Shown: in pieces, positions 1 through 51,704 of the stretch
How the letters are laid out: every line of letters starts with the position of its first letter
Position numbering within the stretch: position 1 is the stretch's first letter
Source of the DNA: Bacteroidia bacterium
GTDB taxonomy: Bacteria; Bacteroidota; Bacteroidia; NS11-12g; UBA9320
Reading direction: 5' to 3'
Length of the DNA: 51,704 bases
Assembly: GCA_020849295.1 (NCBI GenBank)
Contig: JADLGN010000009.1
Span: 1-51,704 of the forward strand
Notes under the pieces: generated by a model
Told to the model about the DNA's origin: nothing
The model's input: the letters and a program-made list of their open reading frames with translations, nothing else
Databases searched by the model: none
Made by a program: the position numbers and the translations under genes

Positions 1-103
1 AGAATCTTTTGAACAATTTTTTAATAATTTTCAGAACTTTTTCTCCTTTTCCAAAAAATCATTTTTTGTTCAACCTTTTTTACTTTATTTGAAAAAATAA
101 ATA

Positions 104-129
104 GAGTTTTTAGACAGACTGACGTTATG
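104..129 (+). repeat. Short direct repeat, left copy (partner 8111-8136)
   Basis: This 26-base stretch matches 8111-8136 at 22 of 26 positions and shares the core tttttagac..actgacgtta. The two copies bracket the whole type I RM cassette. They may be ends of an IS or repeat family, or relics of the insertion. Confidence 0.6.
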
Positions 130-260
130 GGCAATGCTATTTGACGGCAGTGCTAAATGACACGGACTGACTTAAACCAAACAGACGACAACTAATTTGA
201 CCAGTGGACAGACATATAAATACGACCATTTCGGACAGTTTCGGCTGACTGACTTGCCGA

Positions 261-281
261 CCTGCCTACCGGACAGGCAGG
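261..281. repeat. Small palindrome (hairpin)
   Basis: A 7-bp perfect stem (cctgcct / aggcagg) encloses a 7-base loop. It is GC-rich in an AT-rich setting and looks like a dispersed intergenic palindrome rather than a terminator, because no T-run follows it. Confidence 0.5.
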
Positions 282-410
282 CACGACAGCCCTACGCTTC
301 GTGTTTTAATTTTTTTGCCCCTGCACAAAATATTTTGAACTGCGAAGCAATCACGAACACCTTAAAAAATAATAATGCCGTGAGTAAATTCTTTGGCAGC
401 CCGCAAACGG

Positions 411-460
411 CACATTTGCAAGCCGCACAAGCCGACCCACAACCCAAGCTTGTAAAAGAG
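411..460 (+). repeat. Direct repeat flanking the type I RM cassette, left copy
   Basis: The first 23 bases (411-433) are identical to 7455-7477. The match continues, with a few mismatches and a one-base indel, to about 460 (7505 in the right copy). The copies lie just before hsdR and just after the last gene of the operon. Confidence 0.75.
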
Positions 461-522
461 CCGTTTTTTGCCATCGCTTTATTAATACCTTTTACTATAA
501 TCCTATCTTAGCGGACAATTAA

Positions 523-2874
523 ATGAGAAATGAAGCTCAAACAAGAAGAGATTTAATTGACCCGGTTTTACTTACACTTGGGTGGACTAATGATTTGGTG
601 AAAGTGGAAGTTACTCCCGGTGGCACTGACATCATTGACGGAAAACCTAAACGCAGAAAAGGAAGAAGTGATTATTTATTGTGCCTTCCGGTTTTAGATG
701 GACATCCACCTTTACCCATTGCAGTTTTAGAAGCGAAGAAAGAAAACAGTCCGGCAACGCTTGGACTGCAACAAGCGAACACTTACGCCAAACGATTTAA
801 TGTTCCGTTTGCTTTTTCAACCAACGGAAGATTGTATTCTGAATTTGGTTTGGACAAGGGAACAATCATTGAAGCCGACCAACTCAATAATTTTCCGACA
901 CCGCAAATGTTGTTGGAACGCTATCAATCTTTCAAACACATTGAACTGAAAAGCGAAGCGGCAAGAGCATTGCTCATTCGCTACAAGACAGGCGAAGCCA
1001 CACGATTTTATTTTCAGGATGCAGCCATCAGAGCAACGCTTGAAAACATTGCTCAAGGCAACAAGAAAGCAATGCTTTGTCTGGCAACAGGAACAGGGAA
1101 AACTTTTATCGCAAAAGAATTGCTTTGGAAACTTGCGAAAGCCGGACACATACGCAGAGCACTGTTTCTTGTGGACAGAGACGAGTTGCGGACACAGGCA
1201 CTCACACACTTACAGGGAATTTTTGGTGATGATGCACAGGAAGTAACCACAAGCAACCCGAACACCAATGCAAAAATTCTGATTGCCACTTACCAAACTT
1301 TGAACATTACAGGTGACGATAAAGAACCTGCCTTTTGGAAAAAGAATTTTCCGAAAAACTTTTTCTCTCACATCATTATTGACGAGTGCCATCGTAGTGC
1401 GTGGGGAAACTGGAGCATTGTTCTCACTGACAATCCTGATGCAATTCATATCGGCTTGACTGCAACACCAAGAACACTGACAAATACCAAAGGAGAAGAA
1501 GCAAATGCTGATGCTGACGTAACAGCCAACAACATACGCTACTTTGGTGAACCCGTTTACGAATACAGCATTGCAGACGGACAGAACGATGGCTACTTAG
1601 CCGCTTGCGAAGTAATAAAACGCAAACCCGACATTGATTATCGTTTGCTTTCAAAAGATGAAATCAAACACAAGAAAATCTCTGATGCTTATTCAGGAGG
1701 TGCAGTTGCAGAAGATAAAATTGATGATGTGTATTCATCCAACGAATTTGAAAGACATCTTTTGTTGGACGACAGAATTCACAGCATGTGCAACGACTTG
1801 TTTCAGTTGCTGATTGAAACCGGAGGAGTGCATCAAAAAACAATTGTGTTTTGTGCCAGTGAAATTCATGCCGACAAAGTTTCAATCAAGTTGAACAATT
1901 TATATTTTGACTGGTGCAGAGCCAACGGCACTTCACCAAAAGAAATGTATGCCTTCAAATGCACGGCAGCAAGCACACAGCCATCAAGCAAAGAATTGAT
2001 TGCCGAGTTGAGAGGTTCAAGCAATTCTCATTTCATTGCAACAACTGTTGAGTTGCTGAGCACAGGCGTTGATGTTCCCAATCTGAACAATGTTGTTTTC
2101 TTCAAGTATATCAAAAGCCCGATTAGTTTTTATCAGATGGTTGGCAGAGGAACAAGAATTGGTGAGCCGAGAGGAAGCAAGATGATGTTCCGTTTGTATG
2201 ACTACACCAACGCAACACGACTGTTCGGACAAGATTTCATTTCAAAACCTGCATCAGAAAAAAAAGAAGGTGGCGAAGGTGGAGACCCACCACCACCGCC
2301 AGTTATTATCCGTGTGGCAGAACAACAATTTACCATTGAAATAAAGGACGAAGGCAAAAGCATATTGTGTGAGGAAGACGGCAAAGACGTTTTAGTGCCT
2401 TATGAAATTTATAAAGAACGGTTGGCTGCGGCAGTGAGTGAAAAAGTTTCTGACCTTGAAACTTTGCGTAACACCTGGGTGAACCCGATTGAACGCAAAG
2501 AGTTGTTGAATGAATTGCCCGGTGGCGAAAACGCTTTGCGATTGGTTCGTGAACTGGAAGAAGAACAGGAGTGCGATTTATATGATGTGCTTGCACAATT
2601 GGGCTTTGGCTACATACCCAAAACAAGAACAGAAAGAGCCGGTGGATTTTCTTTCAGAAATAAAGATTGGTTGAAGCCATTGCCCAACCCAACAAAAAAT
2701 GTGTTGACTGCAATTGCCGGACTGTTTGCCAAAGGCGGCATTGAAGAATTGGAATTGAACGAACTCTTTGACGAACACGAAGTAAAACAAAACGGTGGCT
2801 TTGATGCTTTGATAAATCTTCCTGAGCAACCCGGCTTTTACATTAACCAAACTAAACTGAGATTGCTTGCATGA
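523..2874 (+). CDS. hsdR: Type I restriction enzyme, R (motor/nuclease) subunit HsdR
   Basis: This is the restriction subunit of a type I RM complex, which translocates DNA with ATP and cleaves unmodified DNA far from its site. The N-terminal PD-(D/E)xK nuclease is visible as D50, E70-A-K72 and a downstream QQ..Y motif near residues 83-88. The SF2 motor follows: Walker A ATGTGKT (188-194), DECH box (287-290), TATP (313-316) and motif VI QMVGRGTR (from 538). At 783 residues it is full length for the shorter EcoEI-like HsdR group, with an EcoEI-type C-terminal domain from about 640. The ATG start gives the usual family N-terminus. It is the first gene of the operon, and its stop overlaps the hsdS start (ATGA). 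Base composition is visibly richer in GC than in the core genes after 10,158, in keeping with acquisition by transfer. Confidence 0.96.
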   Translation: MRNEAQTRRDLIDPVLLTLGWTNDLVKVEVTPGGTDIIDGKPKRRKGRSDYLLCLPVLDGHPPLPIAVLEAKKENSPATLGLQQANTYAKRFNVPFAFSTNGRLYSEFGLDKGTIIEADQLNNFPTPQMLLERYQSFKHIELKSEAARALLIRYKTGEATRFYFQDAAIRATLENIAQGNKKAMLCLATGTGKTFIAKELLWKLAKAGHIRRALFLVDRDELRTQALTHLQGIFGDDAQEVTTSNPNTNAKILIATYQTLNITGDDKEPAFWKKNFPKNFFSHIIIDECHRSAWGNWSIVLTDNPDAIHIGLTATPRTLTNTKGEEANADADVTANNIRYFGEPVYEYSIADGQNDGYLAACEVIKRKPDIDYRLLSKDEIKHKKISDAYSGGAVAEDKIDDVYSSNEFERHLLLDDRIHSMCNDLFQLLIETGGVHQKTIVFCASEIHADKVSIKLNNLYFDWCRANGTSPKEMYAFKCTAASTQPSSKELIAELRGSSNSHFIATTVELLSTGVDVPNLNNVVFFKYIKSPISFYQMVGRGTRIGEPRGSKMMFRLYDYTNATRLFGQDFISKPASEKKEGGEGGDPPPPPVIIRVAEQQFTIEIKDEGKSILCEEDGKDVLVPYEIYKERLAAAVSEKVSDLETLRNTWVNPIERKELLNELPGGENALRLVRELEEEQECDLYDVLAQLGFGYIPKTRTERAGGFSFRNKDWLKPLPNPTKNVLTAIAGLFAKGGIEELELNELFDEHEVKQNGGFDALINLPEQPGFYINQTKLRLLA

Positions 2875-4139
2875 TGGAGAAGTATCAATTTTCAAAAGAG
2901 ACAAATCTCAAAGACAAAAAATATTTTCAAATTGAAAATGGAATTTGGACTGGAGCAGAGCCGCCATTCAAGTCAATCAAAATATTACGCAATACAAACT
3001 TTGATGACTACGGATATTTTGATTTTGGAAATGTGGCAGAGATTGAAATTGAAGCAAAACAATTTCCGAGAAAAGCAATTCGCAGAAATGACATTCTAAT
3101 TGAACGCTCAGGAGGTGGACCAAATACACCCGTTGGCAGAGTTTCACTTTACGATAGAGAAGATGATGTTTTTTCATTCAGCAATTTCACTTCACGATTG
3201 AGAATTGTAAGTGATGAAATTGACCCTGAGTTTATTCATATTCAACTTTTACATTTCCATTGGAACAAGCACACTGAGAAAATTCAAACTCAAACTACGA
3301 ACATCAGAAATCTTGAATTTGATAAATACACCAAACTCAAACTTCAACTTCCAAAATCTAAAGCCGAACAAAAAAGAATTGCAGCAGAATTAAAATCAAA
3401 ACTGAATTCTGTAAATCAAATGCGGCAAGCCGCATTAAAACAAAAAGAAGCAGTTGAAGCATTGCAAGGTGCTTTGCTGAGAGAAGTTTTTCCTTACAAA
3501 GAAGGTGAGGAATTGCCAAAGGGTTGGAAATGGGAGAAGATTGGGAAAATCTGTAAAGTGCAAGCTGGTGGAACACCATCAAGAGCAGATATGTCATATT
3601 GGACAAACGGCACAATCCCTTGGTTGAAAACAGGCGAAATTGTTTTCAATGAAATAAATCAACCAGAAGAATTTATTACGCAAAGTGGATTGGATAACTC
3701 ATCAGCGAAATTAATTCCGCCACAATGTGTTTTGATTGCTTTGTATGGTCAAGGAAAAACAAGAGGCAGAGTTGCGATAAATAATTTTGAAGTCACAACT
3801 AATCAAGCTTGTGCCGCAATCATTCCACCAAAATTCCTTTCCACCAAATATCTCTTTTACTATTTATGGGCTAACTATGAAATATTAAGGGATTTGAGTT
3901 CGGGCAGCAATCAAGATAATTTGAATGCTGATTTGGTAAAAACATTTAGTGTTCCTTTTCCAAATGATAAATCAGTTCAAGATGGAATTGTAAATATCAT
4001 TTCTGAAAAAATGAATTCTCAAATTAAATTACAACAACAAACCTCCACCCAACTTGAAGCCATTGAAGCCATGCCGGCAGCGATATTGAGAGAGGTGTTT
4101 GATTTTAATGTAAGGACACAGCATGCTGTGTCCCAGTAA
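2871..4139 (+). CDS. hsdS: Type I restriction enzyme, specificity subunit HsdS
   Basis: This is the DNA-recognition subunit. It shows the family's duplicated plan: target recognition domain 1 (about 1-155), a helical conserved repeat ending ALLREVF (about 165-207), recognition domain 2 (about 215-375), and a second helical repeat ending AILREVF near the C-terminus. The two repeats match each other, which supports an intact two-TRD subunit. The start overlaps the hsdR stop; the second Met codon (2874) is an alternative start. The last nine residues (VRTQHAVSQ) and the approach to the stop codon are encoded by a perfect 20-bp palindrome (4114-4133), so the native C-terminus appears to have been replaced by a REP-like insertion. 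The target sequence cannot be read from the protein. Confidence 0.94.
   Translation: MMEKYQFSKETNLKDKKYFQIENGIWTGAEPPFKSIKILRNTNFDDYGYFDFGNVAEIEIEAKQFPRKAIRRNDILIERSGGGPNTPVGRVSLYDREDDVFSFSNFTSRLRIVSDEIDPEFIHIQLLHFHWNKHTEKIQTQTTNIRNLEFDKYTKLKLQLPKSKAEQKRIAAELKSKLNSVNQMRQAALKQKEAVEALQGALLREVFPYKEGEELPKGWKWEKIGKICKVQAGGTPSRADMSYWTNGTIPWLKTGEIVFNEINQPEEFITQSGLDNSSAKLIPPQCVLIALYGQGKTRGRVAINNFEVTTNQACAAIIPPKFLSTKYLFYYLWANYEILRDLSSGSNQDNLNADLVKTFSVPFPNDKSVQDGIVNIISEKMNSQIKLQQQTSTQLEAIEAMPAAILREVFDFNVRTQHAVSQ
4114..4133. repeat. REP-like palindrome 1, in the hsdS 3' end
   Basis: A perfect 20-bp palindrome, ggacacagca/tgctgtgtcc, centred on CATG. It encodes the HsdS tail and lies 14 bases before the RAYT start codon. 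It shares the GGACA...TGTCC arms and CATG centre with the palindromes at 4436 and 4484. Confidence 0.85.
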
Positions 4140-4147
4140 AAATAGAT

Positions 4148-4747
4148 ATGCCCTACAACCCCAATATTCATCATCGCAAATCTATCCGTTTGAAAGGATA
4201 CGATTATTCGCAGGCGGGGTTGTATTTTATTACCATTTGCACCCACAACCGGGAATGTTTTTTCGGTGAAATCGTAGGGGCAAATAATGATTTGCCCGAA
4301 ATGATTTTGAACGATGCCGGAAAAATTGCAAATGATTGTTGGTTTGAAATACCACAACATTTTCCGAATGCGGTTTTGCACGAACATATTGTTATGCCAA
4401 ATCATGTCCATGGGATTATTGAATTGACGGACAATGTAGGGGCACGCCATGGCGTGTCCCTACCGGACAATACGGGTAACACCGCAGGGACATCCCATGG
4501 GATGTCCCTGCCACAACAACCGAATACCAACCAATTTGGGAAACCAATTGCCGGTTCGGTTTCCGTAATTATCAATCAATACAAATCATCAATAAAACGA
4601 TGGTGCAATAAAAATGGTCACGAATATTTTAAATGGCAATCACGATTTCATGACCATATAATCCGAAACGAACAATCCTACCAAATCATTTCGGAATACA
4701 TCATAAATAACCCTGCAAAATGGCAGGACGACAAATTTTACAAATAA
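4148..4747 (+). CDS. REP-associated tyrosine transposase (RAYT, Y1/HUH family)
   Basis: This is a single-strand DNA nuclease of the IS200-like Y1 family, the group that acts on REP palindromes. The HUH motif is H86-V-H88 inside MPNHVHGI, and the likely nucleophile is Y184 in SEYIINNP. The N-terminus (RKSIRLKGYDYSQAGLYFIT) is typical of the family. At 199 residues it is near full length. A loop between the HUH motif and the C-terminal helices (about 97-122) is encoded by two palindromes and contains the parallel peptides ARHGVSLP and TSHGMSLP. A third palindrome encodes VGANNDLPE (about 43-51). The gene sits between hsdS (8-base gap) and hsdM (5-base gap) in the same direction, so it is transcribed with the RM genes. 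Whether it is still active is unknown; the catalytic residues are present. Confidence 0.93.
   Translation: MPYNPNIHHRKSIRLKGYDYSQAGLYFITICTHNRECFFGEIVGANNDLPEMILNDAGKIANDCWFEIPQHFPNAVLHEHIVMPNHVHGIIELTDNVGARHGVSLPDNTGNTAGTSHGMSLPQQPNTNQFGKPIAGSVSVIINQYKSSIKRWCNKNGHEYFKWQSRFHDHIIRNEQSYQIISEYIINNPAKWQDDKFYK
4278..4297. repeat. REP-like palindrome 2, inside RAYT
   Basis: Perfect 8-bp arms, gggcaaat / atttgccc, enclose a 4-base loop. It lies in frame in the RAYT gene. Unlike the other three it lacks the CATG centre, but it keeps the G-run and C-run ends. Confidence 0.75.
4436..4463. repeat. REP-like palindrome 3, inside RAYT
   Basis: A 28-base palindrome beginning gtaggggcacgcc and centred on CATG. 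One pair is G.T and all others are Watson-Crick. It is read in frame as VGARHGVSLP. Confidence 0.88.
4484..4511. repeat. REP-like palindrome 4, inside RAYT
   Basis: A perfect 28-bp palindrome beginning gcagggacatccc and centred on CATG. It is read in frame as AGTSHGMSLP. Only 20 bases separate it from palindrome 3, which makes a paired arrangement like that of REP doublets. Confidence 0.9.
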
Positions 4748-4752
4748 AAATA

Positions 4753-6342
4753 ATGGCAAAGCAGAAGAAAGAAAATAACGGCAAAGCAATAACCTCAGTG
4801 GCTTCAATGAACAAAGCCATAAAAGGTATTTGCAATATTTTACGGAGAGACAAAGCAAAGGGAGCAAAATTGTATGTGCCCGAAATAACCTGGCTTTTCT
4901 TTTTACGCTACTTGGATTTAAAAGACCAACAGGCAGAACAAAGAGCAACCGCATTAGGGCAATCGTATGAATCTGTTTTGCCTTCACCTTATCGTTGGAG
5001 AGATTGGGCAGCACCTTACGACAAAAGCAAAACGAAAGAAGAAAGTGTAAGCAACAAACTGCAAGGTTGGAAACGCTTTGAGTTGGATAATGCCGGAACA
5101 GACACTTACCTGAAATTTATTAATGAAGATTTGTTTTCGTTTCTGAAAAAACTGAAAGACAAACCCAACGCAAGTGACTTGCAAAAAGTAATTTCAGAAA
5201 TTTTCATCAACAAGGAAAAGACAGTAGTTGTCAGCGTTACCAATATGCAGGATGTGATTGACAAAGTGCAGGAGTTGAGCAATGCAAAGATTGACGACCA
5301 ACACATGTTCCCAATCTCACAGGCATTTGAAGGACTGTTGCCGAGTTTGGGAGAAAAGAAAAATGACGGAGGACAATTCTTTACACCACGGGAGGTAATT
5401 CGTTTGATTGTTGATGTTGTTCAACCGCAGTTGGACAAAACTATTTACGACCCTTGTTGCGGGACAGGAGGATTTTTAATTGAAGCATACAAGCATTTAA
5501 TCAACCAGACACCAACGCCAACACAAATTGCTTCACTGAAAAACGAAACATTTTTTGGAAGAGAGGATGCAGACGAAGCCATTCCGGTTTTGTTGGCAAA
5601 CATGGCTTTGCATGATATTGACTTACCAAGAATTTGGCACGGCAATACTTTGACAGGTGCAGTAACATTCGGAGATTTATTCAGAGGAGCACCCAATCAG
5701 TTTGATTTCATTCTCACTAATCCGCCATTCGGAAGCAAGGAAGGAAAAGCAGCACAGGCACAGTTTGCATACAAGACAGGCAAAGCACAAATTCTTTTCA
5801 TGCAACACATCATTGACAGTTTGGCGGACAACGGTATTTGCGGAATGGTAATAGATGAAGGCGTTTTGTTTCATACCAAGACAGCAGCATACAAACAGAC
5901 GAAAAGAAAATTGCTGAATGAATGTGATTTGTTTTGCATCATCAGTTTGCCCGGTGGCGTATTCGTAAACGCAGGTGCGGGTGTGAAAACTGATTTGCTT
6001 TTTTTCAAGAAAGGAAAAGCAACAGAAAAAGTTTGGTATTACGACATGACATTGGGTGATGATTTCAGAGCAAGAAAAGTGAACAAAGGAAACCCACTTG
6101 AATACAAACATTTTGAAGATTGTTTGAATCGTTTGCGTTCACCGCTTGACAGTCCTGAAAGAATCAGTGAACGCAGTTGGTTCATGACACGAAAAGAAAT
6201 TGAAGACAAACAATATGATTTGAAAGCAGTGAACAACAACGCACCGGACTTTTCCGACAAGCGAACAACAAAAGAACTTTACAAGATAATTGATGAAACG
6301 CAAAAGGAAATTCAAAATGCTTTAACCGAATTGATGAAATGA
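4753..6342 (+). CDS. hsdM: Type I restriction enzyme, methyltransferase subunit HsdM
   Basis: This is the N6-adenine methyltransferase subunit of the type I complex, needed with HsdS for both modification and restriction. An HsdM N-terminal helical domain (about 10-160) precedes the catalytic domain. The AdoMet-binding motif is Y232-DPCCGTGGF and the catalytic motif is N323-PPF. The length of 529 residues is normal. The frame is open from an ATG at 4720, but that start would overlap the RAYT gene; the ATG at 4753 gives MAKQKKENN and is preferred. The stop overlaps the start of the next gene (ATGA), so translation is probably coupled. Confidence 0.96.
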   Translation: MAKQKKENNGKAITSVASMNKAIKGICNILRRDKAKGAKLYVPEITWLFFLRYLDLKDQQAEQRATALGQSYESVLPSPYRWRDWAAPYDKSKTKEESVSNKLQGWKRFELDNAGTDTYLKFINEDLFSFLKKLKDKPNASDLQKVISEIFINKEKTVVVSVTNMQDVIDKVQELSNAKIDDQHMFPISQAFEGLLPSLGEKKNDGGQFFTPREVIRLIVDVVQPQLDKTIYDPCCGTGGFLIEAYKHLINQTPTPTQIASLKNETFFGREDADEAIPVLLANMALHDIDLPRIWHGNTLTGAVTFGDLFRGAPNQFDFILTNPPFGSKEGKAAQAQFAYKTGKAQILFMQHIIDSLADNGICGMVIDEGVLFHTKTAAYKQTKRKLLNECDLFCIISLPGGVFVNAGAGVKTDLLFFKKGKATEKVWYYDMTLGDDFRARKVNKGNPLEYKHFEDCLNRLRSPLDSPERISERSWFMTRKEIEDKQYDLKAVNNNAPDFSDKRTTKELYKIIDETQKEIQNALTELMK

Positions 6343-7433
6343 AAAAGGAAGCAAGACATCTTTATGAAAAAGCAATTGATTCATTGACAATAAGCATTGA
6401 ACTGTTTAATCGTCCGAATGATTGCGGAAGAATTCATGGTGTTTTGATTTTTCTTGACCACTCATTTGAAATGCTTTTGAAGGCATCCATACTTCACAAG
6501 GGAGGAAAAATAAGAGAGAAACGAGCAAAGGAAACAATTGGGTTCAGTGCATGTATCAGAAAATCTTTCAGCGATGCTGAAATAAAATTTCTGAACGAAG
6601 AAGAAGTGTTGACACTTCAAACCATAAATGGTTTTCGTGATGCAGCACAGCATTACACACTTGAATTATCAGAACAACTTTTTTATTTCCAAGCACAGTC
6701 GGGCTTGACTTTGTTTCGTGACATAACAGAAAGAGTTTTCGGTATTGACTTGAAATTAGAATTGCCTGTAAGAGTGTTGCCGCTTTCCACTACTCCACCA
6801 ATGAACATTCAAGCATTGTTCACACATGAAGTTGAGGAAGTGAAAAAATTATTGCAACCAAACAGCAGAAAAAAATTGGAGGCACTTGAAAAACTTCGTG
6901 CATTAGCAATCATGGAAAATTCTATTCAGGGAATTGAAACACAACCAAGCGATGCTGAATTGAAATCCTTGATGAAAAAATTGAAACAAGGTTCTGCATG
7001 GAATCAAGTATTCCCCGGAACTTCAACAATAAATTTCACAACAAATGGTTACGGACCTTCTTTGGATTTGAGAATAACAAAAAGCGAGGAAGGAATTCCA
7101 TTCACCCCTGTTCCCGAAGGAACTCCGGGTGCAGCAGTTGTAGCAATCAAACGAGTGAATGAACTTGACTATTATTCACTTTCTCTTACCGACATTTCTG
7201 AAAAGCTTGGAGTTTCAACAAACAAGTTAGGAGCAGTCATTCAGGAATTAAAACTTCAAGACGATTTGACTTATTTTAAAGTTATCAAGATAAAAAGTTC
7301 AGAGTTCAAGAGATATAGCATAGCAGCTTTTAATGCTTTGAAAACTGAAATTCCAAAAATGGATTTGAAAACAGTTTGGGAAAAAAACAGACCAAAAGTA
7401 AAATGGGCTAAAGCAAAAGCAGTAGTCGCATGA
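6339..7433 (+). CDS. DUF3644-like protein with HEPN-type R-x4-H motif and C-terminal HTH
   Basis: The N-terminal half (about 1-180) is helical and resembles the DUF3644 group found beside RM and other defence genes (DHSFEMLLKASILHKG, then FRDAAQHY). R100-DAAQ-H105 fits the R-x4-6-H signature of HEPN ribonucleases. That match is read directly from the sequence, but nuclease activity is inference. The C-terminal part (about 275-335) has a helix-turn-helix pattern, LTDISEKLGVSTNKL, followed by a probable wing. A Lys-rich tail ends the protein. It is the last gene of the type I operon and overlaps hsdM by 4 bases, so it is made with the RM complex. It could be an accessory effector that acts if restriction fails, a regulator of the operon, or both. 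Confidence 0.8.
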   Translation: MKKEARHLYEKAIDSLTISIELFNRPNDCGRIHGVLIFLDHSFEMLLKASILHKGGKIREKRAKETIGFSACIRKSFSDAEIKFLNEEEVLTLQTINGFRDAAQHYTLELSEQLFYFQAQSGLTLFRDITERVFGIDLKLELPVRVLPLSTTPPMNIQALFTHEVEEVKKLLQPNSRKKLEALEKLRALAIMENSIQGIETQPSDAELKSLMKKLKQGSAWNQVFPGTSTINFTTNGYGPSLDLRITKSEEGIPFTPVPEGTPGAAVVAIKRVNELDYYSLSLTDISEKLGVSTNKLGAVIQELKLQDDLTYFKVIKIKSSEFKRYSIAAFNALKTEIPKMDLKTVWEKNRPKVKWAKAKAVVA

Positions 7434-7454
7434 AAAACCAAAGCAGCAGTCACA

Positions 7455-7505
7455 CACATTTGCAAGCCGCACAAGCCAACACACAAACCAAAGCTTGCAA
7501 AAGAG
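7455..7505 (+). repeat. Direct repeat flanking the type I RM cassette, right copy
   Basis: Partner of 411-460, with 23 identical bases at its left end. It begins 22 bases after the stop of the DUF3644-like gene. A reading frame (7430-7780) that overlaps that stop is composed of this repeat and the element at 7661-7768, so it is not called as a gene. Confidence 0.75.
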
Positions 7506-7660
7506 TGTGCCTGCCCAACCCAAGAAAGAATTTCAAAATATTTTTTCCCTTGCTCTTAAAAAAATTAAACCACCCGACACACAAGCCGACAATGCAGACA
7601 GCAGACACTTATAGACACGACAACTGGACAACTGAAAAAGAAGCACATGCCCATAACAAG

Positions 7661-7768
7661 GGCTTGCCAAAAGCGGGGGTGACGAGCTTCTATGACGGTT
7701 TTGTGCTTAACCGAACTTATGTTTTTCAAATGAACGGCAGTGCTGAAATTCCCCGCCTTCGGCAAGCC
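7661..7768. repeat. 108-bp element with 18-bp terminal inverted repeats
   Basis: The ends ggcttgccaaaagcgggg (7661-7678) and ccccgccttcggcaagcc (7751-7768) are inverted repeats matching at 16 of 18 positions. The interior includes acggcagtgct, which also occurs near 153-163 in the left flank. The size and inverted ends suggest a MITE-like or structured intergenic repeat. No T-run follows, so it is not a simple terminator. Confidence 0.7.
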
Positions 7769-7890
7769 GCAAAACGTTAAACTATCTCCCGCCAAGTCGG
7801 GAACTCATTTATTCTTGTTAACAATTTGAGTGTGAATAAGTTGTTGATGTTTTTCTTTGCTACTATTTTGATTTTCAGTATATTTATGCC

Positions 7891-8028
7891 ATGAAATTTA
7901 TAGCAGGTAAAAATAGAAACCAATTAGAGTTTTTTTGTTTAGAGCAGGCAGTTGATGCTTTCTGTGATGTTAGACTTATAGACTTGTTTGTTGCAGGACT
8001 TGATTTAAGTATGACTGGGTTTAAGTAA
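7891..8028 (+). pseudogene. N-terminal remnant of an IS1182-family transposase
   Basis: The 45-codon frame starts MKFIAGKNRNQLEFFCLEQA and continues with VRLIDLFVAGLDLS.TGFK, the standard start of IS1182-type transposases (normally around 450-550 residues). It stops straight after GFK, so the catalytic DDE region is gone. An AT-rich repeat follows at once, which suggests an internal deletion that joined the 5' end of the gene to sequence near the IS end. Confidence 0.75.
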
Positions 8029-8120
8029 TAAACTTAAAACTCTTCTTAAAAAAAACTCTCTTAAATTTCTTTTATTCCTCTATTTTTGGACTGAATTATG
8101 AATTCAAAAAGAATTTTTAG
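8024..8120 (+). repeat. About 97-bp AT-rich direct repeat, left copy (partner 9951-10050)
   Basis: It starts agtaataaac and contains ctctcttaaatttc, with long matches to 9951-10050. The two copies bracket the type II RM pair. They may be ends of the IS1182-type element or boundaries of a mobile cassette. Confidence 0.7.
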
Positions 8121-8136
8121 ACGAACTGACGTTACG
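8111..8136 (+). repeat. Short direct repeat, right copy (partner 104-129)
   Basis: It matches 104-129 at 22 of 26 positions and overlaps the end of the AT-rich repeat, so the left window edge may carry a third, degraded copy of the same repeat family. Confidence 0.6.
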
Positions 8137-8188
8137 ATGAACAAAAATGACCATACATTTTAACAAGAAAATTAATTAAACTCGCAAA

Positions 8189-8977
8189 ATGGTACTTGAA
8201 AAAATATACAACGAGAATTGTTTAATTACAATGCGTAATATGCCAGACAACTATGTTGATTTTGTAATTACATCACCACCTTATGACGATATAAGAAATT
8301 ATAATGGATATCAATTTGAATTTGAAAAAATTGCAAAAGAATTATTTCGTATTACAAAACAAGGAGGAGTAATTATTTGGGTTGTAGCTGATGCAACAAT
8401 TGACGGAAGTGAAACAGGAACTTCATTTAAGCAAGCTTTGTATTTTAAAGAAATTGGATTTCGTCTCCATGATACCATGATTTATTATAAAAATAATCCA
8501 ATGCCCCAAACAGGACATAGGTATCATCAACATTTTGAATATATGTTTGCTTTTTCAAAAGGAAGTCCTAAAACATTTAACCCAATCACTGAACCTACAA
8601 AATATCAAGGACTTGCTAATATGAAAAACAGAGGGCAAAAGGGTACCCTTGACTATGAAAAAGTAGAAAGAACAACTGAAAAGAAAGTTGGTAATGTTTT
8701 CTTTTATTCAATTGGAGGTGGCATTTCTACAAAAGATAAAATTGCCTATAACCATCCTGCTATTTTTCCCGAAAAACTTGTTGCAGACCAAATTAATACG
8801 TGGACTAATGAGAATGATTTAGTTTATGACCCTTTTATGGGAAGCGGTACTACTGCTAAAATTGCACATTTATTAAAACGGAAGTGGATAGGTTCTGAAA
8901 TTTCTAAAGAATATGTTAAGATTTCAGAAGAAAGATTAAAAGAACATACAATGAATAACTTATTTACTGCAATATAA
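8189..8977 (+). CDS. Beta-class DNA amino-methyltransferase (predicted N4-cytosine), type II RM
   Basis: This is a site-specific DNA methyltransferase with the catalytic motif first and the AdoMet motif last, the order of the beta class: T28-SPPY, then D214-PFMGSGTT. SPPY is common in N4-cytosine enzymes, though some N6-adenine enzymes also carry it. The gene lies one base before a HinP1I-like endonuclease. If that enzyme cuts GCGC, the protecting methyl group must be on cytosine, which points to N4-methylcytosine. The 262 residues give a compact but complete enzyme. Base composition is poorer in GC than the type I operon, so the two cassettes probably arrived separately. Confidence 0.9.
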   Translation: MVLEKIYNENCLITMRNMPDNYVDFVITSPPYDDIRNYNGYQFEFEKIAKELFRITKQGGVIIWVVADATIDGSETGTSFKQALYFKEIGFRLHDTMIYYKNNPMPQTGHRYHQHFEYMFAFSKGSPKTFNPITEPTKYQGLANMKNRGQKGTLDYEKVERTTEKKVGNVFFYSIGGGISTKDKIAYNHPAIFPEKLVADQINTWTNENDLVYDPFMGSGTTAKIAHLLKRKWIGSEISKEYVKISEERLKEHTMNNLFTAI

Positions 8978-8978
8978 T

Positions 8979-9725
8979 ATGAATTTAGTAGAAAGAGGTT
9001 CTCAAACAGCAAAAGACGGCTTTAGAAACGAAGATGATATTGTAGAAAAGTTTAACAATTGGAAAAAAGATAAAGATGCTCAAGCATGGTTAATCTTAAT
9101 GAAATACAATCTTTCAGAAATTGAGTATGTTGAATCTATAAAAATATCTGGATATAAAACTGATGTTCAAGTACAAGTAACCATAAAACTCAAAAAAGCA
9201 ATTGACGTTGAAAATTTACAAGTTAAATTAGTAAGCAACCCTAAAGGTTTTAACCAAATTGATAAGCGATGGGTTGACAAATATACAGAATTGTGGAATA
9301 TTCCTTTACCAGTTGTTTCAATCCTAAAGAGATATACAGGAGAAGAAAAACCTACAATCAAAAATCCTATAGACAAAAGAAGAATGTTTGCAAGTGAATT
9401 TTCTGAAGATGAACAGAAAATTATTTTAAAATGGTTAAAGAAAAATCAATCTTTAATTGTTTCAGACATATTGAAAGGACGAGGGAAATTTGCAGCAGAA
9501 TGGATGTTGGTAGCTCAAAAAGTTGACAAAAACGCTAGATGGATACTTAAACCAATGAATTTTTGCATGAACTATTTCGGAAACGGAGAAATTGAAATTA
9601 CAAATAGAGGAAATTTTAAAATAGGACGAATTACAATGCAGAGAAAAGGTGGTGATGGTGGCAGAGAAACTGCAAAAATGCTACAATTTAAAATTAATCC
9701 AGCAGAATTATTTAAAAATGAATAA
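8979..9725 (+). CDS. HinP1I-like type II restriction endonuclease (predicted G/CGC)
   Basis: The whole length of 248 residues aligns from memory with R.HinP1I (247 residues), starting with MNLVE.GS.TAKDGF.NE and ending GGD.GRETA.MLQFKI.P.ELF. The unusual catalytic set of HinP1I, D62...Q81-x-K83, falls at exactly the same positions here (SGYKTD ends at 62; QVK is 81-83). HinP1I cuts G^CGC, and conserved segments such as GRG.FAAEW and VAQKV suggest the same target, but specificity is inferred. The gene directly follows its methyltransferase partner. The match to HinP1I rests on recall of the published protein, not on a search. Confidence 0.88.
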   Translation: MNLVERGSQTAKDGFRNEDDIVEKFNNWKKDKDAQAWLILMKYNLSEIEYVESIKISGYKTDVQVQVTIKLKKAIDVENLQVKLVSNPKGFNQIDKRWVDKYTELWNIPLPVVSILKRYTGEEKPTIKNPIDKRRMFASEFSEDEQKIILKWLKKNQSLIVSDILKGRGKFAAEWMLVAQKVDKNARWILKPMNFCMNYFGNGEIEITNRGNFKIGRITMQRKGGDGGRETAKMLQFKINPAELFKNE

Positions 9726-9950
9726 AATGTACACTGTACTTAGGAAACATTCAATAAGAGTTTTAGTGGGTATTAAAACATTCTATCCAGCTCAAACTTC
9801 GGTGCTGGTGGACAGGATTGTAGCCCGCAATCGCTTACTGCATATAGTCTCAACCGTTTTAAGACACTCAAACTTTAAAGTGATTTCTTAATTTTGTTTT
9901 AATGGAGTGGCTTAAAATTGAAAATATGGTGTTTGATATGCATATTTTTT

Positions 9951-10050
9951 AGTAATAAACCTAAAAACTATTCTTAAAAATACTCTCTTAAATTTCATTT
10001 ATTTCACTATTTTTAAACTAAAATTTGAATTTCAAAAAAAAGGTTTTTGA
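9951..10050 (+). repeat. About 100-bp AT-rich direct repeat, right copy (partner 8024-8120)
   Basis: Second copy of the repeat that begins agtaataaac. It lies between the endonuclease gene and plsY and marks the likely right edge of the accessory island. Confidence 0.7.
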
Positions 10051-10127
10051 CTTGCCTCGTATATAGGGAAACTATACTTAAATAGAATACTAATTAATTT
10101 TTAAAATAAATAAATGAATAAAATTGT

Positions 10128-10135
10128 TAATTTTG
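10128..10135 (+). promoter_or_regulatory. Bacteroidota -7 box for plsY
   Basis: TAATTTTG fits the TAnnTTTG consensus exactly and ends 22 bases before the plsY ATG. No good -33 TTG was found at the expected distance. Confidence 0.5.
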
Positions 10136-10157
10136 CAATCATACTTCTTGAAATTTA

Positions 10158-10793
10158 ATGGAAACAGCAATAATAATTTTATTTAGTATTTTGTCTTATA
10201 TGCTTGGGTCTTTGCCAAGTTCTATATGGCTAAGTCGTGTTTTGCACGGAATTGATATTAGAGATTACGGCTCTGGAAATGCAGGTGCAACAAATACATT
10301 TAGGGTTCTCGGAAGCCGTACAGGTTTAATGGTATTAACACTTGATATTGTAAAAGGAATTACCGCTTCAAGTCTTGTATTATTTTTAGGTAGCATTGCT
10401 CATGGAACTGAAAGATATATAAACATTCAACTTTTATTTGGTCTTTGTGCAGTTTTAGGACATCTTTTTCCAATTTACGAAAATTTCAGAGGAGGCAAAG
10501 GAATTGCTACTTTACTAGGAATGGTAATAGGTATTAATTATATTCTCGCTCTTTCATGTATCGCATTATTTGTAATAGTACTTCTTGTAACCAGATATGT
10601 TTCGCTAAGTTCTATTCTTGCAACTATTTCGTTCCCAATCATTGCAATTTTTATATTAAAGAAAGATGAACCATTATTAATAGTTTTTGGAATTGTAGCA
10701 GTATTTATTGTTATTTTAACTCACCAAAAAAACATCAAAAACCTATTGGCTGGTGAAGAAAATAAAGCAAATTTATTTAATCGTAAAAGATAA
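10158..10793 (+). CDS. plsY: Acyl-phosphate:glycerol-3-phosphate acyltransferase PlsY
   Basis: This integral membrane enzyme moves an acyl group from acyl-phosphate to glycerol-3-phosphate, the first step of phospholipid synthesis. The family motifs are clear: LGSLPSSIWLSR near the start, then DIRDYGSGNAGATNTFR, and FRGGKGIAT after the second loop. Multiple hydrophobic segments span the 211 residues, the usual size. Its stop overlaps the clpS start (TAATG), so the two are probably co-translated. It is the first core gene after the defence island. Confidence 0.96.
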   Translation: METAIIILFSILSYMLGSLPSSIWLSRVLHGIDIRDYGSGNAGATNTFRVLGSRTGLMVLTLDIVKGITASSLVLFLGSIAHGTERYINIQLLFGLCAVLGHLFPIYENFRGGKGIATLLGMVIGINYILALSCIALFVIVLLVTRYVSLSSILATISFPIIAIFILKKDEPLLIVFGIVAVFIVILTHQKNIKNLLAGEENKANLFNRKR

Positions 10794-11077
10794 TGTACTT
10801 TAGCACTGAAACCGAAAAACATAGCTTAACTTCAATTCTCGATGAAATGTTGAGAACTTCAAAATTGATATTATACAATGATGATGTAAATACTTTTGAT
10901 TGGGTCATAAAATGTTTGGTAGAACTTTGCAAACATACACCCGAACAGGCTGAGCAATGCGCTATAATTGTACACTACAAAGGAAAATGCAAAGTAAAAA
11001 GCGGAATTTACAGCGAACTTGAAAAAATTTGTTTAGCATTATTATCAAGAGGGCTTTCTGCCAAAATCGAAGAATAG
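10793..11077 (+). CDS. clpS: ATP-dependent Clp protease adaptor ClpS
   Basis: ClpS delivers N-degron substrates to ClpAP-type proteases. The signature LYNDDVNTFDWVI (the NDD..T motif of the substrate pocket) is followed by the AEQCA...VH.KGKC.V motif that contacts the Clp ATPase N-domain. The 94-residue length is typical. It overlaps plsY by one base. The acidic ND-D pocket residues and the hydrophobic positions around them are intact. Confidence 0.94.
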   Translation: MYFSTETEKHSLTSILDEMLRTSKLILYNDDVNTFDWVIKCLVELCKHTPEQAEQCAIIVHYKGKCKVKSGIYSELEKICLALLSRGLSAKIEE

Positions 11078-11143
11078 TAATTGAATTACTTGACTTTTCT
11101 ATATATTATCCGTTTATCATACCCTTATCTCTATTTCTAATTT

Positions 11144-12526
11144 ATGACATACAACCATATTGAACATATTGAATTGGTAGATATCGAATCTCCTGAATTT
11201 ATTGCCTCTTCATTGCATCTACTCAAGAAGAATAATTGGATAATTAAAAATTTCAATTATGAAAAACTTGAAGCTGAAAAATCTGCAGATGATTATTTTA
11301 ATTGCAGATTTAAAATTGAAATAACTGATAACAATGCAACTATTGAATGTGTCTCAGAAAAAAATAATTTTCATGCAAAATCAGAACTCGATAAATTTTT
11401 AAACAGTTATAAAAATTTCTTAACATCAACAGAATTTGATGCCATTGTTAGTGAAATTAAGTATCATTATTTCCTGAATAATCCAATTCAACTGGACGAA
11501 GAAGAAAACGTAAAAGTAGAAAATAATGTCCTAAGATTTTACAAAGGTCATAAAGTAACTTCTATTATAATTTTATTAAATGTGATAGTATTTGCTGTTA
11601 TGGTATTTTCCGGAGTTGGTTTGTTTATGCCCGAAACAGCAGATGTAATAAAATGGGGAGGAAATTTCAGACCATTAATTTTAGACGGAGAATGGTGGCG
11701 ATTGATAGCATGCACATTTATTCATATTGGATTATTACATATTATTTTTAATATGTGGGCACTATATAATATTGGAATTGTAATAGAGCCAATGATAGGA
11801 AGTGGCAGGTTTGTTTTTGCATATTTTGTTTCCGGAATTGTAGCAAGTTTAAATAGTATTGTATGGCATTATGCTACACCAAGTGCAGGTGCATCGGGTG
11901 CTATTTTTGGAATGTTTGGATTATTTGCTGCATTGCTTACTACAAACCTACTTGAAAAAGGTTTTAGAGTGGCAATGCTCAAAAGCGTAATGCCGATGAT
12001 AATTTTAAATCTTATTTTAGGTACTTCTGCAATGATAGATAACGCCGGACACATTGGTGGATTACTTGCAGGCGTAGCGTGTGGGTATCTATTCGCTTGG
12101 CACTATAAATTCCCACAAAACAAAATAATTAATTTCCTTTCCTTTATTATTCCTGTTTTAATTACTGCAATATCTGTTTTTATAATTTTTAAAAAGCTAC
12201 CTAATCCTTACAAAGAATACCAAACAATAATGGCTAACATATACAGCTATGATTCAAAAGCAATTGAACTCGAACAAAACATTAACAATCCTGATTCATT
12301 AAAAAAAGCTGGTTACTATTGGGACAAAGCAATTGAAGAAAATAATAAATCAATGAAAATGGAATTTAACAAAGAAAACACAGAGTTCAATGAAAAGTTA
12401 GCTTATTACTTAAACCTAAGAAAGAAGCAACTTAGATATATAAAAGACACAAGCAACAAGCAACTTTACAATAGCATTTCAAAAAGCATTGACTCTGTAA
12501 TGAACAAAATAAAATTTAGCCAATAA
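11144..12526 (+). CDS. Rhomboid-family intramembrane serine protease with N-terminal soluble domain
   Basis: This is a membrane protease that cuts substrates within the bilayer. The catalytic serine is S251 in GASGAIFG and the partner is H303 in GHIGGLLAG, both on membrane helices. The WR motif of the first loop (EWWRLIACTFIH) and the HIIFNMW segment are also present. About 135 residues of soluble sequence precede the first membrane helix, and a roughly 120-residue charged helical tail follows the last. At 460 residues it is long for a rhomboid because of these two extensions, whose roles are unknown. Natural substrates cannot be predicted. Confidence 0.92.
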   Translation: MTYNHIEHIELVDIESPEFIASSLHLLKKNNWIIKNFNYEKLEAEKSADDYFNCRFKIEITDNNATIECVSEKNNFHAKSELDKFLNSYKNFLTSTEFDAIVSEIKYHYFLNNPIQLDEEENVKVENNVLRFYKGHKVTSIIILLNVIVFAVMVFSGVGLFMPETADVIKWGGNFRPLILDGEWWRLIACTFIHIGLLHIIFNMWALYNIGIVIEPMIGSGRFVFAYFVSGIVASLNSIVWHYATPSAGASGAIFGMFGLFAALLTTNLLEKGFRVAMLKSVMPMIILNLILGTSAMIDNAGHIGGLLAGVACGYLFAWHYKFPQNKIINFLSFIIPVLITAISVFIIFKKLPNPYKEYQTIMANIYSYDSKAIELEQNINNPDSLKKAGYYWDKAIEENNKSMKMEFNKENTEFNEKLAYYLNLRKKQLRYIKDTSNKQLYNSISKSIDSVMNKIKFSQ

Positions 12527-12560
12527 ACGGCAAATAATTTAATTTCGCTGTATTAAAAAA

Positions 12561-12923
12561 ATGAATCCGCAGGAACTTAAAGAACGTACAAAAATTTTTG
12601 GTCAAACTTGTACAAAATTGGCTTTGGTTTTACCTCAAAAAAACTCAATGTCAGAACATTTGAGAAAAGAACTACTTAAAGTTTCATTTGATTTACCAAG
12701 CAAAGCAAGAAATTTACTAATTGGTCAATCAACTCATAGTTTTGTAAATAAATTATCAGAATGTAGCGAACTTGCAAATAGGTGTACATATATTCTTGAA
12801 TTTATTATTGATGAAAATTTAATGGAAACTTCGCTTGTTACACCATTAATTGATGAAAGTAACTCGCTTATTAATTTATTTTATAATGCATTTAAAACAG
12901 TAAAAGACAAAATTGACAGTTGA
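12561..12923 (+). CDS. Four-helix-bundle protein
   Basis: A 120-residue, all-helical protein that resembles the four-helix-bundle family named after the 23S rRNA intervening-sequence protein. The pattern LRKELLKVSFDLPSKARNLL fits helix 2 and SECSELANRCTYILEFI helix 3. It is divergent from the usual members. Its stop lies 11 bases before the preferred LptF/LptG start. The biochemical role of this family is not established. Confidence 0.7.
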   Translation: MNPQELKERTKIFGQTCTKLALVLPQKNSMSEHLRKELLKVSFDLPSKARNLLIGQSTHSFVNKLSECSELANRCTYILEFIIDENLMETSLVTPLIDESNSLINLFYNAFKTVKDKIDS

Positions 12924-12934
12924 TAAAAAGCATT

Positions 12935-14017
12935 ATGCTTAAAAAACTCGATTTTTATATTATAAAGAAATTTCTTACTACATTTTTTGTAGCTATTGCG
13001 CTTTTTACTTTAATAATTATAATATTTGATGTAGCAGAAAAACTTGATGATTTTGTTGAGAAAAAAGCACCATTAAAAGCTATTGTAGTAAATTATTATC
13101 TTAATTTTATTCCTTTTATATTAAACCTATTCAGCCCATTTTTTATCTTTCTTACTGTCATTTTTTTTACTTCAAAACTTGCCGATAAATCAGAAATAAT
13201 TTCAATGATTGCATCTGGAGTTTCGTATAATAGATTGCTTAGACCTTATATTTTAGTAGCTATTTTATTGGGTTTATTTTCATTTGCACTTAATGCCTGG
13301 ATTATTCCTAAAAGCGATAAACAAAGGGTTAAATTCGAAAATAGATATGTAAGAAATGTAAATGATGAATATAAAGAAAATATTATAAGGCAAATAAAAC
13401 CTGATGTAGTAATGTCGTTAGGTAGTTTTAACAGGATGGATAGCACCGGTTTTAACTTAAATATTGAGTGGATGAAGGATGGTAAAATCATAAAAAAGCT
13501 ATATGCAGACAGAATAACATGGACTAAAAACAAACAAAAATGGAGATTATTTAATTACAGATACAGAATTTTTAAAAAAAACGGAAATGAACAAATAATA
13601 ACTGGTGAATTGCAAGATACATTGATACCATTTAATCCAAGTGATTTTTTTATTAGAGATGAAGATGTACAGTCATTCAACTTGAGCGAACTTAATAAAT
13701 TTATTGAACTTGAAAAAATGAGAGGAACAGGCAGAGCATTTTTTTACAAAACAGAAAAATACAGACGATATGCATCTCCTTTTTCGCTTATATTATTGGC
13801 TTTTATTGGAGTATGTGTATCAAGTTCTAAGAAAAGGGGTGGTATTGGGATAAACCTTGCAATCGGATTATTTATTAGTTTTGCATATCTTTTTTTAATT
13901 CAATGGTTCATTTCTTATGGAAGCAACGGAAGCATGTACCCTATTTTAGCAGTTTGGCTGCCAAATATAATTTATATTCCGGTTGCAATTTTATTTTACA
14001 TAAAAGCTCAAAAATGA
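12935..14017 (+). CDS. LptF/LptG-family permease (YjgP/YjgQ)
   Basis: This is a membrane subunit of the ABC machine that extracts lipopolysaccharide from the inner membrane. Six hydrophobic segments are arranged three before and three after a large periplasmic domain (about 130-270), the LptF/LptG plan. The N-terminus MLKKLDFYIIKKFL is typical. An in-frame TTG at 12920 overlaps the previous stop, but the ATG at 12935 gives the expected start. At 360 residues it has normal length. Its stop overlaps the next gene's ATG (ATGA). The window does not show whether it acts as LptF or LptG. Confidence 0.9.
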   Translation: MLKKLDFYIIKKFLTTFFVAIALFTLIIIIFDVAEKLDDFVEKKAPLKAIVVNYYLNFIPFILNLFSPFFIFLTVIFFTSKLADKSEIISMIASGVSYNRLLRPYILVAILLGLFSFALNAWIIPKSDKQRVKFENRYVRNVNDEYKENIIRQIKPDVVMSLGSFNRMDSTGFNLNIEWMKDGKIIKKLYADRITWTKNKQKWRLFNYRYRIFKKNGNEQIITGELQDTLIPFNPSDFFIRDEDVQSFNLSELNKFIELEKMRGTGRAFFYKTEKYRRYASPFSLILLAFIGVCVSSSKKRGGIGINLAIGLFISFAYLFLIQWFISYGSNGSMYPILAVWLPNIIYIPVAILFYIKAQK

Positions 14018-15897
14018 AAAAGTATTTATTTCCTTTAAATTTTGCTTTGATTATTTTATTTGTTTTTACTGAGAAAACAAGTGCACAAAATATTTTTAAA
14101 TCGAAAATTAATCAACAGATTTGGGAAGCCAAAGACAGAAATGACGTAGTATTCACAAAGCAAATTTTAAAAAAAGGTACTAAAGAGCAAAAAAACATTG
14201 CACTAAAAGGATTGATGAGTTGGAATGATAATGAGTTTAGAAAACCAATTTTGAAGATACTTAAAAAAGGTAATACAGAACTTCGAATGTCGGCTCTTGA
14301 GGCAATTGGTCAAAGCAGAGATTCATTTTACATACAATATTTGATTAAAGTTATTAATAAAAAAAAGTATAAAAAAGTGAGAAAACAAGCACTTGTTGCT
14401 CTGGGCAAGTGTATTACAAACTCTCATATTGAAGTTTTAAAAGAAATAAAGAATAATAATACAGAAGGATTTAGCGAATGTTTGTATCGTGCATTGCTTA
14501 AAGGTGTATCATTGCCTGAATTTACAAATATTATGGTAATTATGCTAAATAGTATTGATAAAGAAAATGTATTTTATTCTGCAAATTATCTGGCAAGAAC
14601 AAAGAATAACTTGAATACAGAAAATTTGCAAAAAGTATTTGAAGTAATAAATAAAAACATAGATAATGAAATATTAAATCCATTATTGATAGCAATAGCA
14701 AAGAGTAAATCAAATAAAATTGACAGTTTAGTGATAAGAGAAATTTTTAATAAGAACTTAAAATCAGATAATTTGTCAACCAAAATAAGTGTATTAAGAG
14801 CTATTTCAATTAGCAAATTTTACTTTGATCCAGAAAAAATAAATTTGACTTATGAAAAAAACGATTTACCTCAATTGCAACTTGCAGCAAGTGAAATTGT
14901 AAAAGCAAATTGTAAAAATTTAAATTTATTCAAACCTTTTGACTATTCTCCGGCATTGTTAAATATAATTGATAATCAAAAATGCAAAAACACTGTAAAA
15001 CTAATAGAAACAGGCACATTTTATGATAAAATATGGCATTTGAAATCAATAGAACATGACTATACAAAATATCAGGAAATACAAAATATCTTGTTGCAAA
15101 GTACAAATCCGGCAATAAAAGCTGCTGCAACAGAATCTCTTATAGCTTGTGCAAACTCAAAAGGTTTTCCGGCTGCATTAAATGATGATTTTATAGAAAC
15201 ATTAACCCTACTGATAAAAGACCGCGATGTGGGAGTTTTAAGCATTATAGCAAATTCATTTATTGAAAATAAAATAACCAGACAAACAAATTATAATCTT
15301 AATGAGTTTATTGAACTGTTTACTGTTACGTTGTCAGAATTGATTTTACCAAAAGAAATAGAAGCATTTACTGATATTAGCAAGGCAATATCAAAAATGA
15401 AAGATACAGCATTTGTAAAACCAATTTTAGAGTGGAATACCCCGATAGATTGGAAATACATTGAAAAAATATCATCAAATCAAAAAATAGAAGTAACAAC
15501 CAATAAAGGAAAATTCACAATAACCCTTAATGTAAATGAAGCTCCTGGTTCTGTTTCGTCAATTCTTAAACTTGTAGAAGAAGGTTTTTATAATGATAAA
15601 TATTTTCATAGAGTTGTTCCAAATTTTGTAATTCAAGGTGGATGTCCGCGTGGAGATGGTTTTGGGAGTCTTGATTACAGCCTGCGAAGCGAATTTTCAT
15701 CAATAAAGTATAATACAGGCACTGTTGGACTTGCATCGTCAGGTGCTAATACAGAAAGCTGTCAATGGTTTGTTACACATTGTCCCACTCCTCATTTAGA
15801 TGGAAGATATACTGTAATAGGTACAATTGATGAAGGAATGAATGTAGTAAACAGGATTGGAGTTGGAGATAAAATAATTTCGATAATTAAAAAATAA
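14014..15897 (+). CDS. Secreted HEAT-repeat protein with C-terminal cyclophilin-type peptidyl-prolyl isomerase
   Basis: Residues 1-25 form a signal peptide (MKKYLFPLNFALIILFVF, then TEKTSA). About 30-470 is a run of HEAT-like helical repeats (for example RMSALEAIGQSRDSFYIQYL and RKQALVALGKC). Residues from about 490 to 627 form a bacterial cyclophilin domain: EVTTNKGKFTI, YFHRVVPNFVIQGG, GTVGLASSG, SQWF-like CQWFVTH. The active-site arginine (FHRVVP) is present. The ATG at 14014 overlaps the permease stop; a longer frame from 13903 lies inside the permease gene and is not used. It probably folds proteins in the periplasm, with the HEAT part as a binding scaffold. Confidence 0.9.
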   Translation: MKKYLFPLNFALIILFVFTEKTSAQNIFKSKINQQIWEAKDRNDVVFTKQILKKGTKEQKNIALKGLMSWNDNEFRKPILKILKKGNTELRMSALEAIGQSRDSFYIQYLIKVINKKKYKKVRKQALVALGKCITNSHIEVLKEIKNNNTEGFSECLYRALLKGVSLPEFTNIMVIMLNSIDKENVFYSANYLARTKNNLNTENLQKVFEVINKNIDNEILNPLLIAIAKSKSNKIDSLVIREIFNKNLKSDNLSTKISVLRAISISKFYFDPEKINLTYEKNDLPQLQLAASEIVKANCKNLNLFKPFDYSPALLNIIDNQKCKNTVKLIETGTFYDKIWHLKSIEHDYTKYQEIQNILLQSTNPAIKAAATESLIACANSKGFPAALNDDFIETLTLLIKDRDVGVLSIIANSFIENKITRQTNYNLNEFIELFTVTLSELILPKEIEAFTDISKAISKMKDTAFVKPILEWNTPIDWKYIEKISSNQKIEVTTNKGKFTITLNVNEAPGSVSSILKLVEEGFYNDKYFHRVVPNFVIQGGCPRGDGFGSLDYSLRSEFSSIKYNTGTVGLASSGANTESCQWFVTHCPTPHLDGRYTVIGTIDEGMNVVNRIGVGDKIISIIKK

Positions 15898-15903
15898 TAA
15901 AAC

Positions 15904-16917
15904 TTGAACAAAAATAATAAGAGTATTGCTATTTGGCTATTGAGCGGATGTTTCCTTATTTATATAATGGTAGTAGTTGGCGGACTTACACGGCTTACTC
16001 ATTCCGGTCTTTCAATGGTAGAATGGAGTGTTACAGGCTCGTTCCCTCCTACTAATCAAAATGATTGGCAAGCACTTTTTGATAAATATAAAAATTCGCC
16101 GGAATACAAATTGATTAATTTTGATTTCACAATAGATGATTTTAAAGAAATATTTTGGTTTGAGTATATACACCGACTTATAGGCAGAATTTTGGGGATA
16201 GTATTTGTTTTACCTTTTGCATATTTTCTAATGAAGAAAAAAATTCCTGATGGATTTGCCAAGAAACTTGTATTTCTACTATTGATTGGTGGCTTACAAG
16301 GATTAATTGGTTGGTATATGGTAAAAAGCGGATTAGTAAAAAACCCCCAAGTAAGTCACTACAGATTAGCTTTTCACCTAATAACCGCATTTATTACTTT
16401 TGGGTTTACATTTTGGTTTGCTCTTGATTTAATTTATCCAAACAAACAAAGTAAAATAAATAAAAACTTATTAAAATTAATTATGGTTTTTATGGGCTTT
16501 CTTGTATTGCAAATAGTTTATGGTGCCTTTGTAGCCGGCTTAAAGGCAGGCTATATCTATACTACTTATCCTAAAATGGGCAACGAATGGATTCCAAGCT
16601 TAATTACCGAGCAAAAACCTATTTGGCTAAATTTTTTTGAAATGCACGCCGGAGTTCAATTCTTACACAGAATTATTGCAATTATATTATTAATTATCTC
16701 TGTAATTATTTATTACAAATCGAATAAATATAATATTTCAAAAAAACAGAAAAGAAATATTTCACTTATTCCGTCATTATTGTTTTTGCAATTTATACTC
16801 GGCATTTTCACACTTATTTTTTCAGTACCATTATTTTTAGCTATAACTCATCAAACCTTAGCGTTTGTTATATTTTCTGTAGTTCTATTTAACCTTCACA
16901 GTTTAAAAAATTACTAA
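15904..16917 (+). CDS. Heme A synthase (COX15/CtaA family)
   Basis: This membrane enzyme oxidises heme O to heme A for aa3-type terminal oxidases. The histidine motifs are intact: EYIHRLIGR, VSHYRLAFHL, FLHRIIAI and ITHQTLAF, in two four-helix halves. The N-terminus VVVGGLTRLTHSGLSMVEW is diagnostic of COX15-type proteins. There is no in-frame ATG ahead of the first membrane helix, so the start is taken as TTG at 15904, six bases after the previous stop. Its presence suggests the organism respires oxygen with a heme-A oxidase, although no oxidase genes are in the window. Confidence 0.94.
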   Translation: MNKNNKSIAIWLLSGCFLIYIMVVVGGLTRLTHSGLSMVEWSVTGSFPPTNQNDWQALFDKYKNSPEYKLINFDFTIDDFKEIFWFEYIHRLIGRILGIVFVLPFAYFLMKKKIPDGFAKKLVFLLLIGGLQGLIGWYMVKSGLVKNPQVSHYRLAFHLITAFITFGFTFWFALDLIYPNKQSKINKNLLKLIMVFMGFLVLQIVYGAFVAGLKAGYIYTTYPKMGNEWIPSLITEQKPIWLNFFEMHAGVQFLHRIIAIILLIISVIIYYKSNKYNISKKQKRNISLIPSLLFLQFILGIFTLIFSVPLFLAITHQTLAFVIFSVVLFNLHSLKNY

Positions 16918-16949
16918 TTGTACTTTATTAAAAATATTATTTAAAAGTA

Positions 16950-16980
16950 TTGTTTACTTTGATAAATTAATATACTTTTG
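16950..16980 (+). promoter_or_regulatory. Bacteroidota promoter of rplS
   Basis: A TTG (16950-16952) is followed after 20 bases by TACTTTTG (16973-16980), an exact TAnnTTTG. It predicts transcription starting near 16985, about 18 bases before the rplS ATG. Confidence 0.65.
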
Positions 16981-17002
16981 CAACCTTTAAAAAACGCAGT
17001 AG

Positions 17003-17347
17003 ATGAACTTAATTAAAACAATAGAAAACCAACAATTGCGAACTGATATTCCTGAATTTTCATCAGGTGATACAATAACAGTATATTATAAAATTAAAGA
17101 AGGTTCAAAAGAAAGAATACAGCATTTTCAAGGTGTAGTATTACAAAGAAGAAATTCTGGTATTGCTGAAACTTTTACAGTTCGTAAAATTTCAGGAGGA
17201 ATTGGAGTAGAAAGAATTTTCCCTGTTCACAGCCCTAACATTGAAAAAATAGAACTTAACAGAAGAGGTAAAGTTCGCCGTGCAAGATTGTTCTATTTAA
17301 GAGAAAAATCAGGAAAGCAAGCTCGTATAAAAGAGAAAAAATCATAA
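17003..17347 (+). CDS. rplS: 50S ribosomal protein L19
   Basis: L19 sits at the interface of the two ribosomal subunits. The sequence is a full-length 114-residue bL19: [13 protein letters not shown], then [30 protein letters not shown], and [11 protein letters not shown]. It has its own promoter and a strong terminator directly downstream, so it appears monocistronic rather than part of the rpsP-trmD operon familiar from other bacteria. Confidence 0.98.
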
Positions 17348-17369
17348 TTTAGTTTATTAATAAAATATT

Positions 17370-17405
17370 AATACCATTCCCTTTGGGCAATGGTATTTTT
17401 TTTAT
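17370..17405. terminator. Intrinsic terminator after rplS
   Basis: Perfect 9-bp arms aataccatt (17370-17378) and aatggtatt (17389-17397) enclose a short CCC/GGG-bearing loop and are followed by a T-run. Because the opposite-strand gene ends at 17402, it may serve both directions. Confidence 0.88.
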
Positions 17406-18952
17406 TTTTTTAAGGAGTTTTTCATAATTTCATTAATCAAAGCAGTATTTGCTTCACCTTCATTTTTTATTTGAATAAAACTTCCGCCACCATAAATAGA
17501 TATGTTTTTTAGAAACTCAATAGCGTCAGCATTTTTGCCAAATCCAATAGAAGAAGTCAGTATTTTATAATCTCTGTAGTATTCTTTTGTTAGTTTATAA
17601 ATATTTTTCGGTTTAAAATTCTCTGAATTAAACAAACCGTCAGACACAAGAATTACCTGATTATTCCCATTTTCAATAAAATTTTGTTTTGCAAATTCAT
17701 AAGCTATTTTCATTCCCTCACTTCCATACGATTGTCCCTTTGCTTCGAGGCTATTGATAATTGAATATATTTTTTCTTTATTACTCCCATTTTCTGTTTG
17801 CATTAAAATTTTAACCTTTCCTGCATAAGTAATAATTGTAACAATATCGTTTTCTCTTAATACTTTTACCATTTCAATCACAGATTTTTTAAGCAAAGGT
17901 AATTTTTCTGGTTTGTCCATACTACCTGATACGTCTATTAAAAAAACTATATTATTATTTGCGTATTTTTTCTTGTTCAAATTACCGTTTTCATCAAAAT
18001 CATTACTCATCTCTATACTGTCAATTTTTATAGAATCTTTGTCAGATTCTTTTACCAGAATAACATCTTTTTCTATAATTTTTTTGTCTTTGTAAATTTC
18101 GTCATATTTTTTTCTAAGTTTTTCAATGTCATCTTCAACTTCCTTTGTAGGATTATCAATTATGATTTCGTTTTCTCTCTCTTTTGAGGGGGATTCTTCT
18201 TTAGTTTGTAGTGGTTCTTCAAGTGGAAAAAGTTTAATAACAAATTTTTTCTTGTTTCTGCTTACAAATATTTCCGATTCATTCGTTTCGTAACCGCTAA
18301 GACCTACTGTTACCTTGTATTTACCATTAACAACATCATCAAATTTTACTTTTGTACTTGGAGAAATTTCAATTAAACGACTTTCAAAATTATTTTTCAA
18401 AATTAAATTATAACCACTCAACCCTATTCCTGAAACTGCATCTTTAACCTCTATTTCTATATTACTTACTGATGGCGATGGTTTAGTTTCCCCCTCCATT
18501 GGCGGGCAATTCATAAGAGCATCAGAATGAAAATCATTAATTTTTCCTTTTATTGAAAGAGTAATAGGAGATGACATTGTACTTGCCCAAATTTGTACAT
18601 CTTTTCTAAAAAATCCCCTCGAATGAGTAAAATAAATAAGTTTAATAATTGTTGTCTGACCATTTACTATATAATTTTTAGGAACTATTACCTGCATATC
18701 TTCAGCATATCCGATAGGCAGAAACATAAACTTATCTCCGTTATTTGTAAGTTCGAAAAACGCAGTATCGTTTTTCCACTTCTGAACTACTCCAAAATCA
18801 AAAATTTTAGGATTTATATCAATTGAATTTTGAGCTGATACTTTACCGATTGTTATAAGTAGAATAATTATATTTACGAGGTATTTGCCCACTGTTGCTA
18901 ATTTTAAACGTATAATTTTACAGTAAAGTGTATCATTATTTAGTTTTTTCAT
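17402..18952 (-). CDS. Secreted von Willebrand factor A domain protein with Ig-like and PEGA-like N-terminal domains
   Basis: A cytoplasmic n-region and hydrophobic stretch ending GKVSAQ form an export signal. Next comes an Ig-like domain with the phrase IFDFGVVQKW, of the DUF1573 type that describes a state being 'the same as' its reference. Then come a PEGA/carboxypeptidase-regulatory-like domain (KYKVTVGLSGYETNESEIFV), a Lys/Glu-rich linker, and a VWA domain (about 330-510) whose metal-ion motif DVSGS is intact. The ATG at 18952 gives MKKLNN; a TTG three codons upstream is possible. It overlaps the end of the NRDE gene by 17 bases and is the last gene of the pyrG group. The function is probably surface or periplasmic binding; the partner is unknown. 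Confidence 0.83.
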   Translation of the reverse strand: MKKLNNDTLYCKIIRLKLATVGKYLVNIIILLITIGKVSAQNSIDINPKIFDFGVVQKWKNDTAFFELTNNGDKFMFLPIGYAEDMQVIVPKNYIVNGQTTIIKLIYFTHSRGFFRKDVQIWASTMSSPITLSIKGKINDFHSDALMNCPPMEGETKPSPSVSNIEIEVKDAVSGIGLSGYNLILKNNFESRLIEISPSTKVKFDDVVNGKYKVTVGLSGYETNESEIFVSRNKKKFVIKLFPLEEPLQTKEESPSKERENEIIIDNPTKEVEDDIEKLRKKYDEIYKDKKIIEKDVILVKESDKDSIKIDSIEMSNDFDENGNLNKKKYANNNIVFLIDVSGSMDKPEKLPLLKKSVIEMVKVLRENDIVTIITYAGKVKILMQTENGSNKEKIYSIINSLEAKGQSYGSEGMKIAYEFAKQNFIENGNNQVILVSDGLFNSENFKPKNIYKLTKEYYRDYKILTSSIGFGKNADAIEFLKNISIYGGGSFIQIKNEGEANTALINEIMKNSLKK

Positions 18953-19676
18953 TATCAACAAAACTGAAACCGCTTGTGTAGTTATTATTATTTTTCAGGT
19001 CAAAATAGTTTATTTTTATTTCATTATTGCTTTTAACTATCTGCGATATACTAACTGTTGAAACCATTTCATTTTTTATTATCAAACTATTATTGGGTTC
19101 TTCAGGGCTATATTTTTTATGAAAATTCAAAATATTTTCTTCAATTGTTTCCAATGAATTATTATTAATAAATTCATCAAACATCACTATTCGTATTTTT
19201 CTCAATTCATTATTGTATAGCATTACAGACGACCAGATATAATGCTTTCTTGCATCACGTTGAATAATATTAATTTTACTGCCATTCCATACTATTTCAT
19301 GTAACTTAATTTGATTACTATGTTGTAAAACAATCATTGTAAATGGCTCAATTCCCTTAAAATTATAATTAATTATAAATTGGTTTAAATTATTAAAATT
19401 AAAAAAATCAAGTAATACTAAGCCTCTGCTTTTTCTGTACATTTTTGCCGATTGATGTGCCTGAATGGCGCCATTAAATAGGCAAACGGTAAATTTATTT
19501 TCGGCAATAGCTATCCAAGTTCCTCCTTTTTCAGGGTCTTTTGGGAAAATAACATTTATATGATTTACATTGTAATTGCTGGGTAATAATGCAGTTTTTC
19601 TACTGTATTTTTCGTCTCGGTTGTGAGTTAAAATAAAGTTATTATTTTGGGTAGGGATATAAGTGAGTGTACACAT
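18936..19676 (-). CDS. NRDE-family protein (TANGO2-like)
   Basis: The sequence begins MCTLTYIP and contains THNRDE at about residues 17-22, the motif that names the family. PEKGGTWIA and CLFNGA follow. Cys2 is positioned like the nucleophile of N-terminal hydrolases, but activity is not proven for the family. Eukaryotic TANGO2 has been linked to heme trafficking. The gene lies 18 bases after pyrG and overlaps the VWA gene, so it is probably in one transcript with them. The 246 residues are typical. Confidence 0.88.
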   Translation of the reverse strand: MCTLTYIPTQNNNFILTHNRDEKYSRKTALLPSNYNVNHINVIFPKDPEKGGTWIAIAENKFTVCLFNGAIQAHQSAKMYRKSRGLVLLDFFNFNNLNQFIINYNFKGIEPFTMIVLQHSNQIKLHEIVWNGSKINIIQRDARKHYIWSSVMLYNNELRKIRIVMFDEFINNNSLETIEENILNFHKKYSPEEPNNSLIIKNEMVSTVSISQIVKSNNEIKINYFDLKNNNNYTSGFSFVDNEKTK

Positions 19677-19694
19677 TGCAGCTAATCAATCACT

Positions 19695-21326
<1,632 letters not shown>

Positions 21327-21330
21327 TTAT

Positions 21331-21355
21331 TATGGTTTAATTATTTTAAACCATA
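21331..21355 (-). promoter_or_regulatory. Hairpin in the pyrG leader
   Basis: Perfect 8-bp arms tatggttt / aaaccata enclose a 9-base loop, 10 bases before the pyrG start on the transcribed strand. It lacks a T-run of terminator type in the right place and could influence translation or act as a control site. No regulator is known. Confidence 0.4.
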
Positions 21356-21367
21356 TATTACGGGATG

Positions 21368-21375
21368 CAAAGTTA
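21368..21375 (-). promoter_or_regulatory. Bacteroidota -7 box for pyrG
   Basis: On the minus strand this reads TAACTTTG, an exact TAnnTTTG, 47 bases upstream of the pyrG ATG. No matching -33 TTG was seen at the usual spacing. Confidence 0.5.
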
Positions 21376-21452
21376 TTAAAATTTATAAGTTTTTTATTTT
21401 TTAACTTATCAATAATGTATCAACAATAAAAAATTGCTTAATAAACAGCCTG

Positions 21453-22409
21453 CTATTTTTCTAATTTCTTTTTTTGTTCGTCGCCTTTTTTACGTTGACG
21501 TTCGGTTACACCGGTATATCTTCTTGGATACTTTTGTATGTCCATAGCAAGTTTATTAAAATTTTCAATAGTGGTATTTAGTTTGGTATATAACTCATCG
21601 CTTTTTGCTAATTTTCCTATTGTGCCTTGTCCTTTATTAATATTTTCTATAGTTATCGAAATTTCATTAATAGCTTTTTTAAGGTCATTTACGGTAGATT
21701 CAAGTTTTATTCTATTTAGTTCTTCTGTAGTTTGTTTTATATCGCTCAATATTCCGTTAATTTTTGGAGTTGAATTTTTTAATTCACCAGTTGTAGAGCT
21801 TAAATCACTTATTATTTTATCAATTCCTGCATCTTTTGATTTAAGCATATCATCAATTGTAATTACAGCAGCATCAACAGTAGAAAGGGTTTTATTTAAA
21901 CTCTGTAAAGTTTTTTTAATTTGATCATCAGAAATTTGGCTATTTATTTCATTTAATAAAATATTTATTTTGTCAGAAAGAGGTGCTATAAGTTTACTTA
22001 CAGTTTTTGCCATTCCGGGATCTTTGTCTGATGATAAAGTATCATTTGCAGATGCAAATACTTTAGAGTCGCCCATAATTAACTGAAGTCCTTTTGAACC
22101 AACCATATCGGTATTTATAATTTTCATAACCGAATTTTTAGGGACTTTAATATTATTGGGTACTTTTATTTCAATAAGTAACTTTAGAGTTTTCTGGTCC
22201 ATTTTAACATCGCTTACCTGCCCAACCTTATATCCGTTTATCAAAACAGGATTTGACCTATATAGTCCGTCTATTTCATCATAAGTAGCGTAATATTTAT
22301 TATAGTCAGTAAACAGGTTTTCTCCTTTAAGAAAATTATAACCAAGTATAAGAATTGCTATTGTGATTGCTGTAATTGCACCTACTTTGGTTTCATTGCT
22401 GATTTTCAT
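21453..22409 (-). CDS. MlaD/MCE-family lipid-transport protein
   Basis: A single membrane anchor (about 8-27) is followed by an MCE domain (about 36-120; YRSNPVLINGYKVGQV is the typical core). A long helical, partly coiled-coil region fills the rest, as in proteins that thread lipids between membranes. The 318-residue length fits Bacteroidota MlaD-like proteins. It lies 24 bases after the amidase gene on the same strand. An MlaE/MlaF pair lies far off at 34,041-35,509, so the components of the transporter are split between two loci. Confidence 0.9.
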   Translation of the reverse strand: MKISNETKVGAITAITIAILILGYNFLKGENLFTDYNKYYATYDEIDGLYRSNPVLINGYKVGQVSDVKMDQKTLKLLIEIKVPNNIKVPKNSVMKIINTDMVGSKGLQLIMGDSKVFASANDTLSSDKDPGMAKTVSKLIAPLSDKINILLNEINSQISDDQIKKTLQSLNKTLSTVDAAVITIDDMLKSKDAGIDKIISDLSSTTGELKNSTPKINGILSDIKQTTEELNRIKLESTVNDLKKAINEISITIENINKGQGTIGKLAKSDELYTKLNTTIENFNKLAMDIQKYPRRYTGVTERQRKKGDEQKKKLEK

Positions 22410-22433
22410 AAACTGATATTTTTTACTGCAAAT

Positions 22434-23366
22434 TTACAGTTTTGAATACCAATTTCTGTAATTTCTAAAACCAATCATCATACTATGGGCTAATTTTTTT
22501 CTTCCTTCATCGGAATTTAAAAAATCAAGGTCATTAGCATTACTCAAAAATCCGCTTTCTACAAGTACACTTGGCATTGATGTTTTCCATAATACAAGAA
22601 AACCTGCTTGTTTTACTTCTTTGGTATGAATTGTTTTATTTCTAATAATTGATTCGTGCATGTTAGAAGCCAAACGGGCACTTTGCTCCATAAAAGCATT
22701 TTGATACAATGAAAAAATAATGTCTGACTCAGGTGAATTCGGATCAAATCCTTCATATTCAGAATTACTATTAAAATCTTTCTCTAAAAGAATTGATTCA
22801 TTTTCTCGTTTTGAAACTGCAAGATTAGCGGCGGTCTTATGAGTTCCCATTATATAAGACTCAAAACCGTGAAATGCGGGATTTGGGTTTGAGTTACAAT
22901 GTATTGAAATAAAAATATCGGCATTATTTGTGTTTGCTATCATTGCTCTTTGATACAATTCAATAAATATATCAGTTTTTCTTGTATAAATTACTTTTAC
23001 TCCTTTTATACTATCTTCTATTAGTTTTCCTAATTTTAGTGAAATATCAAGAGCAATATGTTTTTCATAAATATCTCCATTACCTATACATCCTGGGTCT
23101 TTGCCCCCATGTCCTGCATCTATTACTATTGTTTTGATATTTTTGTCGCCGGCTTGCAAAAAAGTAGATTTAGAAATAGATGATTTTTCAATTTTCATCA
23201 ATGCTTGTGAGGTATGATTTTTGTTAAAAAAAGGTTGAATGTTGAACAAAATTAAAAAAACAAAAAGTGAAGTAATTTTTCGTTTCGAAAAAAGAATATC
23301 AAACTTCTGCCTATTTTTTATTGTAAGCTGTTCTTCATTCCATTTTCTAAGACTAATAACTTTCAT
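22434..23366 (-). CDS. N-acetylmuramoyl-L-alanine amidase (Amidase_3)
   Basis: This zinc amidase cleaves the stem peptide from peptidoglycan. The motifs IDAGHGGKDPGCIG, YEKHIALDIS and ISIHCNSNPN supply zinc ligands (His, Glu, His), and VESGFLSN carries the catalytic Glu. About 30 residues precede a membrane or signal segment (ITSLFVFLILFNIQPFF), which is longer than a normal signal n-region, so the true start might be further in. It is followed by MlaD and is divergent from lptD, a grouping that suits coordinated envelope work. Confidence 0.92.
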   Translation of the reverse strand: MKVISLRKWNEEQLTIKNRQKFDILFSKRKITSLFVFLILFNIQPFFNKNHTSQALMKIEKSSISKSTFLQAGDKNIKTIVIDAGHGGKDPGCIGNGDIYEKHIALDISLKLGKLIEDSIKGVKVIYTRKTDIFIELYQRAMIANTNNADIFISIHCNSNPNPAFHGFESYIMGTHKTAANLAVSKRENESILLEKDFNSNSEYEGFDPNSPESDIIFSLYQNAFMEQSARLASNMHESIIRNKTIHTKEVKQAGFLVLWKTSMPSVLVESGFLSNANDLDFLNSDEGRKKLAHSMMIGFRNYRNWYSKL

Positions 23367-23503
23367 TTCTTCATCAACAAATTTTCCCCGAAACTTTAAT
23401 TATTCTTTTTTTAAAGATAGTTTCGCGGTGATTTTTAAATCAAAGCAAAATTAAAACGATTAAATCAGTCATAATATTTCGCAAAGCCTCATTTTTCCAT
23501 TGT

Positions 23504-25981
23504 TTGCTGTGGATACAGCTTGTTTTTGCCCAATTAATTGTACATGCTCAATCAAAAAAAACTATATCAGATACAATTAAGTTAAATAAAAATGATAATC
23601 TTGAATTTCAGGTTGATTACTCTGCTGATGATTCTGTAATTCTCGATTTACCCAATAAAACAGTTTATCTGTACGGCAATGCCAAAGTAGCTTATGGAAG
23701 TATAAACCTTGATGCAGGTTTCATTAAAGTTAATTTTGAAACAAAAGAACTTATAGCTAAACCAATTTATGACAATATAAAGAAACCTATACACTTCCCT
23801 CACTTTTCTGACGGTAGCGATCAATTTACAAGTGACAGTATGAAGTATAATTTTTCATCAAAAAAAGCATTGGTATATAATACCCGCACTACGCAAGGTG
23901 AAGGTTTTGTTTTTGGTGAAAAAACATATAAAGACCCTTACAACAATACCTATGTAAAACATGCAAGATACACTACCTGTGATGATTCGTTGAACCCTCA
24001 TTTCTATATTTTGGCAAATAAATTTAAAGTAATTCCAAACAAACAGCTTGTTACCGGTCCGGCAAACTTAGTTATTGCAGGGATTAATACACCTTTGTTT
24101 ATTCCTTTTGGGTTTTTCCCTTTACAAAAGGGTCAAAAAAGAGGAATTATTTTTCCTACTTATGGTGAAACTCAGGATAGAGGTTTTTATTTGAGAAATT
24201 TTGGATATTACATACCTATTGGTAAATATTTTGATCTTTCAGCCACAGCCGACTTTTATTTTAGAGGAAGTTACGGATTTCATTTAAGTTCTAATTATGC
24301 AAAAAGGTATAAATACAGAGGCAATGTAGGTTTTGAATTTATTCATAACAAATTTGGCGAAGCAGAAACAGGAATTATAATATCTGACGACTACAACATT
24401 AGGTGGAACTATTCTATGGATGCAAAAGCACACCCGGGACAATATTTTAATGCCAGTGTAAATTATCAGTCGCCTAAGTATAACCGAAATAATACTTTTC
24501 AGCAACAAACTATAGCACAATCAACTATTCAGTCAACTATAAATTATAGAACTTCATTGTTTAAAAATAATTTCAATGTAAGTACAGGCATGAGAATTAT
24601 TCAAAATCTTGGAACTGAAATGGTTGATTTATCATTTCCTGAATTAAATATAAATATTCCTCGGATAAGTCCATTTGCTAATTTAAAATCTAAAAATCAA
24701 ACATTGAAAAGTATAGGTTTGTCATATAATCTCGATATGAAAAATAACCTGATAATGAAGCAATATAACTTAACTCCTATTTTAGGAATTGAAAAAAATC
24801 CTTTAGGATTAAATTTACTTGACAGCTTGCGTAGCAGCATTATACATACTATTCCTATTAGCACTTCTTTTAAAGTTTTAAAATATTTTCAATTAAACCC
24901 ATCATTTTCTTATACCGAGTTTTGGTATTTCAAAACACAAACATCAATATGGGATGAAACAAAAGATACAATAAGAAATATTTCGCAAAATGTATTTAGC
25001 AGGGCATATATGTTTAATAGTGCTATTTCATTAAACACAACATTATTTGGAATTGCTCAGTTTAGAAAAGGAAAAATTCAGGCACTAAGACATGTTGTTA
25101 CCCCATCATTGAGTTTTGATTTGAGTCCCGATTTTGAAACTAAAACTAATGGATATTATTTTGTTCAAAAAGACACAAGTGGCATAATTGAAAAAAAATC
25201 AAAATTTGCCGGACTGGGTTCTGCATATCCTACAGGTAACAAAAGAGCGTCAATAGGATTTAATATAGGAAATAATATTGAAATGAAATGGAGAAAGACA
25301 AGCGATACAGGCATTGTAGTAAAAAAAATAAAAATAATTGAAATGCTCAATATTAATGGTTCTTATAATTTTATTGCAGATAGTTTTAATTTATCAAATA
25401 TTGGTATTAGCGGAAGGTCATCAATTTTTAATGGTAAAGTAAATATAAATTATAATTGCCAGATTGACCCATATAAATACAGCAACCGCCGAATAAATGA
25501 GTATAATGGTTTAGGTAGAGTTTCATCTGCCGGAATTAGCTTAGGTACTAATTTGAATCCACAGGCAAGAAAAAACAAAATATCCAAAACTGCTACCGAA
25601 CAAGAATTGAACTATATCAATTCATTCCCCCAAAACTATATTGATTTTAATATTCCTTGGTCTTTACAGTTGAGTTATAATTTAAGTTATAATCACTATA
25701 ACCCAACTGTAACGAAAGAATTAAGACAAAGTTTTACTTTTAACGGTGATTTAAAATTGAGTCAGTTCTGGAAAATCGGAATTGCTTCAGGATATGACTT
25801 TAAAACTAAAGACCTTGCTCTCACCAAAATTGACTTTTACAGAGATTTGCATTGTTGGGAATTTAGTTTTGGATGGATACCGGTTGGTTTTATGCGAAGT
25901 TACGATTTCACTATACGGGTAAAATCATCTACACTGCAAGACTTGAAACTTAATAGAAGAAATTTTTGGTTTGATAATTAA
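23504..25981 (+). CDS. lptD: LPS-assembly protein LptD (OstA-like), non-ATG start
   Basis: This outer-membrane barrel inserts lipopolysaccharide in the outer leaflet. An OstA-like domain (about 25-150; NKTVYLYGNAKVAYGSI) precedes a large beta-barrel with alternating aromatic strands to the C-terminal Phe-rich end. The total of 825 residues fits Bacteroidota LptD. No ATG exists in frame near the signal peptide. The TTG at 23504 gives MLWIQLVFAQLIVHAQ, which lacks a positively charged n-region. The open frame reaches back to 23432 and includes Arg-Lys just upstream, so a rare ATT or ATA start between 23459 and 23474 is also possible. It ends one base from mltG, which is convergent. Confidence 0.87.
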   Translation: MLWIQLVFAQLIVHAQSKKTISDTIKLNKNDNLEFQVDYSADDSVILDLPNKTVYLYGNAKVAYGSINLDAGFIKVNFETKELIAKPIYDNIKKPIHFPHFSDGSDQFTSDSMKYNFSSKKALVYNTRTTQGEGFVFGEKTYKDPYNNTYVKHARYTTCDDSLNPHFYILANKFKVIPNKQLVTGPANLVIAGINTPLFIPFGFFPLQKGQKRGIIFPTYGETQDRGFYLRNFGYYIPIGKYFDLSATADFYFRGSYGFHLSSNYAKRYKYRGNVGFEFIHNKFGEAETGIIISDDYNIRWNYSMDAKAHPGQYFNASVNYQSPKYNRNNTFQQQTIAQSTIQSTINYRTSLFKNNFNVSTGMRIIQNLGTEMVDLSFPELNINIPRISPFANLKSKNQTLKSIGLSYNLDMKNNLIMKQYNLTPILGIEKNPLGLNLLDSLRSSIIHTIPISTSFKVLKYFQLNPSFSYTEFWYFKTQTSIWDETKDTIRNISQNVFSRAYMFNSAISLNTTLFGIAQFRKGKIQALRHVVTPSLSFDLSPDFETKTNGYYFVQKDTSGIIEKKSKFAGLGSAYPTGNKRASIGFNIGNNIEMKWRKTSDTGIVVKKIKIIEMLNINGSYNFIADSFNLSNIGISGRSSIFNGKVNINYNCQIDPYKYSNRRINEYNGLGRVSSAGISLGTNLNPQARKNKISKTATEQELNYINSFPQNYIDFNIPWSLQLSYNLSYNHYNPTVTKELRQSFTFNGDLKLSQFWKIGIASGYDFKTKDLALTKIDFYRDLHCWEFSFGWIPVGFMRSYDFTIRVKSSTLQDLKLNRRNFWFDN

Positions 25982-25982
25982 T

Positions 25983-26993
25983 TTACTTTATCCCTCTTTT
26001 ATCAAGTGCTGCTCGGTATTTAGCTGCTAAAATACGATGTTGTGCAAAATTTTCAGTAAAGTAATGATAATTAGAAAAATCTTCTTTTGCACAGAAATAT
26101 AAATAATTGTGTTTTTTATAATTCAACACTGAATCAACTGCACTCTTGCTGCATAACCCAATTGGACCAGGCGGTAATCCTAAGTTTTTGTATGTGTTAT
26201 ACGGAGATATTGTATCAAGAATTCCTTTTACACGGCTCATTTTGTTTATTCCGTTTGCATATTTTACAGTAGGATCAGCCTGCAAAAGCATATTTCTTTT
26301 TAATCTATTGATATAAACACCTGCAATTATTGGCATTTCTTCTTTTTTTACAGCTTCTTTTTCTACTATTGAAGCTAATATATATACTTCTTTAGTACTT
26401 TTAAAACCACAATCAGCAAGTTTTTGCATTCTCTCTGTATTCCAGAATATTTGCTGGTCTTTGATAAAATTATTGACTAAATCAGTTGGTTTCATTGTCC
26501 AGGGAAATTGATATGTATCTGCCCAAAACATTGCTAAGCAACTTTGACTGTCTAATGCCAATACTTCAAGTTTGTTTTTATCTAAAATAGTTGAGGCAAA
26601 TTCAGTAGAATCTGCTTCATATTTTTTACCCAACAATCCAAAAAGTTCATTTTGATATACGTTATTCCCAAACCTAAAAACTACTTCTATTTGTTTACCT
26701 AATTTAAAAAGTTTAATCAAATCATAATTGCTCATTCCATCTTCAATGCTATACATTCCGCCATATACCTTATTTAATTGTAACAATTTGGCTGCTATTT
26801 TAAAGGTATATTCGTTTTTTAAACATTTATTTTTAAATAAATTCAATATTAAACTATCAGAATTATCATTTGATTTAATAAAAATTATAGTATGATTTGT
26901 ATTGTTTTTATTAAAGATATTAATACCTGAAAATACTATTAATACTATAAAAATTAAAAATATAACAGTTAGATTTTTCTTAAAAAATTTCAT
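25983..26993 (-). CDS. mltG: Endolytic transglycosylase MltG
   Basis: MltG cuts nascent glycan strands and so ends peptidoglycan polymerisation. A single N-terminal membrane anchor (about 8-26) precedes a LysM-like and YceG catalytic domain. The catalytic Glu lies in ASIVEKEA, and the downstream NRL...MLLQADPTVKYA and SPYNTYKNLGLPPGPI motifs are diagnostic. The 336-residue length is normal. It is convergent with lptD, one base apart. Confidence 0.95.
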   Translation of the reverse strand: MKFFKKNLTVIFLIFIVLIVFSGINIFNKNNTNHTIIFIKSNDNSDSLILNLFKNKCLKNEYTFKIAAKLLQLNKVYGGMYSIEDGMSNYDLIKLFKLGKQIEVVFRFGNNVYQNELFGLLGKKYEADSTEFASTILDKNKLEVLALDSQSCLAMFWADTYQFPWTMKPTDLVNNFIKDQQIFWNTERMQKLADCGFKSTKEVYILASIVEKEAVKKEEMPIIAGVYINRLKRNMLLQADPTVKYANGINKMSRVKGILDTISPYNTYKNLGLPPGPIGLCSKSAVDSVLNYKKHNYLYFCAKEDFSNYHYFTENFAQHRILAAKYRAALDKRGIK

Positions 26994-27102
26994 TTATTTA
27001 ATTTGTAAAATTATTAAATAAATAAACTACTTCAAATTGTTATTTTTCCTTTTAAAAACCGTATATGATTTTATTCAAAGAAACTGATTGGTTAGAGTTT
27101 AA

Positions 27103-27519
27103 TTAATTATTTTCTGTATAATTTTTAAAATTATCAAGAATGGCTTGCCAACCTTTTTGTTGTAATTCTAATGAATTTATTGTTTCGGCATCAAAAATCA
27201 AAACTACTTCTGTATTATTTCCATTTGTATTGAAATTTATATTTACATTTCTTCCATCAGGAATTAAATAAGCAATTTTTTCAAACAAAATTATTTCAGT
27301 ATATGTTGCTTCAAAATCAAAGCCGAAACTACCATCTTTTGCCTGCATTCTCGAATTCATTTTTCCTCCTACTCTCAAATCTACTGAAGCCGTAGGACAC
27401 TCCCAATCATTGCTTGCAAAATTCCATTTTGTAATGTGTACAGGATCTGTATAGTATTCCCATACTTTATTAATATCAGATTCTATTACTGCTTTGATTG
27501 TAATTTTTTCAAATTTCAT
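27103..27519 (-). CDS. AHSA1/SRPBCC-domain protein
   Basis: A 138-residue START/Bet-v1-like protein: the N-terminal KITIKAVIESDINKVWEYYT and the YTEIILFEKIAYLIPDGR segment are typical of the activator-of-Hsp90 (AHSA1) group. Such proteins bind small hydrophobic ligands or chaperone partners; this one's ligand is unknown. It lies 24 bases downstream of the GH18 gene and may be co-transcribed with it. Confidence 0.85.
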   Translation of the reverse strand: MKFEKITIKAVIESDINKVWEYYTDPVHITKWNFASNDWECPTASVDLRVGGKMNSRMQAKDGSFGFDFEATYTEIILFEKIAYLIPDGRNVNINFNTNGNNTEVVLIFDAETINSLELQQKGWQAILDNFKNYTENN

Positions 27520-27543
27520 TATATGTGATTTTTTTTAAATATT

Positions 27544-28851
27544 CTATTCAACTAAAAGTTTGTTTACAGTATTGTTAGTTTTAATAAAATAAACACCTTT
27601 ATTTAAACAAGAAATATTCAAACTTGTTTTATTTGATACAATATTTTCACTTAAAACTACTTTGCCTATTGAACTAAAAATAACTAATAAATTATTATTA
27701 AAGCTATTCAAATCAACACTAATGTTTACTATGTCTTTGGCAGGATTTGGATATATTTTTAATTGATTTTTTAAACTATAATCGGGTATTTCAGCCGATG
27801 TGTTTCCAAAAATTTTCGAAAATGTACTTGCATATTCATGAGATGTAAGATTGCAAGTATTTACAGCATCCCAATTTATTGACCAAGTCATCATACCTCT
27901 GAGATTTTTATAACCTCCACTTTGCATTAATATATAGCTTCCTGGCTTATTGCCATTTCCCATCAAATATTTTATTGCAGAAATAATTGTATCTGATTTA
28001 GTAAACCCCCCACCTGCTGCACTTGGGCAAGCCGGCAATGCTACAACAATTTTATTAGCAGGAATTCCTTCAAAAAATCCACCACTTGTATTGAATCCTT
28101 TTATTACAGCTTCTGTCATTGACAGAATAAAATCTGCTGTTCCTTGTGTATATACTTTCCCATCTAATCCTACCATACTCCCGCTATTATAAAGTTGCAC
28201 CTGAAGTATTTCTAAAGAATCACGCATTGCATGAATTACCGGTAAATATGCTCCCCAAATTCCACCATAAGCAGCCATACCTCCTTGCACAAAAGCTGTT
28301 TCAGGTGCCATTGTAAGAATCAGTTTTTTACCTTTGTTTTTCCGATATTCTCCCATTATTTGTTTTATAGCATAAATCAAATTATTTATTGAAGCATCTA
28401 TTGGAGAAGAAATAGTTCCACCTGTAACTGACAAAGAACTTCCTTCAAAGTCAATATCAATTCCATCGAAGCCAAAAGTACTTATTAAATTATTCATAGT
28501 TAATATAAAAGTATCTCGTTCATTAGTATTGTCTAATTTTATAGGAGCAGTTGCCCCACCTATACTTATTATTACTTTTTTTCCTTGGTTTTGCAACTCT
28601 TTCACAGCGTTAATAAATTCTGTTTTGGTAATTTTTTCAGGATTGAATTCCATCTTATAATCTGTGCCCCATGCAGGTACTGCAAACGCAATAGCAATAT
28701 AATTATAATTACTGTTAATTTTATTTAAAGGGACATAAGGTGCACTTGTTATATCCCAATTATGCCAATATCCTACAAGAGCGGGGGTAGTATTTTGTGC
28801 AATAGAAACTAATGAAAAAAATGTAAGCAGATAGGTGTATAAATATTTCAT
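27544..28851 (-). CDS. Secreted GH18 glycoside hydrolase with T9SS sorting domain
   Basis: An N-terminal signal peptide (ending SIAQ) precedes a GH18 barrel (about 24-335). The catalytic motif DGIDIDFE spans 129-136 with acid E136, and SIGGA (97-101) is the second family motif. The C-terminal 75 residues (LKIYPNPAKDIVNISVD...GVYFIKT) are a type A sorting domain, so the enzyme is exported by type IX secretion. Substrate is likely chitin or a similar GlcNAc polymer. GH18 also includes endo-N-acetylglucosaminidases, and the choice cannot be made from the sequence. Confidence 0.93.
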   Translation of the reverse strand: MKYLYTYLLTFFSLVSIAQNTTPALVGYWHNWDITSAPYVPLNKINSNYNYIAIAFAVPAWGTDYKMEFNPEKITKTEFINAVKELQNQGKKVIISIGGATAPIKLDNTNERDTFILTMNNLISTFGFDGIDIDFEGSSLSVTGGTISSPIDASINNLIYAIKQIMGEYRKNKGKKLILTMAPETAFVQGGMAAYGGIWGAYLPVIHAMRDSLEILQVQLYNSGSMVGLDGKVYTQGTADFILSMTEAVIKGFNTSGGFFEGIPANKIVVALPACPSAAGGGFTKSDTIISAIKYLMGNGNKPGSYILMQSGGYKNLRGMMTWSINWDAVNTCNLTSHEYASTFSKIFGNTSAEIPDYSLKNQLKIYPNPAKDIVNISVDLNSFNNNLLVIFSSIGKVVLSENIVSNKTSLNISCLNKGVYFIKTNNTVNKLLVE

Positions 28852-28885
28852 ATTAACTTTATAATTCGGCTAAATTAATAATTAA

Positions 28886-28916
28886 TTGTTCATAATGAAA
28901 ATGAATTGTAGTTTTG
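28886..28916 (+). promoter_or_regulatory. Bacteroidota promoter of dapB
   Basis: A TTG (28886-28888) is followed after 20 bases by TAGTTTTG (28909-28916), an exact TAnnTTTG. The box covers the TTG at 28914 that could otherwise be taken as a start codon, which favours the ATG at 28926. Confidence 0.65.
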
Positions 28917-28925
28917 CCGAAAATA

Positions 28926-29654
28926 ATGAAAATAGCTTTAATAGGGTATGGCAGAATGGGCAAAGCGATAGAAGAAATTGCTTTAAATTCAGGTCATAAT
29001 ATTGTAGGAAAATTTGATTTAAATGGTATAGAAAAGAGTGAGCTTGCAAAAGCAGATGTAGCTATAGAATTTACACAACCCGAAGCAGTAAAAGATAATA
29101 TTTTAAATTGTTTTGATGTAAATGTACCAATAGTGGTAGGTACAACAGGCTGGTATTTGCATTTTGATGAAATTTGTAAAATTGCAACTAAACAAAACAA
29201 AACTCTTTTTTACTCTACCAACTACAGCTTGGGCGTAAATATTTTTTTTGAAATGAACAAGTTTCTTGCAAAAATGATGAATGAAAACAATCTTTATGAA
29301 CCAAGCATTACAGAAGCACATCATATACATAAACTAGACTCTCCAAGCGGGACTGCCATTACTCTTGCCGAAGGTATAATATCTAATTTTAATAGAAAAA
29401 ATAAGTGGATTAATAATATTTACCCAAACAATAATGAAAGAAATTCTTTTGATTTGGAAATTACATCTATAAGAGAAGATGAAGTGCCGGGGACACATAC
29501 AATTACATACAAAAGCAAAATAGACGATATTATAATAACACATCAAGCACATAACAGATTAGGGTTTGCAACAGGTGCAGTAAAAGCGGCAGAATGGGTT
29601 GTGGACAAAAAAGGAATATTTACAATGAAAGATATGCTTGGTTTTAAAATTTAA
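28926..29654 (+). CDS. dapB: 4-hydroxy-tetrahydrodipicolinate reductase DapB
   Basis: DapB reduces the dihydrodipicolinate precursor in lysine and diaminopimelate synthesis, using NAD(P)H. The nucleotide-binding loop is MKIALIGYGRMGKAI at the N-terminus. The substrate-binding and catalytic stretch EAHHIHKLDSPSGTA is intact. At 242 residues it is normal length. It is followed by lepB (18-base gap) and fmt (10-base gap after lepB) and likely shares a transcript with them. Confidence 0.96.
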   Translation: MKIALIGYGRMGKAIEEIALNSGHNIVGKFDLNGIEKSELAKADVAIEFTQPEAVKDNILNCFDVNVPIVVGTTGWYLHFDEICKIATKQNKTLFYSTNYSLGVNIFFEMNKFLAKMMNENNLYEPSITEAHHIHKLDSPSGTAITLAEGIISNFNRKNKWINNIYPNNNERNSFDLEITSIREDEVPGTHTITYKSKIDDIIITHQAHNRLGFATGAVKAAEWVVDKKGIFTMKDMLGFKI

Positions 29655-29672
29655 TAAAAGAAAATACTGTTA

Positions 29673-30962
29673 ATGAAATTTATAAAAAATCTTATCCAAA
29701 AAATAAAAGAGTTTCCTTTTAAGACTAAGGTGTGGTATTCTATATGGTCTGTAATAAATGTCAGTATATTTTTACTATACATATTTGGCGCAGGTGCAAA
29801 TGTTATTACTGCGCTTTTGTTTTTACTAATGTGGCAAGGAGCAGTTACATTTTATTATTATTACCGTTACAATTTAAAACAAGGGAAAAAATGGGGCGAA
29901 TGGGTTGACGCAATTATGTTTGCAGTACTTGCTGCTACTTTTATTCGTTCGCTTTTTATCGAGGCATATCAAATCCCTACACCATCAATGGAAAAATCTC
30001 TTTTAGTTGGCGATTTTTTATTTGTAAGCAAAGTAAACTACGGAGCAAGACTACCAATGACTCCACTTTCAGTTCCATTTGCACACCAAACACTGCCTGT
30101 AATAGGAATGAAAGCATATTCAAATGCCCTAAAACTTCCATATTTTCGTCTGCCTGGCTTCCAAAAAATTAAAAATATGGATGTAGTTGTTTTCAATTAC
30201 CCGTTTGAATTAGAAAACCCTGTTGATAAAAAAACCAATTATATAAAAAGATGTATTGGAATACCCGGCGATAACCTTAAAATAGTAAATGGAAATATTT
30301 TTATAAATGGTAAACACGTAAAAGACCCTATTAAACGTGAATACTCTTATAAAATAACTACTGAAGGAGGAACAGGTTTTAATAAAAAATTACTCGACAA
30401 ACTTGACATTACTGACAAAGATCCAATTTCTGGCATATATTGGATGACTGATAAAACAAGAGATGAAATAAGCAAAGAAACTAATGTTACAAGAATTGAT
30501 ACACTATTAGAAAAACCGGAATTTCCCGGACAAACTTATCCTCATTGGCAAGGTATTTCATGGAGTAGAGATAATTTCGGACCTATATATGTTCCTAAAA
30601 AAGGTGAAAAAGTACCAATGAATGAAAAAAATTTCTGGATGTATAAATTGGTTATAGAAAGCTACGAACATGCCGGAAAACTTGAGCAAACAGGCGAAGG
30701 ATTTACACTAAACGGAAATATAATTAAAGATTACACTTTTAAAATGAATTACTACTTTATGATGGGTGACAATAGGCATAACAGCGAAGATTCAAGGTTT
30801 TGGGGATTTGTACCTGAAGACCACATTGTAGGCAAAGCATTGTTTATTTGGCTTTCACTTAAAAGTGATATTACCAGAATAAATAAAATGGATGGCTCTG
30901 TAGAAGAAAACCGCAAAATGAAAGGTATAAGGTGGAACAGAATTTTTAAAGGAATTAAATAA
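29673..30962 (+). CDS. lepB: Signal peptidase I (LepB), long Bacteroidota form
   Basis: This membrane protease removes signal peptides. The catalytic Ser is S105 in PTPSMEKS and the general base is K192 in YIKRCIGIPGD. Box E appears as GDNRHNSEDSRFWGFVPEDHIVGKA. Two hydrophobic segments at the N-terminus precede the catalytic domain. A large insertion between boxes D and E (about 220-350) raises the length to 429, which is usual in Bacteroidota. Confidence 0.96.
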   Translation: MKFIKNLIQKIKEFPFKTKVWYSIWSVINVSIFLLYIFGAGANVITALLFLLMWQGAVTFYYYYRYNLKQGKKWGEWVDAIMFAVLAATFIRSLFIEAYQIPTPSMEKSLLVGDFLFVSKVNYGARLPMTPLSVPFAHQTLPVIGMKAYSNALKLPYFRLPGFQKIKNMDVVVFNYPFELENPVDKKTNYIKRCIGIPGDNLKIVNGNIFINGKHVKDPIKREYSYKITTEGGTGFNKKLLDKLDITDKDPISGIYWMTDKTRDEISKETNVTRIDTLLEKPEFPGQTYPHWQGISWSRDNFGPIYVPKKGEKVPMNEKNFWMYKLVIESYEHAGKLEQTGEGFTLNGNIIKDYTFKMNYYFMMGDNRHNSEDSRFWGFVPEDHIVGKALFIWLSLKSDITRINKMDGSVEENRKMKGIRWNRIFKGIK

Positions 30963-30972
30963 TTTTAATGTT

Positions 30973-31875
30973 TTGAAAATTGTTTTTTATGGTACACCAC
31001 AATTTGCAGTTGCATCACTTAAAAAATTAATTGAACATAAATATAATGTAATTGCTGTTGTAACTTCTCCTGATAAGCCTGCCGGCAGAGGAATGAAACT
31101 TACACAATCGGCAATAAAACAATTTGCAATTGAAAAAAATATACCTGTTTTACAACCTACAAATCTCAAATCACAGGAGTTTACAGATGAATTATCAAAA
31201 CTAAATCCCGATTTACAAATTGTAATTGCCTTTAGAATGATGCCGGAAAAGGTTTGGAATTTTCCACCTTTAGGTACATTCAATCTTCATGCATCTCTGT
31301 TGCCGGATTACAGAGGTGCTGCACCAATAAACAGAGCTATAATGAACTGTGAAAATGTTACCGGAGTTACCACTTTTTTTCTTAAACATGAAATTGATAC
31401 TGGTAATATAATTTTACAAGAAAAGGTACAAATAAGCAATGAAGATAATGCAGGCACTTTGCACGACAAACTAATGAATATAGGTGCTGATTTGGTTATA
31501 AAATCATTACAAAAAATAAAAAAAGGCAATTATACAACTACTCCACAAAAAGCAGGTAATAACAATAAAATTGCTCCAAAAATTTTTACTGATGATTGCA
31601 AAATAAATTGGGAAAACAAATTAGAAAAAATCAGTTGTCAGGTTAGAGGATTATCTCCATATCCGGGAGCTTTCACTATTTTTAATGATAAAATTTTAAA
31701 AATCTACAAAGGAAATTTTATTAAAGGCAATACTGAAAATTCTAATGAATTTGAAATTACAAATGATAGAAAGCTGATTTTTAAAGCTATTGATGGTTGG
31801 TATTTCCCTGAAATTGTTCAACCCGAAGGCAGAAAAAAAATGAATATTCAGGAGTTTCTTAATGGCTTAAAATGA
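30973..31875 (+). CDS. fmt: Methionyl-tRNA formyltransferase
   Basis: Fmt formylates the initiator Met-tRNA. The N-terminal formyltransferase domain has the catalytic N104-x-H106 in FNLHASLLPDYRGAAPINRA and HEIDTG downstream. The C-terminal domain contains CQVRGLSPYPGAFT. The only start giving MKIVFYGTPQFAV is TTG at 30973; a nearby ATG is out of frame. The 300 residues are normal. It is the last gene of the dapB-lepB-fmt group and is convergent with the S46 peptidase gene. Confidence 0.95.
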   Translation: MKIVFYGTPQFAVASLKKLIEHKYNVIAVVTSPDKPAGRGMKLTQSAIKQFAIEKNIPVLQPTNLKSQEFTDELSKLNPDLQIVIAFRMMPEKVWNFPPLGTFNLHASLLPDYRGAAPINRAIMNCENVTGVTTFFLKHEIDTGNIILQEKVQISNEDNAGTLHDKLMNIGADLVIKSLQKIKKGNYTTTPQKAGNNNKIAPKIFTDDCKINWENKLEKISCQVRGLSPYPGAFTIFNDKILKIYKGNFIKGNTENSNEFEITNDRKLIFKAIDGWYFPEIVQPEGRKKMNIQEFLNGLK

Positions 31876-31886
31876 AAATTTAATAT

Positions 31887-34016
31887 TTAAATATTGCATT
31901 TTATTTCATTGAGTAATCTGTCAGTTTTACCGATATACTTCATCACATATATTACAAATCTAACATCTACCCCAATCGAACGGCTATATGCCTCATTCCA
32001 TGCATAGTCATTAATAGTAGCAGTATATGCTCTGTCAAAATTTACAGCAATAAGATTACCTTCAGCATCAAGTACAGGACTCCCTGAGTTTCCTCCGGTT
32101 GTATCAAGGTCGTACAGAATTGCTACAGGCACATCATTTTGTTTCTTATCAATAAGAACATCTGCCGCCTGAATGGTTTTATAAACTGACAGTATGTTTT
32201 GTGGAACCGAATAATCTCCCCCATCAATTGATTTTTCTAAAATACCCTTTATGTAAGTGATAGGGCTATTGTACTCCCCGTCTCTCGGCATAAAACCTCT
32301 TACATGACCAAAAGTAAACCTTAATGTAGAATTAGCATCAGGAATAAAAGTTTTGTCGTAATACTTCATTTTTATTTCAGTAAATTTAGGCATTAGCTCT
32401 GATATTTTACCATCTCTTTCTGCCTTTTGATTGTAAAAAACTCTATATTCTGTTTCTACAAGTTTAGCAAATTTCATCATAGATTCTGTTTGTTTGAAAA
32501 ATTTATAAATGTCTTTATCAAACAAATCCCAAGAAAGTTTAGTGTCTTTGAGTTTTGATTTTTTATATAATTTATCTACGAACTTATTAATTTTTTCATC
32601 GCTGCAAGTTTCACCAAATTCTTTTTTCAAAAATTCAGGTTTGTTGTTTTCAGGCAATTTACACAGCTTAGTTAGAAGTGTTTTAAGATATAATTTATCT
32701 ATTTCGGGGTCGTAAATTCTGTAATAAGATTGAAGATTTTTTCTCAATAATTCTCTATTGGCAAGTAAAACTTTTACTTTATCATCTTTGCTTAATATTT
32801 TATCAATTTCTACTTTTTGTGTATTGATAAAATGAGCAGCATAAAAAGTTCCTACACTATTATATAACTCAGCCAAAAGCATGTCTCTTTGTGCTGTTTC
32901 ATGATTTTTTGAATACAAATTTTCGAGATTTTCAAGTACACCTTCGTATTGAGTTTTTAATTCGAGTGTTGAGCCAACAAAATTTTTAAGGTTTGTATTT
33001 TCTTCGTTTTTTAAGCTTACAACATTTGTACGGTTTAAGCCTTGAATTTTTCCTCTGTAATTTTTTGCAGTATTGGAGAGAGATTTTATATAACCTGCAA
33101 TTTGAATTTTTCTTACTGCATCAGTTCCTGCCCATTTTTCCATTACATCAATTTTGTACTGATACCATTCAGAAACAAAGGGTAACAAATTATCTTTTTG
33201 ATAAACCAAAAAAGAATATGGCTGATGGCGAAAAGTACGTCCCGGGTATCCTAATATAAACACAAAATCATTATCTTTTACACCGTTTTTGTTTATTTTC
33301 AAAAATTTCTTAGGCTTATATGGTATTCCATTTTCATAGGCTCTCACAAATGAAAAATCTGCATTATGTCTGGGCCACACCCAATTATCACTTTCACCTC
33401 CAAACTCGCCAACAGAACGTGGCGGGACATATACAAGTCTTATATCGTTCAATATTTTATATCTGAAAAGAGTATAAAATTTGCCAACAGACATTTGCGA
33501 AATTTCAATCTTTAAAGTCGGATATTTCTTTTGTTCATACGCTATTATTTCTTCAATATTAGCTTTAATTATATTATTTTTTAATTCATAGTTCATATTG
33601 CTGCCCACGCCTTTCAATACCTGCTCGCTTACATCAAGGTATGATTGAGTGATTTTGCAAGTCATCATAGTTTTGGCTTCAGATTCTTTATTTATTGCGT
33701 AATAGCCGTTTTCTATGTAATTATTCTCTTTAGAACTTAATGCTGCTGCCGCACCAAATGCGCAATGATGGTTTGTAATAATCAATCCCTCATCACTTAC
33801 AAAAGAACCTGTGCAGCCGTCAAGTCTTACTAGTGCATCTATCAGGCTTGTATCAGAAGGATTGTAAATGTCTGAAACAGGAATTTTAAGACCGGCTTTT
33901 GCTAAATCAATTTTTTCCATTTGGTTAAGCAAAAACATTCCCTCATCAGGGTTTGCGGGTTTAAATGAAAAAAGATAAAATACTAAAAGAAACAACAAAA
34001 CTTTCAAAATTTTCAT
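31887..34016 (-). CDS. S46 dipeptidyl-peptidase, DPP11-like (Asp/Glu-specific)
   Basis: This periplasmic exopeptidase takes dipeptides from the N-terminus of peptides. A signal peptide (1-22) precedes the chymotrypsin-like domain. The catalytic His lies in TNHHCAFG (about H84) and the nucleophile is S644 in GNSGSP. An Arg (R662) stands 18 residues after the serine. In the P. gingivalis enzymes this site (673) is Gly in DPP7 and Arg in DPP11, where it sets preference for Asp/Glu. This protein is therefore predicted to prefer acidic residues. It follows mlaF by 24 bases on the same strand. The 709 residues are normal. Confidence 0.93.
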   Translation of the reverse strand: MKILKVLLFLLVFYLFSFKPANPDEGMFLLNQMEKIDLAKAGLKIPVSDIYNPSDTSLIDALVRLDGCTGSFVSDEGLIITNHHCAFGAAAALSSKENNYIENGYYAINKESEAKTMMTCKITQSYLDVSEQVLKGVGSNMNYELKNNIIKANIEEIIAYEQKKYPTLKIEISQMSVGKFYTLFRYKILNDIRLVYVPPRSVGEFGGESDNWVWPRHNADFSFVRAYENGIPYKPKKFLKINKNGVKDNDFVFILGYPGRTFRHQPYSFLVYQKDNLLPFVSEWYQYKIDVMEKWAGTDAVRKIQIAGYIKSLSNTAKNYRGKIQGLNRTNVVSLKNEENTNLKNFVGSTLELKTQYEGVLENLENLYSKNHETAQRDMLLAELYNSVGTFYAAHFINTQKVEIDKILSKDDKVKVLLANRELLRKNLQSYYRIYDPEIDKLYLKTLLTKLCKLPENNKPEFLKKEFGETCSDEKINKFVDKLYKKSKLKDTKLSWDLFDKDIYKFFKQTESMMKFAKLVETEYRVFYNQKAERDGKISELMPKFTEIKMKYYDKTFIPDANSTLRFTFGHVRGFMPRDGEYNSPITYIKGILEKSIDGGDYSVPQNILSVYKTIQAADVLIDKKQNDVPVAILYDLDTTGGNSGSPVLDAEGNLIAVNFDRAYTATINDYAWNEAYSRSIGVDVRFVIYVMKYIGKTDRLLNEIKCNI

Positions 34017-34040
34017 GGGCGAAATTTCTGTTTTTAAATT

Positions 34041-34772
34041 CTATAAAACAAACGAAGCATTTATAAAATCATTCAATTCTTTGTTGTCGGGATTTTTAAT
34101 TTGTTGTTTTGTTCCGTCCCACCATTTTTCACCTTTGTATATAAAGATAATATTATCTCCTATATCTAACACAGTTTTCATATCATGGGTATTTATAATA
34201 GTGGTTATTTTAAAATTATTTGTGATTTCAAGAATCAGTTCGTCTATAACTCTTGATGTAATTGGATCTAAACCTGAATTAGGCTCATCGCAAAATAAAT
34301 ATTTAATATCAAGTGCTATTGCTCTTGCAATACCTACTCTTTTTTTCATTCCTCCACTAAGTTCGGCAGGAAATTTTTTATTTGCATTTTCAAGATTTAC
34401 ACTTTTCAAGCAAAAGTTTACCCTATCAAGTCGTTCTTCCTTACTCATTTTAGTAAACATTTTTAGTGGAAATTCTACATTTTCCTCAACTGATGCAGAA
34501 TTGAATAAAGCAGAACTTTGAAATAACATTCCTATATCTCTTCTTATTTCTTTAAGTTCATCGTAATTCTCAAAATCTAATACTCTGTTATCGTATAATA
34601 TGTCACCATTATCAACCTTTATCAGCCCAACCATCGAACGCATTAATACGCTTTTTCCATGACCGCTTGCTCCTATTACAAGATTAATTTTTCCCTGTTC
34701 AAAAACTGCTGAAATATTTTTTAATACCTCTTTACCTTGAAACGATTTTGATATATTTTTTAGTTCTATCAT
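34041..34772 (-). CDS. MlaF-type ABC transporter ATP-binding protein
   Basis: This is the ATPase of a lipid-transport (Mla-type) ABC system. Walker A is GASGHGKS (34-41), the signature is LSGGMKKRVGIARAI, and Walker B is YLFCDEPNSGLDP. The KKR after the signature and the PNSGLDP phrase are characteristic of the MlaF group. It starts inside the end of the MlaE gene (one-base overlap) and precedes the S46 peptidase gene. The MlaD-like partner may be the one at 21,453. Confidence 0.94.
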   Translation of the reverse strand: MIELKNISKSFQGKEVLKNISAVFEQGKINLVIGASGHGKSVLMRSMVGLIKVDNGDILYDNRVLDFENYDELKEIRRDIGMLFQSSALFNSASVEENVEFPLKMFTKMSKEERLDRVNFCLKSVNLENANKKFPAELSGGMKKRVGIARAIALDIKYLFCDEPNSGLDPITSRVIDELILEITNNFKITTIINTHDMKTVLDIGDNIIFIYKGEKWWDGTKQQIKNPDNKELNDFINASFVL

Positions 34773-35509
34773 TACAAAAGAAGTTCGGCAAGTAAATAAT
34801 CAGATAATAAAATTAAAACAGAACTGTAAACAACGGCTTTTGTGCTGCTCTCACCTACTTCAAGAGCTCCTCCTTGTGTATAATATCCATGAAATGATGA
34901 AACTGAAGTGATAATAAAACCATAAGTAAATGCCTTTATTAGTGAAAACTGAAGTGTAAATAATTTAAAAGTCATTCTTGCTCCTTGAATAAACTGGTCA
35001 GCGGTAAGTACTCCAGATAATTGTCCGGCCACAATACCGCCAAGTTCGCTTAAAAATATAGAAATAATTACAAGAACAGGTACCATAAACATTCCTGCTA
35101 TAATTTTTGGCAAACCAAGAAATGAAGATGTATTAATTCCCATTACTTCGAGTGCATCTATTTCTTCATTTATTCTCATAGTGCCAATTTCTGAGGCAAT
35201 ATGTGAACCTATTTTTCCTGCAAGCACAAGGCTTGTAATTGTAGGTGCAAGTTCTAATATAGTAGAATCGCTCACTACTGTACCAATTGTTGGTTTGGGT
35301 ATTAATGGGGTTATTAGCTGATATGCTGTTTGAATTGTTGTTACAGCCCCCTGAAAAATTGAAACTATTATTACAATAGGTAATGAGCCTATACCAACCG
35401 ATACCATTTCGGCAAAAACTCTCTTAATAAAAACACCGGTTTTTTCAGGTTTTGAAAACATACTTTTCATAAACAACAAGTATCGCCCGAATTGAAAAAA
35501 GAATGACAT
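34772..35509 (-). CDS. MlaE-type ABC transporter permease
   Basis: A 245-residue integral membrane protein with five or six hydrophobic segments, of the MlaE group that moves phospholipids between the inner membrane and an MCE protein. The conserved core LAGKIGSHIASEIGTMRINEEIDALEVMGI is present in the middle. It opens the mlaE-mlaF-S46 peptidase unit on the minus strand. Confidence 0.94.
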   Translation of the reverse strand: MSFFFQFGRYLLFMKSMFSKPEKTGVFIKRVFAEMVSVGIGSLPIVIIVSIFQGAVTTIQTAYQLITPLIPKPTIGTVVSDSTILELAPTITSLVLAGKIGSHIASEIGTMRINEEIDALEVMGINTSSFLGLPKIIAGMFMVPVLVIISIFLSELGGIVAGQLSGVLTADQFIQGARMTFKLFTLQFSLIKAFTYGFIITSVSSFHGYYTQGGALEVGESSTKAVVYSSVLILLSDYLLAELLL

Positions 35510-35615
35510 ATTTTGTAAGAATTTGCAATATTAATCAGAAATTGATTTAATGTTTAAAATATCTGTCGAATAATTGAATACATTTGAAATCTAATTTAAA
35601 TAAAACAAAATATAA

Positions 35616-36341
35616 ATGGCTAAAGTATTAATAACAGGTGGTACAAGAGGAATAGGACGAAACCTAATAGAGAAATTTGCATCAAACGGTTTTGATGTAG
35701 CTACATGTTCAAGAAACGAAAATGAATTAAATAAACTAATCAAGCATGTTAATCAAAAATACCCAAGTATTGAATTTGTTGCATTACAATGCGATGTGTC
35801 TGACAAAAAACAGATAACAGATTTTGCCAATAATATTTTAAAAAATTTTGGCACTCCTGACATACTGGTAAACAATGCAGGTATTTTTTTACCGGGGACA
35901 TTATCAACCGAGGCAGACAATGTTTTTGAAAAGCAAATTAACACAAATTTAGCTTCAGCTTATCATCTTACAAGGATACTTCTACCTGAAATGAAAAAAA
36001 GATTATCAGGATTTGTTTTTAATATGTGTAGCACAGCAAGTATTACTGCATATACAGGAAGTGCTTCATATTGTATAAGTAAATTTGCCTTACATGGTTT
36101 CTCAAAATTACTTAGAGAAGAGCTTAAAAACTACAATATTAAAGTATGTTCTGTAATGCCCGGGGCAACCCTTACCTCAAGCTGGGACGGAACAAGCTTA
36201 TCAAAAGAAAGATTTATTGATCCTGCCGAGCTTACAGATCTGATGTACTCAATTTATAAAAATTCTAATACAATGAATGTTGAAGAATTAATAGTAAGAC
36301 CTCACAAAGGAGACGTAAATGACACCAACTATAATGAATAG
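35616..36341 (+). CDS. Short-chain dehydrogenase/reductase (SDR)
   Basis: An NAD(P)-dependent oxidoreductase with a Rossmann fold: cofactor loop TGGTRGIGRN (7-16), NNAG (86-89), and the catalytic Y152-x3-K156 with Ser near 139. Arg at position 11 and Arg33 after the second strand favour NADP. The 241 residues are normal for a classical SDR. The substrate cannot be inferred. It has no close partner on the same strand. Confidence 0.92.
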   Translation: MAKVLITGGTRGIGRNLIEKFASNGFDVATCSRNENELNKLIKHVNQKYPSIEFVALQCDVSDKKQITDFANNILKNFGTPDILVNNAGIFLPGTLSTEADNVFEKQINTNLASAYHLTRILLPEMKKRLSGFVFNMCSTASITAYTGSASYCISKFALHGFSKLLREELKNYNIKVCSVMPGATLTSSWDGTSLSKERFIDPAELTDLMYSIYKNSNTMNVEELIVRPHKGDVNDTNYNE

Positions 36342-36436
36342 TTTTACATAAGTATTACTTTTATTTTACTAAAGGTATTTATAATTAAAAAAAATATAGT
36401 TAATATTGCCTCCCAAAAATAAATTATATTACATAA

Positions 36437-37750
36437 ATGAAAAAAATTACTTCAATTTTAGTTTTATTTACGGCATTAGTTTTTGCCCAAAGTGCTACTG
36501 CACAAGAAAAAATCAAAAGCAATGATGGAGTTTATCCTTCTGCATCATTTTCTGACCCTATTACAAAAAGAGTAGAAAGCCAGCGTTTTAAAAAGGGTGA
36601 ATATTGCGGATGGTTTAACCATATTAATGCTATTTCAACTTTAGTAAATCTTAAAAGTTATGTAAGTTTTTTAACAACTGACTCTACCTCAAAAATGGTT
36701 AGTTCTGACGGAACTTCATATTTCAACGGATGGCACCTTGCAGGTGTTACTTTAGACCCAAAAGAAGAAAATTTTACAAACGTAACTGATGGAGTTAATT
36801 TAAGTAAATTCAACCCATACAAAGTTGACTCTGTTTATTTCAGATATTTATACGTTAGAAAATTAGACAGTGCAATGGTTGGTCTTACAAAAGTAAAGGT
36901 TGTAGATACTCTTATTGTTAAATTTTACAACCCAATCAACATGAAGTACAGTACTTTTGGAAATCCGGTAGAAAAATATGGTGTACCAAACAATTTCACA
37001 AGAGCACTTGGAGGTGGCAGCAGTTCTGTTTATACTGAAAAAATTCCTCTTACAGATAATGACTCAACAACAGTAACTGCCGAAGGCTGGCGTTCAAAAG
37101 GATTTTTAGTTTCTATTCCTCCAAATGTAGCTTCTGCCCCTGCTGCAGAGGACAAAAATGCTGTTGCATTCAGTATATTTTTCAAACAGATGATTCAAAA
37201 CAACCATGGTGATACTTTTGAAACAAGAAATGGATCTAAAATTAAGAATGTTATGAATTATTTTGGTTATTCTCTATATATGAATGAAGACCAAGGAAAC
37301 CAGATTAATCAGGATGTATATCATAATAATGCATTCTATACTTTAAATAAACAATTGTATGGAGGAACTGTTAACGGCTGGGCAAACTATATACCGGGCA
37401 ACGCTTACTATCAGGCAAGATATGTAAACGCTGCATTTCATTTATGTACACCAAATTTAAAAGTAACAGATATTAATAAAAACGGATATGGTTTAGGAAA
37501 TATCTCTCCAAATCCATCAAAAATAAATAGCGATATAAACATCGAATTTTCACTTGGAGATGCAGAAACTGCTTTTATTACCATATCTGATATTTTAGGA
37601 AATGAAATAAAGAGAAGTGAAATTCAAAAATACAGTGCAGGTCATAATGTAATTACAATGAATACAAGCAATCTAAAGCCAGGTATTTATTTTTATACAT
37701 TAAACACCGGCAATTTCAAAGCTTCAAGGAAATTTAATATAGTTAATTAA
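36437..37750 (+). CDS. Secreted T9SS-sorted protein of unknown function
   Basis: Signal peptide (MKKITSILVLFTALVFAQSA, cleaved after TAQ) and a C-terminal type A sorting domain (about 360-437; NISPNPSKINSDINIEFSL...LKPGIYFYTL). The 330-residue body between them has no recognised catalytic motif; it is rich in Asn, Tyr and Gly and looks beta-stranded. A strong terminator follows, and no neighbour shares its strand closely, so it is probably monocistronic. It is exported through type IX secretion and either released or attached to the surface. Confidence 0.85.
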   Translation: MKKITSILVLFTALVFAQSATAQEKIKSNDGVYPSASFSDPITKRVESQRFKKGEYCGWFNHINAISTLVNLKSYVSFLTTDSTSKMVSSDGTSYFNGWHLAGVTLDPKEENFTNVTDGVNLSKFNPYKVDSVYFRYLYVRKLDSAMVGLTKVKVVDTLIVKFYNPINMKYSTFGNPVEKYGVPNNFTRALGGGSSSVYTEKIPLTDNDSTTVTAEGWRSKGFLVSIPPNVASAPAAEDKNAVAFSIFFKQMIQNNHGDTFETRNGSKIKNVMNYFGYSLYMNEDQGNQINQDVYHNNAFYTLNKQLYGGTVNGWANYIPGNAYYQARYVNAAFHLCTPNLKVTDINKNGYGLGNISPNPSKINSDINIEFSLGDAETAFITISDILGNEIKRSEIQKYSAGHNVITMNTSNLKPGIYFYTLNTGNFKASRKFNIVN

Positions 37751-37780
37751 TTTAGAATTTTTTAATTTTTATATAACTTA

Positions 37781-37811
37781 AAAAAAGCCATTCTTTCTGA
37801 ATGGCTTTTTT
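37781..37811 (+). terminator. Intrinsic terminator after the T9SS gene
   Basis: Arms aaaaagccattc and gaatggcttttt form a 12-bp stem with a 5-base loop, ending in a T-run. The A-run on the left makes it function in either direction. Confidence 0.88.
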
Positions 37812-37869
37812 ATTTCACTGCGTTTAATTTTTAGTGGAATATGTAAAGGCAAAACAATTTTATAACTAA

Positions 37870-39945
37870 CTATAATCCTTGTCTGTATTTTTTTATAAAT
37901 AATGCTCCCAGATTTTTATGTGGCGGTATATAATCGTTGAATTTTGATAGAGTTTCTTTATTGTTGCCTAAACTTTTTTCAATATTTTTCCATAAAGTAG
38001 CCCAATTTATGTCTTTGCCATTGCGAAGTGTTTCATTAATTTGATAAACCAATTGGTTGTTTACAGTCATTGTGCCTATTTGTTTTGATGAAATGATATG
38101 ACTTTCAGGGCTCACCTCAAGTACTTTGTTTATATTGCTAAAACCACCACAACTTCCAAGTACAACAATTGCCACATCACTATTTAATGCCTCAATTGTA
38201 GCCCATGCATAGTAACTGTGCCCACGATGAACTACAATTTTTGGCAAAAGCTTTTTCTCTGTAAGTATTTTTTCTATTTCTTTTTGCCCTTCGGCTTCTT
38301 TTTCAGGTCTGTTGGCGTATATTATTATTTTTTTACCTTTTCTGGGGACTATTTTTACATAATTGGGAAACAACTCTGTTTTCCATTCGGGTTTTTTGTA
38401 AAAATTGATAAAAGTTTTGAAACTATTTTTCCCGTCTTTATCATCATAAAACATTAACTGCTCTATGCAAGTATCTCTATTAAATAGCTGACTTTGTGTT
38501 ATAGTTACAATATTTGAAGTGGAAATAAAATTTGAATCAGATATAGTTTCTAATAGCAATTCGTAAAGATATGACGCCTTATAATTTTCTTTGCCTGTAA
38601 CGAGGTAATAATAGTTTGTTATTATTTGTTTTAGTTGTTTTTTGGTTGAATCATTTTTAATACTTCCATAAGTATCAGCTACAATTACGGCATTTTCAAG
38701 ACTATTTTCATTATCTTCAAGTCCTTCGCAAAATTTTCTAAATATCTTTTCTTTTTGTTCTACACTCAAATTTTTAAAAATTTTGCCTAAAGTATTGTAA
38801 TTGGCACACATTTTTATAAAAACTCTAAATTTGTACCAATTCTGCTTTTCTAAAAAATCAATAATTGTTTGCTTTTTAATTTTGTTTTCTAATCTGTTGA
38901 ATAAACCAACAAAAGTAGAAGTATAAATTTCTGATTCGCCTAATACCATAATCACAAACAAATCGGTTTCATCATAATTTTTAATACTTGCAAATCTTGT
39001 TTCATCACTTGCTTCGTGCAAATCGTTTATTGTTCTAATTTGTTTGAGGCATATTTCCTGCAATTCTTTTTCAATAGTATATTTGGCAATAGTTGAGTTA
39101 TTTTTTATTTTGCTATTCAGATATTTGATATATTTAAGTTGATTACTGCAAATTTTCTCTGCTGTTGCAATACTCATTTTTTTGTTAAATATATCTTCAA
39201 TCATAGAATATGAACGGCTTTTCATGCCTTTTTCATTGTAAATATTTGAAAATAACAACATCCACTCATTTGTAGAAATTCGTATTTGTAAGCTAATTGA
39301 ATTGTTTGAATACATATAGCCTTTTACTTCGCCTGGAGCATATTTTACAGCCTCAAGCAAAATATTGCCTGAATATGATTTTTCATTTATTTCATTATAA
39401 TGAAGTAAAACTTCTGCAGGGTTAATTTTAATAAATTTGAGTAAAATATTTTCTGCAAAAGGTTTATTAAAATAAAAAGGAAGCATCTTTAATGAATTTA
39501 TAGGATTGCTAACTAAAACACTAATAAGTTTATCAATATTTTTTTCGGTAACGCATCTATATGCAAGATTTAATTTGCTTTCATAATTTGAAACTAAAAC
39601 AATATTAGATGCATCAATTTTTTCTAAAATATTTAATATACAAGTTAATTTTAATAATTTGGTTTTATAATCTTTTTCTTCAACTTCTGTAAAACTTAAT
39701 ATTTCATTAACTTTTGAGAAAATAAGTTGGTTAATTTTTTCATTAAGTTCTACATGATCAGTTTTTATTTGTTTGTCTTCAGCAGAGTCTATTAAATCTA
39801 TTCTCATTTGCTCTGCTTTTATTTTACCAATTAAAATTTTGCTTGCTTCTTTAGGTTGAGATTGAACATTAGAAAAAATCAAAAACTGTATTAATAAACA
39901 TGTAATTATTTGATTTAAGTTGGATATAAAAAAATTTAAAATCAA
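37870..39945 (-). CDS. Secreted helical protein with possible caspase-like (clan CD) C-terminal domain
   Basis: I do not recognise this as a named family. A signal peptide (1-29, ending NVQSQ) precedes about 470 residues of mostly helical, Lys/Asn/Ile-rich sequence. Residues about 540-640 look like an alpha/beta domain: the strand KIIIYANRP, then KIVVHRGHS with H573 and H576, and VAIVVLGSCGG with C599. Hydrophobic block-His-Gly and hydrophobic block-Cys in this order and spacing are the plan of clan CD cysteine peptidases (caspases, gingipains). The Gly-His order differs from the usual His-Gly. Peptidase activity is inference. It has no T9SS domain and stands alone on its strand, divergent from tmk. 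Confidence 0.72.
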   Translation of the reverse strand: MILNFFISNLNQIITCLLIQFLIFSNVQSQPKEASKILIGKIKAEQMRIDLIDSAEDKQIKTDHVELNEKINQLIFSKVNEILSFTEVEEKDYKTKLLKLTCILNILEKIDASNIVLVSNYESKLNLAYRCVTEKNIDKLISVLVSNPINSLKMLPFYFNKPFAENILLKFIKINPAEVLLHYNEINEKSYSGNILLEAVKYAPGEVKGYMYSNNSISLQIRISTNEWMLLFSNIYNEKGMKSRSYSMIEDIFNKKMSIATAEKICSNQLKYIKYLNSKIKNNSTIAKYTIEKELQEICLKQIRTINDLHEASDETRFASIKNYDETDLFVIMVLGESEIYTSTFVGLFNRLENKIKKQTIIDFLEKQNWYKFRVFIKMCANYNTLGKIFKNLSVEQKEKIFRKFCEGLEDNENSLENAVIVADTYGSIKNDSTKKQLKQIITNYYYLVTGKENYKASYLYELLLETISDSNFISTSNIVTITQSQLFNRDTCIEQLMFYDDKDGKNSFKTFINFYKKPEWKTELFPNYVKIVPRKGKKIIIYANRPEKEAEGQKEIEKILTEKKLLPKIVVHRGHSYYAWATIEALNSDVAIVVLGSCGGFSNINKVLEVSPESHIISSKQIGTMTVNNQLVYQINETLRNGKDINWATLWKNIEKSLGNNKETLSKFNDYIPPHKNLGALFIKKYRQGL

Positions 39946-40028
39946 TATTTAATAGTTTTTAATGAAATAATATTGCGAATTTCTTTATAGCATATAACAA
40001 AAGCAAATTATAAAATAATAATATATCT

Positions 40029-40036
40029 TAATTTTG
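40029..40036 (+). promoter_or_regulatory. Bacteroidota -7 box for tmk
   Basis: TAATTTTG is an exact TAnnTTTG, 10 bases before the tmk ATG at 40047. It would give a very short leader. No -33 element was found. Confidence 0.45.
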
Positions 40037-40046
40037 TCAATTGAAA

Positions 40047-40676
40047 ATGATACAAAAAGGGCTATTTATAGTATTTGAAGGTATTGATGGCAGCGGAAAA
40101 AGTTCGCAGGCAAAATTGCTTTACCAAAAGCTTTTAAGTAAAAATTATAAAGTACTTCTTACATCAGAACCTACAGATAACGAAATAGGAAAATTAATAA
40201 GAAAAATCCTTAATGGCAATAAGAAAACAGACTATCTTACTATTGCTGCCCTATTTGTAGCTGATAGAATTGAGCATTTGTGCAATAACGAATTTGGGTT
40301 GAAAAAACTCTACGATGAAGGCTTTATAATTATTTGCGACCGATATTATTTATCAAATTACGCATATAACAGTATGCATGTAAATATCGAATGGCTGATT
40401 GAAGCGAATAAAATTTGTAGTGAAATATTAAAACCTGATTTAAATATTTTTATAGATGTAAAAGCTGAAGAATGTATGCAAAGGCTTAAAAACAATCGCG
40501 AAGCCTATGAATTATTTGAAAAAACAGAAACATTAACTACAGTAAGAAACAATTACTTTAAAATTTTTGAGAAACTAAAGAATAGTGAAGAAGTTGAGAT
40601 TGTAAATGGCGAGAGAAAAATTGAAGAAATTGAACTTGAAATATGGAATTTGTTAAGTAAAAAATGGAATTTTTAA
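40047..40676 (+). CDS. tmk: Thymidylate kinase
   Basis: Tmk phosphorylates dTMP to dTDP. The P-loop is FEGIDGSGKSSQ, followed by LTSEPT and the nucleoside-binding ICDRYYLSNYAYN (DRY motif). The C-terminal lid region is short. The ATG at 40047 gives MIQKGLFIVFEGIDG; the upstream TTG at 40041 is in frame but unneeded. At 209 residues it has normal length. Its end overlaps the acetyltransferase gene by 13 bases. Confidence 0.96.
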   Translation: MIQKGLFIVFEGIDGSGKSSQAKLLYQKLLSKNYKVLLTSEPTDNEIGKLIRKILNGNKKTDYLTIAALFVADRIEHLCNNEFGLKKLYDEGFIIICDRYYLSNYAYNSMHVNIEWLIEANKICSEILKPDLNIFIDVKAEECMQRLKNNREAYELFEKTETLTTVRNNYFKIFEKLKNSEEVEIVNGERKIEEIELEIWNLLSKKWNF

Positions 40677-41116
40677 TAAGAGAAGCTAAAGTAAGCGATA
40701 TTTCCGATATTCTGGCTTTGGTAAAAGAATTGGCCCTGTTTGAAAATGCTCTGGAAGAAGTAATAAATAACGAAGAAAAAATGCTTGAAGATGGATTTGG
40801 CAAAAACCCGATTTTTGGTTGCTATATCGCCGAAAACAATATTGAAACTATTGGGTTTGCGTTGTTCTATTACCGTTATTCGACTTGGAAAGGTAAGTGT
40901 ATTTACCTTGAAGATTTATTTATAAAAGAACAATACCGCAAAACAGGTGTTGGGAAAAAACTGTTTGAAAAAGTAATAGAAAAAGCAAATTCTGAAAAAT
41001 GTAATCGGCTAAATTGGCAGGTTCTGGATTGGAATATTAATGCCGTAAATTTTTATAATAAATTTAATGCAAAATACGACAAAAACTGGTGGAACGGATA
41101 TATTGAACTCAATTGA
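40664..41116 (+). CDS. GNAT-family N-acetyltransferase (polyamine-acetyltransferase-like)
   Basis: This enzyme moves an acetyl group from acetyl-CoA to an amine. The CoA-binding loop is YRKTGVGKKLFE, with the phrase YSTWKGKCIYLEDLF before it. This phrase is typical of the spermidine/spermine or diamine acetyltransferase branch. WQVLDWNINAVNFYNKF is the C-terminal signature. The 150-residue length is normal. It overlaps tmk, so the two are likely co-translated. The substrate is a guess from the subfamily. Confidence 0.9.
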   Translation: MEFLIREAKVSDISDILALVKELALFENALEEVINNEEKMLEDGFGKNPIFGCYIAENNIETIGFALFYYRYSTWKGKCIYLEDLFIKEQYRKTGVGKKLFEKVIEKANSEKCNRLNWQVLDWNINAVNFYNKFNAKYDKNWWNGYIELN

Positions 41117-41184
41117 TTTTATATTTTTAAACAATGGAATAAATGTTGCAATTTTGCAGTAATAAAAATTAATAATTAAAAAAT

Positions 41185-41871
41185 ATGTTTGGAGTTTATG
41201 CAATTGGAATTTTATTTTTTATCATTAGTCTTATAGTAAGTACAAGATTAAAAAATAAATTTAAAAAGTATTCACAGATTCATTTGCAATCTGGTATGTC
41301 GGGGGCTGAAATAGCAACAAAAATGCTTAAAGACAATGGTATTTATGATGTAAAAGTAATTTCGGTAGAAGGTCAACTTACCGATCATTATAACCCAATT
41401 AACAAAACCGTAAATTTGAGTAGTGGTGTTTATAATGAAAGAAATGCTGCGGCCGCAGCTATTGCAGCACACGAATGTGGACATGCCATTCAGCACCAAC
41501 AAATGTACACATGGCTAACTTTAAGAAGCAAACTTGTTCCTGTTGTAAACGCTACATCAAACGTAATGCAATGGATTATCCTAATAGGAATAATGATACT
41601 TGGCTCAACTCAAAATTCAACAGTATTGATTATTGGTATAGCACTTTTTGCACTTACAACCTTGTTTAGTTTTATTACTTTACCTGTTGAATTTGATGCC
41701 AGCAAAAGAGCCTTGGCGTGGATAAGTGAAAAAAATATTGTTAATCAATCAGAATATGAAATGAGCAAAGATGCATTAAAATGGGCTGCTCTTACTTATG
41801 TAGTTGCTGCACTCGGTTCTCTTGCCACTTTGCTATATTATATATCAATGTTGAGTGGTTCGAGAAGATAA
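41185..41871 (+). CDS. YugP-type membrane zinc metallopeptidase
   Basis: A 228-residue membrane protein with an HExxH zinc motif HECGH in AAIAAHECGHAIQHQ. An N-terminal hydrophobic segment and two more in the second half (VMQWIILIGIMILG, VAALGSLATLLYYI) surround the catalytic region, and the later VEFDASKRAL supplies the third zinc region. This is the YugP (DUF/neutral zinc protease) family. Its substrates are unknown. Confidence 0.9.
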   Translation: MFGVYAIGILFFIISLIVSTRLKNKFKKYSQIHLQSGMSGAEIATKMLKDNGIYDVKVISVEGQLTDHYNPINKTVNLSSGVYNERNAAAAAIAAHECGHAIQHQQMYTWLTLRSKLVPVVNATSNVMQWIILIGIMILGSTQNSTVLIIGIALFALTTLFSFITLPVEFDASKRALAWISEKNIVNQSEYEMSKDALKWAALTYVVAALGSLATLLYYISMLSGSRR

Positions 41872-41886
41872 AAATCATTTTATTTG

Positions 41887-42339
41887 ATGCCTTTAAAAAG
41901 ACATAAAGCATTAGTTACGCTTTCCAGAGAGCATCACCATGCTTTGCTTTTGTGCTGGAAAATAAACAAAGGCTTAGAAAAAGGTATTGAGGTAACGAGA
42001 ATATATGAATATACTTCATGGTTCTACTCAAATCATTTGAAAAATCATTTTGCAATTGAAGAAACTGAGTTATTTCCTATTTTAGGTTTAAATAACGAAA
42101 ATGTATTAAAGGCATTAAAACAACATAGGCATCTTGAATATATTTTTGAGAGTAATATTTTGTCAATAGAAAATTTAAAAGAAATAGCACAAGTATTAGA
42201 AAATCATGTAAGGTTTGAAGAAAGACAACTTTTCGAGGAAATTCAAAAAGCAGCCACAAATACTCAACTTGATGAAATTTTGAAAAACAGCAAGGAAATA
42301 AAATTTATTGATAATAATAAAGATGAATTTTGGGCTTGA
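41887..42339 (+). CDS. Hemerythrin-domain protein
   Basis: A 150-residue four-helix iron-binding protein. The histidine and glutamate ligands fall as LSREHHHALL, NHLKNHFAIEETELFP, KQHRHLEYIFE and LENHVRFEERQLFEEI, the pattern of bacterial hemerythrins. The ATG at 41887 gives MPLKRHK; a TTG three bases before is not used. It may sense or buffer oxygen, nitric oxide or iron. It lies 15 bases after the zinc peptidase gene. Confidence 0.9.
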   Translation: MPLKRHKALVTLSREHHHALLLCWKINKGLEKGIEVTRIYEYTSWFYSNHLKNHFAIEETELFPILGLNNENVLKALKQHRHLEYIFESNILSIENLKEIAQVLENHVRFEERQLFEEIQKAATNTQLDEILKNSKEIKFIDNNKDEFWA

Positions 42340-42360
42340 TGCAGTTAATTTGAAAGCAAT

Positions 42361-43650
42361 ATGAGATTATATATTTTAGTTTTTCTACTTTATTCGTTCA
42401 GTTCATTTTCGCAAAAAATTCACAAAATTTATTTAACATCAAAGACCGAAGACGATAAATTAAAAAAAACTCAGGCAATAATTCCTGTTTACAAATATGT
42501 AAACAACAAAATTGAGCCTTATTTCAATTTCGGGACTGACAATGATAAAAAACTCCAAAAAATAAATATAATAAAAATGCCTGATATGAAAGGGATGACA
42601 GATACTGCATATACTTTTATATATTTTTCAGGGACTGACAATAAGCAAAATTCGCCTTACCTTATTTCAATAATAGGCAATTATAAAAGAAGCCGCTTGC
42701 CGATTTATTTTTTTACCGACAAAAACAACAATCTAGACTTTACAGACGATGGAAATCCGGATATAATGCCTTTTGGAAGCGATACATTAATTATAAAACT
42801 AAAAAACAGTAAAATTGAAAATTCGGAATATGACGTAAAACTAAGCCGAATAATACCCGGTAAAAATATGGGGTATAAAAATTTATTGGAAGAACATTAT
42901 AAAAAACACAGTGGAACAAAAAAATTTACCAGAATAAACAATTGCTACCGCGAACAAAGATATATTGTGCGTTCGGCAGATTTTAAAAATCTAAGCGATT
43001 CGTTTACTATTTGTGTAAAAGACATGAATGTAAATGCTCTTTTTAACGACAACGTGCAAGACCAGATTTATGTAGGACCATACAAACAGCCGATAATAAG
43101 CGAAGATTTGATTGAATACAAAAAAGGAAGAAAGAAAACAATTTTTGAATGGAATGAAAAAAAATATTATATAAGTAATATTGATGAATTAGGACATTGG
43201 GTTGAAATTACAGAATTAAAAGACCAAAAAACATACAGAAAACTAAAAAAACACCGCAAAGTTCCTAAATTTAAATTTACTACCGAAATGAATGAACATT
43301 ATACATTAAAGAATTTCAAAAGAAAAAATATTTATCTTTATTTTTGGAATGATGATCTATACAGCCTTGCCCAAGACACTATTTATCTAAGAAAAATCCA
43401 ATTAGAATATGGCAATAAAATACAAGTTATTGGTATGAATTATGGCGATGAACCAAAATCAATGCGTTGGTTTCAGCAGTATTATAAAATACCATGGATA
43501 ATTGGAATGTCTAACAGACAAATAAATAAAAAATATTACGTTGAAAATCTCCCCAAAGGCTTTTGGATAGGCAAAAGACGATGGTTAAAAGCGAGAAACA
43601 TTACTCCAAAAGAAATGTACGAAAACGCAGTAAAAAAATTCGGTAAATAA
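42361..43650 (+). CDS. Secreted protein with thioredoxin-like C-terminus lacking the CxxC motif
   Basis: An N-terminal signal (MRLYILVFLLYSFSSFSQ) precedes about 290 residues with no clear family. The final 110 residues look like a thioredoxin/TlpA-like fold: RKNIYLYFWNDDLYSLAQDT where CxxC would normally be, the IQVIGMNYGDEPKS strand-helix, and ENLPKGFWIGKRRW at the cis-Pro site. Both redox cysteines are missing, so it is unlikely to be an oxidoreductase. It follows the hemerythrin gene by 21 bases and is probably in the same transcript. Confidence 0.7.
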   Translation: MRLYILVFLLYSFSSFSQKIHKIYLTSKTEDDKLKKTQAIIPVYKYVNNKIEPYFNFGTDNDKKLQKINIIKMPDMKGMTDTAYTFIYFSGTDNKQNSPYLISIIGNYKRSRLPIYFFTDKNNNLDFTDDGNPDIMPFGSDTLIIKLKNSKIENSEYDVKLSRIIPGKNMGYKNLLEEHYKKHSGTKKFTRINNCYREQRYIVRSADFKNLSDSFTICVKDMNVNALFNDNVQDQIYVGPYKQPIISEDLIEYKKGRKKTIFEWNEKKYYISNIDELGHWVEITELKDQKTYRKLKKHRKVPKFKFTTEMNEHYTLKNFKRKNIYLYFWNDDLYSLAQDTIYLRKIQLEYGNKIQVIGMNYGDEPKSMRWFQQYYKIPWIIGMSNRQINKKYYVENLPKGFWIGKRRWLKARNITPKEMYENAVKKFGK

Positions 43651-43656
43651 TTATAA

Positions 43657-44937
43657 TTACCTACTTATTACAAGTCTTTTTGAAATAGAATAATCTTTAT
43701 TAAACACTTTTACACAATAAACTCCGTTGTCGAATTCAGATGTATTTACTTCCAGTATTTCATTATTAGTATCGGCATTGTAAATTACTTTACCTGTAAT
43801 ATCAGTAATACATATAGATGAATTAATTGGTATATTGCTAAAACTTACAAAATCTGCTGCAGGATTAGGAAAAACATTTAATAAGTTTTGTTCATTATTT
43901 AAATTTTTGCCAATGCTTGTTTGAGAGCCTAAATTGACTGTATAAATACGAAAAGTTGTAGTTCCTGACTTACTGAAACGTGTTAATTGGTAAACTTTAT
44001 TATTAATAGTTTTGAAATATCTGTTATCAATCACAATACTTGCATCAATAGTATCATAAACAAACATTGAGTTTCCAAAATCACTTGAATACAGATTTAT
44101 ATCATTTGGTATTGATGCAAATACTTTTCCATCTGCAACAGCATAAATATTATTAATTTCAACAGGTTTTGCAGGAGTACCTTTTTTTGGCAATTTGGCA
44201 GTTATCTCTGTCCATGTTGAACCGGCATTATCGCTTTTATACAAAAATTGGTCGTTTGAGGGTTTAATTGCCAATATCCAGTTATTTTCATCTTTTGCCG
44301 AAAAAGTAAAAATTCCTGAACTTAATGATACTGGAAAAGTTATTGTTGACCATGTATTGCCTCCATCTTTAGTATAAGCCACATTGCTCGATGCAACTGC
44401 ATAAGCAAAATTTGCCGACAATACTCTTACAATATTAAAAGCCTGTGAATTTTGAATAATACGTTTGTTACTCCATGTAGAGCCTCCGTCTTTTGATATA
44501 CTTACTCGTCCTGCATAGTTTCCAATTAAAATAAAATTTCCAAAATTATCAATACTATAAGGCGTTTCATTGGGAACGGTGTCAGTTACCTTTGTAAAAT
44601 TTTGTCCGCCATCATTAGAAATATACATGTTTTTGTATCCGGCATATAAAACCTTATTTGCACCAATATATTTTACAGCTTCCATCTGCGATTTTGAAAT
44701 TTCGCTTGCCCAATTTTTACCACCATCGCTAGTAAATCTCATTCTGCTGCTATTATTTATTATTACCCCGTTTTGTTCGTTTGCAGGGTCAAAGTCGAAA
44801 TACTTATTCATACTACCCCAAGTTTGACTATAAGCGTATTCGCATTTCAATTGCCATTTTGGAGCCTGTGATTTTGCAAATGTCGTAACCAGTATTATTG
44901 AACTAATTGCTGTAATTTTTAATAAATATTTTGTCAT
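43657..44937 (-). CDS. Secreted Asp-box/YCF48-like repeat protein with T9SS sorting domain
   Basis: Signal peptide (ending FAKSQ) and a beta-propeller-like body with repeated S-x-D-x-G-x-T-W boxes: SDGGKNWAS, SNDGGQNFTKV, SKDGGSTWSNK, TKDGGNTWSTI, SDNAGSTWTEI. The C-terminal 75 residues (LLNVFPNPAADFVSF...GVYCVKVF) are a type A T9SS sorting domain. Such repeats occur in sialidases and in YCF48/HCF136-like proteins. No catalytic set is evident. It is divergent from the histidine kinase gene with 42 bases between the starts. Confidence 0.88.
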   Translation of the reverse strand: MTKYLLKITAISSIILVTTFAKSQAPKWQLKCEYAYSQTWGSMNKYFDFDPANEQNGVIINNSSRMRFTSDGGKNWASEISKSQMEAVKYIGANKVLYAGYKNMYISNDGGQNFTKVTDTVPNETPYSIDNFGNFILIGNYAGRVSISKDGGSTWSNKRIIQNSQAFNIVRVLSANFAYAVASSNVAYTKDGGNTWSTITFPVSLSSGIFTFSAKDENNWILAIKPSNDQFLYKSDNAGSTWTEITAKLPKKGTPAKPVEINNIYAVADGKVFASIPNDINLYSSDFGNSMFVYDTIDASIVIDNRYFKTINNKVYQLTRFSKSGTTTFRIYTVNLGSQTSIGKNLNNEQNLLNVFPNPAADFVSFSNIPINSSICITDITGKVIYNADTNNEILEVNTSEFDNGVYCVKVFNKDYSISKRLVISR

Positions 44938-44979
44938 TTTTTTTAAATTTTAATTACACAAAAATTAAATATTGATTTA

Positions 44980-46635
44980 ATGTTAAAAATAGTACAGATG
45001 TACTATAAATATAAACATATAATATATTTGCAAATATTGAATTTACTCAAGAATCTGAATATATTTTTCTGTTTTGTTATTTATGCGTTATTCGCAAAAA
45101 ATTCTTATTCGCAAGAAATTGGTAAAGTATTTTTGAATGCAAATAAATATTACGAACAAAATAACTATTCATTAGCACAAAAAACATATTTGTCAGCATT
45201 GAAATTAGCCGAAAATGAAAAAAATTATATAATAATGGCAAAATCATCAAGGTCTGTAGGACTTTGTCATTACTACTTACGCGACAAAAAAAATGCACTT
45301 AAATGGTTATATAAATCAATAGATATTTCTAAAAAACATAATCTTGACTCCATTATACCCCAAACACATTATTTTATAAGTGTTATGTATATTGAAATTG
45401 CGCAAGAAGATTCAGCAATAAAATATTCAGATTTGGCAATAAAAACATGGTCGTTGGACAAAAACTTTGTTTATTTATCAAAAGTATATTCGGCATTATC
45501 AGATTTGCATTTAAATTTAACCAAAAATAAACAAAAAGCAGATTCATTAATTAGTAATGCTGAAAAGTATGCATATTTATCAGGCAACCAAAGCAGTATA
45601 GCTTTTGCAGAGATGAAGCGTTTTTTTTACTTTTATTTATTAGTAAAAGACTATAAAAAAGCTTTACCACATATAAACAAAGCAGAATATTATTACAAAC
45701 AAACCAAAAACAACGAAGATATCAGTTATGCTATTAGTTTTAAAGCAAGCTGCCTTGCAAAACTTGGCGATACAAGTGCAGCTCAATATTTTTGGAAATG
45801 GTTTAAATTTAAAGATTCAGTTTTTCAGATTGAGAAATCTGCAAATGTGGCTAAGTACGAAACCATTTATGAAACTGAAAAAAAAGATGAAGAAAACAAG
45901 CTTCTTCAAAAAGAAAACGAACTGAACAGGTTGATTTTGCTTATAGTTGTTATTGTTTTTTTATTGATATTGTCGCTTGGATTATGGCTAAATATAAGAA
46001 ATAACTTTAAAAAGAAACAAAATGAATTGCTTTTATTAAAAAAAATACAAAAAGACAGAGAAAGAATTGCCAGAGACCTTCACGATAATATTGGAGGGCA
46101 ACTTTCTTATATTATTTATTCTCTTGAAAATATTAATAATGAAACCAAAACTAAAAGAATTGATATTGCAAATAGTATTACTATTTCGGCAAGAAGTGTA
46201 ATAAACAATCTAAGAGAAACAATTTGGGCTATAAATGATTCAAACATTAATTTACAAGATTTTTCAGACAAACTAAAAGTATATACCCGAACATTATTTA
46301 AGCATAGTAAAATTCAAATTTCTTTTACCGAAAATATAATATTCAATAGAGAATTGAATTCATTACTTAGTTTAAATCTTTTCAGAATTTGCCAAGAAAT
46401 ATTAAACAATTCATTAAAATACTCCAATGCAAGTGAAGTAAAAATAGAGATAAAAGATGAAAATGATGAAAGAGCAATTACTATAACAGATAACGGAATT
46501 GGGTTTGAAATTAAAAATACTAATAAAGAGCAATATGGTCTGCAAAACATTAGAAAACGTGCTGATGAATTTGGAATTAAAGTAACATTAGAAACAGAGA
46601 TAAATAAAGGTACAAAGTATTTTTTGATAGTATAA
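44980..46635 (+). CDS. TPR-containing sensor histidine kinase (HisKA_3 type)
   Basis: This is a periplasmic or surface-sensing kinase of the NarX/LytS-like group found in Bacteroidota. A signal/anchor lies near 25-43. TPR-like helices fill about 45-300. A membrane segment (LILLIVVIVFLLILSLGLWL) precedes the kinase core: phospho-acceptor H368 in ARDLHDNIGGQLS and an HATPase domain with DNGIGFEI and YGLQNIRKR. A box TATATTTG (45023-45030) lies inside the frame, so the actual start may be the TTG at 45037, which would give MNLLKNLNIFFCFVIYALF. It is coupled with the response regulator downstream. Confidence 0.88.
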   Translation: MLKIVQMYYKYKHIIYLQILNLLKNLNIFFCFVIYALFAKNSYSQEIGKVFLNANKYYEQNNYSLAQKTYLSALKLAENEKNYIIMAKSSRSVGLCHYYLRDKKNALKWLYKSIDISKKHNLDSIIPQTHYFISVMYIEIAQEDSAIKYSDLAIKTWSLDKNFVYLSKVYSALSDLHLNLTKNKQKADSLISNAEKYAYLSGNQSSIAFAEMKRFFYFYLLVKDYKKALPHINKAEYYYKQTKNNEDISYAISFKASCLAKLGDTSAAQYFWKWFKFKDSVFQIEKSANVAKYETIYETEKKDEENKLLQKENELNRLILLIVVIVFLLILSLGLWLNIRNNFKKKQNELLLLKKIQKDRERIARDLHDNIGGQLSYIIYSLENINNETKTKRIDIANSITISARSVINNLRETIWAINDSNINLQDFSDKLKVYTRTLFKHSKIQISFTENIIFNRELNSLLSLNLFRICQEILNNSLKYSNASEVKIEIKDENDERAITITDNGIGFEIKNTNKEQYGLQNIRKRADEFGIKVTLETEINKGTKYFLIV

Positions 46636-46667
46636 TTGTACTATTTATAAATTAATTAATATACTTA

Positions 46668-46675
46668 TATCTTTG
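46668..46675 (+). promoter_or_regulatory. Possible -7 box for the response-regulator gene
   Basis: TATCTTTG is an exact TAnnTTTG, 17 bases before the regulator's ATG. It suggests the regulator can be made without the kinase. No -33 partner at the right spacing was found. Confidence 0.4.
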
Positions 46676-46692
46676 TTTATAAGGGTGAAATT

Positions 46693-47355
46693 ATGATTTA
46701 TATAGCAATAGTAGAAGACAATAAAAAACTGTGCAATGCTCTTAGAAGTAATCTAAGCCGGTATAGCGAGTACGAGGTTTTGTTTACTTCAGAAAATGGT
46801 AATGAATTTTTAAAATTAATGCGAGAATCAAGAAAAACAATAATGCCAGATGTAGTACTAATGGATATTGATATGCCACTGATGAATGGAATTGAAGCGG
46901 TAGCTGAAGGAAAATTGCGTTATCCCGATACAAAATATTTAATGCTTACAATTTTTGACGAAGACGAAAAGATTTTTAATGCAATTAAAGCCGGTGCTGA
47001 TGGTTATTTACTTAAAGATGAGCCAAGCGATAAAATTAAGGAAGCTATAGACAATTTGATGAAAAACGAAGGCGCTCCAATGTCGCCAAGTATAGCTCGA
47101 AAAGTACTTAATCTACTTACATCTGGCGTTCAAAATTTAAAAAAACAAGAACCTATTAAATCTCATTTAGAATACAATCTTACTACACGAGAAACAGAAA
47201 TATTAACTCTATTGGTTGACGGATTTGAATATAAAGAAATAGCACAAAAACTCAATTTGAGTCCAAACACTGTTAGAAATATTATTACAAAAATTTATAG
47301 CAAACTACACGTCACATCACGTATGCAGGCAGCAAAAGTCTTAAAAACTATCTAA
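46693..47355 (+). CDS. LuxR/NarL-family response regulator
   Basis: A receiver domain (1-125) with the phospho-acceptor D58 in VVLMDIDMP and Lys near 107 is followed by a LuxR-type helix-turn-helix (about 155-218; LTTRETEILTLLVDGFEYKEIAQKL and LSPNTVRNIITKIYSKL). The length of 220 residues is normal. It is the partner of the upstream kinase, and the divergent T9SS gene is a candidate target. The target DNA is unknown. Confidence 0.94.
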   Translation: MIYIAIVEDNKKLCNALRSNLSRYSEYEVLFTSENGNEFLKLMRESRKTIMPDVVLMDIDMPLMNGIEAVAEGKLRYPDTKYLMLTIFDEDEKIFNAIKAGADGYLLKDEPSDKIKEAIDNLMKNEGAPMSPSIARKVLNLLTSGVQNLKKQEPIKSHLEYNLTTRETEILTLLVDGFEYKEIAQKLNLSPNTVRNIITKIYSKLHVTSRMQAAKVLKTI

Positions 47356-47384
47356 ATTTTAATTCTTCCGCTAACTATCTGAAT

Positions 47385-47420
47385 CGTAATTCGTAATACG
47401 TAATTTTTAATTCGTAATTC
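47385..47420. repeat. Five-unit tandem heptamer repeat (cgtaatt)
   Basis: Five consecutive 7-base units, cgtaatt with two variants, lie between the converging ends of the response regulator and thioesterase genes. It looks like a slippage-type repeat and may carry the ends of transcripts. It has no coding role. Confidence 0.75.
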
Positions 47421-47425
47421 TCACC

Positions 47426-47938
47426 CTAACTTATAAACAAATTTTTCAACTCAATTGCTTCATCAGGTTTAATTTTACCTGCAAGCACAAGCCTGAGTTG
47501 ACGACGGCGTAAGGCTCCATCATATTTCTCTCTTTCCAATTCTGTTTGAGGCGTAACTGTAGGAACAGGAATTGGCTTGTTTTCAGAGTCTAAAGCCACA
47601 AACGTATAATATGCATCGTTGCTTTTTATTTTTCTTCCTTTTGGAATATTTTCTGCCCAAACTTCTATAAACACTTCCATAGATGTATTGAAAGTACGGG
47701 TAATCCATGCCTTTATATTTACAACATCGCCAAGTTTAATTGGTTCTTTAAAAGATACAGAATCTACCGAAGCTGTTACTACTATTGAGTTTGAATGCTT
47801 TTGGGCAGCAATAGCCGAAGCTATATCCATCCAATGCAAGAGTCTGCCTCCCATTAGATTATTCAGGCTGTTTGTATCGTTGGGCAATACAATTTCTGTC
47901 ATTACGGTAAGTGAGTCAATTGGGTGTTTTTTCTTCAT
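47426..47938 (-). CDS. Acyl-CoA thioesterase (hotdog fold)
   Basis: A 170-residue hotdog-fold thioesterase that hydrolyses acyl-CoA. The core NSLNNLMGGRLLHWMD and the strand FVALDSENKPIPVPTV fit the YciA/BFIT-type group. It is the last gene of the minus-strand cinA-arginase-thioesterase cluster and follows the arginase gene by 5 bases. The chain length preference cannot be told. Confidence 0.9.
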   Translation of the reverse strand: MKKKHPIDSLTVMTEIVLPNDTNSLNNLMGGRLLHWMDIASAIAAQKHSNSIVVTASVDSVSFKEPIKLGDVVNIKAWITRTFNTSMEVFIEVWAENIPKGRKIKSNDAYYTFVALDSENKPIPVPTVTPQTELEREKYDGALRRRQLRLVLAGKIKPDEAIELKNLFIS

Positions 47939-47943
47939 TCTAT

Positions 47944-48906
47944 CTAAAAAATTGCGTCTATTATTTTAAGTACTGCTTTTGCCATTTTGTTTTCTGTATC
48001 AGCAAGTGGATTTATTTCTGTAAATTCTATTCCTGCTGTTTTTGAAGATTCCATAAATATTTTTAACATACAAATGGCATCTTCAAGCATTATCCCTCCT
48101 TCTGATGATGTTCCGGTACCTTTTGATATACTTGGGCTAAGACTGTCAACATCAAATGAAACATAAATCAAATCACAATTTGCAAGATATTTTAATGTTT
48201 CTTTAGCAATTAATTCGGGAGTTTTTTCCCTAATTTCATCAGGTTCAAAATATTTTATATTATTATCCCGAATATCTGTCCATTCTGCTTCTTCAAGTTC
48301 TCTAATATCAATATATACCAAATCTGAAGGATAAATTTTGGGATGAATTTTTTTATCACCAAGCTCTATTAGTTTTTTCCAAGCAATAAAGTCTTCATTA
48401 TTTATTTCATTTTTTTTTGACGAGCAATATACATCCCCAAGCAAAGCCCCAAGTGCCATTCCATGAATATTCCCACTGGGCGTAGTATAAGGTGAATGTA
48501 AATCTGCATGAGCATCAATCCATATTACACCAATATTTTTATTATAATATTTATTTTTAAAAGCAGAAATAGTTGCTATTGCATTACTATGATCGCCTGA
48601 AAATATTACAGGGAATTTGCCATTATCAAGACTTTTCTCAATTTTTATAAGTGCATTATTGCCATACTTTATAATGTTGTCAATATTTTTTGCCCATTTG
48701 GAATTGTCTCCGTTTTCAATTTTTTCAATTTCAGAATTTATTATTTCTACTTTATTATTTTTAAAAAAAGTACCGTTTCTGTCAAAATCTTCAAGCATTA
48801 CAGCCGACGGCCCAAGGCTGGCTCCTCTCCTACCACATCCAAATTCTGACGATAATAAAAATATTTCTAAATTATGTTTCAAATTGATTGAGCAAAGGTA
48901 ATACAT
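47944..48906 (-). CDS. Arginase/agmatinase-family ureohydrolase
   Basis: A binuclear manganese hydrolase. The metal ligands are in the phrases SGDHSN, WIDAHADLHSP and SFDVDSLSP, and the preceding EFGCGRRGASLGPSAV is typical of arginase. The C-terminal SSEGGIMLEDAICML is also family-typical. The 320 residues are normal. It most resembles arginase, but formiminoglutamase or guanidinobutyrase cannot be excluded. It lies between cinA and the thioesterase gene on the minus strand. Confidence 0.9.
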   Translation of the reverse strand: MYYLCSINLKHNLEIFLLSSEFGCGRRGASLGPSAVMLEDFDRNGTFFKNNKVEIINSEIEKIENGDNSKWAKNIDNIIKYGNNALIKIEKSLDNGKFPVIFSGDHSNAIATISAFKNKYYNKNIGVIWIDAHADLHSPYTTPSGNIHGMALGALLGDVYCSSKKNEINNEDFIAWKKLIELGDKKIHPKIYPSDLVYIDIRELEEAEWTDIRDNNIKYFEPDEIREKTPELIAKETLKYLANCDLIYVSFDVDSLSPSISKGTGTSSEGGIMLEDAICMLKIFMESSKTAGIEFTEINPLADTENKMAKAVLKIIDAIF

Positions 48907-48949
48907 TTATTTTAAACTCCATTTGCATTGAAAATCAAATCAAATTAAT

Positions 48950-50203
48950 CTATTCTATATTTAATACTACTTGTCTCAACAATTCAAGTACAGCATTTGT
49001 TGTTTTTTGAATTACAGTAAATCTTGTACCACTGAATCTGTATTTTTTGCTTATTGTTTTGTTTTTACTGCTTACTGCTATCCAAACCAAGCCTACAGGT
49101 TTATCAATAGTTTCTCCACCAGGTCCTGCAATTCCTGATGTGCTTACAGAAAAATCAACTTCAAATTTTTTCAAAACTCCTTCTGCCATATGAATAACAC
49201 ATTCTTCACTTACTGCTCCTTGATTTGCTAAAATATCTTTTTCTACACCAAGAACATTTGTTTTAATTGAATTATCATAAGAAACTACTGAACCTTTGAA
49301 AAACTCTGAACTTCCTGGCACAGAAGTTATCAGGTGAGATATATAGCCTCCCGTGCAACTTTCGGCAGTTGCAAGTGTTATTTTTTTTTCTTTAAATATT
49401 TTACAAATAATTTCCTCATATTTTAAATCTTCATTTGATACTATATTTTTCTTTGGGAGTTTTTCAATTATCAAATTACAGTATTTTTTCAATTCTGCAA
49501 TGAGCATTTCATGCTCTGATGACAAACCTGTTAACCTAAGTTTTACTTTTCCATATTCCGGCAAATATGCCAGTTTGATATGTTTTGGCAATTGGTTTTC
49601 TATTTCGCTTAAAGTATCAGCAATTAATGACTCTGCAATACCTGAAACTATGATAGTTTTATGTAAAATAAATGGCAATTTGAATTTTATTTTTATTTTA
49701 TCAAAAACAAAATCATTCATAATTCCTTTCATTTCATCAGGTACACCTGGTAATACAATAATTGATTTTTTTTCTGTATCAATCCACATACCAGGGGCCG
49801 TTCCGTAATTATTAAATAGCAATTTACTGTTTTCCAATATATATGCCTGATTTTCGTTTGATGGCAGATAGCTAAAACCTATCTTACTAAACATATTTTT
49901 TATATGATTTTCTACTTCTTTATTTTTGATTAATCCAGTTTTAAAGAATTTTTGTAATGATGATTTTGTTATATCATCTTTTGTTGGACCAAGACCTCCG
50001 GTAATAATTACTATGTCATTTGAACTTAATGCAATTTTTAATGATTGATTAATTTGTTCTTCATTATCTCCAACTGTAGAAATTTTTGAAACCCAAACTC
50101 CCATTTCATTCAGTTTATTACACAACCAAACCGAATTGGTATTTACAATCTGACCGATTAATATTTCATCGCCAATTGTAATAATTTCAGCATTTACTTT
50201 CAT
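48950..50203 (-). CDS. cinA: CinA-family nicotinamide-nucleotide amidase/competence protein
   Basis: CinA combines an N-terminal COG1058 (MoCF-like) pyrophosphatase domain and a C-terminal amidase that deamidates NMN, an NAD-recycling step. The N-terminus GDEILIGQIVNTNSVWLC and GGLGPTKDDIT mark domain 1. TAESCTGGYISHLITSVPGS with the active Ser, followed by GSVVSYDN and GIAGPGG, marks domain 2. The 417 residues are normal. It opens the minus-strand cinA-arginase-thioesterase group. Confidence 0.95.
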   Translation of the reverse strand: MKVNAEIITIGDEILIGQIVNTNSVWLCNKLNEMGVWVSKISTVGDNEEQINQSLKIALSSNDIVIITGGLGPTKDDITKSSLQKFFKTGLIKNKEVENHIKNMFSKIGFSYLPSNENQAYILENSKLLFNNYGTAPGMWIDTEKKSIIVLPGVPDEMKGIMNDFVFDKIKIKFKLPFILHKTIIVSGIAESLIADTLSEIENQLPKHIKLAYLPEYGKVKLRLTGLSSEHEMLIAELKKYCNLIIEKLPKKNIVSNEDLKYEEIICKIFKEKKITLATAESCTGGYISHLITSVPGSSEFFKGSVVSYDNSIKTNVLGVEKDILANQGAVSEECVIHMAEGVLKKFEVDFSVSTSGIAGPGGETIDKPVGLVWIAVSSKNKTISKKYRFSGTRFTVIQKTTNAVLELLRQVVLNIE

Positions 50204-50290
50204 TTTTTTACAAATGAAAACAATCCTAAAGTAATTTTTGTTAAAATTTTAAAACTATTAATATTAATTTCGCAACCCAAAATACTTAAA

Positions 50291-50635
50291 ATGAAGAATC
50301 AAAAAGCAATAGAACTTGCTGATAAAATAATGGCAAAATCAGCAAAAGAATTTGATGCAGAATGGGTTTCTACAAACTTAAAAGCACTTAGAGAAATGGC
50401 GAAAGAAGAAGGCGATCCTGCTGTTGTTAAAATCTTAAGACTAGCTTATGAACATATAGACGAAAACGGAAATTTTAATATTGGGTTTTCGGCAGACCAA
50501 AATGAAGAAGGCGAAGAAGAAGAAGGACTAATAAGTGATCTCGATTATTTGCTTACACTCGTGCAGCGTTCAGAAAAAGAGAAGATACGCCAAGAAATAA
50601 AGGAAATGAAAACACTCCTACTCGAATTAAAATAA
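50291..50635 (+). CDS. Small acidic helical protein upstream of prfB
   Basis: A 114-residue protein with no recognised domain. It is helical and charged: Lys/Glu-rich N-terminus (KAIELADKIMAKSAKEFDAEW), an acidic run of Glu near residues 73-78, and an amphipathic C-terminal helix (SEKEKIRQEIKEMKTLLLEL). It lies four bases before prfB in the same direction, so translation is likely coupled. The function is unknown. Confidence 0.8.
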   Translation: MKNQKAIELADKIMAKSAKEFDAEWVSTNLKALREMAKEEGDPAVVKILRLAYEHIDENGNFNIGFSADQNEEGEEEEGLISDLDYLLTLVQRSEKEKIRQEIKEMKTLLLELK

Positions 50636-50639
50636 ATAT

Positions 50640-51704
50640 ATGACCACTGAACAATTTGCAGAATTAAAGGGTAGATCTGACGCCCTGAGGAGGTATCTTT
50701 GACGTTGAACAGAAAGAAATACTGATTCAAGACGAAGAACAACAAACACATGCCCCCGATTTTTGGGATGACCCTAAAAAAGCAGAAAAATTTTTAAAAA
50801 ATATCCGTTCAAAGAAAATATGGGTTGATGCTTGGAATAACCTAAAATCAGGCATTGATGATCTTGAAGTTTTACTTGAATTTAAAGAAATTGGTGAATC
50901 AAATGACGATGAAATAGAATTGCATTATCAAAAATTAATTCAAGCAACCGACGAACTTGAATTTAAAAATATGATGAGTGGCGAAGAAGACCAACTTGAT
51001 GCTATTATCCAGGTAAATGCAGGTGCAGGTGGCACTGAAAGTTGCGACTGGGCAAGCATGATTGTGAGAATGTATGTAATGTGGGCAGAAAAAAATGGAT
51101 TCACTGCAAATATTATTGACGAACAGGCTGGTGATGTTGCCGGAATTAAAAGTTGTTCAATAGAAATTAAAGGACAATTTGCTTTTGGTTACCTTAAAGG
51201 AGAAAGCGGAGTTCATCGCCTTGTTAGAATTTCACCTTTTGACAGTAATGCAAGAAGACATACATCTTTTGCCTCTGTTTATTCTTATCCGGTTATAGAT
51301 GATACAATAGAAATAGAAGTAAAACCATCGGAAATTGAGTGGCAAACATATAGAAGCAGCGGTGCCGGAGGGCAAAATGTAAACAAAGTAGAAACTGCAG
51401 TAAGACTGAAACATTTACCAAGCGGAATAGTTATAGAATGCCAACAAGACCGTTCTCAGCTTGGGAATAAAGACAAAGCAATGAAAATGCTCAAATCTCA
51501 ATTGTATGAACTTGAAATTAGAAAACGCAATGAAAAAAGAGATGAAGCCGAAGCAGGAAAAATGAAAATTGAATGGGGATCACAAATCAGAAATTATGTG
51601 CTACACCCATATAAACTCGTAAAAGATGTAAGAACAGGTTTTGAAACAAGCGATGCTTCAGGTGTATTGGATGGAGATATAACTTCCTTTTTAAAATCTT
51701 TTTT
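50640..51704 (+). CDS. prfB: Peptide chain release factor 2 (RF2) with programmed +1 frameshift; 3' end off window
   Basis: RF2 ends translation at UAA and UGA. The ATG at 50640 opens a 20-codon frame that stops at TGA (50700-50702). The classic recoding site is present: AGGAGG (50688-50693), TAT spacer, CTT-TGA-C. A +1 shift at CTT, skipping one T, continues as GAC-GTT-GAA and stays open to the window edge. The product has the SPF anticodon-like tripeptide ([14 protein letters not shown]) and the catalytic GGQ ([10 protein letters not shown]). The mature protein is cut by the window edge about 25 residues short of the end, judging from the usual 365-residue length. Frame-based callers miss the gene because of the shift. 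Confidence 0.96.

Follow-up and report, generated by a model that had tools for sequence, protein, structure and literature searches.

REPs lying in frame inside tnpA_REP genes, between the HuH and Y motifs, were described by Quentin et al. 2018 (PMC6006769). According to these authors, in-gene REPs are a unique and predominant feature of TnpA_REP subclass 2.4, which is found in Cyanobacteria and Bacteroidetes, and the inserted region was judged to be a peripheral extension with little effect. In addition, GTAG REPs within the ORFs of unrelated genes and at the ends of ORFs were reported by Di Nocera et al. 2013 (PMC3733652). The core feature of the locus analysed here, REPs inside their own REP-associated tyrosine transposase (RAYT) gene, is thus already known since 2018, and the locus therefore serves mainly as a clear and quantified example of it. 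Added here are the counts of in-gene palindromes across relatives and a side observation on restriction operons.

The locus lies in a stretch of 51,704 nucleotides (the window, that is, the whole stretch of DNA that was analysed) of contig JADLGN010000009.1 from a Bacteroidia bacterium (GCA_020849295.1; 2.68-Mb genome, 99.99% complete). All features are on the + strand. The gene order hsdR-hsdS-RAYT-hsdM (523-6342) begins with an hsdR-like restriction subunit (523-2874; ResIII, EcoEI_R_C), followed by hsdS, encoding the type I restriction specificity subunit (2871-4139), the RAYT gene of 199 aa (4148-4747) and hsdM, encoding the type I methyltransferase subunit (4720-6342). The hsdM ORF is given from 4720 and has an in-frame ATG at 4753, directly 3' of the RAYT stop.

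The RAYT protein gave no match in Pfam. The NCBIfam model REP_Tyr_transpos (NF047646) matched with an E-value of 1e-12 and 47.9 bits, below its cut-off of 80, and the match was split by an inserted loop. Despite this score, the predicted fold and the motifs still place the protein in the RAYT superfamily. A profile built from 26 relatives hit PDB entry 4er8, the E. coli TnpA_REP in complex with a REP hairpin, with an E-value of 6e-9. The AlphaFold model (mean pLDDT 79.9, core above 90) had the same entry as its top Foldseek match (E 3.6e-6), followed by the TnpA proteins of IS608 and ISDra2. Judged by its motifs and modelled fold, the window gene is a TnpA_REP/RAYT. The subclass 2.4 motifs NH[IFV]H, WQ and YIxNNP are present as NHVH (HVH codons 4403-4411, residues 86-88), WQ and YIINNP; the latter contains the conserved Y184 (codon 4697-4699), the catalytic tyrosine by homology. 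The variable insertion of subclass 2.4 between HuH and Y is also present, as residues 98-129 (codons 4439-4534), between a strand (86-93) and a helix (138-155). In the model this loop has a pLDDT below 50 and is probably disordered.

Four palindromes had been assigned to the RAYT gene or its immediate vicinity in a preliminary description of this DNA, and all four were recovered at their coordinates. The first, 4114-4133 (GGACACAGCATGCTGTGTCC), is perfect and lies outside the RAYT gene, in the last hsdS codons; it forms the core of a flanking REP-like palindrome (4111-4136). The C-terminus of HsdS (VRTQHAVSQ*) is itself palindrome-encoded (4114-4139). The second, 4278-4297 (GGGCAAATAATGATTTGCCC), has one mismatch and is extended by a GTAG foot at 4274-4277, giving a single-foot REP-like hairpin (4274-4297) 5' of the HUH motif that encodes VGANNDLP. 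The other two are 28-mers: REP 1 (4436-4463, GTAGGGGCACGCCATGGCGTGTCCCTAC, one mismatch) encodes VGARHGVSLP and REP 2 (4484-4511, GCAGGGACATCCCATGGGATGTCCCTGC, perfect) encodes AGTSHGMSLP, and both peptides fall in the variable loop that separates the HUH motif from the tyrosine motif. Translation reproduced the in-frame peptides previously read from these palindromes (ARHGVSLP and TSHGMSLP from the 28-mers, VGANNDLPE from 4278-4297), and the description of REP-type palindromes in the RAYT frame, accommodated by a loop that follows the HUH motif, was borne out. The gene thus has the frame-preserving REPs that characterize subclass 2.4. A palindrome of 20-40 bp with a GTAG foot, as expected of a REP, was found in REP 1 and in 4274-4297. 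Subclass 2.4 has either canonical long REPs or double-foot ones, and the double-foot pattern GT[AG]G ... C[TC]AC is present with both feet in REP 1 (GTAG...CTAC) and with one foot in 4274-4297, and is degenerate in REP 2 (GCAG...CTGC) and in the 5' flanking palindrome.

When the RAYT gene was shuffled among synonymous codons, keeping protein and codon usage, the best palindrome was equalled in 1/1000 shuffles. When folded as single-stranded DNA, all four palindromes beat 200/200 dinucleotide shuffles (z -4.1 to -5.3). The two 28-mers exceed what is expected by chance given the encoded protein.

The RAYT gene is single-copy in the host genome. A scan of the 2.68-Mb genome for GGGACAYSCCATGGSRTGTCCC, with a 22-base core and up to 3 mismatches, returned the two 28-mers only. 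REP 1 was the single match to broader double-foot patterns, and the remaining patterns tried for the 28-mer family gave nothing beyond the RAYT gene in this genome. Double-foot-type patterns occurred in 0 to 13 copies in most other genomes tested and in 34 copies in one genome. The 28-mer palindromes are thus low-copy here, in contrast to classical REPs with their hundreds of copies, and lack the many host-genome copies typical of the REP family. A search of a plasmid collection gave four weak matches. A resident REP population of this family was ruled out, because mismatch-tolerant patterns gave no copy beyond the gene, and recent REP mobility in this host is consequently not supported. Absence of the palindromes elsewhere in the genome had been proposed as grounds for rejecting the preliminary reading. 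The absence is real and argues against active REPs resident in this genome. It does not contradict REP identity, because in relatives matching palindromes occur both within the gene and next to it.

Loci for comparison were obtained from a genome-contig search, from relatives and from 295 genomes sampled from the class; a RAYT was present in 85 of the sampled genomes. Among 101 RAYTs with recognisable motifs, 77 had an internal palindrome with an arm of at least 10. The preliminary view that in-gene REPs are exceptional is thus not tenable, as they are also the known, predominant feature of subclass 2.4 (PMC6006769). By site, 89/101 such internal palindromes lay between HUH and WQ, where the loop is highly variable among relatives, and 9 lay before HUH; at L065, L071, L072 and L076 palindromes occupy the site corresponding to window 4274-4297. 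Palindrome density was 1.66/kb inside the gene, about 1/kb in the 400-bp flanks and 0.21/kb beyond 1 kb. Internal and flanking palindromes of the same locus matched at 53% of 53 loci compared with 3.6% after shuffling loci, and synonymous-codon shuffles were exceeded at p ≤0.01 by 26/45 relatives. In the closest relative, L005 (74% identical protein), the peptides RHGVSD, RHGVALP and CHGMSP are each encoded by palindromic DNA, so that the same loop peptides did not occur there on non-palindromic DNA, an outcome that had been named as contrary to the REP reading. Identical internal REPs were found at independent, non-tandem sites of one genome in G067 and G041. No pair of near-identical genes, one empty and one occupied, was found and no insertion event was caught, which weighs against the insertion reading. 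As a separate observation, the REP-encoded start of the loop is similar at L018, L020, L026 and L030, with the peptide GADLRVCP or variants of it; this type of loop start was found in Bacteroidota and in one proteobacterial MAG.

The best explanation, with a probability of roughly 0.8, is that the window gene is a RAYT of Quentin subclass 2.4, which it resembles in nearly all features tested, and that its REPs have inserted into the RAYT coding sequence without breaking it. The HUH/Y1 enzyme, or recombination or repair at REP hairpins, would deliver REPs to the RAYT gene or its surroundings; in-frame insertions would persist where the loop tolerates them, and gene transfer would carry the internal REP along. 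At four loci (L031, L032, L047 and L191) the reading frame is broken across the palindrome-bearing loop. Insertion without regard to frame, followed by selection, would leave such loci; draft-assembly errors of MAGs or ordinary pseudogene decay could also produce them.

A different explanation is that the internal REPs have a role in cis: the RAYT would bind the hairpin in its own gene or transcript and so control its expression, or the hairpin would serve as donor for REP spread. It would fit the finding that palindromes are no rarer within the genes than beside them: when arms of 9 and a G+C filter were applied, 83/107 genes had an internal palindrome and 50/107 one within 300 bp of the gene, 46 having internal ones only. 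It would also account for the differences between REP 2 and its counterpart in L005, which fall on both arms and preserve pairing. However, such arm-matching changes also arise from fresh REP copies or from hairpin template-switch repair, the sequence, number and position of the palindromes are highly variable, and a minority of relatives have none. A function in cis is considered improbable, though it is the strongest of the competing explanations.

Even less probable is the expansion of in-frame tandem repeats by slippage or quasi-palindrome correction, with no mobile REPs involved. Plain in-frame tandem repeats do occur in the same loop at L013 (ELHSPENAN units), L019, L020 and L054, and REP 1 is bounded exactly on both sides by the 8-bp direct repeat CGGACAAT (left copy 4428-4435, right copy 4464-4471). 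Slippage, however, leaves unexplained both the GTAG/CTAC feet and the agreement between internal and flanking palindromes within a locus, and an abutting direct repeat is not general in relatives. The REP together with one repeat measures 36 bp, or 12 codons, in frame (4428-4471), and the flanked REP 1 could be an in-frame insertion scar. As a target-site duplication or insertion signature, the repeat was dropped: only REP 1 has one. It was not relied on because it is not general among relatives and because IS200/IS605 enzymes are not known to make target duplications. Chance palindromes in coding sequence, in favour of which there is nothing except a protein constraint that permits them, are refuted by the synonymous shuffles, the folding z-scores and the recurrence in relatives, and have a negligible probability.

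The position of the gene in a restriction-modification operon was a further observation, made after the fact. In 26 genomes, 8/50 RAYT loci lay within 2 kb of hsdS compared with 0.14 expected, a count that takes in the window itself, where the pattern was first seen; all eight were on the same strand as hsdS and seven were just downstream of it. For other Y1 transposases of the same genomes, 1/46 was judged to be near hsdS (G037; Fisher p 0.032 against the 8/50 RAYTs). In the class sample, some loci of which repeat loci counted earlier, Methylase_S was the commonest Pfam family (8) of 77 upstream neighbours, and restriction subunits were commonest among downstream neighbours. Of 113 RAYTs placed in a tree, 23 had type I genes no more than 2.5 kb away, in 22 cases wholly on the same strand; the restriction-linked loci include the window, L007, L008, L010, L013, L021, L070, L114, L115 and L116. 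The restriction label changed 22 times on this tree, at least 16 of the changes being forced by well-supported branches, which is no fewer than with shuffled labels. This indicated that the link recurs across the tree and does not go back to a single ancestor, and vertical co-inheritance as its whole cause was ruled out. Restriction-linked RAYTs did not have a significantly greater internal-REP content (p 0.15, or p 0.10 for internal only). Restriction loci are hot spots for gene insertion, and a general hot-spot effect may lie behind the link. No report of a link between RAYTs and type I restriction operons was found in the open-access papers searched. A speculative and rather doubtful proposal is that a subclass 2.4 RAYT together with its internal REP makes up a portable unit of one ORF, and that such units have repeatedly entered type I operons beside hsdS or been retained there. 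Enzyme and REPs would then contribute to change in the restriction locus.

Palindromes occur more often inside than beside the gene in this group, so that the gene and its presumed substrate form one transferable unit. If the placement in restriction operons holds up, RAYTs would be tied to plastic defence loci.

Compared with known systems, the window RAYT shares the HUH fold with E. coli TnpA_REP (4er8). In the alignment with this structure W94, Q95, H101 and R104, named by Quentin et al. 2018 (PMC6006769) as guide-recognition residues, correspond to W163, Q164, H170 and R173 of the window protein, whereas E100 is replaced by D169 and the E. coli protein has no REP-encoded loop. With subclass 2.4 (PMC6006769) it has in common the motifs, a length near 194 aa, the variable HuH-Y insertion, a double-foot GTAG...CTAC REP, frame-preserving in-gene REPs and the Bacteroidota host group. 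It differs in that the 28-mer family does not recur elsewhere in its genome. Moreover, it lies in a type I restriction-modification operon, while the word 'restriction' has 0 occurrences in the main text of PMC6006769. The GTAG REPs of Di Nocera et al. and the Rickettsia palindromic elements cited by them (PMC3733652) resemble the window in that palindromes are tolerated in coding frames, either as peptide loops or as C-terminal additions, including REPs that overlap ORF ends. The targets of those elements are unrelated genes, whereas those in the window are the RAYT itself and the 3' end of hsdS.

Follow-up and report, generated by a model that had tools for sequence, protein, structure and literature searches.

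Gene and protein layout

The window, by which we mean the whole stretch of 51,704 nucleotides of Bacteroidia DNA analysed here, belongs to a genome of 2.68 Mb in 55 contigs that holds one copy of the gene under study. In the list of open reading frames (ORFs) of the window, positions 37870 to 39945 of the minus strand form a single ORF of 691 codons, an extent that agrees with its relatives, with a TTG at 39945 as the putative start codon. Read on the plus strand in the same frame, this region contains 54 stops. The gene is flanked by two genes of the plus strand, one for thymidylate kinase (40041) and the other for a T9SS-sorted protein (36437-37750). Elsewhere in the window, the minus strand also encodes a Peptidase S46 (31887-34016) and an MlaE permease (34772-35509).

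Residues 1-30 (39856-39945, minus strand) are a hydrophobic N terminus and, judging from hydropathy, a probable signal peptide ending in NVQSQ, with a presumed cleavage. The hydrophobic stretch of the window protein has a Kyte-Doolittle mean of 2.77 over 12 residues. We counted such a stretch as present when 12 residues starting within the first 35 reached a mean of at least 1.6, and on this count it is carried by 47 of the 48 members of alignment A1, the exception being L031, whose start may perhaps be mis-set. Because this feature is found both in the window protein and in nearly all members of A1, export is likely, and the periplasm or envelope would be the location of the exported protein.

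The signal peptide is followed by a predicted all-helical region (residues 31-480; 38506-39855, minus strand) with near-invariant N307xxH310, R317 and T342-S343, delimited from a low-confidence model and the alignment. Residues 484-691 (37873-38496, minus strand) make up a C-terminal alpha/beta domain, the putative catalytic domain, which is conserved into Azospirillum. Three motifs of this domain are central to what follows, all on the minus strand: D502 and D504 of a YDDxDG motif at the end of predicted strand 1 (38434-38442); HRGHS, residues 573-577 (38215-38229), whose H576 (38218-38220) would be the catalytic His; and GSCGG, residues 597-601 (38143-38157), in which C599 (38149-38151) is the proposed nucleophile. 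The initial annotation had described an exported helical protein closing with an alpha/beta domain, and had placed IVVHRGHS at H573/H576 and IVVLGSCGG at C599. The ORF and both motifs are real and numbered exactly as it had them, and the hydrophobic N terminus and the low-confidence model agree with its overall layout.

Distribution and gene neighbourhoods

Relatives of the gene were found in 63 of the 108 genomes of the window's order (42/64 when only good-quality genomes are counted), spread over 18 of its 24 genera. These relatives are mostly full length, and their long matches share 29-63% identity with the window protein; for the relatives as a whole, again mostly full length, the range is 27-63%. 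This divergence over mostly full-length proteins, together with the invariant columns described below, shows that neither the ORF nor its motifs are due to chance. One of the relatives comes from a metagenome-assembled genome labelled Chitinophaga pinensis, from the window's own genus. Draws of genomes yielded a match in 22/395 genomes of the class and in 14/395 genomes of the phylum, all of them in families f1, f2 and f37. Within f37, a bacterial family of the same class as the window, the gene is present in 283 of 294 genomes and in 99 of 101 genera, some genomes having two copies. In G899 and G1069, of genus g417, a second copy adjoins the first. Diverged copies, annotated as hypothetical proteins, are also carried by four Azospirillum plasmids; ethanolamine-utilisation and DUF1194 genes lie nearby in two of the plasmid copies L074, L075 and L076. 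Three scans of viral contigs and a search of phage records revealed no relative, and a phage origin is hence without support.

We then compared gene neighbourhoods at 22 loci. In 17 of them (L031 and L235-L250) the target gene is immediately preceded, on its own strand, by a gene for a SpoU-type RNA methylase, often with an overlap of a few bases, and in many of these loci a divergent MutS gene is found beyond the methylase gene. This upstream arrangement is missing from the window and from the closest relative (G002, locus L234). The three f37 loci in the comparison (L251, L252 and L253) all have instead a response regulator and a histidine kinase gene divergently oriented upstream and an ABC transporter downstream. 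The neighbours at the 22 loci pointed to no functional link, and no adjacent substrate or toxin gene could be recognised among them.

Conserved residues

The 233 hits gave 210 distinct rows, including the window protein, and removal of redundancy left 204 members, of which the window's order contributed 59, f37 contributed 142 and the Azospirillum plasmids contributed 3. This set leaves out most short or interrupted matches and some f37 matches. Of the 691 columns, 13 are invariant in these 204 sequences: T342, R574, G575, H576, S577, G597, C599, G600, N629, W648, W652, Y672 and P675. Hence four consecutive positions of the first motif (R574, G575, H576 and S577) and three of the second (G597, C599 and G600) are each kept in 204/204 members. 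Less strictly kept are H573, which is His in 201/204 and Asn in three members, all of genus g417 (L285, L316 and L334); D502 and D504, each present in 201/204, with ExS in two members and one member masked as X; and S598, which precedes the Cys in 202/204 and gives way to Gly or Asp in the remaining two members. The GxCxG pattern is present as G597-x-C599-x-G601, and position 601 is Ala in some members. Column 599 is the sole column with Cys in at least 90% of the 204 members. At the same threshold His occurs in columns 310, 573 and 576 alone, with none after C599, and no column of the alignment reaches 90% Glu.

The initial annotation had asked whether H573/H576 and C599 are invariant in homologues, and poor conservation of the Cys would have refuted its proposal. 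The Cys proved strictly conserved; of the two His residues, H576 is kept throughout and H573 is the one that varies. Since H573 is replaced by Asn in three members, H576 is the likelier catalytic His, and the conservation pattern marks H576 and C599 as the essential pair.

Comparison with known families

The whole window protein has no match in Pfam at E-values up to 10. When the C-terminal domain is searched by itself, Pfam gives two weak matches, DUF1031 (E = 0.06) and YjeJ (E = 0.073), and members of the family searched singly give scattered weak matches, of which GATase_3 is the commonest (8/48 members, best E = 0.0074). Among C-terminal domains, 10/66 likewise have a sub-threshold match to GATase_3 (best E = 0.0015). 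Searches against NCBIfam yielded nothing convincing (PTS galactitol IIA at E = 0.58 for the window protein; best E = 0.0035, in 1/22 members), and neither did the PADLOC defence models, where one of 22 members matched AbiEi at E = 0.019. Matches among PDB sequences are weak or unrelated, the best being the allergen Fel d 4 (E = 0.015). Literature searches by motif, by accession and by topic (clan CD, separase, CHAT, Bacteroidetes and Chitinophagaceae) listed no paper on the family. Judged from these comparisons, the family is widespread but unnamed, with no convincing match in Pfam, NCBIfam or PDB, in line with the initial annotation, which knew of no named family with such an arrangement.

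To these searches we added profile comparisons with hhalign, using alignments built from the window's class for CHAT, C25, C14 and PurQ-like amidotransferases as yardsticks, each with 16 null alignments. The scores are close to the null maxima for CHAT (20.7 against 20.7), C25 (22.4 against 21.4) and C14 (17.9 against 17.4), and swapping the order of the pair gave 20.1 for CHAT and 16.0 for C14. The PurQ-like amidotransferases scored 21.7, below the shuffled maximum of 23.0. As controls, C14 was linked to CHAT (E = 6e-6) and to C25 (E = 6e-4), and the link between C25 and CHAT was missed. Sequence comparison with CHAT, C25 and C14 therefore stays at noise level and reveals no homology to clan CD, and the method, given the missed link, could have overlooked it. 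In the best local alignment with CHAT, which is non-significant, the His and Cys of CHAT coincide with H576 and C599. The first comparison with C25 gave a local alignment outside the dyad. With the PurQ type, GSCGG stands opposite the nucleophile elbow and HRGHSY opposite the PGGFSY loop.

Strands of the C-terminal domain

As read from the alignment, the C-terminal domain consists of a strand (FFYDDxDG), a helix, a beta-hairpin, a helix, a strand (VVVHRGHS), a helix, a strand (IVVLGSCGG), a helix, a strand (IISSKQIG) and further helices. The alignment thus supports the order proposed initially, His before Cys on two hydrophobic strands. AlphaFold2, run on two sequences (the window protein and L031), returned a pLDDT of 46.8 for the C-terminal domain and of 48.0 for the full length. 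The full-length model, at this low confidence, has a long all-helical region followed by a C-terminal segment of mixed helix and strand; with two sequences as input the models are too poor to read and are hence no evidence on the fold. Using the C-terminal model of pLDDT 46.8, Foldseek found nothing at E-values of 0.001 or below and VIA-align gave a best Z of 4.8 with unrelated chains; no clan CD chain was among the matches listed by either program. Both searches were uninformative.

Strand adjacency was approached by mean-field covariation across the 204 sequences, a modest depth (Meff 114). Among pairs at least 5 residues apart, V571-V591 ranks second and Y579-G601 eleventh. When strands fixed beforehand were compared, parallel pairing was indicated for b1-b3 (p = 0.039), b3-b4 (p = 0.017) and b4-b5 (p = 0.037), whereas b1-b4 (p = 0.33), b1-b5 (p = 0.88) and b3-b5 (p = 0.41) gave no parallel signal. 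Antiparallel scores for b4-b5 (p = 0.030) and b1-b2a (p = 0.012) mean that the picture is not clean. The pattern supports a parallel arrangement in which the His strand (b3) would lie beside the Cys strand (b4), and falls short of proof because 30 comparisons were made and the p-values are modest. A caspase-like fold is the one that we would predict for the domain.

Proposed function

Several traits of the family recall the peptidases of clan CD. Peptidases of this clan have their dyad at the ends of adjacent parallel strands and a strict P1 preference. The order of His and then Cys, both strictly conserved, is that of the clan. A Gly before the catalytic His is given as a clan CD trait, and a His-Gly pair is described as conserved in most clan CD families (PMC12445089). 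The first trait is present here, G575 being the Gly that the initial annotation had noticed ahead of the second His. The second is absent, as the residue that follows H576 is Ser in every member. The distance between His and Cys is also different: taken from published residue numbers, it is 42 in caspase-7 and 49 in MARTX-CPD (PMC4357240) and 46 in YabG (PMC12445089), and only 23 in the window protein.

Taking together the His-then-Cys order, the preceding Gly, the two hydrophobic strands, the invariance of H576 and C599 and the strand covariation, we propose with moderate confidence that the protein is an exported cysteine peptidase acting in a clan CD-like mode through an H576/C599 dyad, with His-Ser in place of the usual His-Gly. 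In such a mechanism a hydrophobic parallel strand would end in H576 and the strand after it in C599; the His would activate the Cys, which would then attack the scissile peptide bond. D502 and D504, at the end of strand 1, would line the active-site face and might serve to bind either Ca2+ or a basic residue at P1, and the helical N-terminal two thirds would be a scaffold for substrate binding or for regulation, comparable to that of separase or TPR-CHAT proteins. The conserved His-Cys pair makes this a credible new family of putative proteases. Since the Gly expected behind the catalytic His is missing and the caspase-like fold is putative, we do not yet file it as a member of clan CD.

Among named systems, separase (C50) is similar in its layout, with a large helical region and then a C-terminal His-Cys domain whose dyad sits on two hydrophobic strands (PMC4626109). 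The family described here differs from it in being bacterial and exported and in having HRGHS where separase has His-Gly, and no separase chain was among the PDB sequences matched at E-values up to 10. Separase may likewise have a short His-Cys gap. The CHAT proteins (TPR-CHAT and Csx29) also combine a helical part with a caspase-like domain that follows it; in the present family, by contrast, the His is followed by Ser and the Cys is preceded by Gly-Ser, and the alignment of the two is non-significant. Gingipains (family C25) belong to clan CD and are frequent in the window's class, where 57 of 60 genomes carry C25, yet they gave no significant profile match. A further case is YabG (U57), an orphan His-Cys dyad peptidase that is proposed to belong to clan CD on its dyad without sequence homology and that in C. 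difficile has His-Asp instead of His-Gly (PMC12445089). YabG differs from the family described here in being sporulation-specific and in its longer gap and Ala-Cys motif.

Alternatively, the domain could have another Rossmann-like alpha/beta fold and act as a hydrolase or transferase that depends on its Cys, such as a class I amidotransferase-like enzyme, a thioesterase or an acyltransferase, a reading that we consider rather unlikely. GSCGG would then be a nucleophile elbow, as the G-x-C-x-G of residues 597-601 is also that of class I glutamine amidotransferases (GATase_3 and PurQ), and HRGHS would be the loop after the preceding strand. The frequency of GATase_3 among the sub-threshold Pfam matches and the placement of both motifs in the hhalign comparison with PurQ agree with this. 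Class I amidotransferases require a His and a Glu C-terminal to the Cys. Both are missing here, since no Glu column and no His column after C599 reaches 90%, and the PurQ score does not exceed that of shuffled alignments.

The same residues could also be seen as ligands of a metal-binding protein or metalloenzyme, with H573, H576, C599 and D502/D504 forming a site atop the sheet, and the near-invariance of HxxH, Cys and DxD at predicted strand ends is what such a site would produce. The Asn found for H573 and the ExS found for DxD show that neither is strictly required, in contrast to H576 and C599, and a lone conserved Cys better suits a nucleophile, which makes a metal site improbable. Least probable of all, in our estimate, is a non-catalytic, caspase-derived binding protein, as the initial annotation had also envisaged. 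The large helical scaffold of the low-confidence model and the absence of a recognised substrate or toxin gene next to the 22 loci would fit it. Caspase-derived binding proteins usually lose the dyad, and the strict conservation of both dyad residues in 204/204 members favours an active enzyme.

That 283/294 genomes of f37 keep the gene, whose His-Cys pair never varies and which has no convincing entry in the libraries searched, points to a conserved enzyme that has gone unrecognised and whose probable place is the cell envelope. If the exported peptidase that we propose is borne out, the caspase superfamily would be extended by a dyad motif that is new to it and by a separase-like domain layout in bacteria. 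More tentatively, the family may be a new exported clan CD peptidase family with this separase-like layout, belonging to the core genes of a large Bacteroidota family and responsible there for an as yet undescribed, near-universal step of envelope proteolysis, a possibility that we raise with some doubt. Conservation extends to the helical part as well: in residues 307-343 (38917-39027, minus strand), N307xxH310, R317F and T342-S343 are near-invariant, with T342 in 204/204, and are conserved about as well as the dyad motifs.
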